A stretch of 64,000 nucleotides of DNA. It comes from Salipiger sp. CCB-MM3 (GTDB lineage Bacteria > Pseudomonadota > Alphaproteobacteria > Rhodobacterales > Rhodobacteraceae). The stretch lies in assembly GCF_001687105.1 (NCBI RefSeq), contig NZ_CP014595.1, positions 1,635,001 through 1,699,000 on the forward strand, given 5' to 3'. Below, one piece after another: positions 1-64,000 of the stretch (position 1 is its first letter; each line of letters starts with the position of its first letter). Position numbers and translations under genes: made by a program. The notes beneath the pieces were generated by a model. The model did not search any database. It had not been told where the DNA came from and worked only from the letters and a program-made list of their open reading frames with translations.

Positions 1-2063
<2,063 letters not shown>

Positions 2064-2071
2064 CCGATCCA

Positions 2072-2090
2072 GGAACAGCAAGGCTGTTCC
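2072..2090 (+). other. Hairpin in 23S-5S spacer
   Basis: GGAACAGC and GCTGTTCC form a perfect 8-bp stem with an AAG loop just after the 23S 3' end. GATC blocks flank it and can extend the pairing. A role in processing the rRNA precursor is inferred from position only. The rest of the spacer, to about 2235, shows no gene. Confidence 0.5.
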
Positions 2091-2235
2091 AAGATCAGAC
2101 GAAGCATACAACCCCTACAAAATACTTGACTTGGTATCTGTCGCTCCCAGCTTCCCGGGGGTGTCGGCCCGCAACCTGCTTCGCAGGTCGCTTCCGCCGA
2201 CCCGTCGCGCTGCGCGCGACGTTGTGGGTTTTTCT

Positions 2236-2355
2236 TGGTTTGGTGGTCATAGCGCAAGCAAAACACCCGGCTCCATTCCGAACCCGGCCGTTAAGTGCTG
2301 CCGCGCCAATGGTACTGCGTCTCAAGACGTGGGAGAGTAGGTCACCGCCAAACCT
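2236..2355 (+). rRNA. rrf: 5S ribosomal RNA
   Basis: The sequence has the 5S hallmarks: the terminal stem GGTTTGGTGG pairs with CCGCCAAACC with one G-U pair, and the conserved core CCGAACCCGGCCGTTAAG is present. The length is about 120 nt. It lies roughly 170 bp after 23S and before tRNA-fMet, the usual rRNA operon order. The ends are set from the terminal stem. Confidence 0.95.
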
Positions 2356-2410
2356 AGTAAAACCCTCAATAAATCAACGTATCTCTCAAAACGATACAAA
2401 TCGACTCTGT

Positions 2411-2487
<77 letters not shown>

Positions 2488-2516
2488 GTCGAACCGCAAA
2501 TATACAAACACATTCA

Positions 2517-2538
2517 AGCAGCCAGTCAGGCTGCTTTT
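2517..2538 (+). terminator. Rho-independent terminator of the rRNA operon
   Basis: AGCAGCC and GGCTGCT form a perfect 7-bp stem with an AGTCA loop, followed by TTTT. It lies 30 bp after tRNA-fMet, so it is read as the end of the rRNA-tRNA transcript. Confidence 0.8.
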
Positions 2539-3111
2539 CGCGTTTCTGGCGCCTTCTCATGTTCAGAGAACGCAAGGGTGTGGCGACCTGCCTTGAGGCA
2601 GGAGTACGTGCCTTCGTGGTCTTTCTAGAGAGCCTTCCGGAGCTCTCACGTTTGGCGCTGATAGGGCGCATAGCGCGTGGGCAAAGGAGCGGCCTCTAAG
2701 GGCCGATCGCCCCCAAAACCAGGGGAATGCATGTCTGCGTTACGCAGCCGCAGACCCAAGCCAAACGCACCGAATCACCCTCGTTTTCTTGCCAAATTCG
2801 GCCGTGTTCGGACCGGGCTCCGGCGTCCCATGCCTATTTTCCAGGCGGTGCTTTTTGAGGGCAATTTCCGCAGTTATGGAATTGCAGCGACCCGGTGAAA
2901 TCGGCAATTAGATGCCCTTTGAGCCCTGATTTGCGCAGCTTTTCTCCGCGGATTTTCGCAACGTAACGTCATCACTCTTTGGTGCATTGCGGGCGAGTTC
3001 GGCACGGTTATTTTGCCGCAATTCGCATGCCCCGAGGCCTCGGGGCGTTCGGGTCCCGGGTGCCAATCGCGCCAGCGGGACCGCAGGTTTCATCGTCACA
3101 GGGAGAGGACA
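2539..3111. other. Intergenic region between rRNA operon and opp operon; no supported gene
   Basis: About 570 bp without a convincing gene. An open frame from 2731 (ATG after AGGGGA) gives roughly 55 residues with no recognisable family. Frames covering the tRNA on the other strand are artefacts. The stretch should hold the opp promoter, but I could not place it confidently. Confidence 0.5.
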
Positions 3112-4746
3112 TTGACCCGCATTTCGCGACTGACTTTGACGGCACTTCTTTCGAGCACCATGCTCGCAGGCGCCATGACCCCCGCCACCGCAGCGACCCA
3201 CCCGGAAACGGGCGAGGAACTGGCGGCGGACCAGACCTTCACCTATCGTCTGCTCGACGACGTGAGCTCGCTCGACCCGCAGATTGTCGAGGATGTCGAC
3301 GGCGCCGATGTGGTGCGCGACCTGTTCGAAGGCCTGATGAACCAGGATGAGGAAGGCAACCTCGTGCCCGGCGTCGCCACCGGCTATGACGTCAGCGACG
3401 ACAAGCTGACCTACACGTTCCACCTGCGCGACGACGCCAAGTGGTCCAACGGCGATCCGGTGACTGCCGGTGATTTCGCTTATGCGTGGCGCCGTGCCGT
3501 CGATCCGGCGACCGCTTCGCCCTACCAGTGGTACATGGAACTGATGTCGATCGCGAACGCCAAGGCGATCGTTGCGGGCGACATGGACCCGTCGGATCTG
3601 GGCGTGAAGGCCATCGACGAGCACACCTTCGAAGTGACGTTGAGCCAGCCGCTGCCCTATTTCGCGCAGATGACCACCCATGGCACCACCTTTCCGGCAC
3701 CGCAAAAGGTGATCGAGGAGTTCGGCGGCGAGTGGACCAAGCCCGAGAACATCGTCTCGAACGGCGCCTATGTGCTGACCGAGTACCGTCCGGGCGAGCG
3801 TATCGTGCGTGAGCGCAACGCGCAGTATTGGGACAACGAGAACACCATCCTCGACAAGACCGTCGCGCTGGTGATCAACGACGAGAACGTGGCGCTGACC
3901 CGTTACCTCGCCGGCGAGCTTGACCGCACCGACGTGCCCGCAGGCCAGTTCCCGCGCCTTAAGAAAGAGCACCCCGAGGAGGCGATCAGCTTCCCGCGTT
4001 TGTGCAACTACTACTACACCTTCAACCTCTCCGACTCGGGCCCTGAGGCGTTCAAGGATCCGAAGGTGCGTGAGGCGCTCTCGCTGGCGGTGGACCGCGA
4101 CATCATCGCCAACAACATCAAGGCCGGTGGCGAGCCGCCCGCCTATAGCTTCACACCCGAAGCGGTTGCCGGTTTCACCCCGCCGAAGAGCGAGATGGCC
4201 GAGATGACCCAGAAGGAGCGTGACGAGAAGGCCAAGGAACTGCTCGCCGAGGCAGGCTATGGCCCCGAGAACCCGCTCAGCTTCGACGTCATCTACAACA
4301 CCTCCGAGGCGCACGAGAAGATCGCCGTGGTGATGACCCAGATGTGGAAGCAGAAGCTGGGCGTTCAGGCGAATCTCGCCAACATGGAGTGGAAGGTCTT
4401 CCTCGACACCCGTGGCCAGCAGAACTTTGATCTGGCGCGCGGCGCATGGTGCGGTGACTACAACGAAGCCTCGACCTTCCTCGACCTGATCCAGAGCGAC
4501 TCGGGCTACAACGACGGCAAATATGCCAACGAAGAGTATGACGCGCTGCTGGCCGACGCGAAAACCGCCGAGGACACCACGCCGCTCTACACCAAAGCCG
4601 AAGAGATCATCGCCACCGACGTGCCGGTGATCCCGATCTACCACTATGCTGGCGTCTACATGATGGACAGCGACGTCGGGAACTGGCCGACCGAGAACGT
4701 GGAACAGAACTGGTATTCGAAGAATCTCTACAAGATCGCCGAATAA
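3112..4746 (+). CDS. oppA: Periplasmic oligopeptide-binding protein, OppA type (ABC transporter)
   Basis: Solute-binding protein of the SBP_bac_5 family that captures peptides in the periplasm and delivers them to OppBC. The 544 residues match the family length. A TTG start is chosen because GGGAGAGG lies just upstream and the resulting N-terminus is a good signal peptide (Arg, hydrophobic core, cut after PATAA). Family hallmarks are SSLDPQ near the mature N-terminus, the YTFHLRDDAKWSNGDPVTA block, and RGAWCGDYNEASTFLDL, which closely matches the E. coli OppA segment. It is the first gene of a four-gene operon with oppB, oppC and a fused ATPase. Substrate range (oligo- or murein peptides) is inferred. 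Confidence 0.9.
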   Translation: MTRISRLTLTALLSSTMLAGAMTPATAATHPETGEELAADQTFTYRLLDDVSSLDPQIVEDVDGADVVRDLFEGLMNQDEEGNLVPGVATGYDVSDDKLTYTFHLRDDAKWSNGDPVTAGDFAYAWRRAVDPATASPYQWYMELMSIANAKAIVAGDMDPSDLGVKAIDEHTFEVTLSQPLPYFAQMTTHGTTFPAPQKVIEEFGGEWTKPENIVSNGAYVLTEYRPGERIVRERNAQYWDNENTILDKTVALVINDENVALTRYLAGELDRTDVPAGQFPRLKKEHPEEAISFPRLCNYYYTFNLSDSGPEAFKDPKVREALSLAVDRDIIANNIKAGGEPPAYSFTPEAVAGFTPPKSEMAEMTQKERDEKAKELLAEAGYGPENPLSFDVIYNTSEAHEKIAVVMTQMWKQKLGVQANLANMEWKVFLDTRGQQNFDLARGAWCGDYNEASTFLDLIQSDSGYNDGKYANEEYDALLADAKTAEDTTPLYTKAEEIIATDVPVIPIYHYAGVYMMDSDVGNWPTENVEQNWYSKNLYKIAE

Positions 4747-4759
4747 CCACCTGTAACCT

Positions 4760-4792
4760 GCCGCCCCTGCGCCCTCGTGCTGCGGGGGCGGC
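4760..4792 (+). promoter_or_regulatory. Intercistronic stem-loop between oppA and oppB
   Basis: GCCGCCCCTGC (4760-4770) pairs with GCGGGGGCGGC (4782-4792) with one G-U pair, and no T-run follows. A hairpin without a terminator tail directly after a binding-protein gene commonly protects the upstream mRNA, so that more binding protein than permease is made. That role is inferred here. Confidence 0.6.
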
Positions 4793-4813
4793 ACCCTATC
4801 CGGATCCTCCAGA

Positions 4814-5737
4814 ATGCTGAGCTATGTCATTCGCCGCCTGCTGGTCGCGATACCGACGATCCTTTTTCTGGTCGTCGCGTCCTTCCTGATGATGCATGTC
4901 GCCCCGGGCGGGCCTTTCACCTCTGAGCGGCCGCTGCCGCCCGAGGTGCTGGCAAACATCAACGCGCAATACGGTCTCGACCAGCCGCTGTGGAAACAGC
5001 TCTGGGACTATTTCTACAACATCGTCGTGCATTTCGACTTCGGCCCCTCCTTCGTGCAGAAGGACCGCAGCGTGAACGACGTGATCGCGCAGGGCTTCCC
5101 GATCTCGCTGACCTACGGCGCGCTGGCCTTCCTGGCCGCCTCGCTGGTGGGCATCAGCCTTGGGATCGCCGCTGCGATCCGCCACAACACCTGGATCGAC
5201 TATCTGGCCGTGAGCCTCGGGATCGCCGCACAGGCGCTGCCGAACTTCATCATGGGCCCGATCCTCATCCTGACCTTCACGCTCTGGCTCGGCCTGCTGC
5301 CGGGCGGCGGCTGGAACGGCGGGCAGTGGCAGTATCTGATCATGCCGGTGATCGCGCTCTCCACCTCCTACATGGGCTCGATCGCGCGGATCACGCGCTC
5401 GTCGATGCTCGAAGTGCTGAACTCGAACTTCATCCGCACCGCCCGCGCCAAGGGCCTGTCGAACAAGGCCATCGTCTGGCGTCACGCGTTGAAGCCGACG
5501 CTGCTGCCGGTGATCTCCTACCTCGGCCCGGTGTTCGTCTACGTGCTGACCGGCTCGGTCTTCGTCGATCTCTACTTCTCGACGGGCGGCCTTGGCCAAT
5601 CCTACGTCAGCTCGGCGCTGACCCGCGACTATGCGGTGCTGCTGGGGGTGACCATCCTCTACGGCGCGCTGACCGTCGTGGTGAACCTTCTGACCGACCT
5701 CGCCTATGCGTGGTTCGATCCCAAGATCCGTTACTGA
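4814..5737 (+). CDS. oppB: Oligopeptide ABC transporter permease, OppB type
   Basis: Inner-membrane permease subunit of 307 residues. It has the OppB-type N-terminus (membrane segment MLSYVIRRLLVAIPTILFLV), then a periplasmic loop and five further hydrophobic segments. The EAA loop that contacts the ATPase is visible as RTARAKGLSNKAIVWRHALK near residues 215-235. It starts 67 bp after oppA, beyond the intercistronic hairpin, and ends 13 bp before oppC. It pairs with OppC to form the translocation pore. Confidence 0.92.
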   Translation: MLSYVIRRLLVAIPTILFLVVASFLMMHVAPGGPFTSERPLPPEVLANINAQYGLDQPLWKQLWDYFYNIVVHFDFGPSFVQKDRSVNDVIAQGFPISLTYGALAFLAASLVGISLGIAAAIRHNTWIDYLAVSLGIAAQALPNFIMGPILILTFTLWLGLLPGGGWNGGQWQYLIMPVIALSTSYMGSIARITRSSMLEVLNSNFIRTARAKGLSNKAIVWRHALKPTLLPVISYLGPVFVYVLTGSVFVDLYFSTGGLGQSYVSSALTRDYAVLLGVTILYGALTVVVNLLTDLAYAWFDPKIRY

Positions 5738-5750
5738 GGAGGCTGACCCC

Positions 5751-6680
5751 GTGTTCGGAAAATCCGAAAAGGCGGCGGAACTGGCCGCCGATATCACCGA
5801 TTTCAACGCCGTCCGTGGCCGCTCGCTGTTCCGCGACGCCATGGGCCGCTTCGTGCGCAACAAGGCCGCCATGGCCAGCGTGATCGTTCTGGCGCTGATT
5901 GTCGCCTTCGTCATCATCGGGCCGTTCTTCGCGGTCTGGGACAACGAAGAGATCGACTGGGCGCGCATGGGCGACATCCTTGCCCAAGGTGCCCCTTCGA
6001 TCGAGACCGGCCACTTCTTCGGCCTCGACGAGCTGGGACGCGATCTCTACTCGCGCACCATTCAGGCGACGCAGACCTCGCTGCTGGTGGGTCTCATCGG
6101 CGCTGCCATGGCGCTGCTCGTGGGCACCGCGTGGGGCGTGATCGCGGGCTTCTACGGCGGCCGGCTCGACAGCGTGATGATGCGCATCGTCGACGTGCTG
6201 CTGGCGATCCCGCTGACGCTGATCCTGATCCTCATCCTCGTGGTGGCGGGCCGAAACTTCATCACGCTGTTCATCGCGCTCGGCGCGGTCTCGTGGCTGA
6301 CCATGGCGCGGATCGTGCGCGGCCAGACGCTGACCCTGAAGACCCGCGAGTTCATCGAGGCTGCGCGCGCTGGCGGTGTTAGCGAAAGCGCGATCATCTT
6401 CCGCCACATCCTGCCCAACCTCATTGGCGTGGTCATCGTCTACGCCTCGCTGCTGGTGCCCGAGATGATCCTTGCGGAAAGCTTCATCTCGTTCCTCGGC
6501 CTTGGCATCTCCGAGCCGATGACCTCGCTCGGTCGCCTGATCGCCGAAGGTGCAGGCACCATGGGCTATGGCACGCTGTGGCAGCTTCTGTTCCCGCTGT
6601 TCTTTTATGTCACCATCATCATCACGATGTTCTTCATCGGAGATGGTCTGCGTGACGCTCTGGACCCGAAGGATCGCTGA
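5751..6680 (+). CDS. oppC: Oligopeptide ABC transporter permease, OppC type
   Basis: Second permease subunit, 309 residues. A GTG start at 5751 is preferred because GAGGAGG lies 8-15 nt upstream, directly after the oppB stop; the longer frame would overlap oppB. It has the OppC N-terminal domain ([20 protein letters not shown]), the [12 protein letters not shown] motif, six membrane segments, and the EAA loop [21 protein letters not shown]. It lies between oppB and the ATPase gene with one base before the next start, so translation is probably coupled. Confidence 0.92.
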
Positions 6681-6681
6681 C

Positions 6682-8487
6682 ATGACCATTCTTTCCGTGA
6701 AAGACCTCAAGGTCGGTTTCGAAACGCAGGACGGCCGCGTTCATGCGGTGAAGGGCGTGTCCTTCGACATCCGTGCGGGCGAATGCCTTGGCATCGTCGG
6801 CGAGTCGGGCTCAGGCAAATCGCAGAGCTTCATGGCCGCCATGGGCCTGCTGCCGCCCAATGGCACGGCGAGCGGCTCGGTGACGCTGCAGGGTTCTGAG
6901 ATCCTCAACCTGCCGGTTTCCAAGCTCAACAAGGTGCGCGGCGACAAAGTCGGGATGATCTTTCAGGATCCGCTCACCGCGCTGACCCCGCATCTCAAGG
7001 TGGGCGAGCAGATGGCCGAGGTGCTGAAAGTGCACCGTGGCATGTCGGGCCGCGAGGCGGAAAAGCACTGCCTCGACTGGCTCGAGCGCGTGCGCATCCC
7101 CGAAGCCAAGCGCCGTCTCAAGCAATACCCGCACGAGCTGTCGGGTGGCATGCGCCAGCGCGTGATGATCGCGCAGGCCATGCTCTGCGAGCCCAAGTTG
7201 CTGATCGCCGACGAGCCCACCACCGCGCTCGACGTTACCGTGCAGGCCGAGGTGCTCGACCTGATGGACCAACTCAAGCGCGAGCTTGGCACCGCCATCG
7301 CCCTCATCACCCACGACATGGGCGTGGTGGCGCGGATGTGCGACCGCATCAAGGTCATGCGCCTTGGTGAGTTCGTCGAGGAAGGCGAGGTGAGCGAGAT
7401 CTTCTCGCAGCCGCGCCACGACTACACCCGCCGTCTGCTCGACTCGATGCCGCGCATCGACAAGGGCGATGCCGGTGGCCGCGTCGAGGGCAAGGAGATC
7501 CTGCGCGTCGACGACATGAAGGTGTATTTCCCGATCAAACTCGACGGCGGGATCTTCGGCAAGACCGTGCCGCTGAAGGCGGTCAACGGCGTCAGCTTCG
7601 GCCTTCGTGCCGGTGAGACGCTGGGCATCGTGGGCGAGTCGGGCTGCGGCAAGTCCACGCTGGCGCGCGCCGTGCTGCGGCTGGTCGAGCCCACCGATGG
7701 CAATGTCAGCTGGCTGGGCAAGCCGCTGAACACGATGGACAAGCAGGCGCTGAAGAAGGAACGCAAGGACCTTCAGATCGTCTTTCAGGACCCGCTCGCC
7801 AGCCTCGATCCGCGGATGACCATCGCCGACTCGATTGCCGAGCCGCTGAAGACGTACCGCCCCGAGCTGACCAAGAGCGAACGGCGGGACGAGGTGCTGC
7901 GGATGATGACCCGCGTGGGTCTGGAGCCGGAGAAATACAACCGCTACCCGCACGAGCTTTCGGGCGGCCAGAACCAGCGCGTGGGCATCGCACGCGCGAT
8001 GATCAACCGGCCCAAGCTGATCATCTGCGACGAGGCGGTCTCGGCGCTCGACGTGTCGATTCAGGCGCAGATCGTGAAGCTGCTGAAGGAGCTGCAGGCC
8101 GAATTCGGCATGTCGATGCTGTTCATCTCGCACGATCTGTCGGTGGTACGTGAGATCTCGAACCGGATCATGGTGCTCTACCTTGGCCGCGTGGTCGAGA
8201 TGGGCGACGCCGAGACGATCTGCTCGAACCCGGCGCATCCCTACACGCAGTCGCTGATCTCGGCGGTGCCGATCCCCGATCCGGTGGCCGAACGCGCGCG
8301 CACCCGCATCCGCCTGCCCGGCGAGCTGCCCTCGCCGCTCGACGCCAAGGCGGCGCTGCGCTTCCTGCCCTCGCGGCTGGCGGCGGGCGATGTGGACTAC
8401 GTGCCGCAGCTCGACCAGATCGCGCCGGGTCACTACGTGGCCGAACACGACGATCTCGAGCGGATCATGGACGCGGGCGCGGCCTGA
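6682..8487 (+). CDS. oppDF: Fused dual ATP-binding protein of oligopeptide ABC transporter (OppD-OppF type)
   Basis: Cytoplasmic ATPase of 601 residues holding two complete nucleotide-binding domains, where E. coli opp uses two separate proteins. Domain 1 has Walker A GESGSGKS (residues 40-47), signature LSGGMRQRV and Walker [13 protein letters not shown]. Domain 2 has Walker A GESGCGKS (near 317-324), signature LSGGQNQRV and [12 protein letters not shown]. Each is followed by the oligopeptide-type C-terminal extension ([12 protein letters not shown] in the second). The fusion is of the YejF/GsiA kind. The start at 6682 follows the oppC stop by one base. A strong terminator closes the operon. 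Confidence 0.92.
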
Positions 8488-8511
8488 AAGAGCCGTTATC
8501 GGAACTGACTG

Positions 8512-8539
8512 GGGCGGGCCTGCGGGCCCGCCCTTTTTT
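8512..8539 (+). terminator. Rho-independent terminator of the opp operon
   Basis: GGGCGGGCC (8512-8520) pairs perfectly with GGCCCGCCC (8525-8533), with a 4-nt loop, followed by six T residues. It starts 25 bp after the ATPase stop codon. Confidence 0.92.
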
Positions 8540-8566
8540 GTTCCGCAAATGAAAGCGATACGACAG

Positions 8567-8705
8567 CCGGGCGAGCGCCTGCCCGTGGGGTGGCGCAGTG
8601 ACCGAAGATTTCGGCGCTTTATGCCAGCCAAATCCGGGTGAAATCCGTTCGGTGCTCGGCGATGACAAAGCGCCAGCCCGCCTGGACGGGCAGGCGCTCG
8701 CCCGG
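8567..8705. repeat. Perfect 20-bp inverted repeat with 99-bp spacer
   Basis: CCGGGCGAGCGCCTGCCCGT at 8567-8586 is repeated exactly as its reverse complement at 8686-8705, with one further flanking base pair (8566 with 8706). It lies between the opp terminator and the acuR promoter. The spacer holds no supported gene. A transcript across it would form a long stem. Function is unknown. Confidence 0.75.
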
Positions 8706-8757
8706 CGGCTTCGCCTTGATTCCGGGCGGGTGAACGCTCTGCTAAAACCTTGCATGG

Positions 8758-8785
8758 ATTTATTAGACGAATCAGTCTATTAAAT
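8758..8785. promoter_or_regulatory. Palindromic operator, probably for AcuR autoregulation
   Basis: ATTTATTAGAC (8758-8768) and GTCTATTAAAT (8775-8785) are inverted repeats matching at 10 of 11 positions around a 6-bp centre. The site ends 4 bp before the acuR start codon, and no Shine-Dalgarno sequence is visible there. TetR-family repressors bind palindromes of this size, and AcuR represses its own acuR-acuI operon in Rhodobacter sphaeroides. Binding here is inferred. Confidence 0.75.
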
Positions 8786-8789
8786 ATAC

Positions 8790-9437
8790 ATGACCCAAGC
8801 CGACTCGCCTCTCCCTCGCTCCGACAAACCCCGCCGCGGGCGTCCGCGCACCGCTCCGGATGCCTCCGAGGCACGGCGAAAGCTAATTCGCACCGGCCTC
8901 GAGCATCTGACCGAGAAGGGCTATTCCGCGGTCGGGGTGGATGAGATCCTCAAGGCGGCGGGCGTGCCCAAGGGCAGTTTTTACCACCACTTCAAGGGCA
9001 AGGCAGAGTTCGGCCTCGCGCTCATCCACGCCTATAACGTCTATTTCCTCGAGTTGCTCGACCGCGCCTTCCGCAACGAGGCGCGCCCGCCGCTGGATCG
9101 CCTTCGCGATTTCACCAATGAGGCCGAGGCGGGCATGGCGCGGCACGGGTTTCGGCGCGGCTGTCTGGTCGGCAACCTCGGGCAGGAGATGGGCGCGCTG
9201 CCGGATGCGTTCCGCGCGGCGCTGATCGAGGTGCTCGAGGGCTGGCAGGCGCGCACCGCCGAGGTGCTGCGGCAGGCGCAGGAGGACGGCGCGCTCGCTG
9301 CAGGGCAGGACCCAGAGGCGCTCGCCGCCTTCTTCTGGATCGGCTGGGAGGGCGCGGTGCTGCGCGCGAAACTCGAGCTGAGCGCCGAGCCGCTGCGCAG
9401 CTTTGCCACCACCTATTTCCACCTGCTCGAACGCTGA
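8790..9437 (+). CDS. acuR: TetR-family transcriptional repressor, AcuR-like
   Basis: A 215-residue TetR/AcrR regulator. The N-terminal helix-turn-helix spans about residues 30-75, with the recognition part VDEILKAAGVPKGSFYHHFKGKAEF. The C-terminal ligand domain carries RRGCLVGNLGQEMG, as in AcuR-type regulators. AcuR senses acryloyl-CoA/acrylate and represses the acuI operon. The gene is directly upstream of acuI (12-bp gap) and has a palindrome against its start codon, which supports the assignment. The start is the first ATG after the operator. The usual partner DMSP lyase gene is not in the window. Confidence 0.85.
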   Translation: MTQADSPLPRSDKPRRGRPRTAPDASEARRKLIRTGLEHLTEKGYSAVGVDEILKAAGVPKGSFYHHFKGKAEFGLALIHAYNVYFLELLDRAFRNEARPPLDRLRDFTNEAEAGMARHGFRRGCLVGNLGQEMGALPDAFRAALIEVLEGWQARTAEVLRQAQEDGALAAGQDPEALAAFFWIGWEGAVLRAKLELSAEPLRSFATTYFHLLER

Positions 9438-9449
9438 GAGGAGCGACAG

Positions 9450-10442
9450 ATGTTCAAGGCAATCCTGATCGAGAAACCCGAGGAAACGCAGAGCGTCTCC
9501 ATCACCGAGCTGTCCGAAGACCAACTGCCCGAGGGCGACGTTCTGGTCGACGTGGCCTATTCGACGCTCAACTACAAGGACGCGCTCGCGCTCACCGGCG
9601 CGGCCCCCGTGGTGCGGCGCTTTCCGATGGTGCCGGGGATCGATTTCTCGGGCGTCGTTGCCGAAAGCAACCATCCCGATTTCAAGCCCGGCGACCGTGT
9701 CGTGCTGAACGGCTGGGGCGTGGGGGAGACTCGTTGGGGCGGCCTTGCCGGGTGCGCACGGGTCAAGGGTGACTGGCTGGTGCCGCTGCCCGAGGGGATC
9801 AGCAGCAAGCAGGCCATGGCGATCGGCACGGCGGGCTACACGGCGATGCTCTGCGTTCTGGCGCTGGAGCGGCACGGGGTGACACCCGAGGCTGGCGAGA
9901 TCGTGGTCAGCGGCGCCGCTGGCGGGGTTGGCAGCGTGGCGGTGGCGCTGCTGGCCGCGCGCGGCTTTGACGTGGCCGCCGTCACCGGGCGCGAGGCCGA
10001 GGCGGCGTATCTGCGCGATCTGGGCGCAAGCAGCGTGCTCGACCGCTCGGAACTGACCGGCAAGCCGCGGCCCTTGAACAAGGAACGCTGGGCCGCAGGC
10101 ATCGACGTGGCGGGCAGCACGGTGCTGGCCAATATGCTGTCGATGATGAAGTACCGAGGTGTGGTGGCGGCCTGCGGGCTGGCTGCGGGCATGGACCTTC
10201 CCGCCAGCGTCGCGCCGTTCATCCTGCGCGGCGTCACGCTTGCGGGCGTCGACAGCGTAATGTGCCCCAAGCCCGACCGGCTGGCGGCGTGGCAGCGTCT
10301 CGCCAGTGATCTCGACATGGCCAAGCTCGAGAAGATCACTGTCGAAGTGCCCTTCGAGGAGGTGCCGCAGATCGCGCCGAAATTCCTCGACGGTGCGGTG
10401 CGCGGCCGTATCGTGGTGCCGGTCACGCCGGAGCTTGGCTAA
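9450..10442 (+). CDS. acuI: Acryloyl-CoA reductase (NADPH), AcuI/YhdH family
   Basis: Medium-chain reductase of 330 residues that reduces acryloyl-CoA to propanoyl-CoA, detoxifying acrylate from DMSP breakdown. Family marks are the N-terminal [13 protein letters not shown], the [10 protein letters not shown] segment, a Rossmann glycine motif [13 protein letters not shown] near residue 153, and the C-terminal IRGRIVVP-like end (VRGRIVVPV). AGGAG lies just before the ATG. It follows acuR in the same transcription unit and ends at a bidirectional terminator. A zinc-independent quinone-reductase-like annotation is also common for this family. Confidence 0.9.
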
Positions 10443-10480
10443 GCCACCCACCTAAGCCACGCGCGACCTCCGGAAACGCA

Positions 10481-10504
10481 AAAGGCGCCCCGAGGGGCGC
10501 CTTT
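10481..10504. terminator. Bidirectional terminator between acuI and tRNA-Pro
   Basis: AAAGGCGCCCC and GGGGCGCCTTT form an 11-bp perfect stem with a GA loop. The A/T ends give T-runs on both strands, so it can end acuI on the plus strand and the tRNA-Pro transcript on the minus strand. Confidence 0.85.
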
Positions 10505-10511
10505 GCATATT

Positions 10512-10588
10512 TGGTCGGAGTGAGAGGATTCGAACCTCCGGCCCCTGCCTCCCGAAGACAGTGCTCTACCAGGCTGAGCTACACTCCG
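10512..10588 (-). tRNA. tRNA-Pro (CGG)
   Basis: A 77-nt cloverleaf on the minus strand with encoded CCA. The acceptor stem is CGGAGTG/CACTCCG, the D arm is TAGCTCAGCCTGGTAGAGCA, the anticodon loop TTCGGGA carries CGG, and the T loop is GGTTCGAATCC. It lies 20 bp downstream of the DMT transporter gene on the same strand, so co-transcription is possible. Confidence 0.96.
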
Positions 10589-10608
10589 ACCGTGGAGCGC
10601 GGAGTACC

Positions 10609-11598
10609 CTAGCCTCCGGCCTTTGGCAAGGGCCGATTCACACCCTTTTCGCGTCTTTTCATCGCGCGCAGCAGCGGACCGATGCGCAGCGAGGTCCCGA
10701 ACTCGATGCGGTTGCGGGTGCGCAGCACCGGGCGATTCTCCGACGCGCTCGACCGGCCCTCGCGCAGCACGATATAGACGCCGCTTCCGATGATCAGCAC
10801 CGCCCCCATCAGGGTGAAGCTATCGGGATATTCGGCAAAGAAGATCGCGCCGTAGAGCGTGGCCCACAGCAGCTGCGAATATTGCATTGGCGCGACGATC
10901 ACCGCCTCGCCGGTGCGATAAGAGGCGATCAGCAGCGCCGAGCCGGTGAAGGCGAGAATCGCCATCAGTCCGAACCCGCCCACATGTTCGATCGGCATCG
11001 GGCGGTAGACGAAGGGCAGGGCGCAGCCCATCACCACGAAGTTCGTCATCATCGGATAGAGCAGCAGCACCACCGAGCGTTCCTCATGGCCGATCTTGCG
11101 CACGATGATCGCCGAAAGACTGCCGAAGATCGCCGCGGTCAGCGCCGCGAGATGGCCCAGCGTTAGTTCCGTGCTGCCCGGGCGCAGCACCACGATGACG
11201 CCGGCGAGGCCGACCAGAACCGCCATCCAGCGGCGCAAACGCACCTGCTCGCCGAGGATGGGAATCGCCAGCACGGTGATCAGCAGCGGTTGCGCAAAAA
11301 TGATCGCGTAGGTCTGCGCCAGCGGCAGCACCGAGAAGGCGTAGAAGGCACAGACCCCGGTGATCACCGTCGAGATGGTGCGCAGGGCGGTCCACCATGG
11401 GTGCAGCGGGCGCAGGTTGCCCGCCGTGGTGTCGCGGATCAGCATGAGACTGACCAGCGGAAAGCTCAGCAGCACCGAGAAAAACACGATCTGGAAGGGG
11501 CTGTAGGCGGCGCCCAGAACCTTCACGATGACGTCGTGTGTCGAGTAGATTCCGAAGGTGAGGAGCGCCAGCAGCGCGCCTTTCGCGTTCGATCCCAT
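10609..11598 (-). CDS. DMT-superfamily transporter (EamA family)
   Basis: Integral membrane protein of 329 residues with about ten hydrophobic helices in two homologous halves of EamA type, the second half covering AIFGSLSAIIVRKIGHEERS onward. Such proteins export or import small metabolites such as amino acids; the substrate cannot be read from sequence. The ATG at 11598 gives a short cytoplasmic N-terminus (MGSNAKGALLALLTFGIYS). Upstream is leuB, ending 135 bp away with its own terminator, so this is a separate unit. tRNA-Pro follows it. Confidence 0.85.
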   Translation of the reverse strand: MGSNAKGALLALLTFGIYSTHDVIVKVLGAAYSPFQIVFFSVLLSFPLVSLMLIRDTTAGNLRPLHPWWTALRTISTVITGVCAFYAFSVLPLAQTYAIIFAQPLLITVLAIPILGEQVRLRRWMAVLVGLAGVIVVLRPGSTELTLGHLAALTAAIFGSLSAIIVRKIGHEERSVVLLLYPMMTNFVVMGCALPFVYRPMPIEHVGGFGLMAILAFTGSALLIASYRTGEAVIVAPMQYSQLLWATLYGAIFFAEYPDSFTLMGAVLIIGSGVYIVLREGRSSASENRPVLRTRNRIEFGTSLRIGPLLRAMKRREKGVNRPLPKAGG

Positions 11599-11681
11599 GG
11601 GTGCCGTTCCGTTGCTTCTGCCTTGCGCTCAAGGCTTAGCTTTGAGGCAGGGGAATTCAACGTGTCATGCGGCAGAACGTG

Positions 11682-11708
11682 AAAACGGGGCGACCTGTGG
11701 CCGCCCCG
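11682..11708 (-). terminator. Terminator of leuB
   Basis: Reading the minus strand, CGGGGCG (11708-11702) pairs with CGCCCCG (11692-11686), then GTTTTC follows. It lies 26 bp after the leuB stop codon. Confidence 0.7.
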
Positions 11709-11733
11709 CCCAATCATTGACCATCCCTCGGGA

Positions 11734-12837
11734 TCAGAGGCTCTCGTCGAGCGCCTCGAGGATCGCGGTGCCCATCTCGGAGGTCGAGACCGGCTGCTTG
11801 CCTTCTTCACCCAGCAGGTCCGCGGTGCGGTAGCCCTTGGCCAGAACCGCTTCGATCGCCTGCTCGAGGCGGGTCGCCTCGTCGCCCTTGTCGAAGCTGT
11901 AGCGCAGCGCCATGGCGAAGCTGAGGATACAGGCGATCGGGTTGGCCTTGCCCTGACCTGCGATATCGGGCGCAGAGCCGTGCACCGGCTCGTAGAGCGC
12001 TTTGGGGCGGCCATTGGCCATCGGGGCGCCCAGCGAGGCCGAGGGCAGCATGCCGAGCGAGCCGGTCAGCATCGCGGCGGCATCCGACAGCAGGTCGCCA
12101 AAGAGGTTGTCGGTGACGATCACGTCGAACTGCTTGGGCCAGCGGCAAAGCTGCATGGCGCCCGCGTCGGCGTACATGTGCGACAGTTCGACCTCGGGGT
12201 AGTCCTTGCCCACCTCGGTGACGACTTCGCGCCACAGGATGCCCGACTCCATCACGTTGGCCTTTTCCATCGAGCACAGCTTCTTGCCGCGGCGCATGGC
12301 CAGCTCGAACGCGCTGCGGGCAACCCGGTCGATCTCCGACTCGGTGTAGCGCTGGGTGTTGATGCCCACGCGCTCGTTGCCTTCTTCGATGATGCCGCGC
12401 GGCTCGCCGAAGTAGATGCCCGAGGTCAGCTCGCGCACGATGACGATGTCGAGGCCCGCCACCACGTCTTTCTTCAGCGACGAGAAGTCGGCCAGCGCGT
12501 CAAAGCACTGCGCCGGGCGCAGGTTGGCGTAAAGGTCCATCTCCTTGCGCAGACGCAGCAGCCCGCGCTCGGGCTTCACCGAGAAGTCCAGAACGTCGTA
12601 TTTCGGGCCGCCCACGGCGCCGAGCAGAACGGCGTCCACCTCTTGGGCCTTGGCCATGGTCTCGTCGGTCAGCGGCGTGCCATGCGCGTCATAGGCACTG
12701 CCGCCCACGAGGTCTTCGCTGACATCGAATTTCAGGTCGCGCTTGTCGCCGAACCAGCCGATGACGCGGCGAACCTCTGCCATGACCTCGGGGCCGATGC
12801 CGTCGCCCGGCAGGATGAGAAGCGAAGGGGTGCTCAT
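11734..12837 (-). CDS. leuB: 3-isopropylmalate dehydrogenase
   Basis: Oxidises and decarboxylates 3-isopropylmalate, the third committed step of leucine synthesis, with NAD+. At 367 residues it has the family length. Motifs are the N-terminal [16 protein letters not shown], the substrate arginine segment [16 protein letters not shown], the metal site [16 protein letters not shown] and the nucleotide loop [26 protein letters not shown] precedes the ATG. A candidate promoter lies in the 84-bp gap upstream. leuC and leuD, its pathway partners, are about 4 kb upstream on the same strand, separated by unrelated genes. Confidence 0.95.
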
Positions 12838-12867
12838 GGAAAGTCTCTCCTCGGAATGTTGCGCAAT

Positions 12868-12896
12868 CGCCTAGCCGAGGGGCGAGGAATGGTCAA
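12868..12896 (-). promoter_or_regulatory. Candidate leuB promoter
   Basis: On the minus strand TTGACC (12896-12891) is followed after exactly 17 bp by TAGGCG (12873-12868), 30 bp before the leuB start. The -35 element is good and the -10 element is weak, as is usual in high-GC alphaproteobacteria. Confidence 0.45.
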
Positions 12897-12921
12897 GAAA
12901 ACAGGGGTGCGGGCAACTTCA

Positions 12922-13905
12922 TTAACCGTCCTTCTGGGTGCTTAGCGTGACGGTGACCAGACGGTGCCGCTGGCCCTCGATGGCGGGAAAAACCCGGGCG
13001 GCGCCGACGGTGAGGCCCGCGGAGGGCAGCACATAGCTTATGCGCAGCGGTCCGGTGCTGTCCCATTCGGCGGTGGCCTGCTGCGGCAGCGGGTCCTGCA
13101 GGCGGGCATCGTCCAGCAGCGCCCGCATCTCGCCGCGCAGCCCCTCGCCGCCTTCGGGGTCGAGATTTGCGTTTCCGATCAGGACGAAAGCCCCCTCCGG
13201 CGCTGGCCCGAGCGCGCCGTCTAGGTAGTGCCGCCAGAGCGCAAGCTCGTCGGCATTGCGCCGCCCGTTGCGATCCTCCGGCCCGTCGAACACCGGCGGC
13301 GTCGCGGAATAGCACAGCAGCTGCAGCGGCAGGCCGGGGGCGTCGAGCCGCAGCACCCAATGCGCCGTGGACGACAGCCGCTGCACCTCGGGCGCGGGAT
13401 CGGCGGGTTGCATCCGCGTGCCCGGCAGATCGCGCCAGAGCAGCGCCGAGAAATCCCACTCCAATCGCAGCGGGTGCCGGGCCAGCACCGCCATGCCATG
13501 CTGGCCCGAGAAAACGCCATAGCCCTGAGCGTCGCGGGGCCCGCCAAGCCGCCCGTCACCGTTCAGATCGGCGCCGCTCTCCATGCCGGAATTGGGTCGC
13601 AGGGCAAAGCGGTGGGGGTAGTCCGCGCCGCGCACAGCCAACTGTTCGCCAAGCGCATCCAGCGCCGCCTGCCCAAGATCGAAGTCCATATCGGTGAGCA
13701 GCAGCACGTCAGGCCGCGCCTCGGCGATCTGGTCAAGTATGGCTGGCAGCGGCGCGCGCGCCTCAAGGATATCGCGCAGCAGCAGGCCCGGTCCTTTGCG
13801 GCTGAGATGCGCGTGCCACGTGGCCAGGGTAAGCTCGAACGCCCCTGCCGGCACGGGCAGGGCCAGAACGGTGCAAAGAAGCACCGCCCGGATCAGGCGG
13901 GTCAG
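12922..13905 (-). CDS. Secreted endonuclease/exonuclease/phosphatase-family protein
   Basis: About 327 residues with an N-terminal signal peptide (hydrophobic LLCTVLALPVPAGA) and an EEP-fold domain: the LATWHAHLS start strand, DVLLLTDMDFD, a GNANLDP motif in place of the usual GDFN and a terminal RHRLV histidine. Hydrolysis of a phosphodiester is the family activity; the substrate is unknown. No ATG lies near the signal peptide. A CTG at 13905 overlaps the TGA of the upstream gene and gives a proper basic n-region; a GTG at 13884 is the alternative. It is translationally linked to the membrane-protein gene upstream, and leuB follows. Confidence 0.75.
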   Translation of the reverse strand: MTRLIRAVLLCTVLALPVPAGAFELTLATWHAHLSRKGPGLLLRDILEARAPLPAILDQIAEARPDVLLLTDMDFDLGQAALDALGEQLAVRGADYPHRFALRPNSGMESGADLNGDGRLGGPRDAQGYGVFSGQHGMAVLARHPLRLEWDFSALLWRDLPGTRMQPADPAPEVQRLSSTAHWVLRLDAPGLPLQLLCYSATPPVFDGPEDRNGRRNADELALWRHYLDGALGPAPEGAFVLIGNANLDPEGGEGLRGEMRALLDDARLQDPLPQQATAEWDSTGPLRISYVLPSAGLTVGAARVFPAIEGQRHRLVTVTLSTQKDG

Positions 13906-14738
13906 ATGGTCTGCACCTCGGCTTCCGCTTCGGCGTAGGCGCGTTTGCGCTTCTGCTCGATCAGCGCGGCGATGCGCATCAGCGCGACGCCCCGCATCAC
14001 GAGGCTTGCCGGAAGGAAAGCCCATGCGCTCATCGTCCAGATCAGGGTCTGCGGTTCGGTCAGCGACACGAGGTTGATGGTCTGTGCCGCGAGTTTCATG
14101 ATTGCCGGGATCAGGAATGGCAGAAGAAACCCTAAAGCGACGTTAACGTTGCCATCGCGATTGAGCCGGTAGAGCACATCCTTGCCGATGGTCGGATCGA
14201 AAAGCGGCAGGTTGACCCAGAAGTTGAAGGCCCCGTTGCGCACCGGCCAGCTCAGCAGCCGCACCACCAGAACGAAGGCCAGCATGCTCAGCAGCGAGAT
14301 CACATAGGCCAGCCCGGCATGGGTGCGGATCCGCTCGACGTCCTGCGCGCTCATGTCGTCGGTGGCCAGCAGCACCATCAGCCGCACCGGCGAGAAGGGA
14401 AAATCGAGCCAGCCGCCGACCTTGCCGCCGAAAGCGGTGAGCATCTGCGAGACCGCGGTGGGATAGCTCTCGCCGCGGCAGATCAGCGTCAGCACCAAAA
14501 CCGTCGAAAAAAGCGCGAGGAATCTCAGGCGGTTGAATGGCGGGGCGTCGCGGAACTCGAGGATCGAAGGATAGTCGCCAACATATTCGACAAAGGTCAG
14601 CAGCGCCGCGACCAAGGCCAGCAGCGCGGTGATCTGCGCCGCGTCCGCCGCGTAGCCGGGCAAGAGCACGGCCGGCATTGCGATCAGCAAGGCCACGGCG
14701 ACGGCACGGATGCCGGCTTTGACGAAACGAGTGATCAC
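13902..14738 (-). CDS. Conserved integral membrane protein of unknown function
   Basis: 278 residues with about six hydrophobic segments: residues 8-28, 33-50, 70-88, 140-165, 200-225 and 235-255. The tail is charged (IEQKRKRAYAEAEAEVQTI). The central region contains PFSPVRLMVLLATDDMSAQDVERIRTHAG in pieces. I do not recognise a family. It overlaps the following endonuclease-like gene by 4 bp, which suggests co-expression. The start is the ATG at 14738, after a purine-rich stretch. Confidence 0.7.
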   Translation of the reverse strand: MITRFVKAGIRAVAVALLIAMPAVLLPGYAADAAQITALLALVAALLTFVEYVGDYPSILEFRDAPPFNRLRFLALFSTVLVLTLICRGESYPTAVSQMLTAFGGKVGGWLDFPFSPVRLMVLLATDDMSAQDVERIRTHAGLAYVISLLSMLAFVLVVRLLSWPVRNGAFNFWVNLPLFDPTIGKDVLYRLNRDGNVNVALGFLLPFLIPAIMKLAAQTINLVSLTEPQTLIWTMSAWAFLPASLVMRGVALMRIAALIEQKRKRAYAEAEAEVQTI

Positions 14739-15199
14739 GGCTTCTGCCCTTTCGGTCGTGGGACCCCCGACGCTTTGCTGCGCCTGTGTCGCCCTCTGAC
14801 CCCGCCGCGCCGGCGGATTGCCTCAATATTGCCCAAATTTTGCCTTCTTCTTGAACGCGCGGCAAGCATGCCCTGAGGGGACGGCGGAAATCTGGCGGTT
14901 TCATGGTGGAAAAGGTGCGAATTTGCATCAATTCCCGGTTTCCTTGGCGGGCTGGCGGCATCAGAGCACATGGTTGCCCCGTTTCCGTACCCGTCAAAGC
15001 GTCATGTCCCCGCGGGGATAAACAACTTAAACCATGAACAAAAACCCGCAGACTCGCCGAAAACTTGTACGAAGAGCCTGCGCGCTTTTACCGATTATTC
15101 GCCGGATTTCCAATGAATTTGACCTGACGCAACGCGAGCCGCAGGATTTGCGGGTCTGACTTCGTGCAGACGTGAGGGGCAACGCGCCGGGAGGGGAGC
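14739..15199. other. Divergent intergenic region, membrane-protein gene / atoD; no gene seen
   Basis: About 460 bp between two divergent starts. Short frames exist on both strands but lack ribosome-binding sites and family features. The part from 15020 to 15150 is AT-richer than its surroundings. TTGACC at 15119 with a weak CAGGAT 17 bp later is a possible atoD promoter. Confidence 0.45.
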
Positions 15200-15850
15200 A
15201 TGCATCAGGCAGTGACGATGGACGAAGCGGTGGATCTGATTCCCGACGGTGCGCGGGTCATGCTCTCGGGCTTCATGGGGGTCGGCACGCCTGACGGGTT
15301 GGTGCGGGCGCTGGCGCAGGCGGGCAAGAAGGACCTGACGGTGATCGTCAATGATGCCGCCCGTCCGCATCTGGGCGTCGGTCCGCTGGTGGCGGCGCGC
15401 TGCCTGCGCAAATTCATCGGCAGTCATATCGGCCTCAACCCTGATGTGCAGGAGCAGATGCGGTCGGGCGAGCTTGAGGTGGAATTGGTGCCGCAGGGCA
15501 CTCTGGTCGAACGCATCCGCGCTGCCGGGGTCGGGCTTGGCGGAGTGCTTACGCCCACCGGGCTGGGGACAAAGGTGGCCGAGGGCAAGCAGGTGATCGA
15601 GGTCGAGGGCAAACCCTATCTGCTGGAGCCGCCGTTGCATGCCGATTTTGCCCTGATCGCGGCGCGCAGCTGCGATTACGTGGGCAATCTGACCTATATG
15701 CTCACCGCGACGAACTTCAATCCGATCATGGCGCTGGCGGGCGATGTGGTGATCGCCGAGCCCGAAGAGATCGTGCCGGTGGGGGTGATCCCGCCCGATG
15801 CGGTGAAAACGCCCGGCGCGCTCGTCGACCATGTGATCGGGAAGCATTGA
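15200..15850 (+). CDS. atoD: CoA-transferase subunit A (acetoacetate/3-oxoacid type)
   Basis: Alpha subunit of a class I CoA-transferase that moves CoA between short-chain acids such as acetoacetate and acetate. The 216 residues carry the family glycine-rich CoA loop LSGFMGVGTPDGLVRAL near 22-38, NDAARPHLGVGPLV, and the GVGLGGVLTPTGLGTKVAEGK segment. GGGAGGGGAG precedes the ATG. The subunit B gene follows with overlapping stop and start. A thiolase lies 5 kb downstream, consistent with acetoacetyl-CoA metabolism. The exact acyl substrate is inferred. Confidence 0.88.
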   Translation: MHQAVTMDEAVDLIPDGARVMLSGFMGVGTPDGLVRALAQAGKKDLTVIVNDAARPHLGVGPLVAARCLRKFIGSHIGLNPDVQEQMRSGELEVELVPQGTLVERIRAAGVGLGGVLTPTGLGTKVAEGKQVIEVEGKPYLLEPPLHADFALIAARSCDYVGNLTYMLTATNFNPIMALAGDVVIAEPEEIVPVGVIPPDAVKTPGALVDHVIGKH

Positions 15851-15852
15851 AC

Positions 15853-16533
15853 ATGGAGATCGCCAGCATGGACCCCAAAGAGATCATCGCCCGCCGCGTC
15901 GCCGCCGAGATCAAGCCGCACACCTTGGTGAACCTCGGCATCGGTATTCCGACGCTGGTCTCGGACCATCTGGACGAGAGCCTGGGCGTGTTCTTTCAGG
16001 CCGAGAACGGCGTTGTCGGCATGGGCCACCGCCCGCCCGAGGGGATGACCGACCGCCATCTCACCGACGCTGGCGGCAGCTTCGTCTCGGCGGTGCCGGG
16101 GGCCTCGACCATCGACAGTGCCTTTTCCTTCGGGCTGATCCGCGGCGGGCATCTTGACCTGACGGTGTTGGGCGGGCTGCAGGTGGACGCGCGCGGCTAT
16201 TTGGCGAACTGGATGATCCCCGGCCACTACGTGCCGGGCATGGGCGGGGCGATGGATCTGGTCACTGGGGCGAAGCGGGTGATCGTGGCGATGATCCACA
16301 GCGCCAAAGGCGGCGCGCCGAAGATCGTGCCGGAATGCGCGCTGCCGCTGACCGCCGAGCGGCGGGTGGATCTCATAGTCACCGAAATGGCGGTGATCCG
16401 TCCCGAGGACGACGGGCTGCACCTTCTGGAAACCGGCCCCGGGGTGACCGTTGCCGAGGTCCGCGCGGCGACTGCGGCAAGTTTGATCGTGAGCGGGGAT
16501 GTGCCGGAGATGGACCTCTCGCGCTCGTGCTGA
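15853..16533 (+). CDS. atoA: CoA-transferase subunit B (acetoacetate/3-oxoacid type)
   Basis: Beta subunit that carries the catalytic glutamate, seen in the motif FFQAENGVVGMG near residue 50. Other marks are VNLGIGIPTLVSD, GSFVSAVPGASTIDSAFSFG and GAMDLVTGAKRVIVAM. The ATG at 15853 gives 226 residues; a TTG at 15847 overlaps the atoD stop (ATTGA), and ATG 15868 is also possible. Coupled translation with atoD fits a 1:1 complex. Downstream is a long palindrome and then the convergent leuD terminator. Confidence 0.88.
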   Translation: MEIASMDPKEIIARRVAAEIKPHTLVNLGIGIPTLVSDHLDESLGVFFQAENGVVGMGHRPPEGMTDRHLTDAGGSFVSAVPGASTIDSAFSFGLIRGGHLDLTVLGGLQVDARGYLANWMIPGHYVPGMGGAMDLVTGAKRVIVAMIHSAKGGAPKIVPECALPLTAERRVDLIVTEMAVIRPEDDGLHLLETGPGVTVAEVRAATAASLIVSGDVPEMDLSRSC

Positions 16534-16625
16534 GGCGGGTGGGGGCGCTGCCCACCTGCCGCACGACCTGCGGCAATCGAGGATGAAGGGGGCTCCGCCC
16601 CCGCCGCGCTGCGCGCGTCTCCCCC

Positions 16626-16687
16626 GGGATATTTGAGCCAAGAGGAAGTGGGGCGCGGTCCGTCCTTCCTCTTGGCCCAAATATCCC
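16626..16687. repeat. Intergenic palindromic repeat, type A (copy 1)
   Basis: GGGATATTTGAGCCAAGAGG (from 16626, arm to 16648) faces its inverted copy at 16665-16687 with one mismatch in 23 positions. It lies between the convergent ends of atoA and leuD. Similar palindromes occur near 22200, 28570, 34812, 60840 and 63847. Confidence 0.85.
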
Positions 16688-16746
16688 CGCCGGAGGCAGG
16701 CCGGACGCCGGGCAGGCGGGGCGTTTCAGAAATGGGCGCGCGCAGC

Positions 16747-16777
16747 AAAAAGGGCTGTCCCCGCGGGGACAGCCCTT
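16747..16777 (-). terminator. Terminator of leuD
   Basis: AAGGGCTGTCCCC and GGGGACAGCCCTT form a 13-bp perfect stem around GC (16750-16777). On the minus strand it is followed by a T-run. It is 35 bp after the leuD stop codon. Confidence 0.9.
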
Positions 16778-16811
16778 CGATGTTCATGCCTGAATGCAGC
16801 TCAGACCCACC

Positions 16812-17417
16812 TCAGACCCAGGGGCGGGACTGGGCGGCGGCGGTTTCGAACGTGTCGATGGCGCCGGCTTTTTCCATGGTCAGGCCAATGTCGTCGAGGC
16901 CCTCGAGAAGGCAGTGCTTGCGGAAGGGGTCGACCTCGAAGGCGAACTCCTCGCCGTCGGAGGTGGTGACGATCTGGTTCTCCAGATCAACCGTCATCCG
17001 CGCGTTGGAGCCTTTTTCTGCGTCCTTCATCAGCACATCGACCGCCTCTTGCGGCATGACGATGGGCAGCATGCCGTTCTTGAAGCAGTTGTTGTAGAAG
17101 ATGTCGGCGAAGGAGGTGGAGATCACCACCTTGATGCCGAAGTCGGCGAGCGCCCAAGGGGCGTGTTCGCGCGACGAGCCGCAGCCGAAGTTGTCGCCCG
17201 CGACGATGACCGAAGCCTCGCGGTAGGCGGGCTGGTTCAGCACGAACTCGGGGTTCTCGGAGCCATCGTCGAGATAGCGCATCTCGTCAAAGGCATGCAC
17301 GCCGAGTCCCGAGCGTTTGATCGTCTTCAGGAACTGCTTGGGGATGATCATATCGGTGTCGATATTGACCAGCGGCATGGGCGCCGCGATCCCGGTCAGT
17401 TTCTCGAATTTTTCCAT
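16812..17417 (-). CDS. leuD: 3-isopropylmalate dehydratase small subunit
   Basis: Works with LeuC to isomerise 2-isopropylmalate to 3-isopropylmalate in leucine synthesis. At 201 residues it has the normal length. It shows the aconitase swivel-domain motifs [35 protein letters not shown] and [15 protein letters not shown]. The ATG at 17417 is preceded by GGAGGGAC. leuC lies 137 bp upstream on the same strand, with a GC-rich hairpin between them. Confidence 0.95.
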
Positions 17418-17526
17418 CTGTCCCTCCTTGGGGATGGGGCAAATCCTTGGGGCACAATCCATGCACAAGCGATGCACACTGCATGCATATGCGGCTGCGC
17501 CCGTCCGGAGTGCCGGAACTGGGGGA

Positions 17527-17546
17527 GGGGCCCCGCGCGGGGCCCC
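17527..17546 (-). promoter_or_regulatory. Intercistronic GC palindrome between leuC and leuD
   Basis: GGGGCCCCGCGCGGGGCCCC is a perfect 20-bp palindrome 8 bp after the leuC stop. It has no T-run, so it is more likely an mRNA-stabilising stem than a full terminator. The rest of the gap holds short ATGCACA direct repeats near 17460-17475 but no gene. Confidence 0.55.
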
Positions 17547-17554
17547 GGGATCGC

Positions 17555-18976
17555 TTACGCCGGAGCAGGCGCGTCCATAAGCTCGCGCACGTCGGTCAGA
17601 TGACCGGTGACCGCCGCCGCCGCCGCCATCGCCGGCGACATGAGGTGGGTGCGTCCGCCCTTGCCCTGACGGCCTTCGAAGTTGCGGTTCGAGGTGGCGG
17701 CGCAGCGCTCGCCCGGTGCCAGCTGGTCGGGGTTCATCGCAAGGCACATGGAGCAGCCCGCGAGCCGCCATTCGAAGCCCGCGTCGATGAAGATCTGCGC
17801 AAGGCCTTCTTCCTCGGCCTGAGCGCGAACGAGGCCCGAGCCCGGTACGACCATGGCGCGCATGCCGTCCTTGATCTTCTTGCCCTTGAGGATCTCGGCT
17901 GCGGCGCGCAGGTCTTCGATCCGGCCATTGGTGCAGGATCCGATGAACACCGTGTCGATCTTGATGTCGGTCAGCTTCTGGCCGGCCTCGAGACCCATGT
18001 AGGTGAGCGCGCGCTTGGCCGCTTCGACCTTGCCGCCGGCAAAGCTGTCGGGGGCGGGCACCACATCGGTGATCGGCAGCACGTCCTCGGGCGAGGTGCC
18101 CCAGGTGACGACGGGGGCGATGTCTTCGCCCTTGATGGTGACGACCTTGTCCCAATGCGCGTCGTCATCGGAGTAGAGCGTCTTCCACCAGTCGAGCGCG
18201 GCCTCGAACTGCGCGCCCTTCGGCGCATGCGGGCGGCCCTTGACGTATTCGAAGGTGGTCTCGTCGGGGGCGATCAGGCCAGCGCGGGCGCCGCCCTCGA
18301 TGGCCATGTTGCAGACGGTCATCCGGCCTTCCATCGACAGCGAGCGGATCGCTTCGCCGCAATACTCGATGACATAGCCGGTGCCGCCGCCGGTGCCGGT
18401 GTGACCGATGACCGAGAGCGTGATGTCCTTGGCGGTGACGCCCGGGCGCAGCTGGCCGGTGATCTCGACCTTCATGTTCTTCGACTTGGACTGGATCAGC
18501 GTCTGGGTGGCGAGCACGTGCTCGACCTCGGAGGTGCCGATGCCATGCGCCAGCGCGCCGAAGGCGCCGTGGGTGGCGGTGTGCGAATCGCCGCAGACCA
18601 CGGTCATGCCCGGAAGCGTCCAGCCCTGTTCGGGGCCGACGATGTGCACGATGCCCTGGCGGACGTCGCTGACCGGGTAGTAGTTCACGCCGAAGTCGCG
18701 GGCGTTCTTGTCGAGCGCCTCGACCTGGATGCGGCTCTCTTCGTTCTCGATGCCGTTTTCACGGTCGAGGGTCGTCGGCACGTTGTGGTCGGGCACGGCG
18801 ATGGTGCGCTGCGGCGCGCGGACCTTGCGGCCGGTCATGCGCAGACCTTCGAAAGCCTGCGGCGAGGTCACCTCGTGCACGAGGTGGCGGTCGATGTAGA
18901 GAAGGCAGGTGCCGTCTTCGTCCTGCTGGACGACGTGGGCATCCCAGATCTTGTCGTAGAGCGTCTTGCCGGACAT
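17555..18976 (-). CDS. leuC: 3-isopropylmalate dehydratase large subunit
   Basis: Iron-sulfur aconitase-family subunit of isopropylmalate isomerase, 473 residues. The three cluster cysteines are visible in IGSCTNGR and [11 protein letters not shown]. Family marks also include [21 protein letters not shown] at the N-terminus, [25 protein letters not shown] and the terminal [32 protein letters not shown] precedes the ATG. It is first of the leuC-leuD pair. A TATAAG element lies about 90 bp upstream (19071-19066), and a 28-codon ORF precedes it. Confidence 0.95.
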
Positions 18977-19281
18977 GGGGGTCCTCTCGGGATATATGTC
19001 TTGGGAATTTGGCTTGGGCTTGGCGCAGGTCGAAGGCCCCCGCGCCGGGGCGGGCTAAAGACAGCCTTATAGGCGCGCCAGAACCGTGAAGTTCGCGCCG
19101 TGGAACCGTTCGCGCAGACGCACGCGGTCGCCGAGGTCAAGAAGCCGAGTCATGCGGCGGGGATACTCCTTTGCCGCGTGCCGATCAACCCATCGCAGAC
19201 ATTCGGCAGACGCCGGCGCGGAAGGATCGGAACTTTTGGCGGGCTCGGGCGTAGTTTTCTTACCGTCGTGGAGGAGCCAAG
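18977..19281. promoter_or_regulatory. Divergent leuC / small-ORF promoter region
   Basis: Just over 300 bp between leuC (minus) and a 38-codon ORF (plus). On the minus strand it holds a 28-codon ORF (19153-19067), a TATAAG sequence overlapping its stop, and a GC-rich self-complementary stretch (GCCCCGGCGCGGGGGC near 19045). A leucine attenuator was looked for; there is no run of Leu codons. Confidence 0.4.
19067..19153 (-). CDS. Putative 28-residue ORF upstream of leuC
   Basis: An ATG at 19153 opens 28 codons ending in TAA. The product starts MTRLLDLGDRVRLRERF and ends NFTVLARL: six leucines, and an alternating pattern suggestive of beta strands. AAAGGAG lies 12 nt upstream of the ATG, a long spacing. 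It could be a small protein, a leader peptide for leuCD, or the remnant of a larger gene. No family is recognised. Confidence 0.35.
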   Translation of the reverse strand: MTRLLDLGDRVRLRERFHGANFTVLARL

Positions 19282-19398
19282 ATGACCTTGATGAATGCCA
19301 TGCACCTTGTCCTGATCGCCACGCTGCTTTGGGCGCTGGTGCTGAGCCTGCCGAATGCCGAAGCGCAGGAGATCAGCGTGACGCTTCCCAAGCACTGA
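19282..19398 (+). CDS. Putative 38-residue secreted or membrane micropeptide
   Basis: ATG at 19282 with a strong GGAGGAG at the right distance opens 38 codons ending in TGA. Residues 4-27 form a hydrophobic helix (NAMHLVLIATLLWALVLSL) followed by PNAEA, which resembles a signal-peptidase site; the remaining mature part would be only about ten residues (QEISVTLPKH). Without cleavage it would be a single-span membrane peptide. It sits 79 bp upstream of the MscS-type channel gene on the same strand. No family is recognised. Confidence 0.55.
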   Translation: MTLMNAMHLVLIATLLWALVLSLPNAEAQEISVTLPKH

Positions 19399-19477
19399 GT
19401 GCCCCCGCTTGCGCTCAAAGCCTTGAGCGAAAACGATTGTGGTGCCACGCTGCCCGCGTGAGGAGCCACGCCAGACG

Positions 19478-20854
19478 ATGAACCCACATGAGGAACCGAC
19501 GCCCTTTGAGGCGCTGCAGCAGACCGGGCTGACCCTATGGGGGCAGGTCGACACCTTCCTTGCGATCGTGCTGCGGCCTTGGATGTTCTACCAGCTTGGC
19601 ATCGCCCTTGGCCTTTTCGCGCTGGCGCATCTGCTGCGAGCGTGGCTGGGACCGAAGCTGCACAATTGGATGCGGGCCCGCGAGGGCTGGCCGAAGTGGC
19701 AGATGCGCATTCTCATCGTGCTGCACCGGCGGTTGCGGATGATCATCTTTGTGATCCTGATCTGGCATGTGATCGGGATCATGCATCAGGTCACATGGCC
19801 GTCGCGCACATATCTTCTTGAAATTATTGCGCAGCTGTCGAGCGCTTGGCTGGTGATCGCGCTGATCACGCGGCTCATCGGCAACCCGGCGCTGCGCTCG
19901 CTGGTGCGCTATGGGGCGTGGGGCTACGTCACCATCTGGATCCTCGGGCTGACCGATGAGGCGCAGGCGCTTCTCGAAAGCGCGGCGGTGAGTTTCGGCG
20001 ACTCGAAACTGTCGCTCTGGCTGATCCTTCAGGCGGTGGTGATCCTCATCGCGCTGGTGGCGGTGGCGCGATTCCTGACCACGGCGGGGGCGGCGAGCAT
20101 CCGGCGCAACGAGGGGATCAGCCCCTCGATGCAGGTTCTGGCGGTGAAATTCCTGCAGGTGGCGCTCTATGGCGCGGCCTTTTTCATGGCGCTGAAACTG
20201 GCCGGGGTGGACCTGACCGGCCTCGCGGTGCTGTCGGGCGCCATCGGCGTGGGCCTTGGCTTTGGCCTGCAGAAGGTGGTGTCGAACCTCGTGTCGGGGG
20301 TGATCATCCTGCTCGACAAGTCGATCAAGCCGGGCGACGTGATCTCCATCGGCGAGACCTTCGGATGGATCAACGCGCTGGGCGCGCGCTATGTTTCGAT
20401 CACCACGCGCGACGGCAAGGAATACCTCATCCCCAACGAGGACATGATCACCGGGCAGGTGGTCAACTGGTCGCATTCCAACGAGCTGGTGCGGGTCGAC
20501 ATCCATTTCGGCACCGCCTACGGCGACGATCCGCATCTGGTGCGCAAAGTGGCGATCGAGGCGGCGCTGGGCGTGAAGCGGGTGCTGAGCCACAAGCCGC
20601 CGGTCTGCCATATCACCGGATTTGGAGACTCGTCGGTGGATTACATCCTGCGGTTCTGGATCATCGATCCGTCGCAGGGGCTGACCAACATCCGGGGCAA
20701 TGTCTTCCTCGCGCTTTGGGACGCCTTCAAGGAGCACGGCATCTCGATCCCCTTCCCGCAGCGCGAGGTGCGGATGCTGGGCGGGGCGCAGGAAGACGAG
20801 AGGGACGCGTTGGAAGGCCCGGCGGAAGCTCCGGTGACGGAACGTCCGGGCTGA
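19478..20854 (+). CDS. MscS-family mechanosensitive ion channel
   Basis: 458-residue inner-membrane channel. About five hydrophobic segments precede the pore helix, whose glycine/alanine-rich MscS signature reads LSGAIGVGLGFGLQKVVSNL around residues 250-270. The beta domain follows (DKSIKPGDVISIGETFGWIN, then RDGKEYLIPNEDMITGQVVNWS). Such channels release solutes on hypo-osmotic shock. ATG 19478 is chosen after GTGAGGAG; a longer frame from 19439 has no good site. A 38-codon hydrophobic ORF lies directly upstream and may be co-transcribed. Confidence 0.9.
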   Translation: MNPHEEPTPFEALQQTGLTLWGQVDTFLAIVLRPWMFYQLGIALGLFALAHLLRAWLGPKLHNWMRAREGWPKWQMRILIVLHRRLRMIIFVILIWHVIGIMHQVTWPSRTYLLEIIAQLSSAWLVIALITRLIGNPALRSLVRYGAWGYVTIWILGLTDEAQALLESAAVSFGDSKLSLWLILQAVVILIALVAVARFLTTAGAASIRRNEGISPSMQVLAVKFLQVALYGAAFFMALKLAGVDLTGLAVLSGAIGVGLGFGLQKVVSNLVSGVIILLDKSIKPGDVISIGETFGWINALGARYVSITTRDGKEYLIPNEDMITGQVVNWSHSNELVRVDIHFGTAYGDDPHLVRKVAIEAALGVKRVLSHKPPVCHITGFGDSSVDYILRFWIIDPSQGLTNIRGNVFLALWDAFKEHGISIPFPQREVRMLGGAQEDERDALEGPAEAPVTERPG

Positions 20855-20911
20855 CAGCGGTGCTGCGCTGCGGCATGGTCCGCGCGACTGTCAGTTGAGA
20901 GGAGAGCCGTC

Positions 20912-22102
20912 ATGTCCGCAGCCAATCCCGAAGAGATCGTCATCCTGAGCGGCGCGCGCACCGCCATCGGCACCTTTGGCGGATCGCTGAAATCCGTCCC
21001 GCCGATCGAGTTGGGCACGGTGGCGGCCAAGGCGGCGCTGGAGCGCGCCGGCGTCGAAGGCGGGCAGATCGGGCAGGTGGTCTTTGGCCATGTGCTGAAC
21101 ACCGAGCCGCGCGACATGTATCTGTCGCGCGTCGCGGCCATGCAGGCGGGCATTCCCGACACCACCCCGGCGATGAACGTGAACCGGCTCTGCGGCTCCG
21201 GCGCGCAGGCGGTGGTCTCGGGCGTGCAGGCGCTGATGCTGGGCGATGCGAATTTCGCGCTGGTGGGCGGCGCCGAGAGCATGAGCCGCGCGCCCTATAT
21301 CATCCCCGACCAGCGTTGGGGCCAGAAGATGGGCGATATCCGCACCCTCGACATGATGTTGGGCGCGCTGAACTGCCCCTTCGGCACCGGCCACATGGGC
21401 ATCACCGCCGAGAATGTCGCGAAAGAGAACGACATCTCGCGCGCGGCGCAGGACGCTTTCGCGCTGGAGAGCCAGCAGCGCGCCGCCAAGGCCATCGAGG
21501 CGGGGATCTTTGCCGAGCAGATCGTGCCGGTGGAGATCGCCTCGCGCCGTGAGACCGTGGTCTTCGACACCGACGAGCACCCCAAGGCGACGACGCTGGA
21601 GAAACTGGCAGGGCTGCGTCCGGCCTTCGACCGCGACGGCTCGGTGACGGCGGGCAACGCTTCGGGTCTCAACGACGGGGCGGCGGCGCTGGTGCTGGCA
21701 CGCGGCGAGGCCGCGGCGGCGGCGGGGCTGACGCCGCGCGCCCGTTTGCTGGGCTACGCCCACGCCGGGGTGCGCCCCGAGGTCATGGGCATCGGCCCGG
21801 TCCCGGCGGTGGAGAACCTGCTGGTCCGCACCGGCCTGTCGCTGGCGGAGTTCGACGTGATCGAAAGCAACGAGGCCTTTGCCGCGCAGGCGCTGGCGGT
21901 GAACAAGGGGCTGGGGCTCGACCCGGCGAAGGTGAACCCCAATGGCGGGGCCATCGCGCTTGGCCATCCCATCGGCGCCACCGGCGCGATCCTGATGGTG
22001 AAAGCGCTCTACGAGCTGGAGCGTACCGGGGGCCGTAAGGCGCTGATCACCATGTGCATCGGCGGCGGTCAGGGCATCGCGCTCGCCATCGAGCGGGTGT
22101 AA
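20912..22102 (+). CDS. Acetyl-CoA C-acyltransferase (thiolase)
   Basis: Condenses two acetyl-CoA or cleaves 3-ketoacyl-CoA, 396 residues. Catalytic residues are in family context: nucleophile Cys in NRLCGSGAQAVVSG (about residue 95), His in NPNGGAIALGHPIGATGA, and the second Cys in TMCIGGGQGIALAIE at the C-terminus. The biosynthetic (PhaA/AtoB-like) branch is likely from length and from NEAFAAQALAV, but beta-ketoadipyl or other chain-length specificity cannot be excluded. GAGAGGAGAG precedes the ATG. A palindromic repeat block follows. Confidence 0.92.
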   Translation: MSAANPEEIVILSGARTAIGTFGGSLKSVPPIELGTVAAKAALERAGVEGGQIGQVVFGHVLNTEPRDMYLSRVAAMQAGIPDTTPAMNVNRLCGSGAQAVVSGVQALMLGDANFALVGGAESMSRAPYIIPDQRWGQKMGDIRTLDMMLGALNCPFGTGHMGITAENVAKENDISRAAQDAFALESQQRAAKAIEAGIFAEQIVPVEIASRRETVVFDTDEHPKATTLEKLAGLRPAFDRDGSVTAGNASGLNDGAAALVLARGEAAAAAGLTPRARLLGYAHAGVRPEVMGIGPVPAVENLLVRTGLSLAEFDVIESNEAFAAQALAVNKGLGLDPAKVNPNGGAIALGHPIGATGAILMVKALYELERTGGRKALITMCIGGGQGIALAIERV

Positions 22103-22125
22103 CTGGCGGCGCTGCGTGGGAATGT

Positions 22126-22225
22126 GCGAGGGGCGCTGCCCCTCGCGCCGGAGGCGCGGCAAAGGAAAATGCGAGGGGCGCTGCCCCTCGCGCTCCCCGG
22201 CGTATTTTTAAAGAGAAGAAGGGCG
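22126..22225. repeat. Twin GC palindromes plus type-B half element
   Basis: A 22-bp palindrome with core GAGGGGCGCTGCCCCTC occurs twice (22126-22147 and 22171-22192), separated by GCGCCGGAGGCGCGG-like sequence. It is followed by CGTATTTTTAAAGAGAAGAAG, the half of the palindromic repeat seen in full at 34812. The block separates the convergent thiolase and PF06475 genes. A variant of the GC palindrome is at 60902-60920. Confidence 0.8.
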
Positions 22226-22256
22226 GACCGCTGGCCTTAGTGGGGCGGGTGGTGCG

Positions 22257-22811
22257 TCAGACCTCGACCTGTTGCCACAGGCCCGGATAGCGGGTGGGGA
22301 AGCCGCAGGGGTCGACGCTGATCTGTGTCTCATAGCCGGTCTGCGCGGCTTGATAGCTGACCAGACCGCCGCGCTCGCGCGTGTAGCTTTGGTCGAGCGG
22401 GTCGAGCCGGGGGCCCGGCAGCCGCATCCATGCGGCGCGCACCGGCAGGCGCCCGACCTCGGGCAGGCGGCGCAGCGGCATCAGGTTGGTCGCCGGGGTG
22501 AAGGAGAAGTCGATGTCGCTGCAGCCGGAAAGCTCGGGCAGCGGCGCGCCGTTGAGCGCCCAATGCCCGCCCTCGCAGGTGATGCGGCAGCGCATCTCTT
22601 CGCCGCTGAGGGTGCCGGTGACATCGGCGCTGCGGGTCAGCCAGTCGGGGCCGCAGCGCACCACGTAATCCAGCGCCGCCCAGCCCGAGCCGTCGCGGAA
22701 CCGCGCGTGACCGACCAGCATGTAGCCATCCTCGTGCCGCGCGAGACGGCATTTGTCCTCGCCGTCGCGGTCCAGCGCGCGCCAGTGCATCGTGCCCAGA
22801 GTTTCGGTCAT
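22257..22811 (-). CDS. Putative glycolipid-binding protein (PF06475 family)
   Basis: 184 residues resembling the PF06475 family (Pseudomonas PA1994 type): an N-terminal MHWRALDRDGEDKCRLAR, a central DIDFSFTPATNLMPLRRL, and the C-terminal YPGLWQQVEV. No signal peptide is present, so it is probably cytoplasmic. The biochemical role of the family is poorly defined; the glycolipid label comes from structure similarity. Its ATG overlaps the TGA of a 35-codon Arg-rich ORF immediately upstream (ATGA), so its translation is probably coupled to that ORF. The gene converges on the thiolase gene. Confidence 0.75.
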   Translation of the reverse strand: MTETLGTMHWRALDRDGEDKCRLARHEDGYMLVGHARFRDGSGWAALDYVVRCGPDWLTRSADVTGTLSGEEMRCRITCEGGHWALNGAPLPELSGCSDIDFSFTPATNLMPLRRLPEVGRLPVRAAWMRLPGPRLDPLDQSYTRERGGLVSYQAAQTGYETQISVDPCGFPTRYPGLWQQVEV

Positions 22812-22915
22812 CGGCGCGCACCGCCGTTATGTCGGACCCTATGGTCGCGAACCCAGTCGTTGCGGACCCGGTCTTTGCGGACCCTGTGGGCGCGTGTCGG
22901 GAAAACCTGCTGCAT
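22808..22915 (-). CDS. Putative 35-residue Arg-rich repeat peptide, coupled to PF06475 gene
   Basis: The ATG at 22915 has GGAGGAG six bases upstream, one of the best ribosome-binding sites in the window. The product is strongly basic and carries four tandem pentapeptides, HRVRK DRVRN DWVRD HRVRH, encoded by imperfect 15-bp DNA repeats. Its TGA overlaps the ATG of the next gene (ATGA). It could be a nucleic-acid-binding microprotein or a leader that sets translation of the downstream gene. No family is recognised. Confidence 0.55.
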   Translation of the reverse strand: MQQVFPTRAHRVRKDRVRNDWVRDHRVRHNGGARR

Positions 22916-23083
22916 GCGCGTCTCCTCCCCGTCGGATGCGGCCCTGCCGCATCCCTTGCGGCAAGGCTGTACCATGGTGCCCCTGCCCCTTCGTAAAGGC
23001 AAGCGGGCGTTTTGCATCGGTTTTCTTAAGAAGATGTTCACCGTGGCGCGCGCAGTGTGGCCCTGTCGCAGAGGGCATTGGGC

Positions 23084-25597
23084 ATGGAGATCGCGGCACG
23101 GCTGGCCGAGGAACGGCGCGCGCGACTGGCGGCGGAGCGTTTGCTTGAGCTCAAGCAGGCGGAGCTTTTTGCCGCCAATCGCAAGCTCAACCTGCACGCG
23201 CGGCAGCTGAGCCACGAAATCACCGAGACCCGCGCCGAGGTTGCCACGGTGCGCGACGAGAACCAGCGGGTGAAGACTCAGCTTGGCGCCGCGCATCAGA
23301 AGATCGAACTGGTCGAGGGGCAGCTTTGGACCGCGCTGGCCTGCATGCGCGACGGGTTCGCCACCTTCAACGCCGAGCGGCGGATGGAGCTGGCCAACCC
23401 GGCGTGGCTGGCGCTGTTCGATGGGCTCGACACCATCGGGCCGGGGGCGGGCTATGCGCATGTGCTCGACATGATGGTCGAGGAGGGGATCGTCGATCTG
23501 CAGGGCGAGCATGGCGACGACTGGCGCGCCCGCATGGCCGCCCGCTGGGAGGCCGATCCGATCCCGACCGAGACCATCCGCATCTACACCGGGCAGTTCC
23601 TGCAACTGCAGGACCGGCATCTGCCCGACGGCGGCGTGGTGACGCTGAGCTTTGACATCACCGATCTGATGCGCATGTGGTCGGCGCTGGAAGAGCTGCC
23701 CGACGGCTTCGTCATCTTCGATGCCGAGGACCGGCTGCTGATGTGCAACGAGACCTACCGCGAGATCTACCACGCCAGCGCCGAGGCGATCCGCCCCGGT
23801 GTCAGCTTTGAGGACATCCTGCGCCACGGGCTGGCGCGCGGCCAGTACCGCGAGGCGATGGGCCGCGAGGAGCACTGGCTCGAAGAGCGGTTGAGCGCGC
23901 ATCGCGGCGCCGAGCGCGAGCTTGAGCAGCAGCTGGGGGACGGGCGCTGGCTGCGGGTCTACGAGCGGCCGCTGACCGATGGCGGACGGGTCGGGCTGCG
24001 CATCGACATCACCGAGGCCAAGCGCATCCAGCAGGAGCTGGAAGAGGCGCGGCAGCGGGCCGAGACCGCGAGCCACGCCAAATCCACCTTCCTTGCCAAT
24101 ATGAGCCATGAGATCCGCACGCCGATGAATGGCGTGGTGGGCATGGCGGCGCTGCTGATGGACAGCGCGCTGAGCGAGGAGCAGCGGCTCTATGCCGAGA
24201 CGATCCGCAGTTCCGGCGAGGCGCTGCTGCTGATCATCAACGACATTCTCGATTATTCGAAGATCGAGGCGGACCGCATGGCGCTGTGTGCCGAGGCGTT
24301 CGATCTGGAGCGGGCGATCCATGAGGTAGCGCTGCTGCTGCAGCCGGCGGCGCGCGAGAAGGGCGTGGCGCTGCTGGTGGATTATGACCCGAGCCTGCCC
24401 GCCGGGCTGGTGGGGGACGCGGGGCGGATCCGGCAGATCCTCACCAACCTTGTTGGCAACGCGGTGAAATTCACCGCCGAGGGCCATGTGTTGATCCGTG
24501 TGAGCGGCAGCGCAGAGGCAGGGCGCGCGGCGCTGAGCCTGACGGTGGAGGACACCGGCATCGGCATCGCGCGCGACAAGCTCGACCACATCTTTGGCGA
24601 GTTCAATCAGGTGGAGGACGCGCGCAACCGCAGTTTCGAGGGCACCGGGCTGGGGCTGGCGATCACCCGGCGGCTGGTGGAGATGATGGGCGGTGAGCTT
24701 TGGGTGGACAGCGAGTTGGGCGAGGGGGCCTGTTTCGGGCTGCGGCTGGATCTGCCTTTGGCCGAGGCGCCGCAGGGCGATCCGCTGGCGCTTCCCACGG
24801 GGCTGCGCCGCGCGCTGGTGGTCGCCGCCATGCCCGAGAGTCGGGCGATCCTGCTGCGGCAGCTGGGCGCGCTGGGGCTGGAGGCGGTCTGGTGCGCCTC
24901 GGGCGATGCGGCGCTGGATCATGCGCGGGCGGGCGAGGTGGATCTGGTGATCGCCGAACAGGCGCTGCCGGGGCTCGAGGGCGCAGAGTTGGCACAGGCG
25001 CTGGCAGGGGGCGGCCCGCCGGTGCTGCTGCTGTCGCCGCAGCCCGCCTCGGTGCCGCAGGGCTCGGGCGCGTTTGCGGTGGTTCAGATGCCCGTGTCGC
25101 GCCGGAGCCTCTGCGCGGCGCTGGCGGGCTGGGACGGGCATGAGAGGCGCCTGTCTCCGCCGCCGCCCGCGCCGCGCGCCGCGCCTGCCAGTGGGACGGG
25201 CGCGCTCGATCTGCTGCTCGCCGAGGACAACCGCACCAACCAGCTGGTGTTTCGCAAGATGGCCGAGGCGCTGGATTTGCCGTTGCAGCTGCGCTTTGCC
25301 TGCGACGGCGCCGAGGCGGTGGGCGAGTTCGAGGCGCGGCGTCCCGATCTCATCTTTATGGACATCTCGATGCCCGGCATGGACGGCAAAGAGGCGACGC
25401 GGCGCATCCGCGAGATCGAGGGCGACGGGCCGCGCGTGCCGATCATCGCGGTCACCGCCCATGCGATGACCGGCGACCGCGAGGCGCTGATCGCGGCGGG
25501 GCTCGACGATTATCTGACCAAACCGTTGCGCAAGCCGGACCTGGCGCGGCTGATCGAGAAATGGTCGGGCCCCGCTGCGGCTCAGGTTTCGGGGTGA
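23084..25597 (+). CDS. Hybrid sensor histidine kinase / response regulator with PAS domains
   Basis: 837-residue cytoplasmic kinase without membrane segments. An N-terminal coiled coil (residues 1-85) leads to two PAS-like domains, ending LSFDITDL and LRIDITEA. HisKA follows with phospho-His 342 in [12 protein letters not shown], then HATPase_c (N box [11 protein letters not shown]1 DTGIGIA, G2 GTGLGLA). Next is a degenerate receiver (VIAEQALPG: Asp replaced by Glu, conserved Lys missing), then a complete receiver with Asp 760 in [11 protein letters not shown] and Lys in [12 protein letters not shown] 23084 follows AGAGGG; GTG 23057 is possible. The output partner and signal are unknown. The 3' end overlaps convergent yaaA by 16 bp. 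Confidence 0.88.
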
Positions 25598-26355
25598 GCC
25601 CGGACGAAGGCGGGCTGATCCTCGGTCGAGCGCGCCGCGTCATAGGCGTAGCCGCCAAGATCGAAGTCGCGCAGCCCCTCGGGATCGGTGATCCGGCGGG
25701 TGATCATGAAGCGCGCCATCGCGCCGCGGGCGCGCTTGGCGTAGAAGCTGATGACCTTGGGCTCGCCGCCTTTATCCTCGAGGAATTGCGGTGTGATCAC
25801 CCGCAGGTTCAGCGCCTTGCGGTCGACCGCGCCGAAATATTCCTGACTGGCGCAGTTCACCAGCACATCGGTGCCGAGCGCCTCGCCCTGCGCGTTGAGC
25901 GCCTTCGACAGCCGGTCGCCCCAGAAATCATAGAGCGATTTGCCGCGCTCGGTCTTCAGGCGCGAGCCCATTTCCAGCCGGTAGGGCTGGATCGCATCGA
26001 GCGGGCGCAGCACGCCGTAGAGGCCTGAGAGGATCCGCAGGTGATCCTGCGCATAGTCCATTTCCTCGGGTTCGAGCGAGGCGGCGTCGAGCCCTTGATA
26101 GGTGTCCCCGGCAAAGGCCAGCGCGGCGGGACGGGTGGCCTCGATCTCGGGCTCTTCGGCATAATCGCGGAACCGGTCACGGTTGAGCTCGGCCAGCTTG
26201 TCCGACAGATGCATGAGCTTTTTCAGCTCGGGCACCCCCAGCTTGCGCGCGGTTTTCACCAGCTGCATCGCCTCATCAGGGAAATCCATCGCCGTCATCT
26301 GCGTGTCGCGCGGCGTCCAGTCCAGTTTCTTCGCAGGCGAAATCACCACGAGCAT
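25582..26355 (-). CDS. yaaA: Peroxide stress protein YaaA (UPF0246/DUF328)
   Basis: 257 residues, the family length. It starts MLVVISPAKKLDW and has DTYQGLDAASLEPEEMDYAQ, LRILSGLYGVLRPLD, YDFWGDRLSKALN and NCASQEYFGAV, all typical of YaaA. In E. coli the protein limits damage from hydrogen peroxide by lowering free iron and also binds DNA; a role here is by family. It lies 42 bp downstream of nothing on its own strand and converges on the kinase gene with a 16-bp overlap. recQ, on the same strand, ends just upstream of it. Confidence 0.93.
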   Translation of the reverse strand: MLVVISPAKKLDWTPRDTQMTAMDFPDEAMQLVKTARKLGVPELKKLMHLSDKLAELNRDRFRDYAEEPEIEATRPAALAFAGDTYQGLDAASLEPEEMDYAQDHLRILSGLYGVLRPLDAIQPYRLEMGSRLKTERGKSLYDFWGDRLSKALNAQGEALGTDVLVNCASQEYFGAVDRKALNLRVITPQFLEDKGGEPKVISFYAKRARGAMARFMITRRITDPEGLRDFDLGGYAYDAARSTEDQPAFVRAHPET

Positions 26356-26397
26356 GCGCGGTTACTCCTTGAACATATCCATCAGTTTGGAATCGTT

Positions 26398-28455
26398 CTA
26401 ATCAGCTTCGGCGAGAAGGTCCATAAAGGCCGGACCAAAGCGGTCAAAACGTCGCTCCCCGAGGATCCGTTCGAGATCTTCCGGCGCGGGATCGCGCAGC
26501 CCGGCGATCTTGGCGAGCAGCGAGGCAGAGCAGGACAGCGGCTTTTCGGTGCCATCCTCGCCGCGGATCAGATCGGCCTGCGCGCTCATCAGCCGATCGT
26601 AGAGCTCGCCCGAGCCGCGCGCGGCGGCGCGCATCCGCTGCGGGTGGGTCTCTTCGGGGGCGCCGCCGGTGATCACCGAGAGGAATTCGGCGCCATAGCG
26701 TTCCAGTTTCTTGGCGCCGACGCCGCTGATTGCACCCATCTGGTCGAGGCTCTCGGGGCGGCGCTCGGCCATCTCGATCAGCGTGCGGTCGGGGAAGATC
26801 ATATAGGCGGGCAGAGACGCCGCCTCGGCCAGCGCGCGGCGCTTGGCCTTGAGCGCGGACATCAGCGGCGCGTCCTCTTCGCTGACCAGCGTCTTGACCT
26901 GCGGGCGGCGCTGCGCGGCCTTGTCGATCACGTCGCGGCGCAGCTCGATGCTTTCCTCGCCGCGCAGGATCGGGCGGGCGGCTTCGGTCATCACCAGCGC
27001 GCCGTGCCGCTCGGGGTCGGGGCGGACCAGATCGCGGCCCATCATCTGCCGGAACACCGCCTGCCATTGACCCTTCTTCAGGTCGCGCCCGACGCCGAAG
27101 GTGGGCAAACCGTCGTGGCCGCGCTGGCGCACCTTGTCGGTTTCATTGCCGAGAAGGATGTCGATCAGATGCCCGGCACCAAAGTTTTCACCGGTGCGCA
27201 GCGCGGCAGAGAGCGCCTTGCGCACCGCCTCGGTGCCGTCGAAGACCTCGGGCGGGCTGTCGCAAAGATCGCAGTTGCCGCAGGGCTCGGACGCTTCGCC
27301 GAAGTAGCGCAGCAGGGTCTGGCGGCGGCATCCCAGCGCCTCGGCCAGCCCCAGCAGCGCGTTGAGACGTCCGTGATCGGCGACCCGGCGCTCTGGCGGG
27401 GCCATGCCTTCGTCGATCTGGGCGCGGCGCAGGCGGATGTCGTCGGCGCCATAGAGGGTGAGCGTCTCGGCCGGGGCGCCGTCGCGCCCGGCGCGGCCGA
27501 TCTCCTGATAATAGGCCTCGATGCTTTTCGGCAGGTCGGCGTGGGCGACCCAGCGGATGTCGGGCTTGTCGACGCCCATGCCGAAGGCGACCGTGGCGCA
27601 GACGATCAGCCCGTCCTCGGTGGCGAACCGCTCCTCGACGGCGCGGCGGGCCTCGGCCTCCATGCCGCCGTGATAGAAGCAGGTCGGGTGCCCCTCGTCC
27701 GCGAGCGCGCGGGCGAGCCCCTCGGTCTTGGCGCGGGTGCCGCAGTAGACGATGCCCGAGCGGCCACGCCGTGCGGCGGCAAAGCGCAGGATCTGCTGGC
27801 GCGGGCTGTCCTTGGGGGCGAAGGCGAGGTGGATGTTGGGGCGGTCGAAGCCGCGCAGGAAGGTCTTGGGCTGCTCGCCATCGAACAGGCGGGTGACGAT
27901 CTCGGCCTGAGTTTCCTGATCGGCGGTGGCGGTGAAGGCGGCGATCGGCACGTTCAGCGCGCGCCGAAGCTCGCCGATGCGCAGGTAATCGGGGCGGAAA
28001 TCATGGCCCCATTGGCTGACGCAATGCGCCTCGTCCACGGCGATGAGCCCGACGCCCGCCTGCGCCAGCATGCGCTGCGCGCCGCCCGAGGCTAGCCGTT
28101 CGGGCGCAAGGTACAAAAGCCGCAGCGAGCCGTCTTCGAGCCCCTGCCAGACCGCGTCGGTCTCTTCTTGCGTATTGCCGGAGGTCAGCGCGCCGGCGTT
28201 CACCCCGGCCTCGCGCAGCCCGCGCACCTGATCGCGCATCAGCGCGATGAGCGGCGAGATCACCACGGTCAGCCCGCCGCGCAGCAGCGCGGGCAGCTGG
28301 TAGCACAGCGACTTGCCGCCGCCGGTGGGCATGATCGCCAGCACGTTCTGCCCCTCGGCCACCGCCGCGACGATCTCTCCCTGACCGGGACGAAAGGCGT
28401 CATAGCCGAAAATGTCCTTCAGCAGCGCCTCGGCGGGCGCGATGTCGCGTGGCAT
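26398..28455 (-). CDS. recQ: ATP-dependent DNA helicase RecQ
   Basis: 3'-5' helicase of 685 residues for recombination and replication-fork repair. Walker A is in MPTGGGKSLCYQLPA, and the DEAH box with aromatic-rich loop is AVDEAHCVSQWGHDFRPDY. Motifs V and VI are GMGVDKPDIRWV and QEIGRAGRDG. The zinc-binding cysteines are in LGCRRQTLLRYFGEASE followed by CGNCDLC. Winged-helix and HRDC domains (MIFPDRTLIEMAERRP) follow. A C-terminal extension of about 60 residues after HRDC looks like a second short helical module. The ATG at 28455 gives the standard N-terminus. Confidence 0.95.
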   Translation of the reverse strand: MPRDIAPAEALLKDIFGYDAFRPGQGEIVAAVAEGQNVLAIMPTGGGKSLCYQLPALLRGGLTVVISPLIALMRDQVRGLREAGVNAGALTSGNTQEETDAVWQGLEDGSLRLLYLAPERLASGGAQRMLAQAGVGLIAVDEAHCVSQWGHDFRPDYLRIGELRRALNVPIAAFTATADQETQAEIVTRLFDGEQPKTFLRGFDRPNIHLAFAPKDSPRQQILRFAAARRGRSGIVYCGTRAKTEGLARALADEGHPTCFYHGGMEAEARRAVEERFATEDGLIVCATVAFGMGVDKPDIRWVAHADLPKSIEAYYQEIGRAGRDGAPAETLTLYGADDIRLRRAQIDEGMAPPERRVADHGRLNALLGLAEALGCRRQTLLRYFGEASEPCGNCDLCDSPPEVFDGTEAVRKALSAALRTGENFGAGHLIDILLGNETDKVRQRGHDGLPTFGVGRDLKKGQWQAVFRQMMGRDLVRPDPERHGALVMTEAARPILRGEESIELRRDVIDKAAQRRPQVKTLVSEEDAPLMSALKAKRRALAEAASLPAYMIFPDRTLIEMAERRPESLDQMGAISGVGAKKLERYGAEFLSVITGGAPEETHPQRMRAAARGSGELYDRLMSAQADLIRGEDGTEKPLSCSASLLAKIAGLRDPAPEDLERILGERRFDRFGPAFMDLLAEAD

Positions 28456-28570
28456 GGGCTGGGGCCTGATTTTTTGATGACTGCTCTAGCTGGCAGACTC
28501 TCACACTAAGATTCGGTGAACAAGGCCTCGCGCCCCGTCCGACGCGGTGTTCCGGGCGGTGGGCGCCGGA

Positions 28571-28630
28571 TATGCGTATTTATCAAAGAGAAGAAGCAGG
28601 GGGCGCTTCGTCTAGACGAAAATATCCCGG
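28571..28630. repeat. Intergenic palindromic repeat, mixed type (copy 3)
   Basis: TATGCGTATTTATCAAAGAG then AAGAAG (type-B left arm) is followed by a short TCGTCTAGACGA palindrome and AAAATATCCCGGGGGAGGCG (type-A right end). It lies between recQ (start) and arfB (end), both on the minus strand. The rest of the 250-bp gap is C/G-rich with CCCCATGACC direct repeats at about 28668-28700 and holds no gene. Confidence 0.65.
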
Positions 28631-28704
28631 GGGAGGCGCGCAGCGCCGGGGGCAGAGCCCCCTATGGCCCCCCATGACCACCCCATGCCCCCCATGACCG
28701 GCGC

Positions 28705-29124
28705 TCAGTCCGGATCGACCTTGCCGCGCATCGCCTTGACCTCGCCGCGCTCTTTCTTGGCCTTGATCCGGCGGTTTTTCGAGCCGAGCGTGGGTTTGGT
28801 CGGGATGCGGCGGCGCGGCTTTTCCAGCGCCTTGCGGATCAGCTCGGCGAGGCGCTCGCGGGCGATCTCGCGGTTGCGGGCCTGACTGCGGGTCTCTTCG
28901 ACCTGCAGGATCAGCGCGCCTTCCTTGGTCCAGCGGCGACCGGCGATGCGTTTGAGCCGCGCCTTCACCGGGCCGGGCAGATTGGGCGAGCGGTCGGCTT
29001 CGAAGCGCAGTTCGACGGCGGTCGAGACCTTGTTCACATTCTGCCCGCCGGGCCCGGAGGACCGGATGAACTGTTCGGTGATCTCCCAGTCCTCGATGGC
29101 GATGTTGTCGTTGATGCGCAGCAT
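28705..29124 (-). CDS. arfB: Peptidyl-tRNA hydrolase ArfB (alternative ribosome rescue)
   Basis: 139-residue rescue factor (YaeJ/ICT1 type) that releases peptides from stalled ribosomes lacking a stop codon. The catalytic GGQ is in RSSGPGGQNVNKVSTAVELRF, as in class I release factors, and the tail is strongly basic (KPRRRIPTKPTLGSKNRRIKAKKERG in parts), as needed to probe the empty mRNA channel. ATG 29124 is chosen; the longer open frame adds residues unlike the family. It is a single gene on the minus strand upstream of a palindromic repeat and recQ. Confidence 0.93.
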   Translation of the reverse strand: MLRINDNIAIEDWEITEQFIRSSGPGGQNVNKVSTAVELRFEADRSPNLPGPVKARLKRIAGRRWTKEGALILQVEETRSQARNREIARERLAELIRKALEKPRRRIPTKPTLGSKNRRIKAKKERGEVKAMRGKVDPD

Positions 29125-29262
29125 GGCCGGGACATTAGCGTGCGCGGCGCGGCTTGCAAGCGGGGCGGTCTCGTACAGCGGGGCGCGGCAAAAGCAGACG
29201 GCCCGCGCCGGAGGGGCACGGGCCGTGACTGAAAGAGACGGGTCTCTCAAAGTTTTCCCTCA

Positions 29263-29292
29263 AAAGCCAGAGCTCTCGAAAGCCAGAACTCT
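29263..29292. repeat. Short direct repeat
   Basis: AAAGCCAGAGCTCT (29263-29276) and AAAGCCAGAACTCT (29279-29292) differ at one position, with a 16-bp period. It lies in the gap upstream of arfB, between it and the terminator at 29300. No gene is seen from 29125 to 29296. Confidence 0.6.
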
Positions 29293-29296
29293 TAAA

Positions 29297-29332
29297 GGGA
29301 AATGGGTCACCCTGCCTGTGGGGTGACCCATT
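29297..29332 (-). terminator. Strong terminator of the short minus-strand transcript
   Basis: ATGGGTCACCC (minus strand, from 29332) pairs perfectly with GGGTGACCCAT over 11 bp with an 8-nt loop, followed by TTTCCCTTT. It ends the unit that contains the extreme Shine-Dalgarno sequence at 29457-29473, and possibly also yhhQ. Confidence 0.8.
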
Positions 29333-29400
29333 CGAGACGTCAAGGAGGCGGGGCCGGTTAGGTCGCGCCAATTCGGGTTCCTTCACGCCAGGGGTTGCCC

Positions 29401-29457
29401 TAGCGCACTGCCCTCCGAACTGTTCCGACACCTTTCTCCAATGTTTCTCTAGACACT
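29401..29457 (-). CDS. Putative 18-residue ORF behind an extreme Shine-Dalgarno sequence
   Basis: GTG at 29457 opens 18 codons, MSRETLEKGVGTVRRAVR, ending in TAG. The leader directly upstream is GAAAGGAGGTGATCCAG, complementary over 17 nt to the 16S rRNA 3' end, with the AGGAGG core 7 nt from the GTG. A second, longer frame begins at the GTG inside this sequence and runs through the terminator. The unit follows yhhQ by about 65 bp on the same strand. Whether it is a microprotein gene, a regulatory RNA or a leader is not settled. Confidence 0.45.
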
Positions 29458-29473
29458 GGATCACCTCCTTTCA
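29457..29473 (-). promoter_or_regulatory. Seventeen-base match to the anti-Shine-Dalgarno end of 16S rRNA
   Basis: The plus strand reads CTGGATCACCTCCTTTC, the exact 3' end of bacterial 16S rRNA; the minus-strand transcript therefore carries its full complement. Ordinary ribosome-binding sites here match 4-7 bases. No other rRNA-derived sequence flanks it, so a decayed 16S copy is unlikely. Confidence 0.7.
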
Positions 29474-29538
29474 GCTGTTTGAAAAACGCAAGTTCAGCGT
29501 GCCACGGAATGTGGACTCCGCAAAGCATTTTTAACAGC

Positions 29539-30180
29539 TCACGCGAGGGAACGCGCTGCAACTGCCTTCGAAACGATCATTCGGAACGGCACCAGCGCCA
29601 GGAGGGCGAGCGAGAGCTTTACCAGCCAGTCCGCCAGCCCCAGCGAGACCCAGAGCGGCACGATCGGCCCCATGCCCAGAAGCGGCAGCGTTTCATTGGC
29701 CCAGGACACGTCATTGCCCGGCTCGAGGAAGGTGAAGGCGCCGGAAAAGGCCACCGAGAAGAAGATCGCCGTGTCGAGCGAGCTGCCCACCAGCGTCGAG
29801 GCCAGCGGCGCGCGCCACCATGCGCCGCCGCGCAGCTTGTCGAAGATCGCCACATCCATCAGCTGTGCGGCGAGGAAGGCGGCACCGGAGGCGATGGCCA
29901 CGCGCAGCGTCACGGCGGGATAGCTGTAGCCGTCGCCCTGCAGGATCACCTGCGTGCCGATCAGCGAGCAGATGACGCCGGTGACGAAGCCCGCCAGCAC
30001 GACCTTGCGCGCGGCCTGCGCGCCGTAGAGCCGGTTCATCAGGTCGGTGACCAGAAAGGCGATGGGATAGGTGAAGGCCCCCCACGTCAGCCATTGGCCA
30101 AAGAGGAACTGCACGAGGATGTTCGAGGCCAGCACGGTGGCGGCCATGGCAAGAATGCCGGGAAGATAGGAGCGTGTCAT
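29539..30180 (-). CDS. yhhQ: Queuosine precursor transporter (VUT family, YhhQ-like)
   Basis: Membrane protein of 213 residues with about six helices, of the COG1738/PF02592 family that imports the queuosine precursors queuine or preQ0/preQ1. Family marks are FGQWLTWGAFTYPIAFLVTDLMNRLYG, VILQGDGYSYPAVTLRVAIASGAAF and LVGSSLDTAIFFSVAF (in pieces). ATG 30180 is preferred; a GTG at 30222 would place the start inside a stable leader hairpin. No clear Shine-Dalgarno sequence is seen before the ATG. It follows a phytase-like gene by 65 bp, a gap filled by the two-stem structure. Confidence 0.85.
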   Translation of the reverse strand: MTRSYLPGILAMAATVLASNILVQFLFGQWLTWGAFTYPIAFLVTDLMNRLYGAQAARKVVLAGFVTGVICSLIGTQVILQGDGYSYPAVTLRVAIASGAAFLAAQLMDVAIFDKLRGGAWWRAPLASTLVGSSLDTAIFFSVAFSGAFTFLEPGNDVSWANETLPLLGMGPIVPLWVSLGLADWLVKLSLALLALVPFRMIVSKAVAARSLA

Positions 30181-30188
30181 GATGGTGA

Positions 30189-30230
30189 CCCGTTTTACAA
30201 GGTGGCGGGGAACTCGGCCCACCTGACGGG
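30189..30230 (-). promoter_or_regulatory. Two-stem leader structure upstream of yhhQ
   Basis: On the minus strand CCCGT (30230-30226) pairs with ACGGG (30193-30189). Inside it AGGTGG (30224-30219) pairs with CCACCT (30205-30200), with a 13-nt loop and a one-sided UGUAAA bulge. The structure ends 8 nt before the yhhQ ATG. It could regulate initiation; it does not match the preQ1 riboswitch classes I know. Confidence 0.4.
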
Positions 30231-30245
30231 CGGACGGACGGGGGC

Positions 30246-31259
30246 TTACTGGTTCATCGCCTGCGGATCAAGCGATTCCGGCACGTCCACTTCGACGAAC
30301 TCGGTCTTCTGGAAGAACTTGAAGTTGTCGTCCGAGATCATCGTCAGCCGGATCCGCCCCGGTGCCGAGCGCCAGACGGCGAGGCCTTCGAGATTGTCGA
30401 ACTCGAAGGCACCGCTTTCGAACAGCACTTCCTCGTGGCGGACCTTGTCGCCGGTGATGTCGAAGCGGCGCACCCGGCTGCGGAAGGCGTAGCCGGTGAA
30501 CTCGCGTTCGAGCAGGTAGAACTTGCCATCGGGTCCGATGTCGGCGCCCACCGCAAGGAAGGTGCCGCTGCGGGGCAGCGAAAAGGGCTGGCTCCAGTTT
30601 TTGCCGTCGAAGCGCCAGACCGGGAAGGGTTTGGTCAACTGGCCCGAGCGTTCGGGCAGGGTGAGCAGGCGGCCCTCGGCGTCGATCGCCAGCGCCTCGA
30701 GCCCGGAATTGTTCTGCAGGTCGGGGTAGAAATCGCCCTGCGGCAGAACCGTTGCGGGCAGATCGAACCGCTCGGAGGCGTGGATGCGCGGCGGCCCTTC
30801 GAAAGAGACATAGATGCGCCCGCCGGGGCCGATGGCCAGCCCCTCGGCATCGTCGATCTCGGGGTTCATGCGCGTGCCGGTCTCATCCAGCAGCTTTTCC
30901 ACCGGTGTGGCCTCGAGCCCGGTGATCACGCCGTTTTCGCGCTGGAACTGCCCCATGACGATGCTGCCACGGTCACTGATCGCGGTGAAGCTCTGGCCGT
31001 CCTCGCTGACCTCGAGCCCCGAGAAGCCGCCGAACCGGTCGTGGCTGTTTTTCCAGACATAGGTGCCGACCAGATGACCCGCGCCCGCCTGTGCTGCGCC
31101 ACCCTGTTCTAGCGTCCCGGCGCAGGCCGGGAGCGCGCAGAGCGCGGCGAGACAGGCAGGGAGAAGGCCCCGGCGCAGTCCGGCTTTCAGGGACTGTGCC
31201 GGGGCCAAAAACAGGCCGGAATGGGCGGCGCTCAGCGCGCGGCGATGACGGAGGCGCAT
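30246..31259 (-). CDS. Phytase-like esterase domain lipoprotein
   Basis: 337 residues. The signal peptide ends in a lipobox LCALPAC, so the mature protein is probably a lipoprotein. The rest fits the phytase-like domain (PF13449): GGFSGLEVSEDGQSFTAISD, DAEGLAIGPGGRIYVSFEGP, NNSGLEALAIDAEGRLLTLPE, and FDNLEGLAVWR, a six-bladed propeller pattern. Catalytic activity of this family is unproven. The start overlaps the end of mepA by 28 bp, and yhhQ follows, so the three may form one unit. Confidence 0.82.
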   Translation of the reverse strand: MRLRHRRALSAAHSGLFLAPAQSLKAGLRRGLLPACLAALCALPACAGTLEQGGAAQAGAGHLVGTYVWKNSHDRFGGFSGLEVSEDGQSFTAISDRGSIVMGQFQRENGVITGLEATPVEKLLDETGTRMNPEIDDAEGLAIGPGGRIYVSFEGPPRIHASERFDLPATVLPQGDFYPDLQNNSGLEALAIDAEGRLLTLPERSGQLTKPFPVWRFDGKNWSQPFSLPRSGTFLAVGADIGPDGKFYLLEREFTGYAFRSRVRRFDITGDKVRHEEVLFESGAFEFDNLEGLAVWRSAPGRIRLTMISDDNFKFFQKTEFVEVDVPESLDPQAMNQ

Positions 31260-32158
31260 TGGGCCGGGAGGTCTCCCATCACGAGGTCACGCTTGGGCTT
31301 TGGGGTCACCTTGGGCGCGTTGGGGTCGGGCTTCGGCGGGTTGATGATATTGTTCACCCAAGCCTGCGCATCGGCGCAGCCATCGCCCGGCGGCGGCGGG
31401 GTCTGATCGACGCAGGAGGCATCGCCGCGCGGGCAGGAGAGCCGGACGTGGAAATGGTAATGGTGGCCGTACCACGGGCGGATCTTGCGCAGCCAAGCGC
31501 GGTCGCCGGTCTCGTCGTTGCACATCTGCACTTTGGCGCCGGGGAAGACGAAGATGCGGGCCACGCGCGGGTCTTGCGCGGCGGCCTTCAGCAGCGCGTG
31601 GTGCTGCGGCGTCCAGCTGCTGTTCACATAGGCCCCGGCGGCGCGGCGCATGGAGATCGACGAGATGTTCTCGCGCTGCTGGCGGGTCAGGTTGAGATTG
31701 TCCGCCGGGAGCATCCAGATATCGGCGTCGAGCCCCATCTGGTGGCTGGCGTGGCCCGAGGTCATCGGGCCGCCGCGCGGCTGGCTCATGTCGCCGACGT
31801 AAATGCCGTTCCAGCCGGGCAGCCGCGCGGCCTTGCGCGACAGGTCCTCGACGAAATCGATCAGCTGCGGATGGCCCCAGTTACGGTTGCGCGACAGGCG
31901 CATGGCCTGCCATGTGGCACCGGTTTCCGGCAGTTGCTGTGCGCCCGCGACGCAGCCTTTGGAATAAGATCCAAAGGCGGCGGGCTGCAGCTGGGCGGAC
32001 ACCTGCTGGGCGCCGAACATCTGCTTGGCGCTTTTCGAGGATATCACCCCGGTGACCTTTGGAAGCTGGTCCGTGCTGGTGACTTTGGGCGCGGGTTTGT
32101 CCTCGCCGCAGGCGGCAACCGCCAAGGCGAGTGTGAGGCAAATCAGGGTGCGGATCAT
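31232..32158 (-). CDS. mepA: Penicillin-insensitive murein endopeptidase (MepA)
   Basis: 308-residue periplasmic LAS-type metallopeptidase that cleaves D-Ala-meso-DAP cross-links in peptidoglycan. A lipobox LALAVAAC at residues 10-17 suggests a lipoprotein, unlike soluble E. coli MepA. Metal-site segments are SGHASHQMGLDADIWM and YGHHYHFHVRLSCP; conserved cysteines CVAG, CNDET, SCPRGDASCVD and GCADA match the family. The tail is rich in Pro and Lys. Its ATG overlaps the stop of the MFS gene upstream (ATGA). The phytase-like gene follows with overlap. Confidence 0.9.
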   Translation of the reverse strand: MIRTLICLTLALAVAACGEDKPAPKVTSTDQLPKVTGVISSKSAKQMFGAQQVSAQLQPAAFGSYSKGCVAGAQQLPETGATWQAMRLSRNRNWGHPQLIDFVEDLSRKAARLPGWNGIYVGDMSQPRGGPMTSGHASHQMGLDADIWMLPADNLNLTRQQRENISSISMRRAAGAYVNSSWTPQHHALLKAAAQDPRVARIFVFPGAKVQMCNDETGDRAWLRKIRPWYGHHYHFHVRLSCPRGDASCVDQTPPPPGDGCADAQAWVNNIINPPKPDPNAPKVTPKPKRDLVMGDLPAQCASVIAAR

Positions 32159-33495
32159 TCTGCTCGATCTCCGTCTGGTTTCACCCAGAGTAGCAGACCG
32201 AGGCCGATTACGAAAAGGAAGATGAGCGGCGTGACGCCGATCCGTTGCGATCCGCTCAGCGCGGTGGCAGCGCCGATCAGCAGCGGCGCCAGAAACGACG
32301 TCGCCTTGCCCGAGAGCGCATAAAGACCAAAGGCTTCGGTCATCCGCGCGGGGTCGGCCTGCCGCACCATCATGCTGCGCGAGGCCGATTGCAGCACCCC
32401 GCCGCAGGCGCCGATGAGGGCCCCGAAGAGGTAAAAGGCCATGTCGGGCAGCTTTGATCCGGCGGCGACCGGCAGGCCGAAGACGGAGCTTCGGTCGACC
32501 AGCACGATGGCGATCGCGACCAGCGTCAGCAGCAGGATCATCGCCGCGATCACCGGCTTGGGGCCAAAGCGCGTGTCGGCATGGCCGCCGAGCCACGCAA
32601 AGAGCGCGCCGGATATGATCGCGATGATGCCGAAAACCCCGGTGTCGACCACCGACCAGCCGAGCACCCCCGCGGCATAGATGCCGCCAAAGGCATACAT
32701 CCCGTTGAGCGCGTCGCGGTAGAACATCGACGAGGCGAGATAGGCAAAGAGCGAGGGCCGTTTGGGCAGGTGCCGCAGCGTGTCTTTCAGCTGCGTGAGG
32801 CCGCGCCGGACCGCACCCTTTGGCGAGGCGACGGCTTTCGGCTCTTTCACCCAAAGAAAGAACGGGATCATAAAGACCGCATACCAAAGCGCGGTCAGCG
32901 GGCCGACGGCGCGGGTGCCCTCGCGCTGCGCCGCGTCGAGGCCAAGCGCCGGATCGAGCCCGAGGAAGGTTTTGCCGGTGGCCGCGCTCTCGGCGAAGAA
33001 CGCCAGCATCAGCGCCAGAGAGATCAGCCCGCCGAGGTAGCCAAAGGCCCAGCCGTTGCCCGAGATGCGACCGATCTGCTCTTTCGGTCCGAGGTCCGGC
33101 AGCATGGCGTTGGTGAAGATCGTGGCGAACTCCATCCCCACCAGCCCCAGCGCAAAGAAAAGGAGCGTGAGGATGAGGTTGAAATCGCCCGGCGCGGCGA
33201 ACCAGAGCATGCCCGCGCCGATCACGTAGAGCGCCGAGAAGACCCAAATCCAGCGCAGCCGGTGCCCGCCGCTGTCGGCCATGGCGCCCAGCACCGGAGC
33301 CAGCAGGGCGATGACGAGCCCCGCCGCGCCGATGCCAAAGCCCCAGGCCGCCTGCGCGGCGCTGCCGTCGCCCATCAGCTCTTTGACATAGGGCGCAAAG
33401 ATGAAGGTGATCAGCAGCGTGTTGTAAGGCTGGCTGGCCCAGTCGAAAAAGAACCAGCCCCAGATCCGCCTGCGCCGCGCGCCCGCTGTCGTCAT
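32155..33495 (-). CDS. MFS transporter, UMF1/Atg22-like
   Basis: 446 residues with about twelve membrane helices. The N-terminus RRRIWGWFFFDWASQPYNTL and the segment MLPDLGPKEQIGRISGNGWAFGYLGG are typical of the Atg22/UMF1 group (PF11700). Substrates for bacterial members are unknown; amino-acid efflux is the eukaryotic role. ATG 33495 follows GAGGGGGTGAG. The 5' region holds a 13-bp minisatellite (33513-33611) that lies between the promoter and the start. It overlaps mepA by 4 bp. Confidence 0.85.
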   Translation of the reverse strand: MTTAGARRRRIWGWFFFDWASQPYNTLLITFIFAPYVKELMGDGSAAQAAWGFGIGAAGLVIALLAPVLGAMADSGGHRLRWIWVFSALYVIGAGMLWFAAPGDFNLILTLLFFALGLVGMEFATIFTNAMLPDLGPKEQIGRISGNGWAFGYLGGLISLALMLAFFAESAATGKTFLGLDPALGLDAAQREGTRAVGPLTALWYAVFMIPFFLWVKEPKAVASPKGAVRRGLTQLKDTLRHLPKRPSLFAYLASSMFYRDALNGMYAFGGIYAAGVLGWSVVDTGVFGIIAIISGALFAWLGGHADTRFGPKPVIAAMILLLTLVAIAIVLVDRSSVFGLPVAAGSKLPDMAFYLFGALIGACGGVLQSASRSMMVRQADPARMTEAFGLYALSGKATSFLAPLLIGAATALSGSQRIGVTPLIFLFVIGLGLLLWVKPDGDRAE

Positions 33496-33512
33496 GCCCG
33501 TCTCACCCCCTC

Positions 33513-33611
33513 GTCGCTGGCCCCCGTCGCTGGCCCCCGTCGCTGGCCCCCGTCGCTGGCCCCCGTCGCTGGCCCTGGTCGCTGGCCTTGGTCGCTGGCC
33601 TTGGTCGCTGG
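33513..33611. repeat. 13-bp minisatellite, about 7.6 copies
   Basis: Unit GTCGCTGGCCCCC repeats with a strict 13-bp period from 33513. The first four spacers are CCCCC, then CCCTG and CCTTG twice; the eighth GTCGCTGG ends at 33611. It starts 17 bp upstream of the MFS start codon. Since 13 is not a multiple of 3 it is unlikely to be coding. Copy-number change would alter the leader length. Confidence 0.9.
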
Positions 33612-33721
33612 CGCTGCCAGTTCTGCCATAGACCTGTGCCGCGATAGAACAGGGCGGTGCGGGGCAAGGCAAGGCCCGGCGGAACTCTGGCCGAAGAACT
33701 GGCCATCGATCTGGGCAGAGC

Positions 33722-34300
33722 TCAGGCGGCGTTTTCCTCGGCCTGCGCCAGCGGCGCGGGCGCCGGCTCCTGCATCGGCGGCCAAGGGCGCGCGTCCTCG
33801 GCTTCGACCCATTTTGCCACCCAGTCCGGCAATTCCGGCGAGACGCTGGGCTGCCCGAGCAGATCCATCACCCGCGCGGGCGCGATCATCCCAGCGGCCG
33901 AGGTGACCGCGGTGCGAAACACCGCGTGGCTGGCGCAGTCGCCGTCGCTCTTCCACATGCTCTGCTCGAGATACATGAAGCGGTGATCCCAGCCGATCAC
34001 CCGGCTGCGCATCTCGATCCGGTCGAAAAGCTTCACCCGCTTGCGGTAGCGCACCATCGTCCCGGCGACGGCAAAGCCCCAGCCTTCGCGTTTCATCAGC
34101 GCCAGCAGCCCGCTGCGCCGCGCCATCGGCATGCGGCCCAGATCGTAAAGCGTCAGCACCCGGCCATTGTTGAGCTCGGCGAACATGTCGAGATCCCACG
34201 GCCAGCAGATGTGCCGGGTGACGCTGACCTCTCCGGTGGGCAGCGGCGCGGCGTTGCGCACGAGGAACATTTCTTTGGCGAGGCGGAAGAACGGGTACAT
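33722..34300 (-). CDS. Acyl-CoA thioesterase, hotdog fold (4HBT_2 / THEM6-like)
   Basis: 192 residues beginning MYPFFRLAKEMF. The hotdog motif VTRHICWPWDLDMFAELNNG with DLGRMPMARRSGL matches thioesterase-like proteins of the PF13279 group; RYRKRVKLFDRIEMRSRVIGWDHR is the central strand region. It probably hydrolyses or binds acyl-CoA; the substrate is not known. ATG 34300 follows GGAGCG. It is transcribed divergently from yggT (134 bp between starts). The C-terminal 25 residues are Pro/Ala-rich. Confidence 0.82.
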   Translation of the reverse strand: MYPFFRLAKEMFLVRNAAPLPTGEVSVTRHICWPWDLDMFAELNNGRVLTLYDLGRMPMARRSGLLALMKREGWGFAVAGTMVRYRKRVKLFDRIEMRSRVIGWDHRFMYLEQSMWKSDGDCASHAVFRTAVTSAAGMIAPARVMDLLGQPSVSPELPDWVAKWVEAEDARPWPPMQEPAPAPLAQAEENAA

Positions 34301-34433
34301 TGGGCGCTCCTTTCGGGGCGCAAATGGGCGACAGGGTGACGCGAGCGTCAACCACGACCTCGCGGCACTCTTGAGGTTTGGCGCGACACTGCCTAGGTCT
34401 TGGGGCGCTGACACAAACAAAGGGCGCACCCGC

Positions 34434-34727
34434 ATGCAATCGCTGTTCCAGATCCTGATGCTGATCCTCGACGTGATCTGGTTCATCATCATCGCCCATG
34501 TGATCATGAGCTGGCTGATCAATTTTCAGGTTCTCAACCTGCGTCAGCCGCTGGTCGCGCAGATCTGGGACGGTCTGAACCGCATCCTAGAGCCGGTCTA
34601 TTCCACCATCCGCCGGGTGCTGCCGCCGATGGGCGGGCTCGATCTGGCACCGCTGGTGGCGCTGATCGGCATCTATGCCATCCGCATCATCCTCACCAAC
34701 AACGCCGGGTTCTTCTACGGCCTCTGA
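34434..34727 (+). CDS. yggT: YggT-family membrane protein
   Basis: 97 residues with two hydrophobic helices (residues 5-30 and 66-88) around a conserved amphipathic LNRILEPVYSTIRRVLPPMGGLDLAPLV, diagnostic of the YggT family (PF02325). Family members have been linked to osmotic tolerance and to division-site or membrane organisation; function here is unknown. ATG 34434 has AGGGCG upstream. Downstream, a 65-bp palindrome separates it from the convergent DUF4175 gene. Confidence 0.9.
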   Translation: MQSLFQILMLILDVIWFIIIAHVIMSWLINFQVLNLRQPLVAQIWDGLNRILEPVYSTIRRVLPPMGGLDLAPLVALIGIYAIRIILTNNAGFFYGL

Positions 34728-34811
34728 GCCGGGAAGACATTTGGGTGAGATGGGGGGCGCGCTGTCCCCCTCGGCACTTAGCGCCTCACCCCCAGATTTT
34801 TTCTAAAAAAT

Positions 34812-34876
34812 GCGTATTTTCAAAGAGAAGAAGGGACCGGCCGCGCGCCCCCTGCTTCTTCTCTTTACAAATACGC
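34812..34876. repeat. Intergenic palindromic repeat, type B (best copy)
   Basis: The arm starting GCGTATTTTCAAAGAGAAG (34812-34833) faces its inverted copy at 34855-34876, with two mismatches in 22 positions. The loop is GC-rich. It sits between the convergent ends of yggT and the DUF4175 gene. Confidence 0.85.
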
Positions 34877-34965
34877 CCGCCGGAGGCGGATCCGCGATCG
34901 CGGCCGGGCGTCGCGCCGGGTTAGGGCGGCGGGGCTGCCTTTTGCGGGCGCTTTGACAGCGACCG

Positions 34966-37614
34966 TCAGAACCGGTCGAGCAGTCTTTCGAGATATTCGA
35001 GTTCTTCCTGCGGACGTTCACCCTCACCCGAGCGGCGGCGGATCTCGTCGAGCAACTCGCGGGCGCGGCGGTAGACATCCTCGCCCTGCAGCATGGTCTC
35101 ATCGGTGCCGAACTGGCCGTTGCTGCCGGAGTTGCGGCCCAGCGGGTCGCGCTGCTGGCCGGGCTCGCCGCCCTGCGCCATGCCCTGCTGGCCCTGTCCC
35201 TGCTGCTGTTGCTGCGCCAGCGCCTCGCCGAGGTTGCGCATGCCCTCGCGCAGCGCTTCCATGGCCTGCGACTGCTGGTCCAGCGCCTCGGCAAAATCAT
35301 CCTGCCGCAGCGCTTCCTCGGCACCGTCCATGGCGTCATCGGCGCGGCGCAGCGCGTCGCGCGCGGCCTCTCCGGCCTCGGTGCCGGCGCCGGGCAGATT
35401 GCCGCGCTGGCGGTTCAGCTCGTCGCGCAGCGCCTGCTGGCGGTCGGCAAGGTTTTCCTCGAGCGTGCCGCCGTCGCCCTGCTGCGAGTTGCCCTGACCC
35501 TGACCTTCGCCCTGACCCTGGCTCTGCTGTTGGCCAGGGCCCTGCTGCTGACCCTGCTGACCTTGGCCGGGCTGGCCTTGCTGCTGACCATGCTGTTGCC
35601 CCTGCTGCTGGCCCGGTTGCCCCTGCTGGCCGGGGTTGAACTGATCCTGCAACTGGCGGAACGCCTCGTCCGACAGGCCCTGCTGGTTGCGCAGCGTCTC
35701 GCCGAGACCTTCCATCGCCTGCTCGCCGGGGCTCTGGCCCTGACCGGGCTGGCCTTGGGTGACCTGCATGTTCTCCATCATCTGCTGCAGCTGCCGCAGC
35801 GCTTCTTGCGCCTCGGCCATGCGGCCCTGTTCCATCAGTTCCTGAATGCGGTCCATCATCCGCTGCAGATCGTTCTGGCTCATCTCGATCATGTTCTGAT
35901 CCTGAGCCATCTGCTGCTGGTTCTGGTCGGGGTTCTGCTGCGCTTGCCGCGACAGCTGCCGCAGGTAATCGTCGGTGGCCTCGCGCAGCTCCTGCATCAG
36001 CTCGGCGATCTCCTGATCAGAGGCACCGTTCTTCATCGCCTCGGTGAGCCGGTCCTGCGCGCGTTGCAGCCGTTCCAGCGCATCCGACAGATCGCCCTCT
36101 TCGAGCAACATCGCCAGATCCCAGAGCGCGCCGGCGATTTCGTCCTGCTGCTCGGCGGTCATGCCGTCTGCGGTGAACCCTTCGAGCCGCCGCTGGATCG
36201 TGCGCAGGCGCAGGTAGGGCACCGCCGAGCGGAAGATGTCGTCGGGCTGATAGCTGACGGCGCGCAGGATCTGCACCACGTCGCGGGCGTTCGCGCGCGA
36301 CCACAGCAGGGCGCGGCGCTGTTCGATCAGCGCGGCGGCCAGCGGGTCAAAGAAGCGGCGGCCGGGCAGGGTGATCACCGAGCCGGTGTCGGCACCGGTC
36401 TGGCCCGCCTCGTCGGCAACCTCGAAGGAGATGCGCACCGGCAGGTTGGCCCAAGGATGCTCGGAGAAATTCTCGATCAGCGTTTCGGTGAACTCGGTGC
36501 GGCTGCCAGCGATGGGCATGGGCAGCGGCAATTCGATCGCGGCGCGTTCCTCGGGGTCGCGGGCAAGCCCGTAGCGGCGGTCGACCTCGCTCAGCGCTAG
36601 CTCGATCCGGGCGGTGCCGGAGACCACGCCGTAATCGTCGGAGGCCTGAAAGGGGATTTGCGCGTCGCCCTCGTAGGAGGATTCGATCTCGCCCTGCTGG
36701 GCGACGGCGGGCCGCGCGTCGGGGATCACGTTGAGATCCCAGCCGCGCCCGCCGGGGCCGTCGATCACCAGCCGACCCGATTGCGCGACGGTGAATTCCT
36801 GCGCCGTGTCCGCCGGAACCTCGGCGCCCGTTGCAGAATCGGTGGCAGGATCGGCGGCCGGATCGGGGGTGCGGCCCGAGACGGTCTCGGCAACGCCGAG
36901 CGCGCCGATCTCGCCGTAGAGCCGCAGGGTGATGCGCGCGCCCTCGGGCACGTCGAGCGATGCGGCTGTGATGTCATTGAGGTAGACCGAGGGCAGCCGG
37001 GTGTAGGCGGGCGGCTCCATCCAGCCTTCCCACGTGGGGCCGGAGGCCAGCGCCGCGCCCGAAGGGCCCATGCCGGTGACCGAGCGCATCTGCAGCACCG
37101 AGCCGAAGATCAGCGCCACCAAGAGCGCCAGCAGCGCCACATAGCGCAGGGCGAACGGGTCGGATTTCGACACCCGCAAGTCGGGCTGAACGGCGCGGGC
37201 CTCGTCAAGGCGGGCGCGCATCCGGGCCTGATGCGCCTGCCACAGCGCCTGCGAGCCGGGATCATTGCCGCCGATGGCGGGGGTGTCGAGCGTCGCCTGA
37301 ATGGGATTGCCGCGCAGCGTGCCGTCGAGGCGCAGCAGCGCCTCCTCGCGGCGGGGCCAGCGCATGCGCCGTATCCCGCGCCAGATCGCCCAGCCCCCGG
37401 CGCAGAGCGCCAGAGCGCCAGCGGCCCAAACCCATTCCACGGCAACGAGGTCTTGCAGGCCGAGCATCAGCGCCGCGATCACGACGAAGATCACCGACCA
37501 GAGCGGCCAGAACGCCCGCACGAGCCGTTCCGCCGCCATGCCCCAGAGGGTCAGGCGGAGCGGCCATCTTACCGGCTTGAGGATGTCGGCGGGCGCGCGG
37601 TCCCTTGAGGGCAT
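34966..37614 (-). CDS. Large DUF4175 membrane protein (TIGR02302 family)
   Basis: 882 residues. Two hydrophobic segments near residues 30-75 and one near 155-175 anchor the protein. A large periplasmic-type region contains VIPDARPAV and FQASDDYGVVSGTARIEL. The long C-terminal part is helical and Gln/Gly-rich: residues about 650-720 are runs of GQQQGQ-type repeats, flanked by heptad-like stretches. The length and order match the alphaproteobacterial DUF4175 family, whose function is unknown. It lies 73 bp downstream of lysA on the same strand, a conserved arrangement in Rhodobacteraceae (from memory). Confidence 0.87.
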   Translation of the reverse strand: MPSRDRAPADILKPVRWPLRLTLWGMAAERLVRAFWPLWSVIFVVIAALMLGLQDLVAVEWVWAAGALALCAGGWAIWRGIRRMRWPRREEALLRLDGTLRGNPIQATLDTPAIGGNDPGSQALWQAHQARMRARLDEARAVQPDLRVSKSDPFALRYVALLALLVALIFGSVLQMRSVTGMGPSGAALASGPTWEGWMEPPAYTRLPSVYLNDITAASLDVPEGARITLRLYGEIGALGVAETVSGRTPDPAADPATDSATGAEVPADTAQEFTVAQSGRLVIDGPGGRGWDLNVIPDARPAVAQQGEIESSYEGDAQIPFQASDDYGVVSGTARIELALSEVDRRYGLARDPEERAAIELPLPMPIAGSRTEFTETLIENFSEHPWANLPVRISFEVADEAGQTGADTGSVITLPGRRFFDPLAAALIEQRRALLWSRANARDVVQILRAVSYQPDDIFRSAVPYLRLRTIQRRLEGFTADGMTAEQQDEIAGALWDLAMLLEEGDLSDALERLQRAQDRLTEAMKNGASDQEIAELMQELREATDDYLRQLSRQAQQNPDQNQQQMAQDQNMIEMSQNDLQRMMDRIQELMEQGRMAEAQEALRQLQQMMENMQVTQGQPGQGQSPGEQAMEGLGETLRNQQGLSDEAFRQLQDQFNPGQQGQPGQQQGQQHGQQQGQPGQGQQGQQQGPGQQQSQGQGEGQGQGNSQQGDGGTLEENLADRQQALRDELNRQRGNLPGAGTEAGEAARDALRRADDAMDGAEEALRQDDFAEALDQQSQAMEALREGMRNLGEALAQQQQQGQGQQGMAQGGEPGQQRDPLGRNSGSNGQFGTDETMLQGEDVYRRARELLDEIRRRSGEGERPQEELEYLERLLDRF

Positions 37615-37687
37615 GCTCGTCTCCCGGTCCTTGCTGCGGGTCTTTCCTGCGGTGCTGGACCGCAGGGGACCCGTCAGGGACGGGGTC

Positions 37688-38953
37688 TTACAGCCACTCC
37701 GGAAGCGTATCGCGGTTTATGATTTCCTCAAAGCTCGGTCTCTGGCGAATGACAGCGAATTGATCTCCATTCACCAGAACTTCGGGGACAAGTGCCCGCG
37801 TATTATACTCCGAAGACATGACCGCGCCGTAAGCGCCGGCCGAGCGGAAGGCCACCAGCTCGCCCGGATTGACCTGCGGCATGGTGCGGGCCTTGGCGAA
37901 TGTGTCGCCGCTTTCGCAGACCGGGCCGACGATGTCGTAGGTGCTTTGCTCTCCGCCGGGGGCGGGCTCGATCACCGGGACGATGTCGTGATGCGCGTCA
38001 TACATGGCGGGGCGGATGAGATCGTTCATCGCCGCGTCGAGGATCAGGAAATCGCGGCCCTCGCCCTGCTTGAGGTAGATCACCTGCGACACAAGGATAC
38101 CGGCGTTGCCCGCGATCAGGCGGCCCGGCTCGATCTCGATCTCGCAGCCCAGATCACCCAGTTCCTCGCGGATCATCTGGCCGTAATCGGTGGGCAGCGG
38201 CGGCGCTTCGTTGCTGCGGGTGTAGGGGATACCCAGCCCGCCGCCGAGGTCGAGCCGTTCAATGCTGTGACCGTCCTCGCGCAGCGCGTGGGTGAGATCG
38301 GCGACCTTGCGATAGGCAAGGCGGAAGGGTTCGAGATCGGTCAGCTGCGAGCCGATGTGCACGTCGATGCCGACCACCTTCAGCCCCGGCAGCGCGGCGG
38401 CGCGGGCATAGACCTCGCGGGCGCGGGCGATGGGAATGCCGAATTTATTCTCGGATTTGCCGGTGGCGATCTTGGCGTGGGTCTTGGCGTCGACGTCCGG
38501 GTTGACGCGGATGGTGACCGGGGCGGTGACGCCAAGCGCGCTGGCGACCTCCGAGATCACTTCCATCTCGGGCTCGCTCTCGATGTTGAACTGGCGGATG
38601 CCGCCTTCGAGCGCGGTACGGATCTCGGAGCGGGTCTTGCCGACGCCGGAAAAGACGATGCGCTCGCCGGGCACACCGGCGGCTTTGGCGCGGGCGTATT
38701 CGCCGCCCGAGACCACATCCATGCCCGCGCCCGCCTTGGCCAGCGTCTTGAGGATCGCCTGATTGGAGGCGGCCTTCATCGCGTAGCAGACAAGATGCGG
38801 ACCCCAGCTCAGCGCTTCGTCGAACAGCAGGAAGTGCCGCAGCAGCGTGGCGGTGGAGTAGACATAGACCGGGCTGCCAACCTGCGAGATGATCTCGGGC
38901 AGGGGCACGTCCTCGGCGTGGAGAATGCCGTTGCGATAGAGGAAATGGTCCAT
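37688..38953 (-). CDS. lysA: Diaminopimelate decarboxylase
   Basis: Last step of lysine synthesis, meso-diaminopimelate to lysine, PLP-dependent, 421 residues. The PLP lysine is in LVCYAMKAASNQAIL near residue 60. Other marks are SGGEYARAKAAGVP, the phosphate-binding glycines DLGGGLGIPY, EPGRLIAGNAG, and the second-site GPVCESGDTFAK. The gene follows the argH-lipoprotein-DUF2834 series and precedes DUF4175 on the minus strand. The start is the ATG at 38953. Confidence 0.95.
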   Translation of the reverse strand: MDHFLYRNGILHAEDVPLPEIISQVGSPVYVYSTATLLRHFLLFDEALSWGPHLVCYAMKAASNQAILKTLAKAGAGMDVVSGGEYARAKAAGVPGERIVFSGVGKTRSEIRTALEGGIRQFNIESEPEMEVISEVASALGVTAPVTIRVNPDVDAKTHAKIATGKSENKFGIPIARAREVYARAAALPGLKVVGIDVHIGSQLTDLEPFRLAYRKVADLTHALREDGHSIERLDLGGGLGIPYTRSNEAPPLPTDYGQMIREELGDLGCEIEIEPGRLIAGNAGILVSQVIYLKQGEGRDFLILDAAMNDLIRPAMYDAHHDIVPVIEPAPGGEQSTYDIVGPVCESGDTFAKARTMPQVNPGELVAFRSAGAYGAVMSSEYNTRALVPEVLVNGDQFAVIRQRPSFEEIINRDTLPEWL

Positions 38954-39074
38954 GTCGGTCCCCGGATAACTGCTGCCGCCTAAGGGCTTCAGCGCGGGGA
39001 TAAAGGATAACCCGTGGGAAGGGAACAGGGCGATGCATCGCCCGGAAACGGCGCCAAACCTTTGGGCGGGCGTC

Positions 39075-39386
39075 TCAGATCGGCCTTGATCGGAACCACA
39101 GGTAGAGCGGCAGGCCGCAGCTGACGCCGATGAGGAAGGTGGCGGGAATCGCCAGCAGCGCGCTCCAGTTGCGGCGCACCGCGACCTCGGTCAGGATCCA
39201 GAGCGTCAGGGTGACAGCGGTGATGACCAGATCCCAGCTCAGGCCGGTGACCGCGCCATTGGCCTGCCACGCGGCGATCATGCCGGGCAGCGACCAGCCG
39301 TTGCCAGCCAGCCAGCCAAGCATATGCACCATCGGATGCACCGCGCCCCAAAGCGCCAGTGCCAGCCAAAGGTGGCGCAGCCTCAT
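39075..39386 (-). CDS. Small DUF2834-like membrane protein
   Basis: 103 residues with three hydrophobic helices (residues 5-25, 50-70 and 78-97) and a DUF2834-like pattern (GLSWDLVITAVTLTLWILTE). Function is unknown. Its ATG overlaps the stop of the small lipoprotein gene upstream (ATGA), so the two are probably translated together. lysA follows after 121 bp. Confidence 0.7.
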   Translation of the reverse strand: MRLRHLWLALALWGAVHPMVHMLGWLAGNGWSLPGMIAAWQANGAVTGLSWDLVITAVTLTLWILTEVAVRRNWSALLAIPATFLIGVSCGLPLYLWFRSRPI

Positions 39387-39538
39387 TTGCTGGAAATGCC
39401 CATCTTCACGGTGCCATGGATGCTGACGCCGGGCTCGGGCGTGCTGTCCTTGGGCTCGGGCCGGGTCGGGGCGCCATCGGCGCCGCAGGCGGCGAGCAGA
39501 AGGGCAAGGCCAAGGGCCTGTGCGCTGCGGATGATCAT
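39383..39538 (-). CDS. Small LptM-like lipoprotein
   Basis: 51 residues: signal peptide with lipobox LLAAC (Cys at 18), then GADGAP and a short proline-rich tail. The C-G-x-x-G motif and the place near lysA resemble LptM (YifL) of enterobacteria, a lipoprotein that helps assemble the LptD translocon. A GAGGAC lies upstream of the ATG. It is too short for confident assignment; a generic lipoprotein is the alternative. Translationally coupled to the DUF2834 gene. Confidence 0.6.
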   Translation of the reverse strand: MIIRSAQALGLALLLAACGADGAPTRPEPKDSTPEPGVSIHGTVKMGISSK

Positions 39539-39677
39539 CGGTAGTCCTCGCATTCCTTGCGATCTTTGCGCGCCCGGACGGGCCGGGGGCAGTCTCGCTC
39601 AGGAACCAGTTTCGCTCAGGACGAGGGGCGCGGCAAGTCGGCTGCCGCGCCGGGGACCTGTGTTCAGGTAACTGGCC

Positions 39678-39857
39678 TCAGGTGCCGACGCCGACCCGGA
39701 CCGGGCCGCGTCCGGCGGAGACACCCACATGGGGTTTCACGCCGCCGGGGCCGATCGAAACGCCGGTGTTGACCCTTGGGCCGCGCGTGTTGGGATCCTC
39801 GCAGGCGGCGAGAAACATGGTCACGGCGATCAGGGTCAGTCCGGCGAGTCTTGTCAT
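39678..39857 (-). CDS. Small lipoprotein downstream of argH
   Basis: 59 residues. The N-terminus [13 protein letters not shown] is a lipoprotein signal with Cys at about 19, and the mature part is Gly/Val-rich ([19 protein letters not shown], then [11 protein letters not shown]). The ATG overlaps the argH stop (ATGA). Function is unknown. It lies between argH and the LptM-like gene and may be a second divergent member of the same small-lipoprotein group. Confidence 0.65.
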
Positions 39858-41245
39858 CCGAGGATTTCCTTCCATCGGGCCACCTGCTCGCGCACGCGGG
39901 CCGGGGCGGTTCCACCATAGCTCATTCGGCTTGCAACCGAATTATGCACGCCCAGCACATCGAAGATACCCTCGGAGATTGCGTCGTTGACCGATTTCAT
40001 CTCCTCAAGCGAAAGATCGCTCAGATCGCAGCCTTTTTTCTCGGCCATGGCCACAAGCGCGCCGGTGATATGGTGGGCGTCACGGAACGGCAGGCCGGTT
40101 TCGCGCACCAGCCAGTCGGCAAGATCGGTGGCGGTGGAGAAGCCCGAGGCGGCGGCGGCCTCGAGGTTTTCGACATTGCCGGTCATGTCTTTGACCATGC
40201 CTTCCATCGCGGCGAGCGCCAGCATCAGGTTGTCGGCGGCGTCGAACACCTGTTCCTTGTCTTCCTGCATGTCCTTCGAATAGGCCAGCGGCAGACCCTT
40301 CATCACCATCAGAAGCGCGACATTGGCGCCGAAGATGCGGCCGATCTTGGCGCGGATCAGTTCGGCGGCGTCGGGGTTCTTTTTCTGCGGCATGATCGAC
40401 GAGCCGGTCGAGAAGCGGTCCGACAGGGTCACGAAGCGGAACTGGGCCGAGGACCAGATCACCAGCTCTTCGGCAAAGCGCGACAGATGCATGGCGCAGA
40501 TCGAGGCGGCGGCGAGGAACTCCAGCGCGAAATCGCGGTCCGACACGGCGTCGAGCGAGTTGGCCATGGGCCGGTCGAAGCCAAGCGCCTCGGCGGTCAT
40601 CTGGCGGTCGATCGGGAAGCCGGTGCCCGCAAGCGCGGCCGCACCGAGCGGCGATTCGTTCATCCGCTTGCGCGCGTCCCGCATGCGCGACAGATCCCGG
40701 GCGAACATCTCGACATAGGCCATCATATGGTGACCCCAAGTGACCGGCTGCGCGGTCTGCAGGTGCGTGAAGCCCGGCATCACCCAATCGGCGCCAGCCT
40801 CGGCCTGACCCAGCAGCGCCTTCATCAGCGCCAGAATGCCGCCCTCTGCGGCGTCGCATTGGTCGCGCACCCAGAGGCGGAAGTCGGTCGCCACCTGATC
40901 GTTGCGCGAGCGCGCGGTGTGCAGGCGGCCAGCCGGTTCGCCGATGATTTCCTTCAGACGCGCCTCGACGTTCATGTGGATGTCTTCCAGCGCGGTGGAA
41001 AACGCGAAGTCACCGCCTTCGATCTCTGACAAGACCGTGAGCAGACCTTCCCGGATCGCTTCGGCGTCGCTAGTCTCGACGATGCCTGTGGCGGCGAGCA
41101 TGGCCGCATGGGCCCTCGAGCCGGCAATATCCTGCGCCGCCAGCCGCTTGTCGAAGCCGATCGAGGCGTTGATCGCCTCCATGATCGCATCGGGTCCTGC
41201 GGCGAAACGGCCGCCCCACATCTGGTTCGAGGTCTTGTCCGACAT
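39854..41245 (-). CDS. argH: Argininosuccinate lyase
   Basis: Final step of arginine synthesis, releasing fumarate from argininosuccinate. At 463 residues it matches the family. The fumarase-type signature is [16 protein letters not shown]; other marks are [20 protein letters not shown] at the N-terminus, [15 protein letters not shown] and [18 protein letters not shown]. The gene is divergent from the TlpA-like gene, with only 22 bp between start codons. It heads a minus-strand series leading to lysA. Confidence 0.96.
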
Positions 41246-41267
41246 GTGCTGCCTTTCCGGAGGGAAG

Positions 41268-41828
41268 ATGAAAAAACTGGCCTTGGCGATCCTCTATACC
41301 GCCGGTGTTGCGCTTGCAAATCCGGCGCTCGCCGATGTGCAGAGCGCCAGCGCGCTGCGCGAGGGCGAGATGAAGAAGCTGGTGTTCCATCCGGCGCCGA
41401 AACCGGCGGGTACCGAGAGGTTCATCGACTTCGAAGGCAACCCCAAGGCGCTGTCCGACCTCGAAGGCAAATGGGCGCTGGTGAACTTCTGGGCAACATG
41501 GTGCGCGCCCTGCCGCGAAGAGATGCCCGCGCTTTCGGCGCTGCAAAAGGACATGGGCGGCGACAGCTTTGAGGTGGTGACCATCGCCACGGGGCGCAAT
41601 CCGCCGCCGGCGATGCAGAGCTTCTTTGACGAGATCGGCGTCGACAATCTGCCGCTGAACCGCGACCCGAAGTCGAAACTGGCGCGGCAGATGGCGGTGC
41701 TTGGGCTGCCTGTCTCGGTGATCCTCAACCCCGAGGGCGAGGAGGTGGCGCGGCTGACCGGCGATGTGGACTGGGCGTCCGAGAACGCGCGGGCGGTGCT
41801 CGCGGCGCTGATCGGCGGCGAGAGCTGA
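41268..41828 (+). CDS. TlpA-like thiol:disulfide oxidoreductase
   Basis: 186-residue exported thioredoxin-fold protein. A signal peptide ([21 protein letters not shown]) is followed by the fold, with active site [13 protein letters not shown] and cis-Pro region [14 protein letters not shown]. Such proteins reduce periplasmic disulfides, often for cytochrome c maturation. AGGGAAG precedes the ATG. The gene is divergent from argH by 22 bp, a pairing often seen in this family. ResA/CcmG-like specificity cannot be read. Confidence 0.9.
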
Positions 41829-41875
41829 CATTCAAACCGGCGGACCTAATAGACTGCCGGGACTAAAACTGTCGG

Positions 41876-41911
41876 GACGAAAAAAGCAGGGCGAGACAAG
41901 CCCGCCCTGCT
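41876..41911 (-). terminator. Terminator for the minus-strand exported-protein gene
   Basis: AGCAGGGCG and CGCCCTGCT pair (41885-41893 with 41903-41911); on the minus strand CTTTTTTCGTCC follows. It lies 132 bp after the stop of the gene at 42043-42585. A second hairpin (GGAGC/GCTCC near 42005-42030) lies nearer. The plus-strand side has no T-run. Confidence 0.6.
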
Positions 41912-42042
41912 GCACTGGTTACCCTATTACCGTCACTGGTTACCGGGGCACTTGTTACTAATTCAATCCAAGTTAAAATTTCATTAGAAAATCATTTGGA
42001 AATTGGAGCTGGGTTATTTGGCTCCGTAAGGTCGAAGAGCAA

Positions 42043-42585
42043 TTACCGAAGCGCCAGAGAGACGCGGTGCACGCGCGAGCTGTCGCCGTTCAGCGCGTTC
42101 TGCTGCCAGCTCTCGCGCGGCGCGCCGATATCGTCGAGATCGGTGCCGCCCGTGGCGATCAGCCCATCGTTGCCCCATTCGGCCCAAGCAAGCCCGGTCG
42201 AAGTGCGGCGCGTTTCGCGAATACGCATCTCGCGGCGGCCGTCGGCATGCACGATCTCATATTCGCATTCGCCCAGCGTGCGGGCGCAGCTGTCAGGCTC
42301 GAACCGCGTGACCGCGCCGTTGGCCGCAACGCTGAGCAGCACCTCGCCGCGCCGGTCGGTGTAATAGCGCCCGGCATAGGGGGCATCGCCACTATCGCCG
42401 TCGAAGATGTCAAAGCGGAACAGGCCCTGAACTTCGCCGCGCGCCAGATGGCTGACCACCCGGCCTTCCTGATCTTCCATCACCAGCAGCGAGCCCGGCG
42501 CGAAGCGCGCGGTTTCCATCTCGACGTCGGCGTGCAAAGGCGACGCGCAGATCGCCGCCAGCAGTGCTGTGAAAAATACGCGCAT
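42043..42585 (-). CDS. Exported protein of unknown function
   Basis: 180 residues with a clear signal peptide (RVFFTALLAAICASPLHA). The mature part starts DVEMETARFAPGSLL and has two Cys (SCARTLGECEYEIV) that may form a disulfide, then a region of beta strands. I do not recognise a family. AGGAGCG lies upstream of the ATG. It is flanked by AT-rich DNA with hairpins on both sides and looks monocistronic. Confidence 0.75.
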   Translation of the reverse strand: MRVFFTALLAAICASPLHADVEMETARFAPGSLLVMEDQEGRVVSHLARGEVQGLFRFDIFDGDSGDAPYAGRYYTDRRGEVLLSVAANGAVTRFEPDSCARTLGECEYEIVHADGRREMRIRETRRTSTGLAWAEWGNDGLIATGGTDLDDIGAPRESWQQNALNGDSSRVHRVSLALR

Positions 42586-42638
42586 GGCAGTGCGCTCCTT
42601 TTCGATGGGCCCCCACCCGATAATTAAATCTCGGCGAA

Positions 42639-42679
42639 TTGCGGCGGAAAATCAAATATCAGACAAAAATCCGCCGCAA
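42639..42679. promoter_or_regulatory. Ten-bp hairpin or operator upstream of the exported-protein gene
   Basis: TTGCGGCGGA (42639-42648) and TCCGCCGCAA (42670-42679) are perfect inverted repeats around a 21-nt A/T-rich centre. The site is 54 bp upstream of the start at 42585, in the AT-rich promoter region. A regulator-binding site or an mRNA leader stem are both possible. No gene is seen in the 220-bp gap. Confidence 0.5.
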
Positions 42680-42805
42680 ATTTAGAAATTTCGCGGACAG
42701 TTATGGTTTAAGCGCTTGGACTGTTTCTGGAATATGCGCCTATCTGGTGCGAATCGTGGAAGGACGCCGTGAGCGCCTGCCTTTTTTAAGCCAATATTGA
42801 CGTTC

Positions 42806-43666
42806 TCAGCGGCAATATGTGCCGGCGCGGTAGCGGGCCGTGTCGAAATGAAAGTGATCTTTGTGGAAACGATCCGACTCCGGGCCCAGAACCGTACCGA
42901 AAGGACCGCAGGCGTCGCTGTGCAGGCTGCGCAGGATGCGCCCGCGGCTGCCGCCACCCCAGTCGCGCAGCACAGAGATCTCGCTTCCGTCGCGCAGTTG
43001 AATGGCGGAAATGTCGATGGCGCGGCCCTTGCCGTGTTCGCTGATCTTGGCGCCGGGCTGGTTGTTGCGCGCGCGGCAGGCGTAGCTCGCGGCCACGCGC
43101 AATCCTTTCACGCCGCCGCCGGTGCTGCCGACAGTGGGCTTCACCGCGGTGTCGACCCACGTCTTCAGCGCGCGGGCGGTGGTGCAGTCGATCGTCGCGC
43201 GGGTGCTCAGAGACAGGCCGGAAACGCTGCGCAGCTTTATCGCATCGGTGATGCCGCAGCCACTGATGCGGCCGGGCACCGTGCCGACCGGCGTGCCTTG
43301 AAGTTCAGGATCGCCGCAGACCGCGCCGCGCTGCCTTTGCTTGCGCAGCGCCAGCGCCTTTTCGATCACCGCCTGACTGCGCCGCAGCGGACGCAGCGAA
43401 TTGCCGATGGCCTGCGGGGAGCGCGCGGCGAAGGCGAGGGCTGGCAGGGCAGGGGGGAGCTGGGTGCCCAGAGTGGCGCCCGAATTGGTGCCCGAACTTG
43501 GTACCTTCCGCTGCACCGTGCCATTCCCGGCAACCACGGGGGGCGCCACAGGCTCTGGCGCTTGCCGGACCGTCCGCTCCACCGGACGAAGCGAGGTTTC
43601 GGGCGCGGCACCAAGCGGCGATGCCAGAAGCATCAGTGCCGCCAGTGCCATCGCCCGAGGGATCAT
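42806..43666 (-). CDS. Extensin-like C-terminal domain protein (PF06904)
   Basis: 286-residue exported protein: signal peptide (PRAMALAALMLLASPLGA), a Pro/Arg-rich linker to about residue 90, then an Extensin_C domain with GAVCGDPELQGTPVG, ISGCGI, DCTTARALKTWVD, SYACRARNN and SEHGKGRAIDISAIQL. Conserved Cys and the H-x-x-x-A-x-D-I metal-like motif relate it to LAS/D-Ala-D-Ala carboxypeptidase folds; a peptidoglycan role is inferred. Its ATG overlaps the tyrC stop (ATGA). Confidence 0.88.
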   Translation of the reverse strand: MIPRAMALAALMLLASPLGAAPETSLRPVERTVRQAPEPVAPPVVAGNGTVQRKVPSSGTNSGATLGTQLPPALPALAFAARSPQAIGNSLRPLRRSQAVIEKALALRKQRQRGAVCGDPELQGTPVGTVPGRISGCGITDAIKLRSVSGLSLSTRATIDCTTARALKTWVDTAVKPTVGSTGGGVKGLRVAASYACRARNNQPGAKISEHGKGRAIDISAIQLRDGSEISVLRDWGGGSRGRILRSLHSDACGPFGTVLGPESDRFHKDHFHFDTARYRAGTYCR

Positions 43667-44586
43667 TTTTCCACCTTCACCCGTCCGAAATCCGGTGCAT
43701 CCGTGTCCTGACCGGCCTGCAGAATGCCCCGACGAATTTCCCGCGTCCGGGTGAAGTAGTCAAAGAGCAAATCGCCATCGCCGGTACGGATGGCACGTTG
43801 CAGCGCAAAAAGCTCTTCGGTGAAGCGTCCGAGGATCTCCAGCGTGGCCTGTTTGTTGGTCATGAAGACGTCGCGCCACATGGTGGGATCCGAGGCCGCG
43901 ATACGGGTGAAATCGCGGAAACCGGCGGCGGAGAACTTGATCACCTCCTGATCCGACACGCGGCGCAGGTCGTCGGCCACGCCCACCATCGTATAGGCGA
44001 TGAGGTGCGGCACATGGCTGACCACGGCGCAGACCAGATCGTGATGCTCGACATCCATACGCTCGGTCTTGGCGCCGAGCGCCTGCCAGAAGGCCTCGAG
44101 CCGGGCGGTGGCATCCTCAGAGGCGCCATCCGGCACGATCAGGCACCAGCGGTTGTCGTAAAGCGAGGCGAAGCCGGCGTCGGGGCCGGAGTGCTCGGTG
44201 CCCGCCATCGGGTGGGTGGGGACAAAATCCACGCCCTCGGGCAGATGCGGGCGCACCGCCTCGATGACCTCTTTCTTCACCGAGCCAACGTCGGTGACAG
44301 TGCAGCCGGGCTTCAGATGCGGCGCGATGGTCTCGGCGATCGGGCCCATGGCGCCGACCGGCACGGCGAGGATCACCAGATCGGCATCCTTCACCGCCGC
44401 CGTCAGATCATCGACGATCTCATGGCAGAGCCCGAGCCGCCGCGCGGTCTCGCGCGTTTCGGCCGAGCGCGCGTAGCCGGTGACATGGGCGTCCATGCCA
44501 GCGCGCTTCATCGCCCAGAAGATCGACGAGGCGATAAGGCCAAGACCGATCAGGGCAACGCGCTGGTAGCTCTGCGTCTCGCTCAT
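43663..44586 (-). CDS. tyrC: Prephenate/arogenate dehydrogenase
   Basis: NAD(P)-dependent enzyme of tyrosine synthesis, 307 residues. The Rossmann motif is [20 protein letters not shown]; other marks are [39 protein letters not shown] and the C-terminal helix region [14 protein letters not shown] 44586 overlaps the hisC stop (ATGA). Prephenate versus arogenate preference is not readable. The hisC-type aminotransferase next to it may supply the partner transamination. Confidence 0.92.
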
Positions 44587-45668
44587 CGCGCGCCTGCCTT
44601 GAACTGCCCCACCAGATGCGCCACCCGGCGGCACGAAGCCTCGTCGCCAACAGTGATGCGCAGTGCGTTGGGCAGCTTGTAGCCGGTGGTGCGGCGCACG
44701 ATCACGCCCTGCGACTGCAGGTAAGTGTCACAGGCCTCGGCCTCGTCCTGCGAGCCGAAGCGGGCGAGGATGAAGTTCGCGGTGGAGGCGTCCGAAGACA
44801 CACCATGCTCGGCCAGCGCCTCGCCCAGCCATGCGCGCATGCGGGCGTTCTCGGTGCGGCACTTCTCGACATAGGCGGTGTCGCGGATCGCGGCTTCGGC
44901 AGCGGCCAGCGTCAGCGCGGTCACGTTGAACGGGCCGCGCACGCGGTTGAGCACGTCGATGATCTCTTGCGGGCCGTAACCCCAGCCGATGCGCATGCCG
45001 CCCAGACCGTAGAGCTTCGAGAAGGTGCGGGTCATGAAGACATTGGGTCGGTCGGTGGCCAGCTTGGCGCCGCCGTCATAGCCCTCGACATATTCCGCAT
45101 AGGCGCTGTCGATCACCAGAATGGCGGTCTCGGGGATGCCGTTCGCCAGCCGCTCCAGTTCCGCCAGACCGATCATCGTGCCGGTGGGGTTGGCGGGGTT
45201 GGCGACGAAGACCAGCTTGGTGCGCTCGGTGCAGGCGGCGAGGATATTGTCGACGCTGACCACACGGTCCTGCTCGGCGACCTCGATGGGGGTGGCGCCG
45301 GCGGCCATGGCCGAGATCTTGTGCATGGCAAAGCCGTGCTCGGTGTGGATCACCTCGGTGCCCGGACCGGCATAGGCTTGGCACAGAAAGGCGATGATCT
45401 CGTCCGAGCCATTGCCGCAGATCACGCGCTGGGGATCAAGGCCCCAGACCTCGCCGATGGCCTCGCGCAGTTCGATGTGATCCGACGAGGGGTAGCGGTG
45501 CATCTCATGCACAACGCGGCGCACCGCCTCCTGAGTCGCATGCGACGGGCCGAAGGGGTTCTCGTTCGAGCTGAGCTTGATCACGTTCGACACGCCCGCA
45601 AGATGGGACTTGCCGCCCACATAGAGCTCGATGTCCATGATGCCGGGTTGCGGTTCGATGCCAGCCAT
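44583..45668 (-). CDS. hisC: Histidinol-phosphate / aromatic aminotransferase
   Basis: PLP-dependent class I/II aminotransferase, 361 residues. Marks are [52 protein letters not shown] lysine in [20 protein letters not shown], and the terminal R in [10 protein letters not shown]. HisC enzymes also transaminate aromatic substrates, and the tight coupling to tyrC suggests such a dual role (inference). The start is the ATG at 45668. Confidence 0.92.
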
Positions 45669-45753
45669 TGCGGTCTTTCCTCAGCTAAGATGCCGTGTCG
45701 TCATAGCGCGGTGCCTTGGCACATGCCAGAGTCGGTGGGCGGCGGTGCGCAGG

Positions 45754-47043
45754 TCAGACGACCACATCCATCCGCTGCTGCTCGCCAACCTCGAAAACGC
45801 GCTTATAGCGGGCGATCTCGTCTTTGGGGCCCATCGCCTTGTTGGGGTTGTCCGAAAGCTTCACCGTGGGGCGGCCATTGGCGCTCACCGCTTTGCAAAC
45901 AAGGCTGAAGGGCGCCAGCCGGTCGTCGGGGGTGAGGCCGCGGAAGTCATTGGTCAGCAACGTGCCCCAGCCGAAGGAGAAGCGCACCCGGCCCGAGAAC
46001 TGGTGATAAAGCTCGAGGATCTTCTCCTCGTCGAGCCCGTCCGAGAAGATCACCAGCTTGTCGCGCGGGTCCTCGCCGCGCTCCTGCCACCAGCGGATGG
46101 CGATCTCGGCACCGGTCGCGGGATCGCCGCTGTCGATGCGGATGCCGGTCCAGCCCGCGAGCCAGTCCGGCGCGTTGCGCAGGAAACCCTCGGTGCCATA
46201 GGTGTCGGGCAGGATCATCCGCAGGTTGCCCTCGTGCTCGCGGTGCCAGTCGGCCAGCACGTCATAGGGCGCGCGCGCCAGCGCCGCGTCGTCCTCGGCC
46301 AGCGCGGCATAGACCATCGGCAGCTCGTGGGCGTTGGTGCCGATCGCCTCTAGGTCGCGGTTCTTGGCGATCAGACAGTTCGAAGTGCCGGTGAACCCGT
46401 CGCCCAGACCCTCGACCATCGCCTGAACGCACCAATCCTGCCACAAAAAGCTGTGGCGGCGGCGGGTGCCGAAATCGGCGATCTTCAGGCCGGGCTGGCC
46501 GCGCAGACGCTCGATCTTCTCCCACAGCTTGGTGGCGGCGCGGGCGTAAAGCACCTGAAGCTCGAACTTGCCCATGTGGTTGAGTACCGCGCGCCCGCGC
46601 AGTTCCATCAGCACGGCGAGGGCGGGGATCTCCCACAGCATGACCTCGGGCCAGCTGCCCTCGAAGGTCAGCTCATACTGATCGCCGACACGTTCGAGGA
46701 AATAGGGCGGCAGGCGCAGGTTCTCGAACCACTCCATGAAGTCGGGCCGGAACATCTGGCGCTTGCCATAAAAGGTATTGCCGCGCAGCCAAGTGCTCTC
46801 GCCACGGGTCAGGCTGAGCGAGCGGATGTGGTCCAGCTGCTCGCGCAGCTCGCCTTCGTCAATCAGCTTGGCCAGCGGCACGTCGCTGGAGCGGTTGATC
46901 AGGCTGAAGGTCACCTGCGTGTCGGGCCGGTTGTGGAACACCGACTGGCACATGAGCAGCTTGTAGAAATCGGTGTCGATCAGCGACCGGACGATCGGGT
47001 CGATCTTCCAGCGGTGGTTCCAGACTCGGGTCGCGATTTCCAC
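45754..47043 (-). CDS. pncB: Nicotinate phosphoribosyltransferase
   Basis: Converts nicotinate and PRPP to nicotinate mononucleotide in NAD salvage. A GTG at 47043 with GAGGAG 8 nt upstream gives 429 residues; a GTG at 47052 is less well placed. Marks are [17 protein letters not shown], the FGTRRRHSF histidine region, [18 protein letters not shown] and [12 protein letters not shown]. pncA lies 130 bp upstream on the same strand, making a nicotinamide-to-NaMN module. Confidence 0.95.
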
Positions 47044-47173
47044 GGCGCACACTCCTCACGGGCAATCGGTCCCCCTGTTACGCGATTGTGACACGAAGGG
47101 CCAAGGGCTTTCTGCCATTCATGCAACGGCTTGCGCGGGGTTCGAGGGCGCTGAGGCGCAGCACGGGCGCCGA

Positions 47174-47776
47174 TCAGCCCAAACTGGCGAGACGAACGCC
47201 AGCGCCGATCATGGCGGCGCGCGCCGCGTCCAGCGAGCCGTCGAAGTCGATCGCGCGGCACAGATCCATGCGCACCGAGACGTCGAAGCCCAGCCGTGCC
47301 GCGTCCAGCGCCGAGTAATTCACGCAAAAATCCGTCGCCAGACCCACCATGGTGAGCGCCTCGATGCCGCGGCTGCGCAGATAGCCCTCGAGCCCCGTGG
47401 GGGTGCGGCGGTCGTTTTCGAAGAAGGCCGAGTAGCTGTCGATCGCCGGATTATAGCCCTTGCGGATGATCAGATCGGCCCGGTCGGTGTCGAGCGCGGG
47501 GTGAAAGGCCGCGCCCGCGCTGCCGATCACGCAGTGGTCCGGCCAGAGCACCTGCGGGCCATAGGGCATCTCGGTCAGCTCCATCGGCGCCTTGCCGGGG
47601 TGGCTCGACGCGAAAGAGGAATGGCCCGCGGGATGCCAGTCCTGCGTCAGCACCACCGCCTCGGCCTCGGCCATCAGCGCGTTGATCGGCTGCACGATCT
47701 CGTTGCCGCCGGGCACCGCCAGCGCGCCGCCGGGGCAGAAATCGTTCTGGACGTCGATGACGATGAGCGCGTGCAT
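47174..47776 (-). CDS. pncA: Nicotinamidase
   Basis: Hydrolyses nicotinamide to nicotinate, 200 residues. The catalytic Asp is in [14 protein letters not shown], metal ligands are in [11 protein letters not shown], and the nucleophile Cys is in [19 protein letters not shown] 47776 follows GGAGATCCGCCC. The gene feeds the adjacent pncB. It is divergent from trhO (123 bp between starts). Confidence 0.95.
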
Positions 47777-47899
47777 GGGCGGATCTCCGGGGCAGTCTGC
47801 GTGGCTTTCCACAGGCTTAAGGGGGACGGCGCCCGCCCGTCAATGCTGCGGCAATGCTGCCGCTTGCCCGACTCGAGCCAAGGGCGTAAATCCGCGCGC

Positions 47900-48823
47900 A
47901 TGTTCACCGTCTGCGCCCTCTACCATTTCACCCGTTTCGACGATCCCGCCGCCCTGCGTGGGCCGCTGCTGGACCTGTGCCTTGCACAGGCTGTCACCGG
48001 CACGCTGCTGCTCGCTGGCGAGGGGATCAATGGCACCATCGCCGGCCCGCGCGCCGGGATCGATGCGGTGCTTGCCCATATCCGCGCGCTGCCCGGCTGC
48101 GCCGATCTGGAATGGAAAGTCTCGGAGGCGTCGGAACGGCCCTTCGCGCGCATGAAAGTGCGCCTGAAGAAAGAGATCGTCACCATGGGCCAGCCCGGCG
48201 TCGATCCGCGCGCCAAGGTTGGTCACTATGTGGCGCCCGCCGAATGGAACGAGCTGATCCGTTCGCCCGATGTGGCGGTGATCGACACGCGCAACGACTA
48301 CGAGATCGCCATCGGCACTTTCGAGGGCGCGGTGGACCCGCAGACCACCTCGTTCCGCGAGTTCCCCGAATGGTGGGAGCAGAACAAAGAGCGCTTTCAC
48401 AACAAGCGCATTGCCATGTTCTGCACCGGCGGCATCCGCTGTGAGAAGTCCACCAACTACCTGCTGAGCCAAGGGGTGGAGGACGTTTATCACCTCAAGG
48501 GCGGTATCCTGAAATACCTCGAAGAGGTGCCCGAGACCGACAGTACGTGGCAGGGCAGCTGCTTTGTCTTCGATGGCCGGGTGTCGGTCGAGCACGGGCT
48601 GCGCGAGGGGCCGCATGAGCTCTGCCATGCCTGCCGCCGCCCGATCCTGTCCGAGGATCGCGACCGTCCCGACTTTGAGGAAGGTGTGTCCTGTCACCAG
48701 TGCATCGGCGAGACCTCCGACGAGGACAAGGCGCGCTTCCGCGAGCGGCAGAAGCAGATCGCATTGGCCAAAGCCCGCGGCGAGCGCCACCTGCACGCGG
48801 ATACTCCGGGCGAGGGGCTCTGA
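47900..48823 (+). CDS. trhO: tRNA uridine(34) hydroxylase TrhO (rhodanese domain)
   Basis: Oxygen-dependent 5-hydroxylation of U34 in tRNA, 307 residues (YceA/YbfQ family). The N-terminal domain has [14 protein letters not shown]; the rhodanese domain contains [21 protein letters not shown] and the catalytic Cys in [17 protein letters not shown]. The C-terminal zinc-like cysteines are in CHACRRPI and [12 protein letters not shown] 47900 is used. The gene ends at a terminator and converges on fliP. Confidence 0.94.
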
Positions 48824-48829
48824 GCAGCG

Positions 48830-48859
48830 CGCGCGCCTTCGATTGTCGGCGCGCGTTTT
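48830..48859 (+). terminator. Terminator of trhO
   Basis: CGCGCGCC (48830-48837) and GGCGCGCG (48848-48855) pair perfectly, followed by TTTT. It begins 6 bp after the trhO stop codon. Confidence 0.8.
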
Positions 48860-48927
48860 CCGGTCAGTCTTGGGACGCGCTTGCGCTGGGCGTGTGGACG
48901 GTCTGATGCCGCACGGTTGCTTCTCCA

Positions 48928-49692
48928 TCAGAAGTAACTTCGCACCAAGGCGGCAGAGAGCAGCGACCAGCCGTCGGCGATGACGAAGAACGCCAGCTTG
49001 AAGGGCAGCGACACGATGGCCGGCGGCACCATCATCATCCCCATGGACATGAGCACCGCCGCGACCACAAGGTCGATGATCAGGAACGGCAGGAATACCA
49101 GAAATCCCACCTGAAAGGCCCGCGCGATCTCGGAAAGCATGAAGCTGGGCACCAGCAGCGAGAGCGGTGCCTCTGGCGCGAGCCCCTCGCCCTGCGTGTC
49201 GGGGCGCAGATCCGCCATCGCCTCGAAGGTCGCAGGATCGCAGCGCGCGGCCATGAAGCCGCGAAAGGGGATGAGCGCGCGCCTTGTGGCCTCGGTCAGC
49301 TCGATCCGCTCGTCGAGAAGCGGCTGCACTCCGCCCTGCCACGCGGCGGTGAAGGTCGGCTCCATCACGAAATAGGTCAAAAAGAGCGCGAGGCTGACGA
49401 TCAGCATGTTGGGCGGCGATTGCTGTAGTCCGAGCGCTTGCCTCAGGATCGCCAGAACGGTGACGATGAACGGAAAGCAGGTCACCATGATGGCGATGCC
49501 GGGCGCGAGACTGAGCAGGGTGATCAGCGCAATGAGCTGCAGGCTGACGGCGGAGACCGAGCCACCACCGCCGAAGTCCACCGATATCTGCTGCGCAAGC
49601 GCGGCATCGGGCGCGAGGCTGAGCATCGACACAAGGCCCGCCAGATGCCACGGGCTGCGGCGCATGAACCGGGAGAGGGCGGCGCTGGGCAC
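48928..49692 (-). CDS. fliP: Flagellar biosynthesis protein FliP
   Basis: Core of the flagellar type III export gate, 254 residues. After a signal-like N-terminus (AGLVSMLSLAPDAALA), the FliP helices follow, with LVPSFMLSEIARAFQVGFLVFLPF and LIIDLVVAAVLMSMGMMMVPP, hallmark sequences of the family. A GTG at 49692 lies 3 bp after the fliN stop; ATG 49665 is an alternative. It is last of fliF-fliH-fliN-fliP. The partners FliQ and FliR are not in the window. Confidence 0.94.
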   Translation of the reverse strand: MPSAALSRFMRRSPWHLAGLVSMLSLAPDAALAQQISVDFGGGGSVSAVSLQLIALITLLSLAPGIAIMVTCFPFIVTVLAILRQALGLQQSPPNMLIVSLALFLTYFVMEPTFTAAWQGGVQPLLDERIELTEATRRALIPFRGFMAARCDPATFEAMADLRPDTQGEGLAPEAPLSLLVPSFMLSEIARAFQVGFLVFLPFLIIDLVVAAVLMSMGMMMVPPAIVSLPFKLAFFVIADGWSLLSAALVRSYF

Positions 49693-49695
49693 GGA

Positions 49696-50013
49696 TCAGC
49701 CCGGGCTCTGCAGGTCCATGACCTCGATCAGCCGTACGGCAAGCTGGGCATTTTCCCCCTCGCCGGTGACCTCGAGCGCACCGGTCCCGATGAGCCGGTC
49801 GCCGACATAGAGCTCGACCGGATCCTCAAGCCGGCGGTCGAGCGTAAGCACCGATCCCTCTCCGAGCTTGAGCAGATCGCGCACCAGCGGCCGTGCCCGC
49901 CCGACCGAGACGGCGATCTCGATCGGCACGGAGGTGAACGGCGCGTTTTGGCTCGCCGAGGGCCTCTCTGCCGCGGGCTGTCCGTCTGCCGGCTGTTCAG
50001 CGATGTCATCCAT
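49696..50013 (-). CDS. fliN: Flagellar motor switch protein FliN
   Basis: 105-residue C-ring component of the SpoA/SurfaceAntigen family: FTSVPIEIAVSVGRARPLVRDLLKLGEGSVLTLD and ELYVGDRLIGTGALEV (in pieces). It forms the lower rim of the switch and affects export. ATG 50013 overlaps fliH by 8 bp. The N-terminal 30 residues are Ala/Pro-rich and not conserved. Confidence 0.9.
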   Translation of the reverse strand: MDDIAEQPADGQPAAERPSASQNAPFTSVPIEIAVSVGRARPLVRDLLKLGEGSVLTLDRRLEDPVELYVGDRLIGTGALEVTGEGENAQLAVRLIEVMDLQSPG

Positions 50014-50608
50014 GGGCTGCCTCCCTGCGGGTGTCATGAGCAAAGCCTTCGACCGCTTGCGTCACCTCCTGCAGCATCCCGCTGAGATCGATCTGCTGCT
50101 CGGTCTCGCCAAAGCGTAGGTCGGCCTGCCCCTCAGCGAGCGCGGCATCTTCCTGCAGGCGCAGCGGAAACCCAAAGTCCTGCTCAAGCAGCGGGGCCAC
50201 CTGTTCGGTGGCACCGGGGGCGACCGTGATCACCACCTCGCGCTTGGCGATCTGCTGCGCCATTGCGCTAAGTTGCGCGTGGAGGTGCAGGCCCAGCGTG
50301 TCGCGCAGCATGGCCGGAAGCAGCGCCCGCAGCATCTCTTCGAGCAGCGGCGTGACGCTTTCCAGCAATTGGCGGTAAGCCTCCGTGTACGTGAAGGACA
50401 GGTCTTGCAGGTTTTGCGCAAAATCGCTGGCAATTCGCCCCTGATCCTCTGACTGCGCCTTGATCGCGTCGTCCCAGCCGGCGCGGTAGCCCGTGTCGAA
50501 CGACTCGAGTTTGGCGGATTCCATCTGCACTTCGTCTGGGGCGGCGGGTGTGCCCTGCTGCGGCGGGGATGCTGCGAAATCGTCCAGATAAAAGCGCAGA
50601 TCGGTCAT
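50006..50608 (-). CDS. fliH: Flagellar assembly protein FliH (FliH/SctL-like)
   Basis: 200 residues with the FliH plan: a variable N-terminal part, a long helix (TGYRAGWDDAIKAQSEDQGRI) and a C-terminal domain with VVITVAPGATEQVAPLLEQD. FliH is the negative regulator and stator of the export ATPase FliI, which is not in this window. The stop of fliF overlaps the start (ATGA). The assignment is from size, position and pattern. Confidence 0.72.
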   Translation of the reverse strand: MTDLRFYLDDFAASPPQQGTPAAPDEVQMESAKLESFDTGYRAGWDDAIKAQSEDQGRIASDFAQNLQDLSFTYTEAYRQLLESVTPLLEEMLRALLPAMLRDTLGLHLHAQLSAMAQQIAKREVVITVAPGATEQVAPLLEQDFGFPLRLQEDAALAEGQADLRFGETEQQIDLSGMLQEVTQAVEGFAHDTRREAAHG

Positions 50609-52269
50609 TTTGCCTCTTCTTTCTCATCGAGCCAGCTGCGCAGGATCTCGACGGTCTCACTCTTGCGCTCCTCGATCAGGTTGCGCAGGCGGTCGACCGG
50701 GTCCTCCTCGGCGGGGCTGTCGAAATCGACCATACCCATGCCGCTGAAATCGCCGCCGCCGCCGAGCGCGGGGAATCCGGCAAAATCGTCGTCGTCTTCG
50801 ATTTCGCCGGAAAGAGCCTCTGGCTCGCTGCCGGACATCTCCCCGCCAGGCAGCGAGAGCGGGGCCTGGGGTGTTCCGGGCGTACCGGCAAGGATGGGGC
50901 GCACGACAAACAATCCGAGGATCAGCGCCACGGCGGCGAGGATTCCCATTTGGATAAGGCTCATCGGGTCCAGCGGAAGGGTGAACCAGCCGGGCTCGAT
51001 GGGGCCGGTGCCCAGCCCCTCGGGCCGTTCGAAAGGCAGTGAGCGCAGGGTGATCTCATCGCCGCGCGCCTCGTCGTAGCCTACGGCGGAGGACACAAGA
51101 TCGCGCAGGGCGGCCAATTCGGTTTCGGGCAGCGGCACAAAACTCGTGCTGCCGTCCGCCGCGGTTTCGAAACGTCCATTGACCAGCACCGCCACGGTGA
51201 GCCGGCGTATCTCTCCGGGCACGCGGGTGACCTCGCGCATGGTCTCGGACACTTCGTAGTTCACACGTTCACGCGAATCGCTGCTCTGGCTCGAGGAGCT
51301 TTGGCCCCCCCCGGCTTCTCCGTCAGGCAGGTTCGAGGCGACGGTGACATCGGGGCTGCCGCTGTTTTGATTGGTGCTGGTCTCTTCTTCCGTGTCGGTC
51401 GAGATCACCACGCGGCCCTCGGGATCGAAGCGCCGTTCGCGGATCGATTCGCTCTCGGTCACCGTATCGACGCTGACCTCGACCACGGCGTTGCCAACGC
51501 CGACCCGGGCCTCGACGAGGCGCTGCACGCGATCACGCAGCTGCAGCGCGCGATCTTCGGCGCTGGGACCGGCACCGGGATCATCCTCGGCCCCGATGAG
51601 CCCACCCGCGCCGTCGATCACCGCCACATCCTCGGGCACAAGGCCGGGCACGGCGGAGGCAACGAGATAGCGCAGCGCCCGCGCCTGCGCCGGGGTGATC
51701 GCGGCGCCGCTGGCGGTGACCGAGATCGAGGCCGTCGGCGTGACGTCGCGCTGGAACGGATTGGCGCTGGAATTGGCGATATGCACGCGCGCGGTGGCAA
51801 TATAGGGGCTGGCAACGATGGTGCGCGCCAGCTCGCCCTCCTTGGCGCGCCAGTAGGCGGCGTCGAACATCTGTGATGTGGTGCCGAACCCCGACAGCGT
51901 GTCGAGCAGTTCGTAGCCCTGAGTGCTGTTGGCGGGCAGCCCCTCGCTCGCGAGGGTCATGCGCAGCGCGTCGCGTTGCGTGTCGGGCACGAAAATGGCG
52001 CCGCCGCGCACTTCGAACGGCACGCCGCGCGCCTCCAGCGCCTCGACGACCTCGCCCGCAGCGCCATTCTCGAGCCCAGCGTAAAGCAGCGACATGGACG
52101 GGGACCCGGCGAGTCGCGCCATGCCCAGAATTGCCAGCATCATCGCCAGCGCGGCCCCGATCGCCAGCACCCTTCGGCGCGGCGTCAGCGCGTTCCAGAC
52201 TGTGGCGAACTGCTCCAATATGGCCTCCGTCGTTTGGTTTTTTCCCGAGTCCGGGCCCCAGAGAGACAT
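50605..52269 (-). CDS. fliF: Flagellar MS-ring protein FliF
   Basis: 554 residues. One N-terminal membrane helix (RVLAIGAALAMMLAILGMARL) is followed by ring-building motifs: LLYAGLENGAAGEVVEALEARG and FDAAYWRAKEGELARTI. A second helix lies near 440-460 (LIQMGILAAVALILGLFVV). The C-terminal DRLRNLIEERKSETVEILRSWL is the usual FliG-binding tail. No fliG is adjacent. A CtrA-like box lies in the divergent promoter to fliL. Confidence 0.94.
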   Translation of the reverse strand: MSLWGPDSGKNQTTEAILEQFATVWNALTPRRRVLAIGAALAMMLAILGMARLAGSPSMSLLYAGLENGAAGEVVEALEARGVPFEVRGGAIFVPDTQRDALRMTLASEGLPANSTQGYELLDTLSGFGTTSQMFDAAYWRAKEGELARTIVASPYIATARVHIANSSANPFQRDVTPTASISVTASGAAITPAQARALRYLVASAVPGLVPEDVAVIDGAGGLIGAEDDPGAGPSAEDRALQLRDRVQRLVEARVGVGNAVVEVSVDTVTESESIRERRFDPEGRVVISTDTEEETSTNQNSGSPDVTVASNLPDGEAGGGQSSSSQSSDSRERVNYEVSETMREVTRVPGEIRRLTVAVLVNGRFETAADGSTSFVPLPETELAALRDLVSSAVGYDEARGDEITLRSLPFERPEGLGTGPIEPGWFTLPLDPMSLIQMGILAAVALILGLFVVRPILAGTPGTPQAPLSLPGGEMSGSEPEALSGEIEDDDDFAGFPALGGGGDFSGMGMVDFDSPAEEDPVDRLRNLIEERKSETVEILRSWLDEKEEAK

Positions 52270-52312
52270 CCTGCGCAGGGCGCCCCGGTGAGCCCTGTTT
52301 GGACGATCAGGC

Positions 52313-52327
52313 TTAAGAATCGGTTAG
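52313..52327. promoter_or_regulatory. CtrA-like box in the fliF/fliL divergent promoter
   Basis: TTAAGAATCGGTTAG matches the TTAA-N7-TTAA consensus of CtrA at all but one position. A TATAAA at 52340-52345 follows, suitably placed for a promoter reading toward fliL. CtrA controls flagellar genes in Caulobacter and in Rhodobacteraceae; occupancy here is inferred. Confidence 0.55.
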
Positions 52328-52371
52328 CCTCTCTGCGCCTATAAACGGGCAAGCCAGACGTGAGGTGCGCC

Positions 52372-52929
52372 ATGACCGACGCCACCGCCGACGCGGCCGG
52401 CGAAGAGGAAGCGCCGCGAAAGAAAGGCTCGAAACTGCCGCTTCTGATCGGCCTGCTGCTCGCCCTGCTGGGCGGTGGCGGAGGGTTCTATGCGGCGTTT
52501 TCGGGGATGCTGCCCTTTGGCGGCGCTGCGGGCGGCGATGCTCATGCCGCTGCCGGGCATGATGCCGCGGCGGAGGGCGATGCCGGGCATGGAGACGGGG
52601 ATGCTGGGAGCCACGGCGGTGGCGCCGCGGCTGTGGATTTCATCGAATTGCCGCAGCTCATTGCGTCGCTGGGGCCGGTGTCGGCGCTACATCACCTGCG
52701 ATTCTCTGCGCAGCTTGAGGTCGCCCCGGAAAGGCGTGCGCAGGTCGAGCAGTTGATGCCGCGCATCTTGGACGTGCTGAACACCTATCTGCGCGCGCTG
52801 GAGCCCGGCGATATCGAGGCGCAGGGCGCGCTGATCCGACTTCGTGCGCAGATGCTGCGGCGTATCCAGATGGTCGCCGGGGAGGACCGCGTGCGCGACC
52901 TTCTCGTCACCGAATTCGTGCTGAACTGA
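52372..52929 (+). CDS. fliL: Flagellar basal-body-associated protein FliL
   Basis: 185 residues: a short cytoplasmic tail, one helix (PLLIGLLLALLGGGGGFYAAF), then an unusual His/Gly/Ala-rich linker (residues about 52-88), then the FliL domain (LRFSAQLEVAPERRAQVEQLMPRILDVLNTYLR). FliL stabilises stator function at the motor. ATG 52372 is used; GTG 52360 is in frame. It is first of the plus-strand set fliL-DUF6468-motE and divergent from fliF. Confidence 0.88.
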   Translation: MTDATADAAGEEEAPRKKGSKLPLLIGLLLALLGGGGGFYAAFSGMLPFGGAAGGDAHAAAGHDAAAEGDAGHGDGDAGSHGGGAAAVDFIELPQLIASLGPVSALHHLRFSAQLEVAPERRAQVEQLMPRILDVLNTYLRALEPGDIEAQGALIRLRAQMLRRIQMVAGEDRVRDLLVTEFVLN

Positions 52930-52940
52930 AGGGGGACGAC

Positions 52941-53312
52941 ATGGACTTGATCGCCGATATTCTGCTTGTTGCCGGGGCACTTGGCGCGGGGTTTTACTGC
53001 TTTGTCCTGTCGCGGCGGCTGACCCGGTTCACGGATCTCGAGAACGGCGTCGGCGGTGCCGTGGCGGTGCTTTCGGCGCAGGTCGATGATCTGACGCGCT
53101 CGCTCGACGCCGCGCAGAAGGCTGCGGGCACCTCGGGCGCGGAATTGAGCGATCTGACCGAGCGCGGTGAGCAGGTGGCGCAGCGGCTGGAATTGCTGAT
53201 CGCCTCGATGCACGACTTGCCGGAGGGGGACGTGGCCGCAAGTCGCGGTGCGTCGGCGGAGCCGGAAGCGGAGCCGGTGTTCCTGCGGCATTCGCGCAGC
53301 GGCGCGCGGTGA
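52941..53312 (+). CDS. Small flagellar-locus membrane protein (DUF6468-like)
   Basis: 123 residues: one N-terminal helix (DLIADILLVAGALGAGFYCFVL) then a coiled-coil-prone stretch (AVAVLSAQVDDLTRSLDAAQKAAG) and a disordered tail. It resembles DUF6468 proteins placed next to fliL and motE. The function is unknown, but the placement supports a motor role. Its stop overlaps the motE start region (GTGATG). Confidence 0.65.
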   Translation: MDLIADILLVAGALGAGFYCFVLSRRLTRFTDLENGVGGAVAVLSAQVDDLTRSLDAAQKAAGTSGAELSDLTERGEQVAQRLELLIASMHDLPEGDVAASRGASAEPEAEPVFLRHSRSGAR

Positions 53313-53980
53313 TGAAGGCGCTGCTGCGGAAACTGCGAAGAGGCAAGCGCGCCGGGAGTGGCCGGGCGGGGCATCGGCGTGCCGGACGCGGTGTGCTGGC
53401 GGTGATCGGCGCGCTGCTTATCGCGTCGGCGCTCGTGAGGCTGGGCGTCGGGGCGGCTTTGGCCCTCAACAATGTGGCCGAGGCTGGGGAGCATGAACAG
53501 GCCCTCGACATGGCGCAGGCTGACCCCAGCGCGGGGGCTCGTGCCGATGCGCCCGGTGTTTGTGTCGGGGAGGAAGATTTGGCGCCTGCGCTCGAGGCGC
53601 TGCGCGCGCGCGAAGCGGAGGTGACGCAGCGCGAAGAGGACCTGCGAAGCCGGATGCAGGCGCTGCGCGTCGCCGAGGAGACGATCGAAGAGAAGCTTGC
53701 GGCCATGCAGGAGACAGAGCAACGCCTGCGCGCCACGCTCGCCATGGCCGAAACCGCGGCGGAACAGGACATTGCGCAGCTGACGCAGGTCTATGCCAAC
53801 ATGAAACCGCGAGAGGCCGCGGCGCTCTTTGCACAGATGGAGCCGGATTTTGCGGCGGGCTTTCTTGGACGAATGCGCCCCGACGCGGCGGCGGCGATCC
53901 TATCGGGCATGGACCCGCAGGCCGCTTACACAATTAGCGTGATGCTGGCCGGGCGAAACGCCAACGCGCCAAAGAATTAG
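53312..53980 (+). CDS. motE: MotE-like flagellar chaperone (MgtE N-terminal-like domain)
   Basis: 222 residues: an Arg-rich N-terminus, one membrane helix (GVLAVIGALLIASALVRLGVG), a coiled coil (ALEALRAREAEVTQREEDLRSRMQAL, read in pieces), and a C-terminal domain LTQVYANMKPREAAALFAQM with GFLGRMRPDAAAAILSGMDP. This plan matches MotE, the periplasmic chaperone for MotC in other alphaproteobacteria. ATG 53312 (TGATG overlap) or GTG 53309 are both possible. A terminator follows. Confidence 0.8.
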   Translation: MKALLRKLRRGKRAGSGRAGHRRAGRGVLAVIGALLIASALVRLGVGAALALNNVAEAGEHEQALDMAQADPSAGARADAPGVCVGEEDLAPALEALRAREAEVTQREEDLRSRMQALRVAEETIEEKLAAMQETEQRLRATLAMAETAAEQDIAQLTQVYANMKPREAAALFAQMEPDFAAGFLGRMRPDAAAAILSGMDPQAAYTISVMLAGRNANAPKN

Positions 53981-53997
53981 GCGCGGTCGTCACATCG

Positions 53998-54023
53998 GGC
54001 GTGCCGCGGGGCGGCACGCCTTT
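53998..54023 (+). terminator. Terminator of the fliL-motE unit
   Basis: GGCGTGCCGC and GCGGCACGCC form a 10-bp perfect stem with a GGG loop, followed by TTT. It is 18 bp after the motE stop. Confidence 0.75.
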
Positions 54024-54121
54024 GGGTTCCCTTGGGCGCTGGGGAGTTTGGGAACTGGCGCAACTCGCGGGCCTACAGGCCGCGGGATCCGTACCCAAAA
54101 GCCCGCGACCGCGCTACCCAG

Positions 54122-54559
54122 TCAGCCTTTGGCAGCGGGCACTTGGTTGGCAAAGGCCTCGATCTGCGCGGCGGGGAGCGCGCCGGACTGCCGCGCCGCC
54201 TCGCGCCCCTTGCCGAAGGCGATCAGCGTCGGAATGCCGCGAATGCCGAATTTCGCCGAGGCGCGCTGGTGCTGCTCGGTGTTCAGCTTCACCAGCCGCG
54301 AGCGGCCTTTCAGCGCGGCGGCGGCCTTGGAGTATTCCGGCGCCATCATCCGGCAGGGGCCACACCACGGCGCCCAAAAATCCACGACCAGCGGCACTTC
54401 GTCGGTGCGGATCGCCTTTTCGAGCGTCGCATCGTCGATTTCATGGGCCTTCCCATCCATCAGCGCCGCGCCGCAGGTGCCGCATTTCGGGCCGGAGCCA
54501 AGTCGGTCTTGCGGGACGCGGTTGGTCTGGCCACAATCGAGGCAGACAAGCTTGACCAT
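54122..54559 (-). CDS. trxC: Thioredoxin 2 (TrxC)
   Basis: 145-residue cytoplasmic thioredoxin with an N-terminal zinc finger: CLDC and CGTC (residues 5-8 and about 27-30). The active site is FWAPWCGPCRMM. The cis-Pro region is FGIRGIPTLIAFGKG. ATG 54559 with GGAGAT upstream is chosen; the longer frame has no Zn-finger-like extension. It is divergent from the L,D-transpeptidase gene. Zn-thioredoxins are linked to oxidative-stress defence. Confidence 0.93.
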   Translation of the reverse strand: MVKLVCLDCGQTNRVPQDRLGSGPKCGTCGAALMDGKAHEIDDATLEKAIRTDEVPLVVDFWAPWCGPCRMMAPEYSKAAAALKGRSRLVKLNTEQHQRASAKFGIRGIPTLIAFGKGREAARQSGALPAAQIEAFANQVPAAKG

Positions 54560-54699
54560 TTCGTGATCTCCATACATTCGTTTCATCTGATATGTGTTCT
54601 CTGCGCAATCGTGACAATCCCCTTGAGTCAAACCCATTGAATTCGCGCGTCGCGAGACCACAATTCCCATGCTCGAAGAACAACCCAAGAGAGGTGCCC

Positions 54700-55260
54700 A
54701 TGATCACCCGCCGTACTTTCGTCACCACGGCCACCGCGGGCGCGGCACTAGCCACCGCAGCGCCGGGAGCCGCTTTCGCCCTCGAACAGAAATTCGAGCC
54801 GCAATCCGTCGGCATCCGGCAGGACCTCGAACCGGGGCAAATCCTGATCATGCCGCGGGCGCATTTCCTGTATTTCGTGACCGCGCCGGGCCAAGCGCTG
54901 CGCTATGGCGTGGGCGTCGGCAAAGCCGGGCTCGAGTTCACCGGAAACGCGGTGATTCAGGTCAAGAAGGAATGGCCCACGTGGCGCCCGACCGATGAGA
55001 TGATCGAACGCGAGCCGCAGACCTATTCGCGCTTCAAGGACAATGACTATGTTCAGCCCGGCGGCCCGCAGAACCCGCTTGGGGCGCGTGCGCTCTATCT
55101 GTTCCAGAACGGTCGCGATACGTTCTTCCGCATCCACGGCACCACCGCACCGGAGTCGATCGGGCGCTCGGTCTCCAACGGCTGTATCCGCATGCTGAAC
55201 GAGCATGTCATTGACCTCTACCAGCGCGTGCCGATCGGCACGAAGGTCACCGTTCTCTGA
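54700..55260 (+). CDS. L,D-transpeptidase (YkuD domain)
   Basis: 186-residue exported enzyme that cross-links peptidoglycan or attaches lipoproteins. The N-terminus ITRRTFVTTATAGAALATAA is a twin-arginine-like signal. The YkuD catalytic motif is spread over FFRIHGTTAPESIGRSVSNG then CIRM: His in IHG and Cys in SNGCIRM. GAGAGG precedes the ATG. The gene is divergent from trxC (140 bp between starts). Confidence 0.92.
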   Translation: MITRRTFVTTATAGAALATAAPGAAFALEQKFEPQSVGIRQDLEPGQILIMPRAHFLYFVTAPGQALRYGVGVGKAGLEFTGNAVIQVKKEWPTWRPTDEMIEREPQTYSRFKDNDYVQPGGPQNPLGARALYLFQNGRDTFFRIHGTTAPESIGRSVSNGCIRMLNEHVIDLYQRVPIGTKVTVL

Positions 55261-55321
55261 GCGCTGTCCGAGCCTAGCGGGCGCCAGCGATCCTCGTGAT
55301 TGCCGGTGCGCCGCGCGTCGA

Positions 55322-55356
55322 AGGGCGGTCCCGATGGGGCCGCCCTCGTACATTTT
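55322..55356 (+). terminator. Probable terminator of the L,D-transpeptidase gene
   Basis: AGGGCGGTCCC (55322-55332) pairs with GGGGCCGCCCT (55336-55346), 11 bp with one G-U, and CGTACATTTT follows. It is 61 bp after the stop codon. The rest of the gap to 55512 shows no gene. Confidence 0.5.
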
Positions 55357-55512
55357 GCCAAATGCCGCGGGGATGCCGATAGGAATAAACACCTGAAAAT
55401 TGCCGCATTTGGACATGAAGTCCGCCACATTCGAGCCCGAATCCGCTGGCAAAAATTCGCTCATACCACCGAGACCCGACCCATTTGGCCGCTTGTAACG
55501 AAGGGTAAGAGT

Positions 55513-55716
55513 ATGGCGATTGTAGCGATCATGGCTGGCAGCATCTTCGGATTTCTCTGCGGCCTTTTCTCTTGGATTTTCCTCGATACCTCGCTGCTGA
55601 ACGCGATCGGCCTTTATTTTTCGGTCAGCCTCGTGGCCGGTGTGCTTCCGATCATCTTCGCGATGCTCTGCGGCAATGCGCTGCGCCCGGCATCGGTCGA
55701 GACCGTCCGCTCCTGA
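55513..55716 (+). CDS. Small two-helix membrane protein
   Basis: 67 residues with two hydrophobic helices (residues 2-24 and 30-52) and a short polar tail (RPASVETVRS). AAGGGTAAGAG lies just before the ATG at 55513. No family is recognised. It stands alone between the L,D-transpeptidase terminator and the convergent tesA gene. The clear Shine-Dalgarno sequence and helix pattern support it as real. Confidence 0.6.
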   Translation: MAIVAIMAGSIFGFLCGLFSWIFLDTSLLNAIGLYFSVSLVAGVLPIIFAMLCGNALRPASVETVRS

Positions 55717-55847
55717 AATTGACGTCTGCCGAGCGCAGGCAAGTCTTTGCTCAGACAGGCGGGCCGCCAGCGTGCGGCGGGTCCGGCTAAGGCAAGAGTT
55801 TGACCGTTGGCGCTCACAGCAAAAGCGCATTTGGTCGCATGAAGGGC

Positions 55848-56519
55848 TCAGTCGTCGCCAGCCTGCGCGATAAGCTCTTCGACCTTCGGGCCCAATGCCT
55901 CGACCACTTTGCTGACCCCTTCGGCATTGGGGTGAATGCCATCCCCCTGCATCATCGCCGTCACATCCGCGGGCATCTGACCGTCCTCGCGCAGCCCGGC
56001 GAAGAAATCCTCGAGCAGCAACGTTCCGTATTCCTCGGCCAGCGCGGGATAGATCGCGTCGAACTCGGCCTTGTAGTCGGCTCCGTAGTTGCCCGGCGCG
56101 CTCATCCCCACCAGCAGCACCGGCAGGTCCCGCGATTGCGCCTCCTGCAGAATCCCCGCGAGGTTTTTGCGCGCCTCCGCAGGGTCGAGCCCGCGCAGCA
56201 TGTCGTTGCCGCCCAGCGTGACGATCATCGCGTCGATCTCCGGCGTCAGCGACCACGCCACCCGCGACAGCCCGCCCGCGGTGGTGTCACCGGAGACGCC
56301 GCCGTTGACGATGGTGACCTCATGGCCCTGCGCGCTCAGCCACGCCTGCAGTTGCGGCACCAGCCCGTCGGGCGCGGGCAGACCGTAACCCTGCGTGAGA
56401 CTGTCGCCGAGCGCGAGCACTTCGGTCGCGAGGGCCGGAATTGGATTTGTCAGAAAAGTGAGGCAGACCGCAGCCTTGCTGAGCAGGGCAAAACCCCCAT
56501 ATGTCCTTGAACGTGCCAT
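55848..56519 (-). CDS. tesA: Arylesterase / GDSL lipase (TesA-like)
   Basis: 223-residue exported SGNH hydrolase. Signal sequence (LLSKAAVCLTFLTNPIPALA), block I GDSLTQGYGLP (Ser nucleophile), block III VTLGGNDML, and block V DGIHPNAEG (Asp/His). It hydrolyses short acyl esters or thioesters. ATG 56519 gives a good signal peptide; ATG 56540 overlaps the start of the divergent ABC gene. tesA next to ybbA-ybbP is a widely conserved arrangement. Confidence 0.9.
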   Translation of the reverse strand: MARSRTYGGFALLSKAAVCLTFLTNPIPALATEVLALGDSLTQGYGLPAPDGLVPQLQAWLSAQGHEVTIVNGGVSGDTTAGGLSRVAWSLTPEIDAMIVTLGGNDMLRGLDPAEARKNLAGILQEAQSRDLPVLLVGMSAPGNYGADYKAEFDAIYPALAEEYGTLLLEDFFAGLREDGQMPADVTAMMQGDGIHPNAEGVSKVVEALGPKVEELIAQAGDD

Positions 56520-56538
56520 TTTCCGCAAAGGCCTTTCC

Positions 56539-57243
56539 ATGACCGATCCTATGATTGCCCTCAATGATGTCACTCTCAGTCTCAGGGGCAATGCCGGTCC
56601 GGTCGAAATCCTTCACGGAATCTCGATGGATGTCCGGCGCGGCGAGACGCTCGGGCTGATCGGCCCGTCGGGTTCGGGGAAAAGCTCGCTTCTGATGGTG
56701 ATGGGCGGTCTGGAAAGCGCGACTTCGGGCCGCGTCGACGTGCTGGGACAGGATCTGACCGGCATGGACGAGGACCGCATGGCCCGCTTCCGCCGCGATC
56801 ACATGGGCGTGGTGTTTCAGTCGTTCAATCTCATTCCGACGATGACCGCGCTCGAAAATGTCGCGACGCCGCTGGAGCTTGCGGGGCACAAGGATGCCTT
56901 TGCCCGCGCCGAGGCCGAGCTGGAGCGCGTCAACCTCGGGCACCGCGCTGGTCACTACCCTTCACAGATGTCGGGCGGCGAACAGCAGCGCGTGGCGCTG
57001 GCTCGCGCATCGGCGCCGCGTCCGCAGATCCTGTTGGCCGACGAGCCGACGGGCAATCTCGACGGCTCCACCGGGCAGGCGATCATGGACCTGCTCTTTG
57101 GCCTGCGCGACGAACATGGTGCGACGCTGGTGCTGGTGACCCACTCCAACCGGCTGGCCGAGCGCTGCGACCGCGTGGTGCGGCTGACCGATGGGCGGGT
57201 CGACACCGCCCACGCGCGCGGCGCGGAAAGGGCGGCTGAATGA
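56539..57243 (+). CDS. ybbA: ABC transporter ATP-binding protein (YbbA/LolD-like)
   Basis: 234-residue ATPase: Walker A GPSGSGKSS, Q-loop VFQSFNLIPTMTALENV, signature MSGGEQQRVALARA, Walker B ILLADEPTGNLD. It belongs to the MacB/LolD class that drives extracytoplasmic FtsX-type permeases and pairs with ybbP downstream (stop and start overlap by 4 bp). GCGGCCTTTCC-type upstream sequence lacks a strong site; the start is only 19 bp from the divergent tesA start. Confidence 0.9.
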   Translation: MTDPMIALNDVTLSLRGNAGPVEILHGISMDVRRGETLGLIGPSGSGKSSLLMVMGGLESATSGRVDVLGQDLTGMDEDRMARFRRDHMGVVFQSFNLIPTMTALENVATPLELAGHKDAFARAEAELERVNLGHRAGHYPSQMSGGEQQRVALARASAPRPQILLADEPTGNLDGSTGQAIMDLLFGLRDEHGATLVLVTHSNRLAERCDRVVRLTDGRVDTAHARGAERAAE

Positions 57244-59768
57244 GTCTGGCCACCGCCGCCCGCTTTGCCCGCCGCGAGCTGCGCGGCGGCGTGCATGGAT
57301 TTCGCATTTTCATCGCCTGCCTCGCGCTCGGCGTCGCCGCCATCGCGGGCGTCGGCTCGGTGCGCACGGCGATCGAGGCCGGGCTTTCGGATCAGGGCGC
57401 GGTGCTGCTTGGCGGCGATGCGCAGGCTGAGTTCACCTACCGTTTCGCCACCGAGGACGAGTTGGACTGGCTCGGCAGCATCTCCACCAAGATCTCCGAG
57501 ATCACCGATTTCCGGTCGATGACCACCGTGACCCGCGACGGCGAGACCGAGCGCGGCCTGACGCAGGTGAAATCGGTCGATGACGCCTATCCGCTTCTGG
57601 GGCAAATGGAATTGGACCCGCCGATGCCGTTGCCGCAGGCGCTGGAGGGTGCGGAGGGGCTGCCCGGCGCGGTGATGGCCCCGGTGCTGGCTGACCGTCT
57701 GGGGCTGCAGCCGGGCGACAGCTTCCGGCTCGGCACGCAGGAGTTCACCCTGTCGGCGGTGATCACCCGCGAGCCGGATGACGCGGGCGACGGCTTTGGC
57801 CTTGGCCCGCGCACGCTGGTGCGGACCTCCGATCTGCAGGGCAGCGGATTGCTGGCGCCGGGCTCGCTTTACGAATCCGAATATCGCCTTCTGCTGCCAC
57901 CGGGCAGCGATCTGGATGCGCTGAAGGCCGAAGCCGAGGCCCGTTACCGCGACACCGGCATTCGCTGGCGCGATGCGCGCAATGGGGCGCCGGGGATTGC
58001 CCGCTTTGTCGAGCGGCTGGGGCGGTTCCTCGTGCTGGTGGGGCTTTCGGGGCTTGCCGTGGGGGGCATTGGCGTGTCGGCGGCGGTGCGGGCCTATCTG
58101 GCGCGCAAGACCTCGGTCATCGCCACGCTGCGCACGCTGGGCGCGACGCGCGGCACGATCTTTCTGACCTACTTTCTGCAGATCGGCGCGCTGTCTGTGG
58201 TCGGCATCGCGCTTGGGCTGATCCTCGGCGCGGGTGTGCCGCTGCTCTTTGCGCCGATCATCGCCAGCGCGCTGCCGGTGCCGGTGGTCTTCACCCTTTA
58301 CCCCGGCCCGCTGGCCGAGGCGGCGCTTTACGGTGTACTCACCGCGCTGCTTTTTACCCTCTGGCCGCTCGCCCGTACCGAAGAAGTGCGCGCCGCCACG
58401 CTGTTCCGCGACGCGCTCGACAGCGCCAATGGTCTGCCCGCGCCGCGCTATGTGGTCGCGACGCTGGCGCTGCTGGCGGCGCTCGTGGGGTCGGCGACGC
58501 TTTTCTCGGGCGATCCGCAGGTCACGCTCTGGACCGCCGCCGGGTTGCTCGCCGCGCTGGTCATTCTCGCGCTTGCCGCCACCGCGATCCGCTGGCTGGC
58601 GCATCGCGCTGCGCCGCTGGCGCGCGGCCGCCCGGCGCTGCGGTGGGCGCTTTCGGCCATCGGCGGCCCGCGCGAGACCGCGGCCTCGGTGGTGCTGTCG
58701 CTGGGGCTCGGCCTGTCGGTGCTGGCCGCCATCGGCCAGATCGACGGCAACCTGCGGGCCTCGATCTCGCGCGATCTGCCGGAAGTGGCGCCGTCGTATT
58801 TCTTCGTCGACATCCAGCCGGATCAGATCGAGGGCTTCCGCGCCCGGCTCGCCGATGATCCGGCGGTCAGCCGGGTCGACACCGCGCCGATGCTGCGCGG
58901 CGTGGTCACACGGATCAACGGGCAGGATGCGCAGGCGGTGGCGGGCGATCATTGGGTGGTGCGCGGCGACCGCGGCATCACCTACGCCGCCGCGCCGGAC
59001 GAGCGCACCACGATTACCGAAGGCGCATGGTGGCCCGAGGATTACAGCGGCCCGCCGCAGGTCAGCTTTGCCGCCGAGGAGGCCGAGGAACTGGGTCTGA
59101 GCCTTGGCGACGAGATCACCGTCAACATCCTTGGCCGCGACATCACCGCCGAGATCACCAGCTTCCGCGAGGTGGATTTCTCCACCGCCGGGATCGGCTT
59201 TGTCATGACGCTGAACCCCGCCGCGCTGGCCGGGGCGCCGCATACGTGGATTTCCACGGTCTATGCCGAGCCGCAGGCCGAGGCGCAGATCCTGCGCGAT
59301 CTGGCCGATGCCTATCCAAATATCACCGCGATCCGGGTGCGCGACGCCATCGATCGCGTGTCGGAACTGCTCGAAGGCGTCGCCGGTGCGATCCGCTGGG
59401 GCGCGGGCGCGACGCTGCTGACCGGGTTTCTGGTGCTGATCGGCGCGGCTTCGGCGGGCGAGGCGGCGCGCAGCTACGAGGCGGCCGTGCTCAAGACCCT
59501 CGGTGCCTCGCGCGGGCGCATCCTGCGCAGCTTCGCGCTGCGCTCGGCGCTGCTGGGCGCGGCGGCGGGCGTGGTGGCACTGGCCGCGGGCCTCCTTGGT
59601 GGCTGGGCGGTGAGCCACTTCCTGATGGAAACGCGGTTCGACGTGATGTGGGGCTCGGCGCTCGGGATCATCCTTGGCGGCGCGCTGGCGACGCTGCTGG
59701 CGGGCCTCGCCTTCGCATGGCGCCCGTTGTCGGCACGACCGGCAAGGGTGCTGCGTGCCCGCGAATAG
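57240..59768 (+). CDS. ybbP: FtsX-like ABC transporter permease (YbbP)
   Basis: 842 residues with the two-module FtsX plan: an N-terminal helix (FRIFIACLALGVAAIAGVGSV), a large extracytoplasmic domain, three helices (VLVGLSGLAVGGIGVSAAVRAYL onward), a second extracytoplasmic domain, and three C-terminal helices. KTSVIATLRTLGATRGTIFLTYFLQI and AAVLKTLGASRGRILRSFALR are the paired FtsX-type cytoplasmic turns. It works with YbbA; the substrate is unknown. The gene is followed by the hisN-like phosphatase. Confidence 0.9.
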   Translation: MSLATAARFARRELRGGVHGFRIFIACLALGVAAIAGVGSVRTAIEAGLSDQGAVLLGGDAQAEFTYRFATEDELDWLGSISTKISEITDFRSMTTVTRDGETERGLTQVKSVDDAYPLLGQMELDPPMPLPQALEGAEGLPGAVMAPVLADRLGLQPGDSFRLGTQEFTLSAVITREPDDAGDGFGLGPRTLVRTSDLQGSGLLAPGSLYESEYRLLLPPGSDLDALKAEAEARYRDTGIRWRDARNGAPGIARFVERLGRFLVLVGLSGLAVGGIGVSAAVRAYLARKTSVIATLRTLGATRGTIFLTYFLQIGALSVVGIALGLILGAGVPLLFAPIIASALPVPVVFTLYPGPLAEAALYGVLTALLFTLWPLARTEEVRAATLFRDALDSANGLPAPRYVVATLALLAALVGSATLFSGDPQVTLWTAAGLLAALVILALAATAIRWLAHRAAPLARGRPALRWALSAIGGPRETAASVVLSLGLGLSVLAAIGQIDGNLRASISRDLPEVAPSYFFVDIQPDQIEGFRARLADDPAVSRVDTAPMLRGVVTRINGQDAQAVAGDHWVVRGDRGITYAAAPDERTTITEGAWWPEDYSGPPQVSFAAEEAEELGLSLGDEITVNILGRDITAEITSFREVDFSTAGIGFVMTLNPAALAGAPHTWISTVYAEPQAEAQILRDLADAYPNITAIRVRDAIDRVSELLEGVAGAIRWGAGATLLTGFLVLIGAASAGEAARSYEAAVLKTLGASRGRILRSFALRSALLGAAAGVVALAAGLLGGWAVSHFLMETRFDVMWGSALGIILGGALATLLAGLAFAWRPLSARPARVLRARE

Positions 59769-59866
59769 GGGCATTTCGCTGGTGTGCAAACAGCTGGCTT
59801 GAACCTCGGGGCAGGGGCTGGCACTTCAATAGCGACCTATGGCTGCAAAGGACGGACCTCCCTCCC

Positions 59867-60748
59867 ATGACCGATTCCCTGCCTATGCCGATCTCGGCCC
59901 CGATCTCGCAGGCACAGCGCACCAGCATTCTCAACCTGCTGCGCCGCGCGGCGAAAACCGAGATCCTGCCGCGCTTCCGGTCGCTCGATCCCAGCGAGGT
60001 CTCGGAAAAGACCGGGCGTCAGGATCTGGTGACCGCCGCCGACAAAGGCGCTGAGGCGATGATCGCGCGCGGCCTTCAGCGCATGTATCCGCACGCGCTG
60101 ATCGTCGGAGAAGAGGCGGTGGCGGAACATCCCGAGATCCGCGACAAGATCGGCGACGCGGAACTGGCCTTCACCATCGACCCGGTGGACGGCACGTGGA
60201 ACTACGCGCATGGCCTCTCGACCTTCGGCATCATCCTGTCGGCCACGCGCTTTGGCGTGCCGGTCTTCGGGATGATCTACGATCCGATCATGGACGACGT
60301 GATGGTGGCCGAGATCGGCGGCGAGGCGAAGATGCTTCTGCCCAAGCGCCGCCTCACCCGCCATGTGTCGGTCTCGGCGGGCGGCAAGCTCGACGAGTTG
60401 CAGGGCTTCATCCCCTTCTACCTGATGCCCGAGGACAAGCGCGCGCAGGTCGGCGCGGCGCTGCCGCTGTTCGAGCGCAGCCACACGCTGCGCTGCTCGG
60501 CGCATGAGTTCCGGCTCTTCGCGCAAGGCTCGGTGGATTTCCTCTTCTCGGCGCGGCTGACGCCCTGGGACCATGCGGCGGGGGCGCTGATCTCGCGCTG
60601 CGCCGGGGGCCATGTGGCGATGCTCGATGGCTCGGAATACAACGCCGCCACCCGCGAGGGCGTGCTGCTCTGCGCGTCGAACAAGGAAACATGGGAACGC
60701 ATCCGCGATGCCTTTTCCTTCCTGCTCGAGACATCTGCCGAGGGCTGA
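59867..60748 (+). CDS. hisN: Inositol-monophosphatase family phosphatase, probably histidinol-phosphatase
   Basis: 293-residue Mg-dependent phosphatase. Metal-site motifs are VGEEAV (Glu), TIDPVDGTWNYAHG (D-P-x-D-G) and TPWDHAAGALI (W-D-x-A-A-G). Alphaproteobacterial members of this clade serve as histidinol-phosphatases (HisN), but inositol-1-phosphate or other sugar phosphates remain possible. ATG 59867 follows a GGAC-rich stretch. It ends at a strong terminator and a palindromic repeat. Confidence 0.85.
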   Translation: MTDSLPMPISAPISQAQRTSILNLLRRAAKTEILPRFRSLDPSEVSEKTGRQDLVTAADKGAEAMIARGLQRMYPHALIVGEEAVAEHPEIRDKIGDAELAFTIDPVDGTWNYAHGLSTFGIILSATRFGVPVFGMIYDPIMDDVMVAEIGGEAKMLLPKRRLTRHVSVSAGGKLDELQGFIPFYLMPEDKRAQVGAALPLFERSHTLRCSAHEFRLFAQGSVDFLFSARLTPWDHAAGALISRCAGGHVAMLDGSEYNAATREGVLLCASNKETWERIRDAFSFLLETSAEG

Positions 60749-60767
60749 CCCCGCACCATGAGACGCG

Positions 60768-60798
60768 AAAAGGGCGGGACTTTAGGTCCCGCCCTTTT
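60768..60798 (+). terminator. Terminator of hisN
   Basis: AAAAGGGCGGGAC and GTCCCGCCCTTTT pair over 13 bp with a TTTAG loop. It lies 19 bp after the stop and can act on both strands. Confidence 0.9.
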
Positions 60799-60839
60799 GC
60801 TTTGGACGTGCTTTGGACGCCTGGGGCGTGCCTCCGGCG

Positions 60840-60893
60840 GGGATATTTTTGCCAAGAGGAAGGGGCTGATCTTCCTCTTGGTCCAAATATCCC
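60840..60893. repeat. Intergenic palindromic repeat, type A (copy 5)
   Basis: The arm starting GGGATATTTTTGCCAAGAGG (60840-60862) faces its inverted copy at 60871-60893 with an 8-nt loop. A GAGGGGCAGCGCCCCTC palindrome follows at 60903-60919. It separates convergent hisN and gcvP. Confidence 0.85.
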
Positions 60894-60923
60894 GGGGAGC
60901 GCGAGGGGCAGCGCCCCTCGCCC

Positions 60924-63773
<2,850 letters not shown>

Positions 63774-63846
63774 GTCGATCCGTCCAGAAACAGCAAGGTT
63801 CAGCAGGGAAGAGGGGGCAAGGCGCGGCCCTGCCCCTTTCATTGTT

Positions 63847-63861
63847 CTTCAAATACGCATC
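63847..63861. repeat. Half palindromic repeat (copy 6)
   Basis: TTCTTCAAATACGCA is the right half of the type-B palindrome. It lies in the gcvH-gcvP gap, followed by GC-rich sequence. No complete inverted partner is seen. The gap (63774-63899) has no gene. Confidence 0.5.
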
Positions 63862-63899
63862 CGCGCGGCGGTGCCGCAGGCGCGGCGCCGGGCAGGAGA

Positions 63900-64000
63900 T
63901 CAGCCGATGAAGTTCTTGTAGGCGGCTTCATCCATGAAGTCGTCGAGCGCAGAGAGGTCCTCGATCTTCATCTTGAAGAACCAGGCTTCGCCCTCGGGAT
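63900..64000 (-). CDS. gcvH: Glycine cleavage system H protein, C-terminal part (runs off window)
   Basis: The last 32 residues plus stop are visible: PEGEAWFFKMKIEDLSALDD continuing to the end YKNFIG. The G-x-A-W-[FM]-x-K pattern and the closing Y-K-x-F-I match the GcvH C-terminus; the lipoyl-lysine region lies outside. It is the gene before gcvP on the minus strand. The 5' part is beyond position 64000. Confidence 0.85.
   Translation of the reverse strand, partial: PEGEAWFFKMKIEDLSALDDFMDEAAYKNFIG

Follow-up and report, generated by a model that had tools for sequence, protein, structure and literature searches.

The minus strand of the 64,000-nucleotide stretch of Salipiger sp. CCB-MM3 DNA analysed here (the window) carries a unit of about 180 nt (170-180 nt) that we read as a member of a class-wide group of coding small RNAs with an extreme, selected Shine-Dalgarno sequence (SD). 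The unit lies between a transporter gene (29539..30180, minus strand, Pfam Vut_1) and a gene with an RF-1 domain (28705..29124, minus strand, Pfam RF-1), which we take to be ArfB-like from its size and domain. We consider it probable that this unit is a free-standing coding sRNA gene, the Rhodobacteraceae form of a family that extends over the Alphaproteobacteria and includes the CC2171 sRNA, and that ribosome loading, its inferred function, is the working part of the element. Shine-Dalgarno pairing usually spans some 4-8 nt, and a longer match is regarded as an obstacle to initiation. Here, a pairing of 15-17 nt is near-invariant across the class and precedes an open reading frame (ORF) of which the start, stop and length are kept and the peptide is not. 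The element is therefore a natural test of the effects of over-long pairing and a candidate ribosome-sensing RNA.

Reading of the minus strand placed the anti-16S leader GAAAGGAGGTGATCCAG / GAAAGGAGGUGAUCCAG, a "super Shine-Dalgarno", at 29472-29456, with its AGGAGG core 7 nt before a GTG start codon (29456-29454). This GTG opens an ORF of 18 codons (29400..29456, minus strand), which encodes the peptide VSRETLEKGVGTVRRAVR and is closed by a TAG stop (29402-29400). The 7-nt spacing and the 18-codon frame, both proposed in an earlier sequence-only reading of this DNA, were confirmed in this way. The same reading had announced a strong terminator of 11 bp about 70 bp further on. A hairpin with a 12-bp stem (AATGGGTCACCC / GGGTGACCCATT) was indeed found at 29332-29301 on the minus strand, 67 nt after the stop codon. 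Its tail TCCCTTTAAG is a weak U-tract, and a scan for consensus signals detected neither a terminator nor a sigma-70 promoter for the unit.

The reference for the 16S rRNA was a generic alphaproteobacterial 3' tail of 45 nt, standing in for the organism's own 16S; records from plasmids of Rhodobacter and Paracoccus, among others, matched it at 45/45 positions, presumably because these plasmids carry rRNA operons. Positions 29472-29456 are a perfect 17-nt complement of this generic tail, and to that extent the proposed complementarity to the 16S 3' end was upheld. The sequence CTGGATCACCTCCTT occurred once in the searchable part of the own genome, at the leader site, and simple arithmetic puts the expected number of any one 17-mer in 5.5 Mb at about 0.0006. 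When 289 genomes of the class were searched, the pattern GAAAGGAGGTGATCNNRTG gave 49 sites in 48 genomes and its reversed control none. The bare 14-mer GAAAGGAGGTGATC was present in 83 of the 289 genomes (control 0), and with an RTG in place in just 48 of them. No SSU match reached the Rfam threshold in the window, and the flanks of the leader are not 16S, with no similarity beyond the 17 nt; the opinion that a decayed rRNA copy is unlikely was thus sustained.

For comparison, 110 Rhodobacteraceae loci were fetched (30 + 80), of which 106 carry a leader that deviates at no more than 3 of 21 positions; these are the family loci referred to below. The first 15 nt of the leader were identical in 70 of these 106 loci and in 23 of 30 loci found with the Rfam model RF01867. 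Substitutions that preserve the pair with 16S by wobble made up 29/42 in the family and 6/8 in the RF01867-found loci, for a random expectation of 0.23; however, 26 of these 35 pairing-preserving substitutions concern one A-to-G site, and shared descent inflates the counts. Judged by this pattern of substitutions, the leader is selected for pairing with the 16S tail. The anti-16S stretch is also the most conserved portion of the element, and the bases flanking it vary, except for AAC upstream and TC after the RTG. As these two motifs are not explained by 16S pairing, their retention argues for a common descent of the loci. An RTG followed the leader in all 30 RF01867-found loci (16 ATG, 14 GTG). 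The earlier idea that the RNA could hold 30S subunits would fit such a near-invariant leader.

By BLAST, the element was found in 235 of 295 Rhodobacteraceae genomes, 60 giving no match; within the genus, all 13 genomes, the own genome included, have it. The search in this family, suggested as a check in the sequence-only reading, therefore revealed conservation and not the absence from relatives that was to count against it. In a collection of 84,980 species, each represented by a single genome, the pattern GAAAGGAGGTGATCCNRTGTC occurred in at least 119 stretches. Among the matches listed (80), 77 bore alphaproteobacterial names and 3 were labelled Proteobacteria only; the orders, assigned by hand from the organism names, were Sphingomonadales, Rhizobiales, Rhodobacterales, Rhodospirillales and Caulobacterales. 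In a phylum sample counted by hand, AAGGAGGTGATCNNRTG was present in 49 of 86 alphaproteobacterial genomes versus 8 of 213 others, and the reversed pattern gave 0 hits in the same sample. Not every AAGGAGGTGATCNNRTG site is the element, since one of them (L353) opens a 52-codon frame of different look. The leader, the start and a short ORF thus recur across alphaproteobacterial orders and rarely elsewhere. One genome (G306) has two copies of the long leader with RTG, at C1:805112 and C1:2922069, probably a duplicated element.

The nearest named family is RF01867 (CC2171), to which the window aligned with 36.0 bits (E 3.9e-6 for 451 bases; whole-genome E 1.1e-5), short of the gathering cut-off of 75 bits. 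This model matched 61 of the 289 class genomes at E 0.001, 9 of them over the cut-off, and among 14 control genomes Caulobacter alone matched. The conserved 5' leader of RF01867, AACA..GAAAGGAGGUGAUCC with RTG-TC, is present in the window, and the CC2171 sRNA of Caulobacter shares the 5' part AACA..GAAAGGAGGUGAUCCAGUGUCU followed by a terminator hairpin. The middle is unlike in sequence and fold: the closing helix CAUUGUC / GACAAUG, which precedes the terminator in RF01867, was unmatched in the window alignment, and Rhodobacteraceae have the helices P1-P5 instead. RF01867 is filed as an sRNA; it is named in the paper on Rfam 15 and in a study of Mesorhizobium, and the passages concerned mention neither an ORF nor 16S pairing. 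The latter study, which used RNA-seq, lists the candidate sRNA MH_s33 of Mesorhizobium huakuii as RF01867. Our results suggest that this family is translated and far wider than its model detects. The match to CC2171, the class-wide range and the pairing of the leader with a 3' anti-SD, described below, go beyond the sequence-only reading.

In order to evaluate the ORF, its length was compared over the loci. It is exactly 18 codons in 106 of the 110 Rhodobacteraceae loci, namely 102 of the 106 with a standard leader and all 4 with a changed one; the remaining 4 standard-leader ORFs run 20-24 codons. In the changed-leader loci (L018, L117, L128, L131), one leader base is lost, the leader is shortened to GAAAGGAGGTG[TC]CC with an 11-nt continuous match remaining, and the start is TTG; their start hairpin is kept, with both strands changed, to CCAUUG...CCAUGG or similar. 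These loci had been considered as losses of the leader and ORF, which was rejected on re-reading, since the 18-codon frame, the TTG and the 11-nt match are all there. This re-reading slightly strengthens the ORF evidence, and the variant is a natural case for how much 16S pairing is needed.

The stop codons of the 102 family ORFs were TAG (51), TGA (31) and TAA (20), with TGG at none, whereas shuffling of the second and third columns gave 15.4 TGG on average and a minimum of 7 in 10,000 shuffles. This is direct evidence of a selected stop at codon 19, with the caveat that related sequences are not independent and that an RNA constraint on the same bases is possible. Premature stops were absent from the family ORFs, versus about 6 (lowest 1) in column-shuffled sets. 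Among the RF01867-found (30) and named (80) loci, an ORF of 14-31 codons was present in 108 of 108, compared with 30 in shuffles (maximum 42); two loci, one cut (L184) and one with 59 codons (L244), had been removed beforehand, and about a dozen of the loci are of Rhodobacteraceae type. In the 30 RF01867-found loci, the ORF measures 18-30 codons and mostly starts with Met-Ser. Among 30 loci from the pattern search in the 289 class genomes, which overlap the RF01867-found and named ones, 22 ORFs had 14-31 codons, 7 were longer (32, 32, 34, 34, 35, 39 and 57 codons) and 1 was cut. By the tests of start, stop and length, the ORF is therefore under selection as an ORF. In L079 and L244, the long leader precedes ORFs of 57 and 59 codons with the look of secreted proteins (hydrophobic N-terminus), so that the leader may also serve other small genes.

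The window RNA folded better than 200 of 200 dinucleotide shuffles (z -5.1). A consensus fold was derived from 99 of the 106 family sequences, 7 being dropped because their 3' motif was not located automatically. It consists of helix P1, in which leader GGAGGUG pairs with the 3' anti-SD CGCCUCC (29344..29350, minus strand), a motif resembling the 16S anti-SD; a predicted hairpin P2 enclosing the start codon (UCCAGUGU...ACAUUGGA, 29437..29460, minus strand); P3; P4, in which codons 12-14 (29423-29415) pair with CCGAATTGG (29376-29368) over a span of 29368..29423 on the minus strand; P5, a small hairpin GGGCAACCC immediately 3' of the stop codon (29392..29400, minus strand), with covariation at 2 of its 3 pairs; and the terminator. 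Compensatory changes were found at 19 of the 42 consensus pairs (tool alignment, 38 of the 99 sequences), mostly in P4, in P5 and its outer pairs, and in the terminator; all 6 consensus pairs of P4 showed at least one. P1 and P2 vary little or one-sidedly in the 38-sequence alignment, which hence says little about them. Of the 106 family loci, 63 have CGCCTCC or CACCTCC as their 3' anti-SD, and many of the other 43 have forms such as CATCTCC, which still pair by G-U. Over 129 loci, the SD was paired above 0.7 in 60. Sequestration of the SD was consequently rejected as a class-wide function: it is strong in Rhodobacteraceae, and present in Bradyrhizobium and some others, but not general.

The computed energy of the leader:16S duplex was -32.4 kcal/mol, versus -9.2 for AGGAGG. 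Once the cost of opening the fold was included, pairing of the full leader was favourable in all 99 family sequences (median -21.1), that of AGGAGG alone in 95 of 99 (median -3.9), and that of AGGAGG with the start codon also opened in 39 of 99 (median +0.7). In the window, the corresponding values were -18.7 kcal/mol, +0.2 and +4.5. In the RF01867 set and in Sphingomonadales, fold opening costs little, which indicates that sequestration is an addition of the Rhodobacteraceae, shared by 5 Bradyrhizobium loci, and does not account for the leader in other groups. As it is not class-wide, and as by energy AGGAGG alone would still open the fold in 95 of 99 family sequences, provided that the start codon need not open, the switch may not be necessary and cannot be the general function.

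In the mechanism that we propose, the leader of the transcribed RNA would base-pair along the entire 3' tail of 16S rRNA and capture a 30S subunit, which would start at the GTG, translate the 18 codons and stop. In Rhodobacteraceae, the 3' anti-SD, which copies that of the ribosome, would hold the leader, and a hairpin would do the same for the start codon. Since the 17-nt pairing spans the 5' strands of both helices, the ribosome could open the fold by strand exchange, and an RNA gated in this manner may report or buffer free 30S subunits. We take ribosome loading as the working part since the orders differ in the peptide and yet retain the start, the stop and the length; for the same reason, the peptide is probably less important than ribosome capture.

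Signals of an own promoter and terminator are clear in relatives. A TTGACA-like box (at least 5/6) precedes the leader in 74 of the 106 family loci, most often at a distance of 47-48 nt, whereas shuffles gave a mean of 22 and a maximum of 32. In the window, the -35 box of the promoter region (29473..29532, minus strand) is weak (TTTGCG), like the U-tract, and the hairpin at 29301..29332 aligns with the terminators of relatives. The element is treated as its own gene with possible read-through. The kind of neighbouring gene was identified in 56 of 139 loci and fell into three: arfB-like in 37 loci (on the same strand and downstream in 36, on the opposite strand and upstream in 1), DUF188 in 9 (8 on the same strand) and aminotransferase class IV in 10 (10 of 10). 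Such neighbours raise the alternative of a translation-controlled attenuator, in which ribosomes on the ORF would set read-through of the terminator into the downstream gene, arfB-like here and DUF188 in Rhizobiales. Leader peptides of the trpL type, which act as attenuators, likewise consist of a very short ORF followed by a terminator, often just upstream of a gene. The spacing is in favour of this alternative: in 10 of the 15 loci scored, the arfB-like gene begins 16-53 nt past the terminator (in two others, L026 and L031, the terminator was called at an odd place), and DUF188 begins 20-37 nt past it in 6 of 8, leaving little room for a separate promoter. However, when a segment able to pair with the 5' arm of the terminator was sought in 129 loci, no antiterminator above shuffles was found (duplex z about -0.1), and an R/Y contingency analysis showed no covariation with the terminator arm, for which reasons attenuation was rejected. 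Moreover, the gap is 176 nt in the window, with another hairpin inside, and 566, 101 and 127 nt in L024, L183 and L197, and the downstream neighbour differs between orders. We regard attenuation as rather improbable.

Another rival is a true microprotein gene, the 18-residue peptide and its counterparts being clade-specific products for which the leader provides high expression. For it speak the motif SRxxLE[KR]GVGT, largely kept across Rhodobacteraceae, and a raised synonymous share of single changes in this family (0.44 versus 0.28 expected). In the named loci, the peptides measure 18 residues in most Sphingomonadales (MSHGSA...), 14 in Bradyrhizobium (MSYxKRCHLAGIAR, with KRCHLAGIAR identical in 5 of 5 named loci), 22-23 in Mesorhizobium and kin (MSSDF...) and about 23-25 in many other Rhizobiales (MSHCHQP...). 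Furthermore, Sinorhizobium meliloti has a 23-residue protein, SEP1, which is conserved in Rhizobiaceae; its translation efficiency is reported as the highest among 54 unannotated ORFs, and a tagged fusion was seen by Western blot (PMC10117765). A 23-residue ORF was present in 7 of 7 loci read from one of our families (f160), but its calculated pI (5.4-6.5; 4.05-4.14 for two 22-residue versions) does not reproduce the 4.18 reported for SEP1, so that the identity of SEP1 as the S. meliloti member of the element is unproven and stays a lead. Against a microprotein, the pairwise differences among the 102 family ORFs are evenly spread over the codon positions (25,376; 25,899; 24,663), with no third-position excess, and amino-acid selection was rejected as the main signal. 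In 20 Sphingomonadales loci, picked for an 18-codon MSHG-type ORF, the synonymous share was 0.20 versus 0.25 expected. Codons 12-14 are tied to the covarying helix P4, and between orders the peptides share at most Met-Ser, with calculated pI from 4 to 12. Amino-acid selection thus appears modest in Rhodobacteraceae and was not seen in the 20 Sphingomonadales loci; selection is clearer for the frame than for the peptide, and it is chiefly the start, the stop and the length that speak for translation. Of the three roles suggested in the sequence-only reading, two, a small RNA and a translated ORF, find support and seemingly form one coding sRNA. The microprotein has a weaker case, amino-acid selection being modest and the peptides different between orders; we find it unlikely.

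A bolder form of the preferred reading is a dedicated ribosome-capture RNA of Alphaproteobacteria, a short mRNA that would be translated in order to bind 30S subunits and whose peptide would have no lasting importance. In Rhodobacteraceae it would have become a switch, with the two anti-SDs competing for the leader and the fold reporting free 30S; we hold this possible, with less conviction than the broader reading. A non-coding RNA merely masking 16S tails, a 30S sponge with an incidental ORF, would agree with the conservation of the anti-16S stretch and with its very stable duplex. Yet a sponge needs neither an ideally spaced start nor a stop at codon 19, both of which are kept even in the changed-leader loci, and we judge it highly doubtful. 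For an over-long Shine-Dalgarno arisen by chance or a decayed 16S copy, nothing speaks beyond the match itself; in the face of class-wide conservation with non-16S flanks and of a reversed control without sites in 289 genomes, this origin is in our view already refuted, and we give it practically no weight.

The coding sRNA favoured here has partial likenesses among known systems. Dual-function or coding small RNAs, such as SgrS/SgrT and Spot 42/SpfP, and Pos19 of Rhodobacter, likewise combine a short transcript, an own terminator and a small ORF; to our knowledge, none of them has a perfect 16S-tail leader. The type I toxin mRNAs hok and tisB are likewise short, with a start region closed by a long-range 5'-3' helix, but the ORF of the element is charged and not membrane-like, and its fold is not class-wide. 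From trpL-type leaders it differs in having no antiterminator, which was looked for, and in its varying neighbour. The descriptions of the known Rhodobacter sRNAs RSs1624, Pos19 and SorY, as far as consulted, gave no link to the element. Pos19 is reported to be conserved among strains of R. sphaeroides, with no counterpart found in other species (PMC5036791). In Caulobacter, Ribo-seq indicated translation of two RNAs earlier predicted to be non-coding, which the relevant passages leave without names (PMC4117421).

Three further features of the region were observed. The hairpin between the terminator and the ArfB-like gene is GC-rich, with an 8-bp stem ACGGCCCG / CGGGCCGT at 29198-29226; relatives in which the gene starts 16-53 nt past the terminator have little room for a counterpart. 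The window begins inside a 23S rRNA gene, after which come 5S and tRNA-Met (1-2484). Finally, AAGGAGGTGATCCAG (the leader, 29456-29472) is also the sequence of common 16S reverse PCR primers, so that 16S primers could prime on the leader gene.
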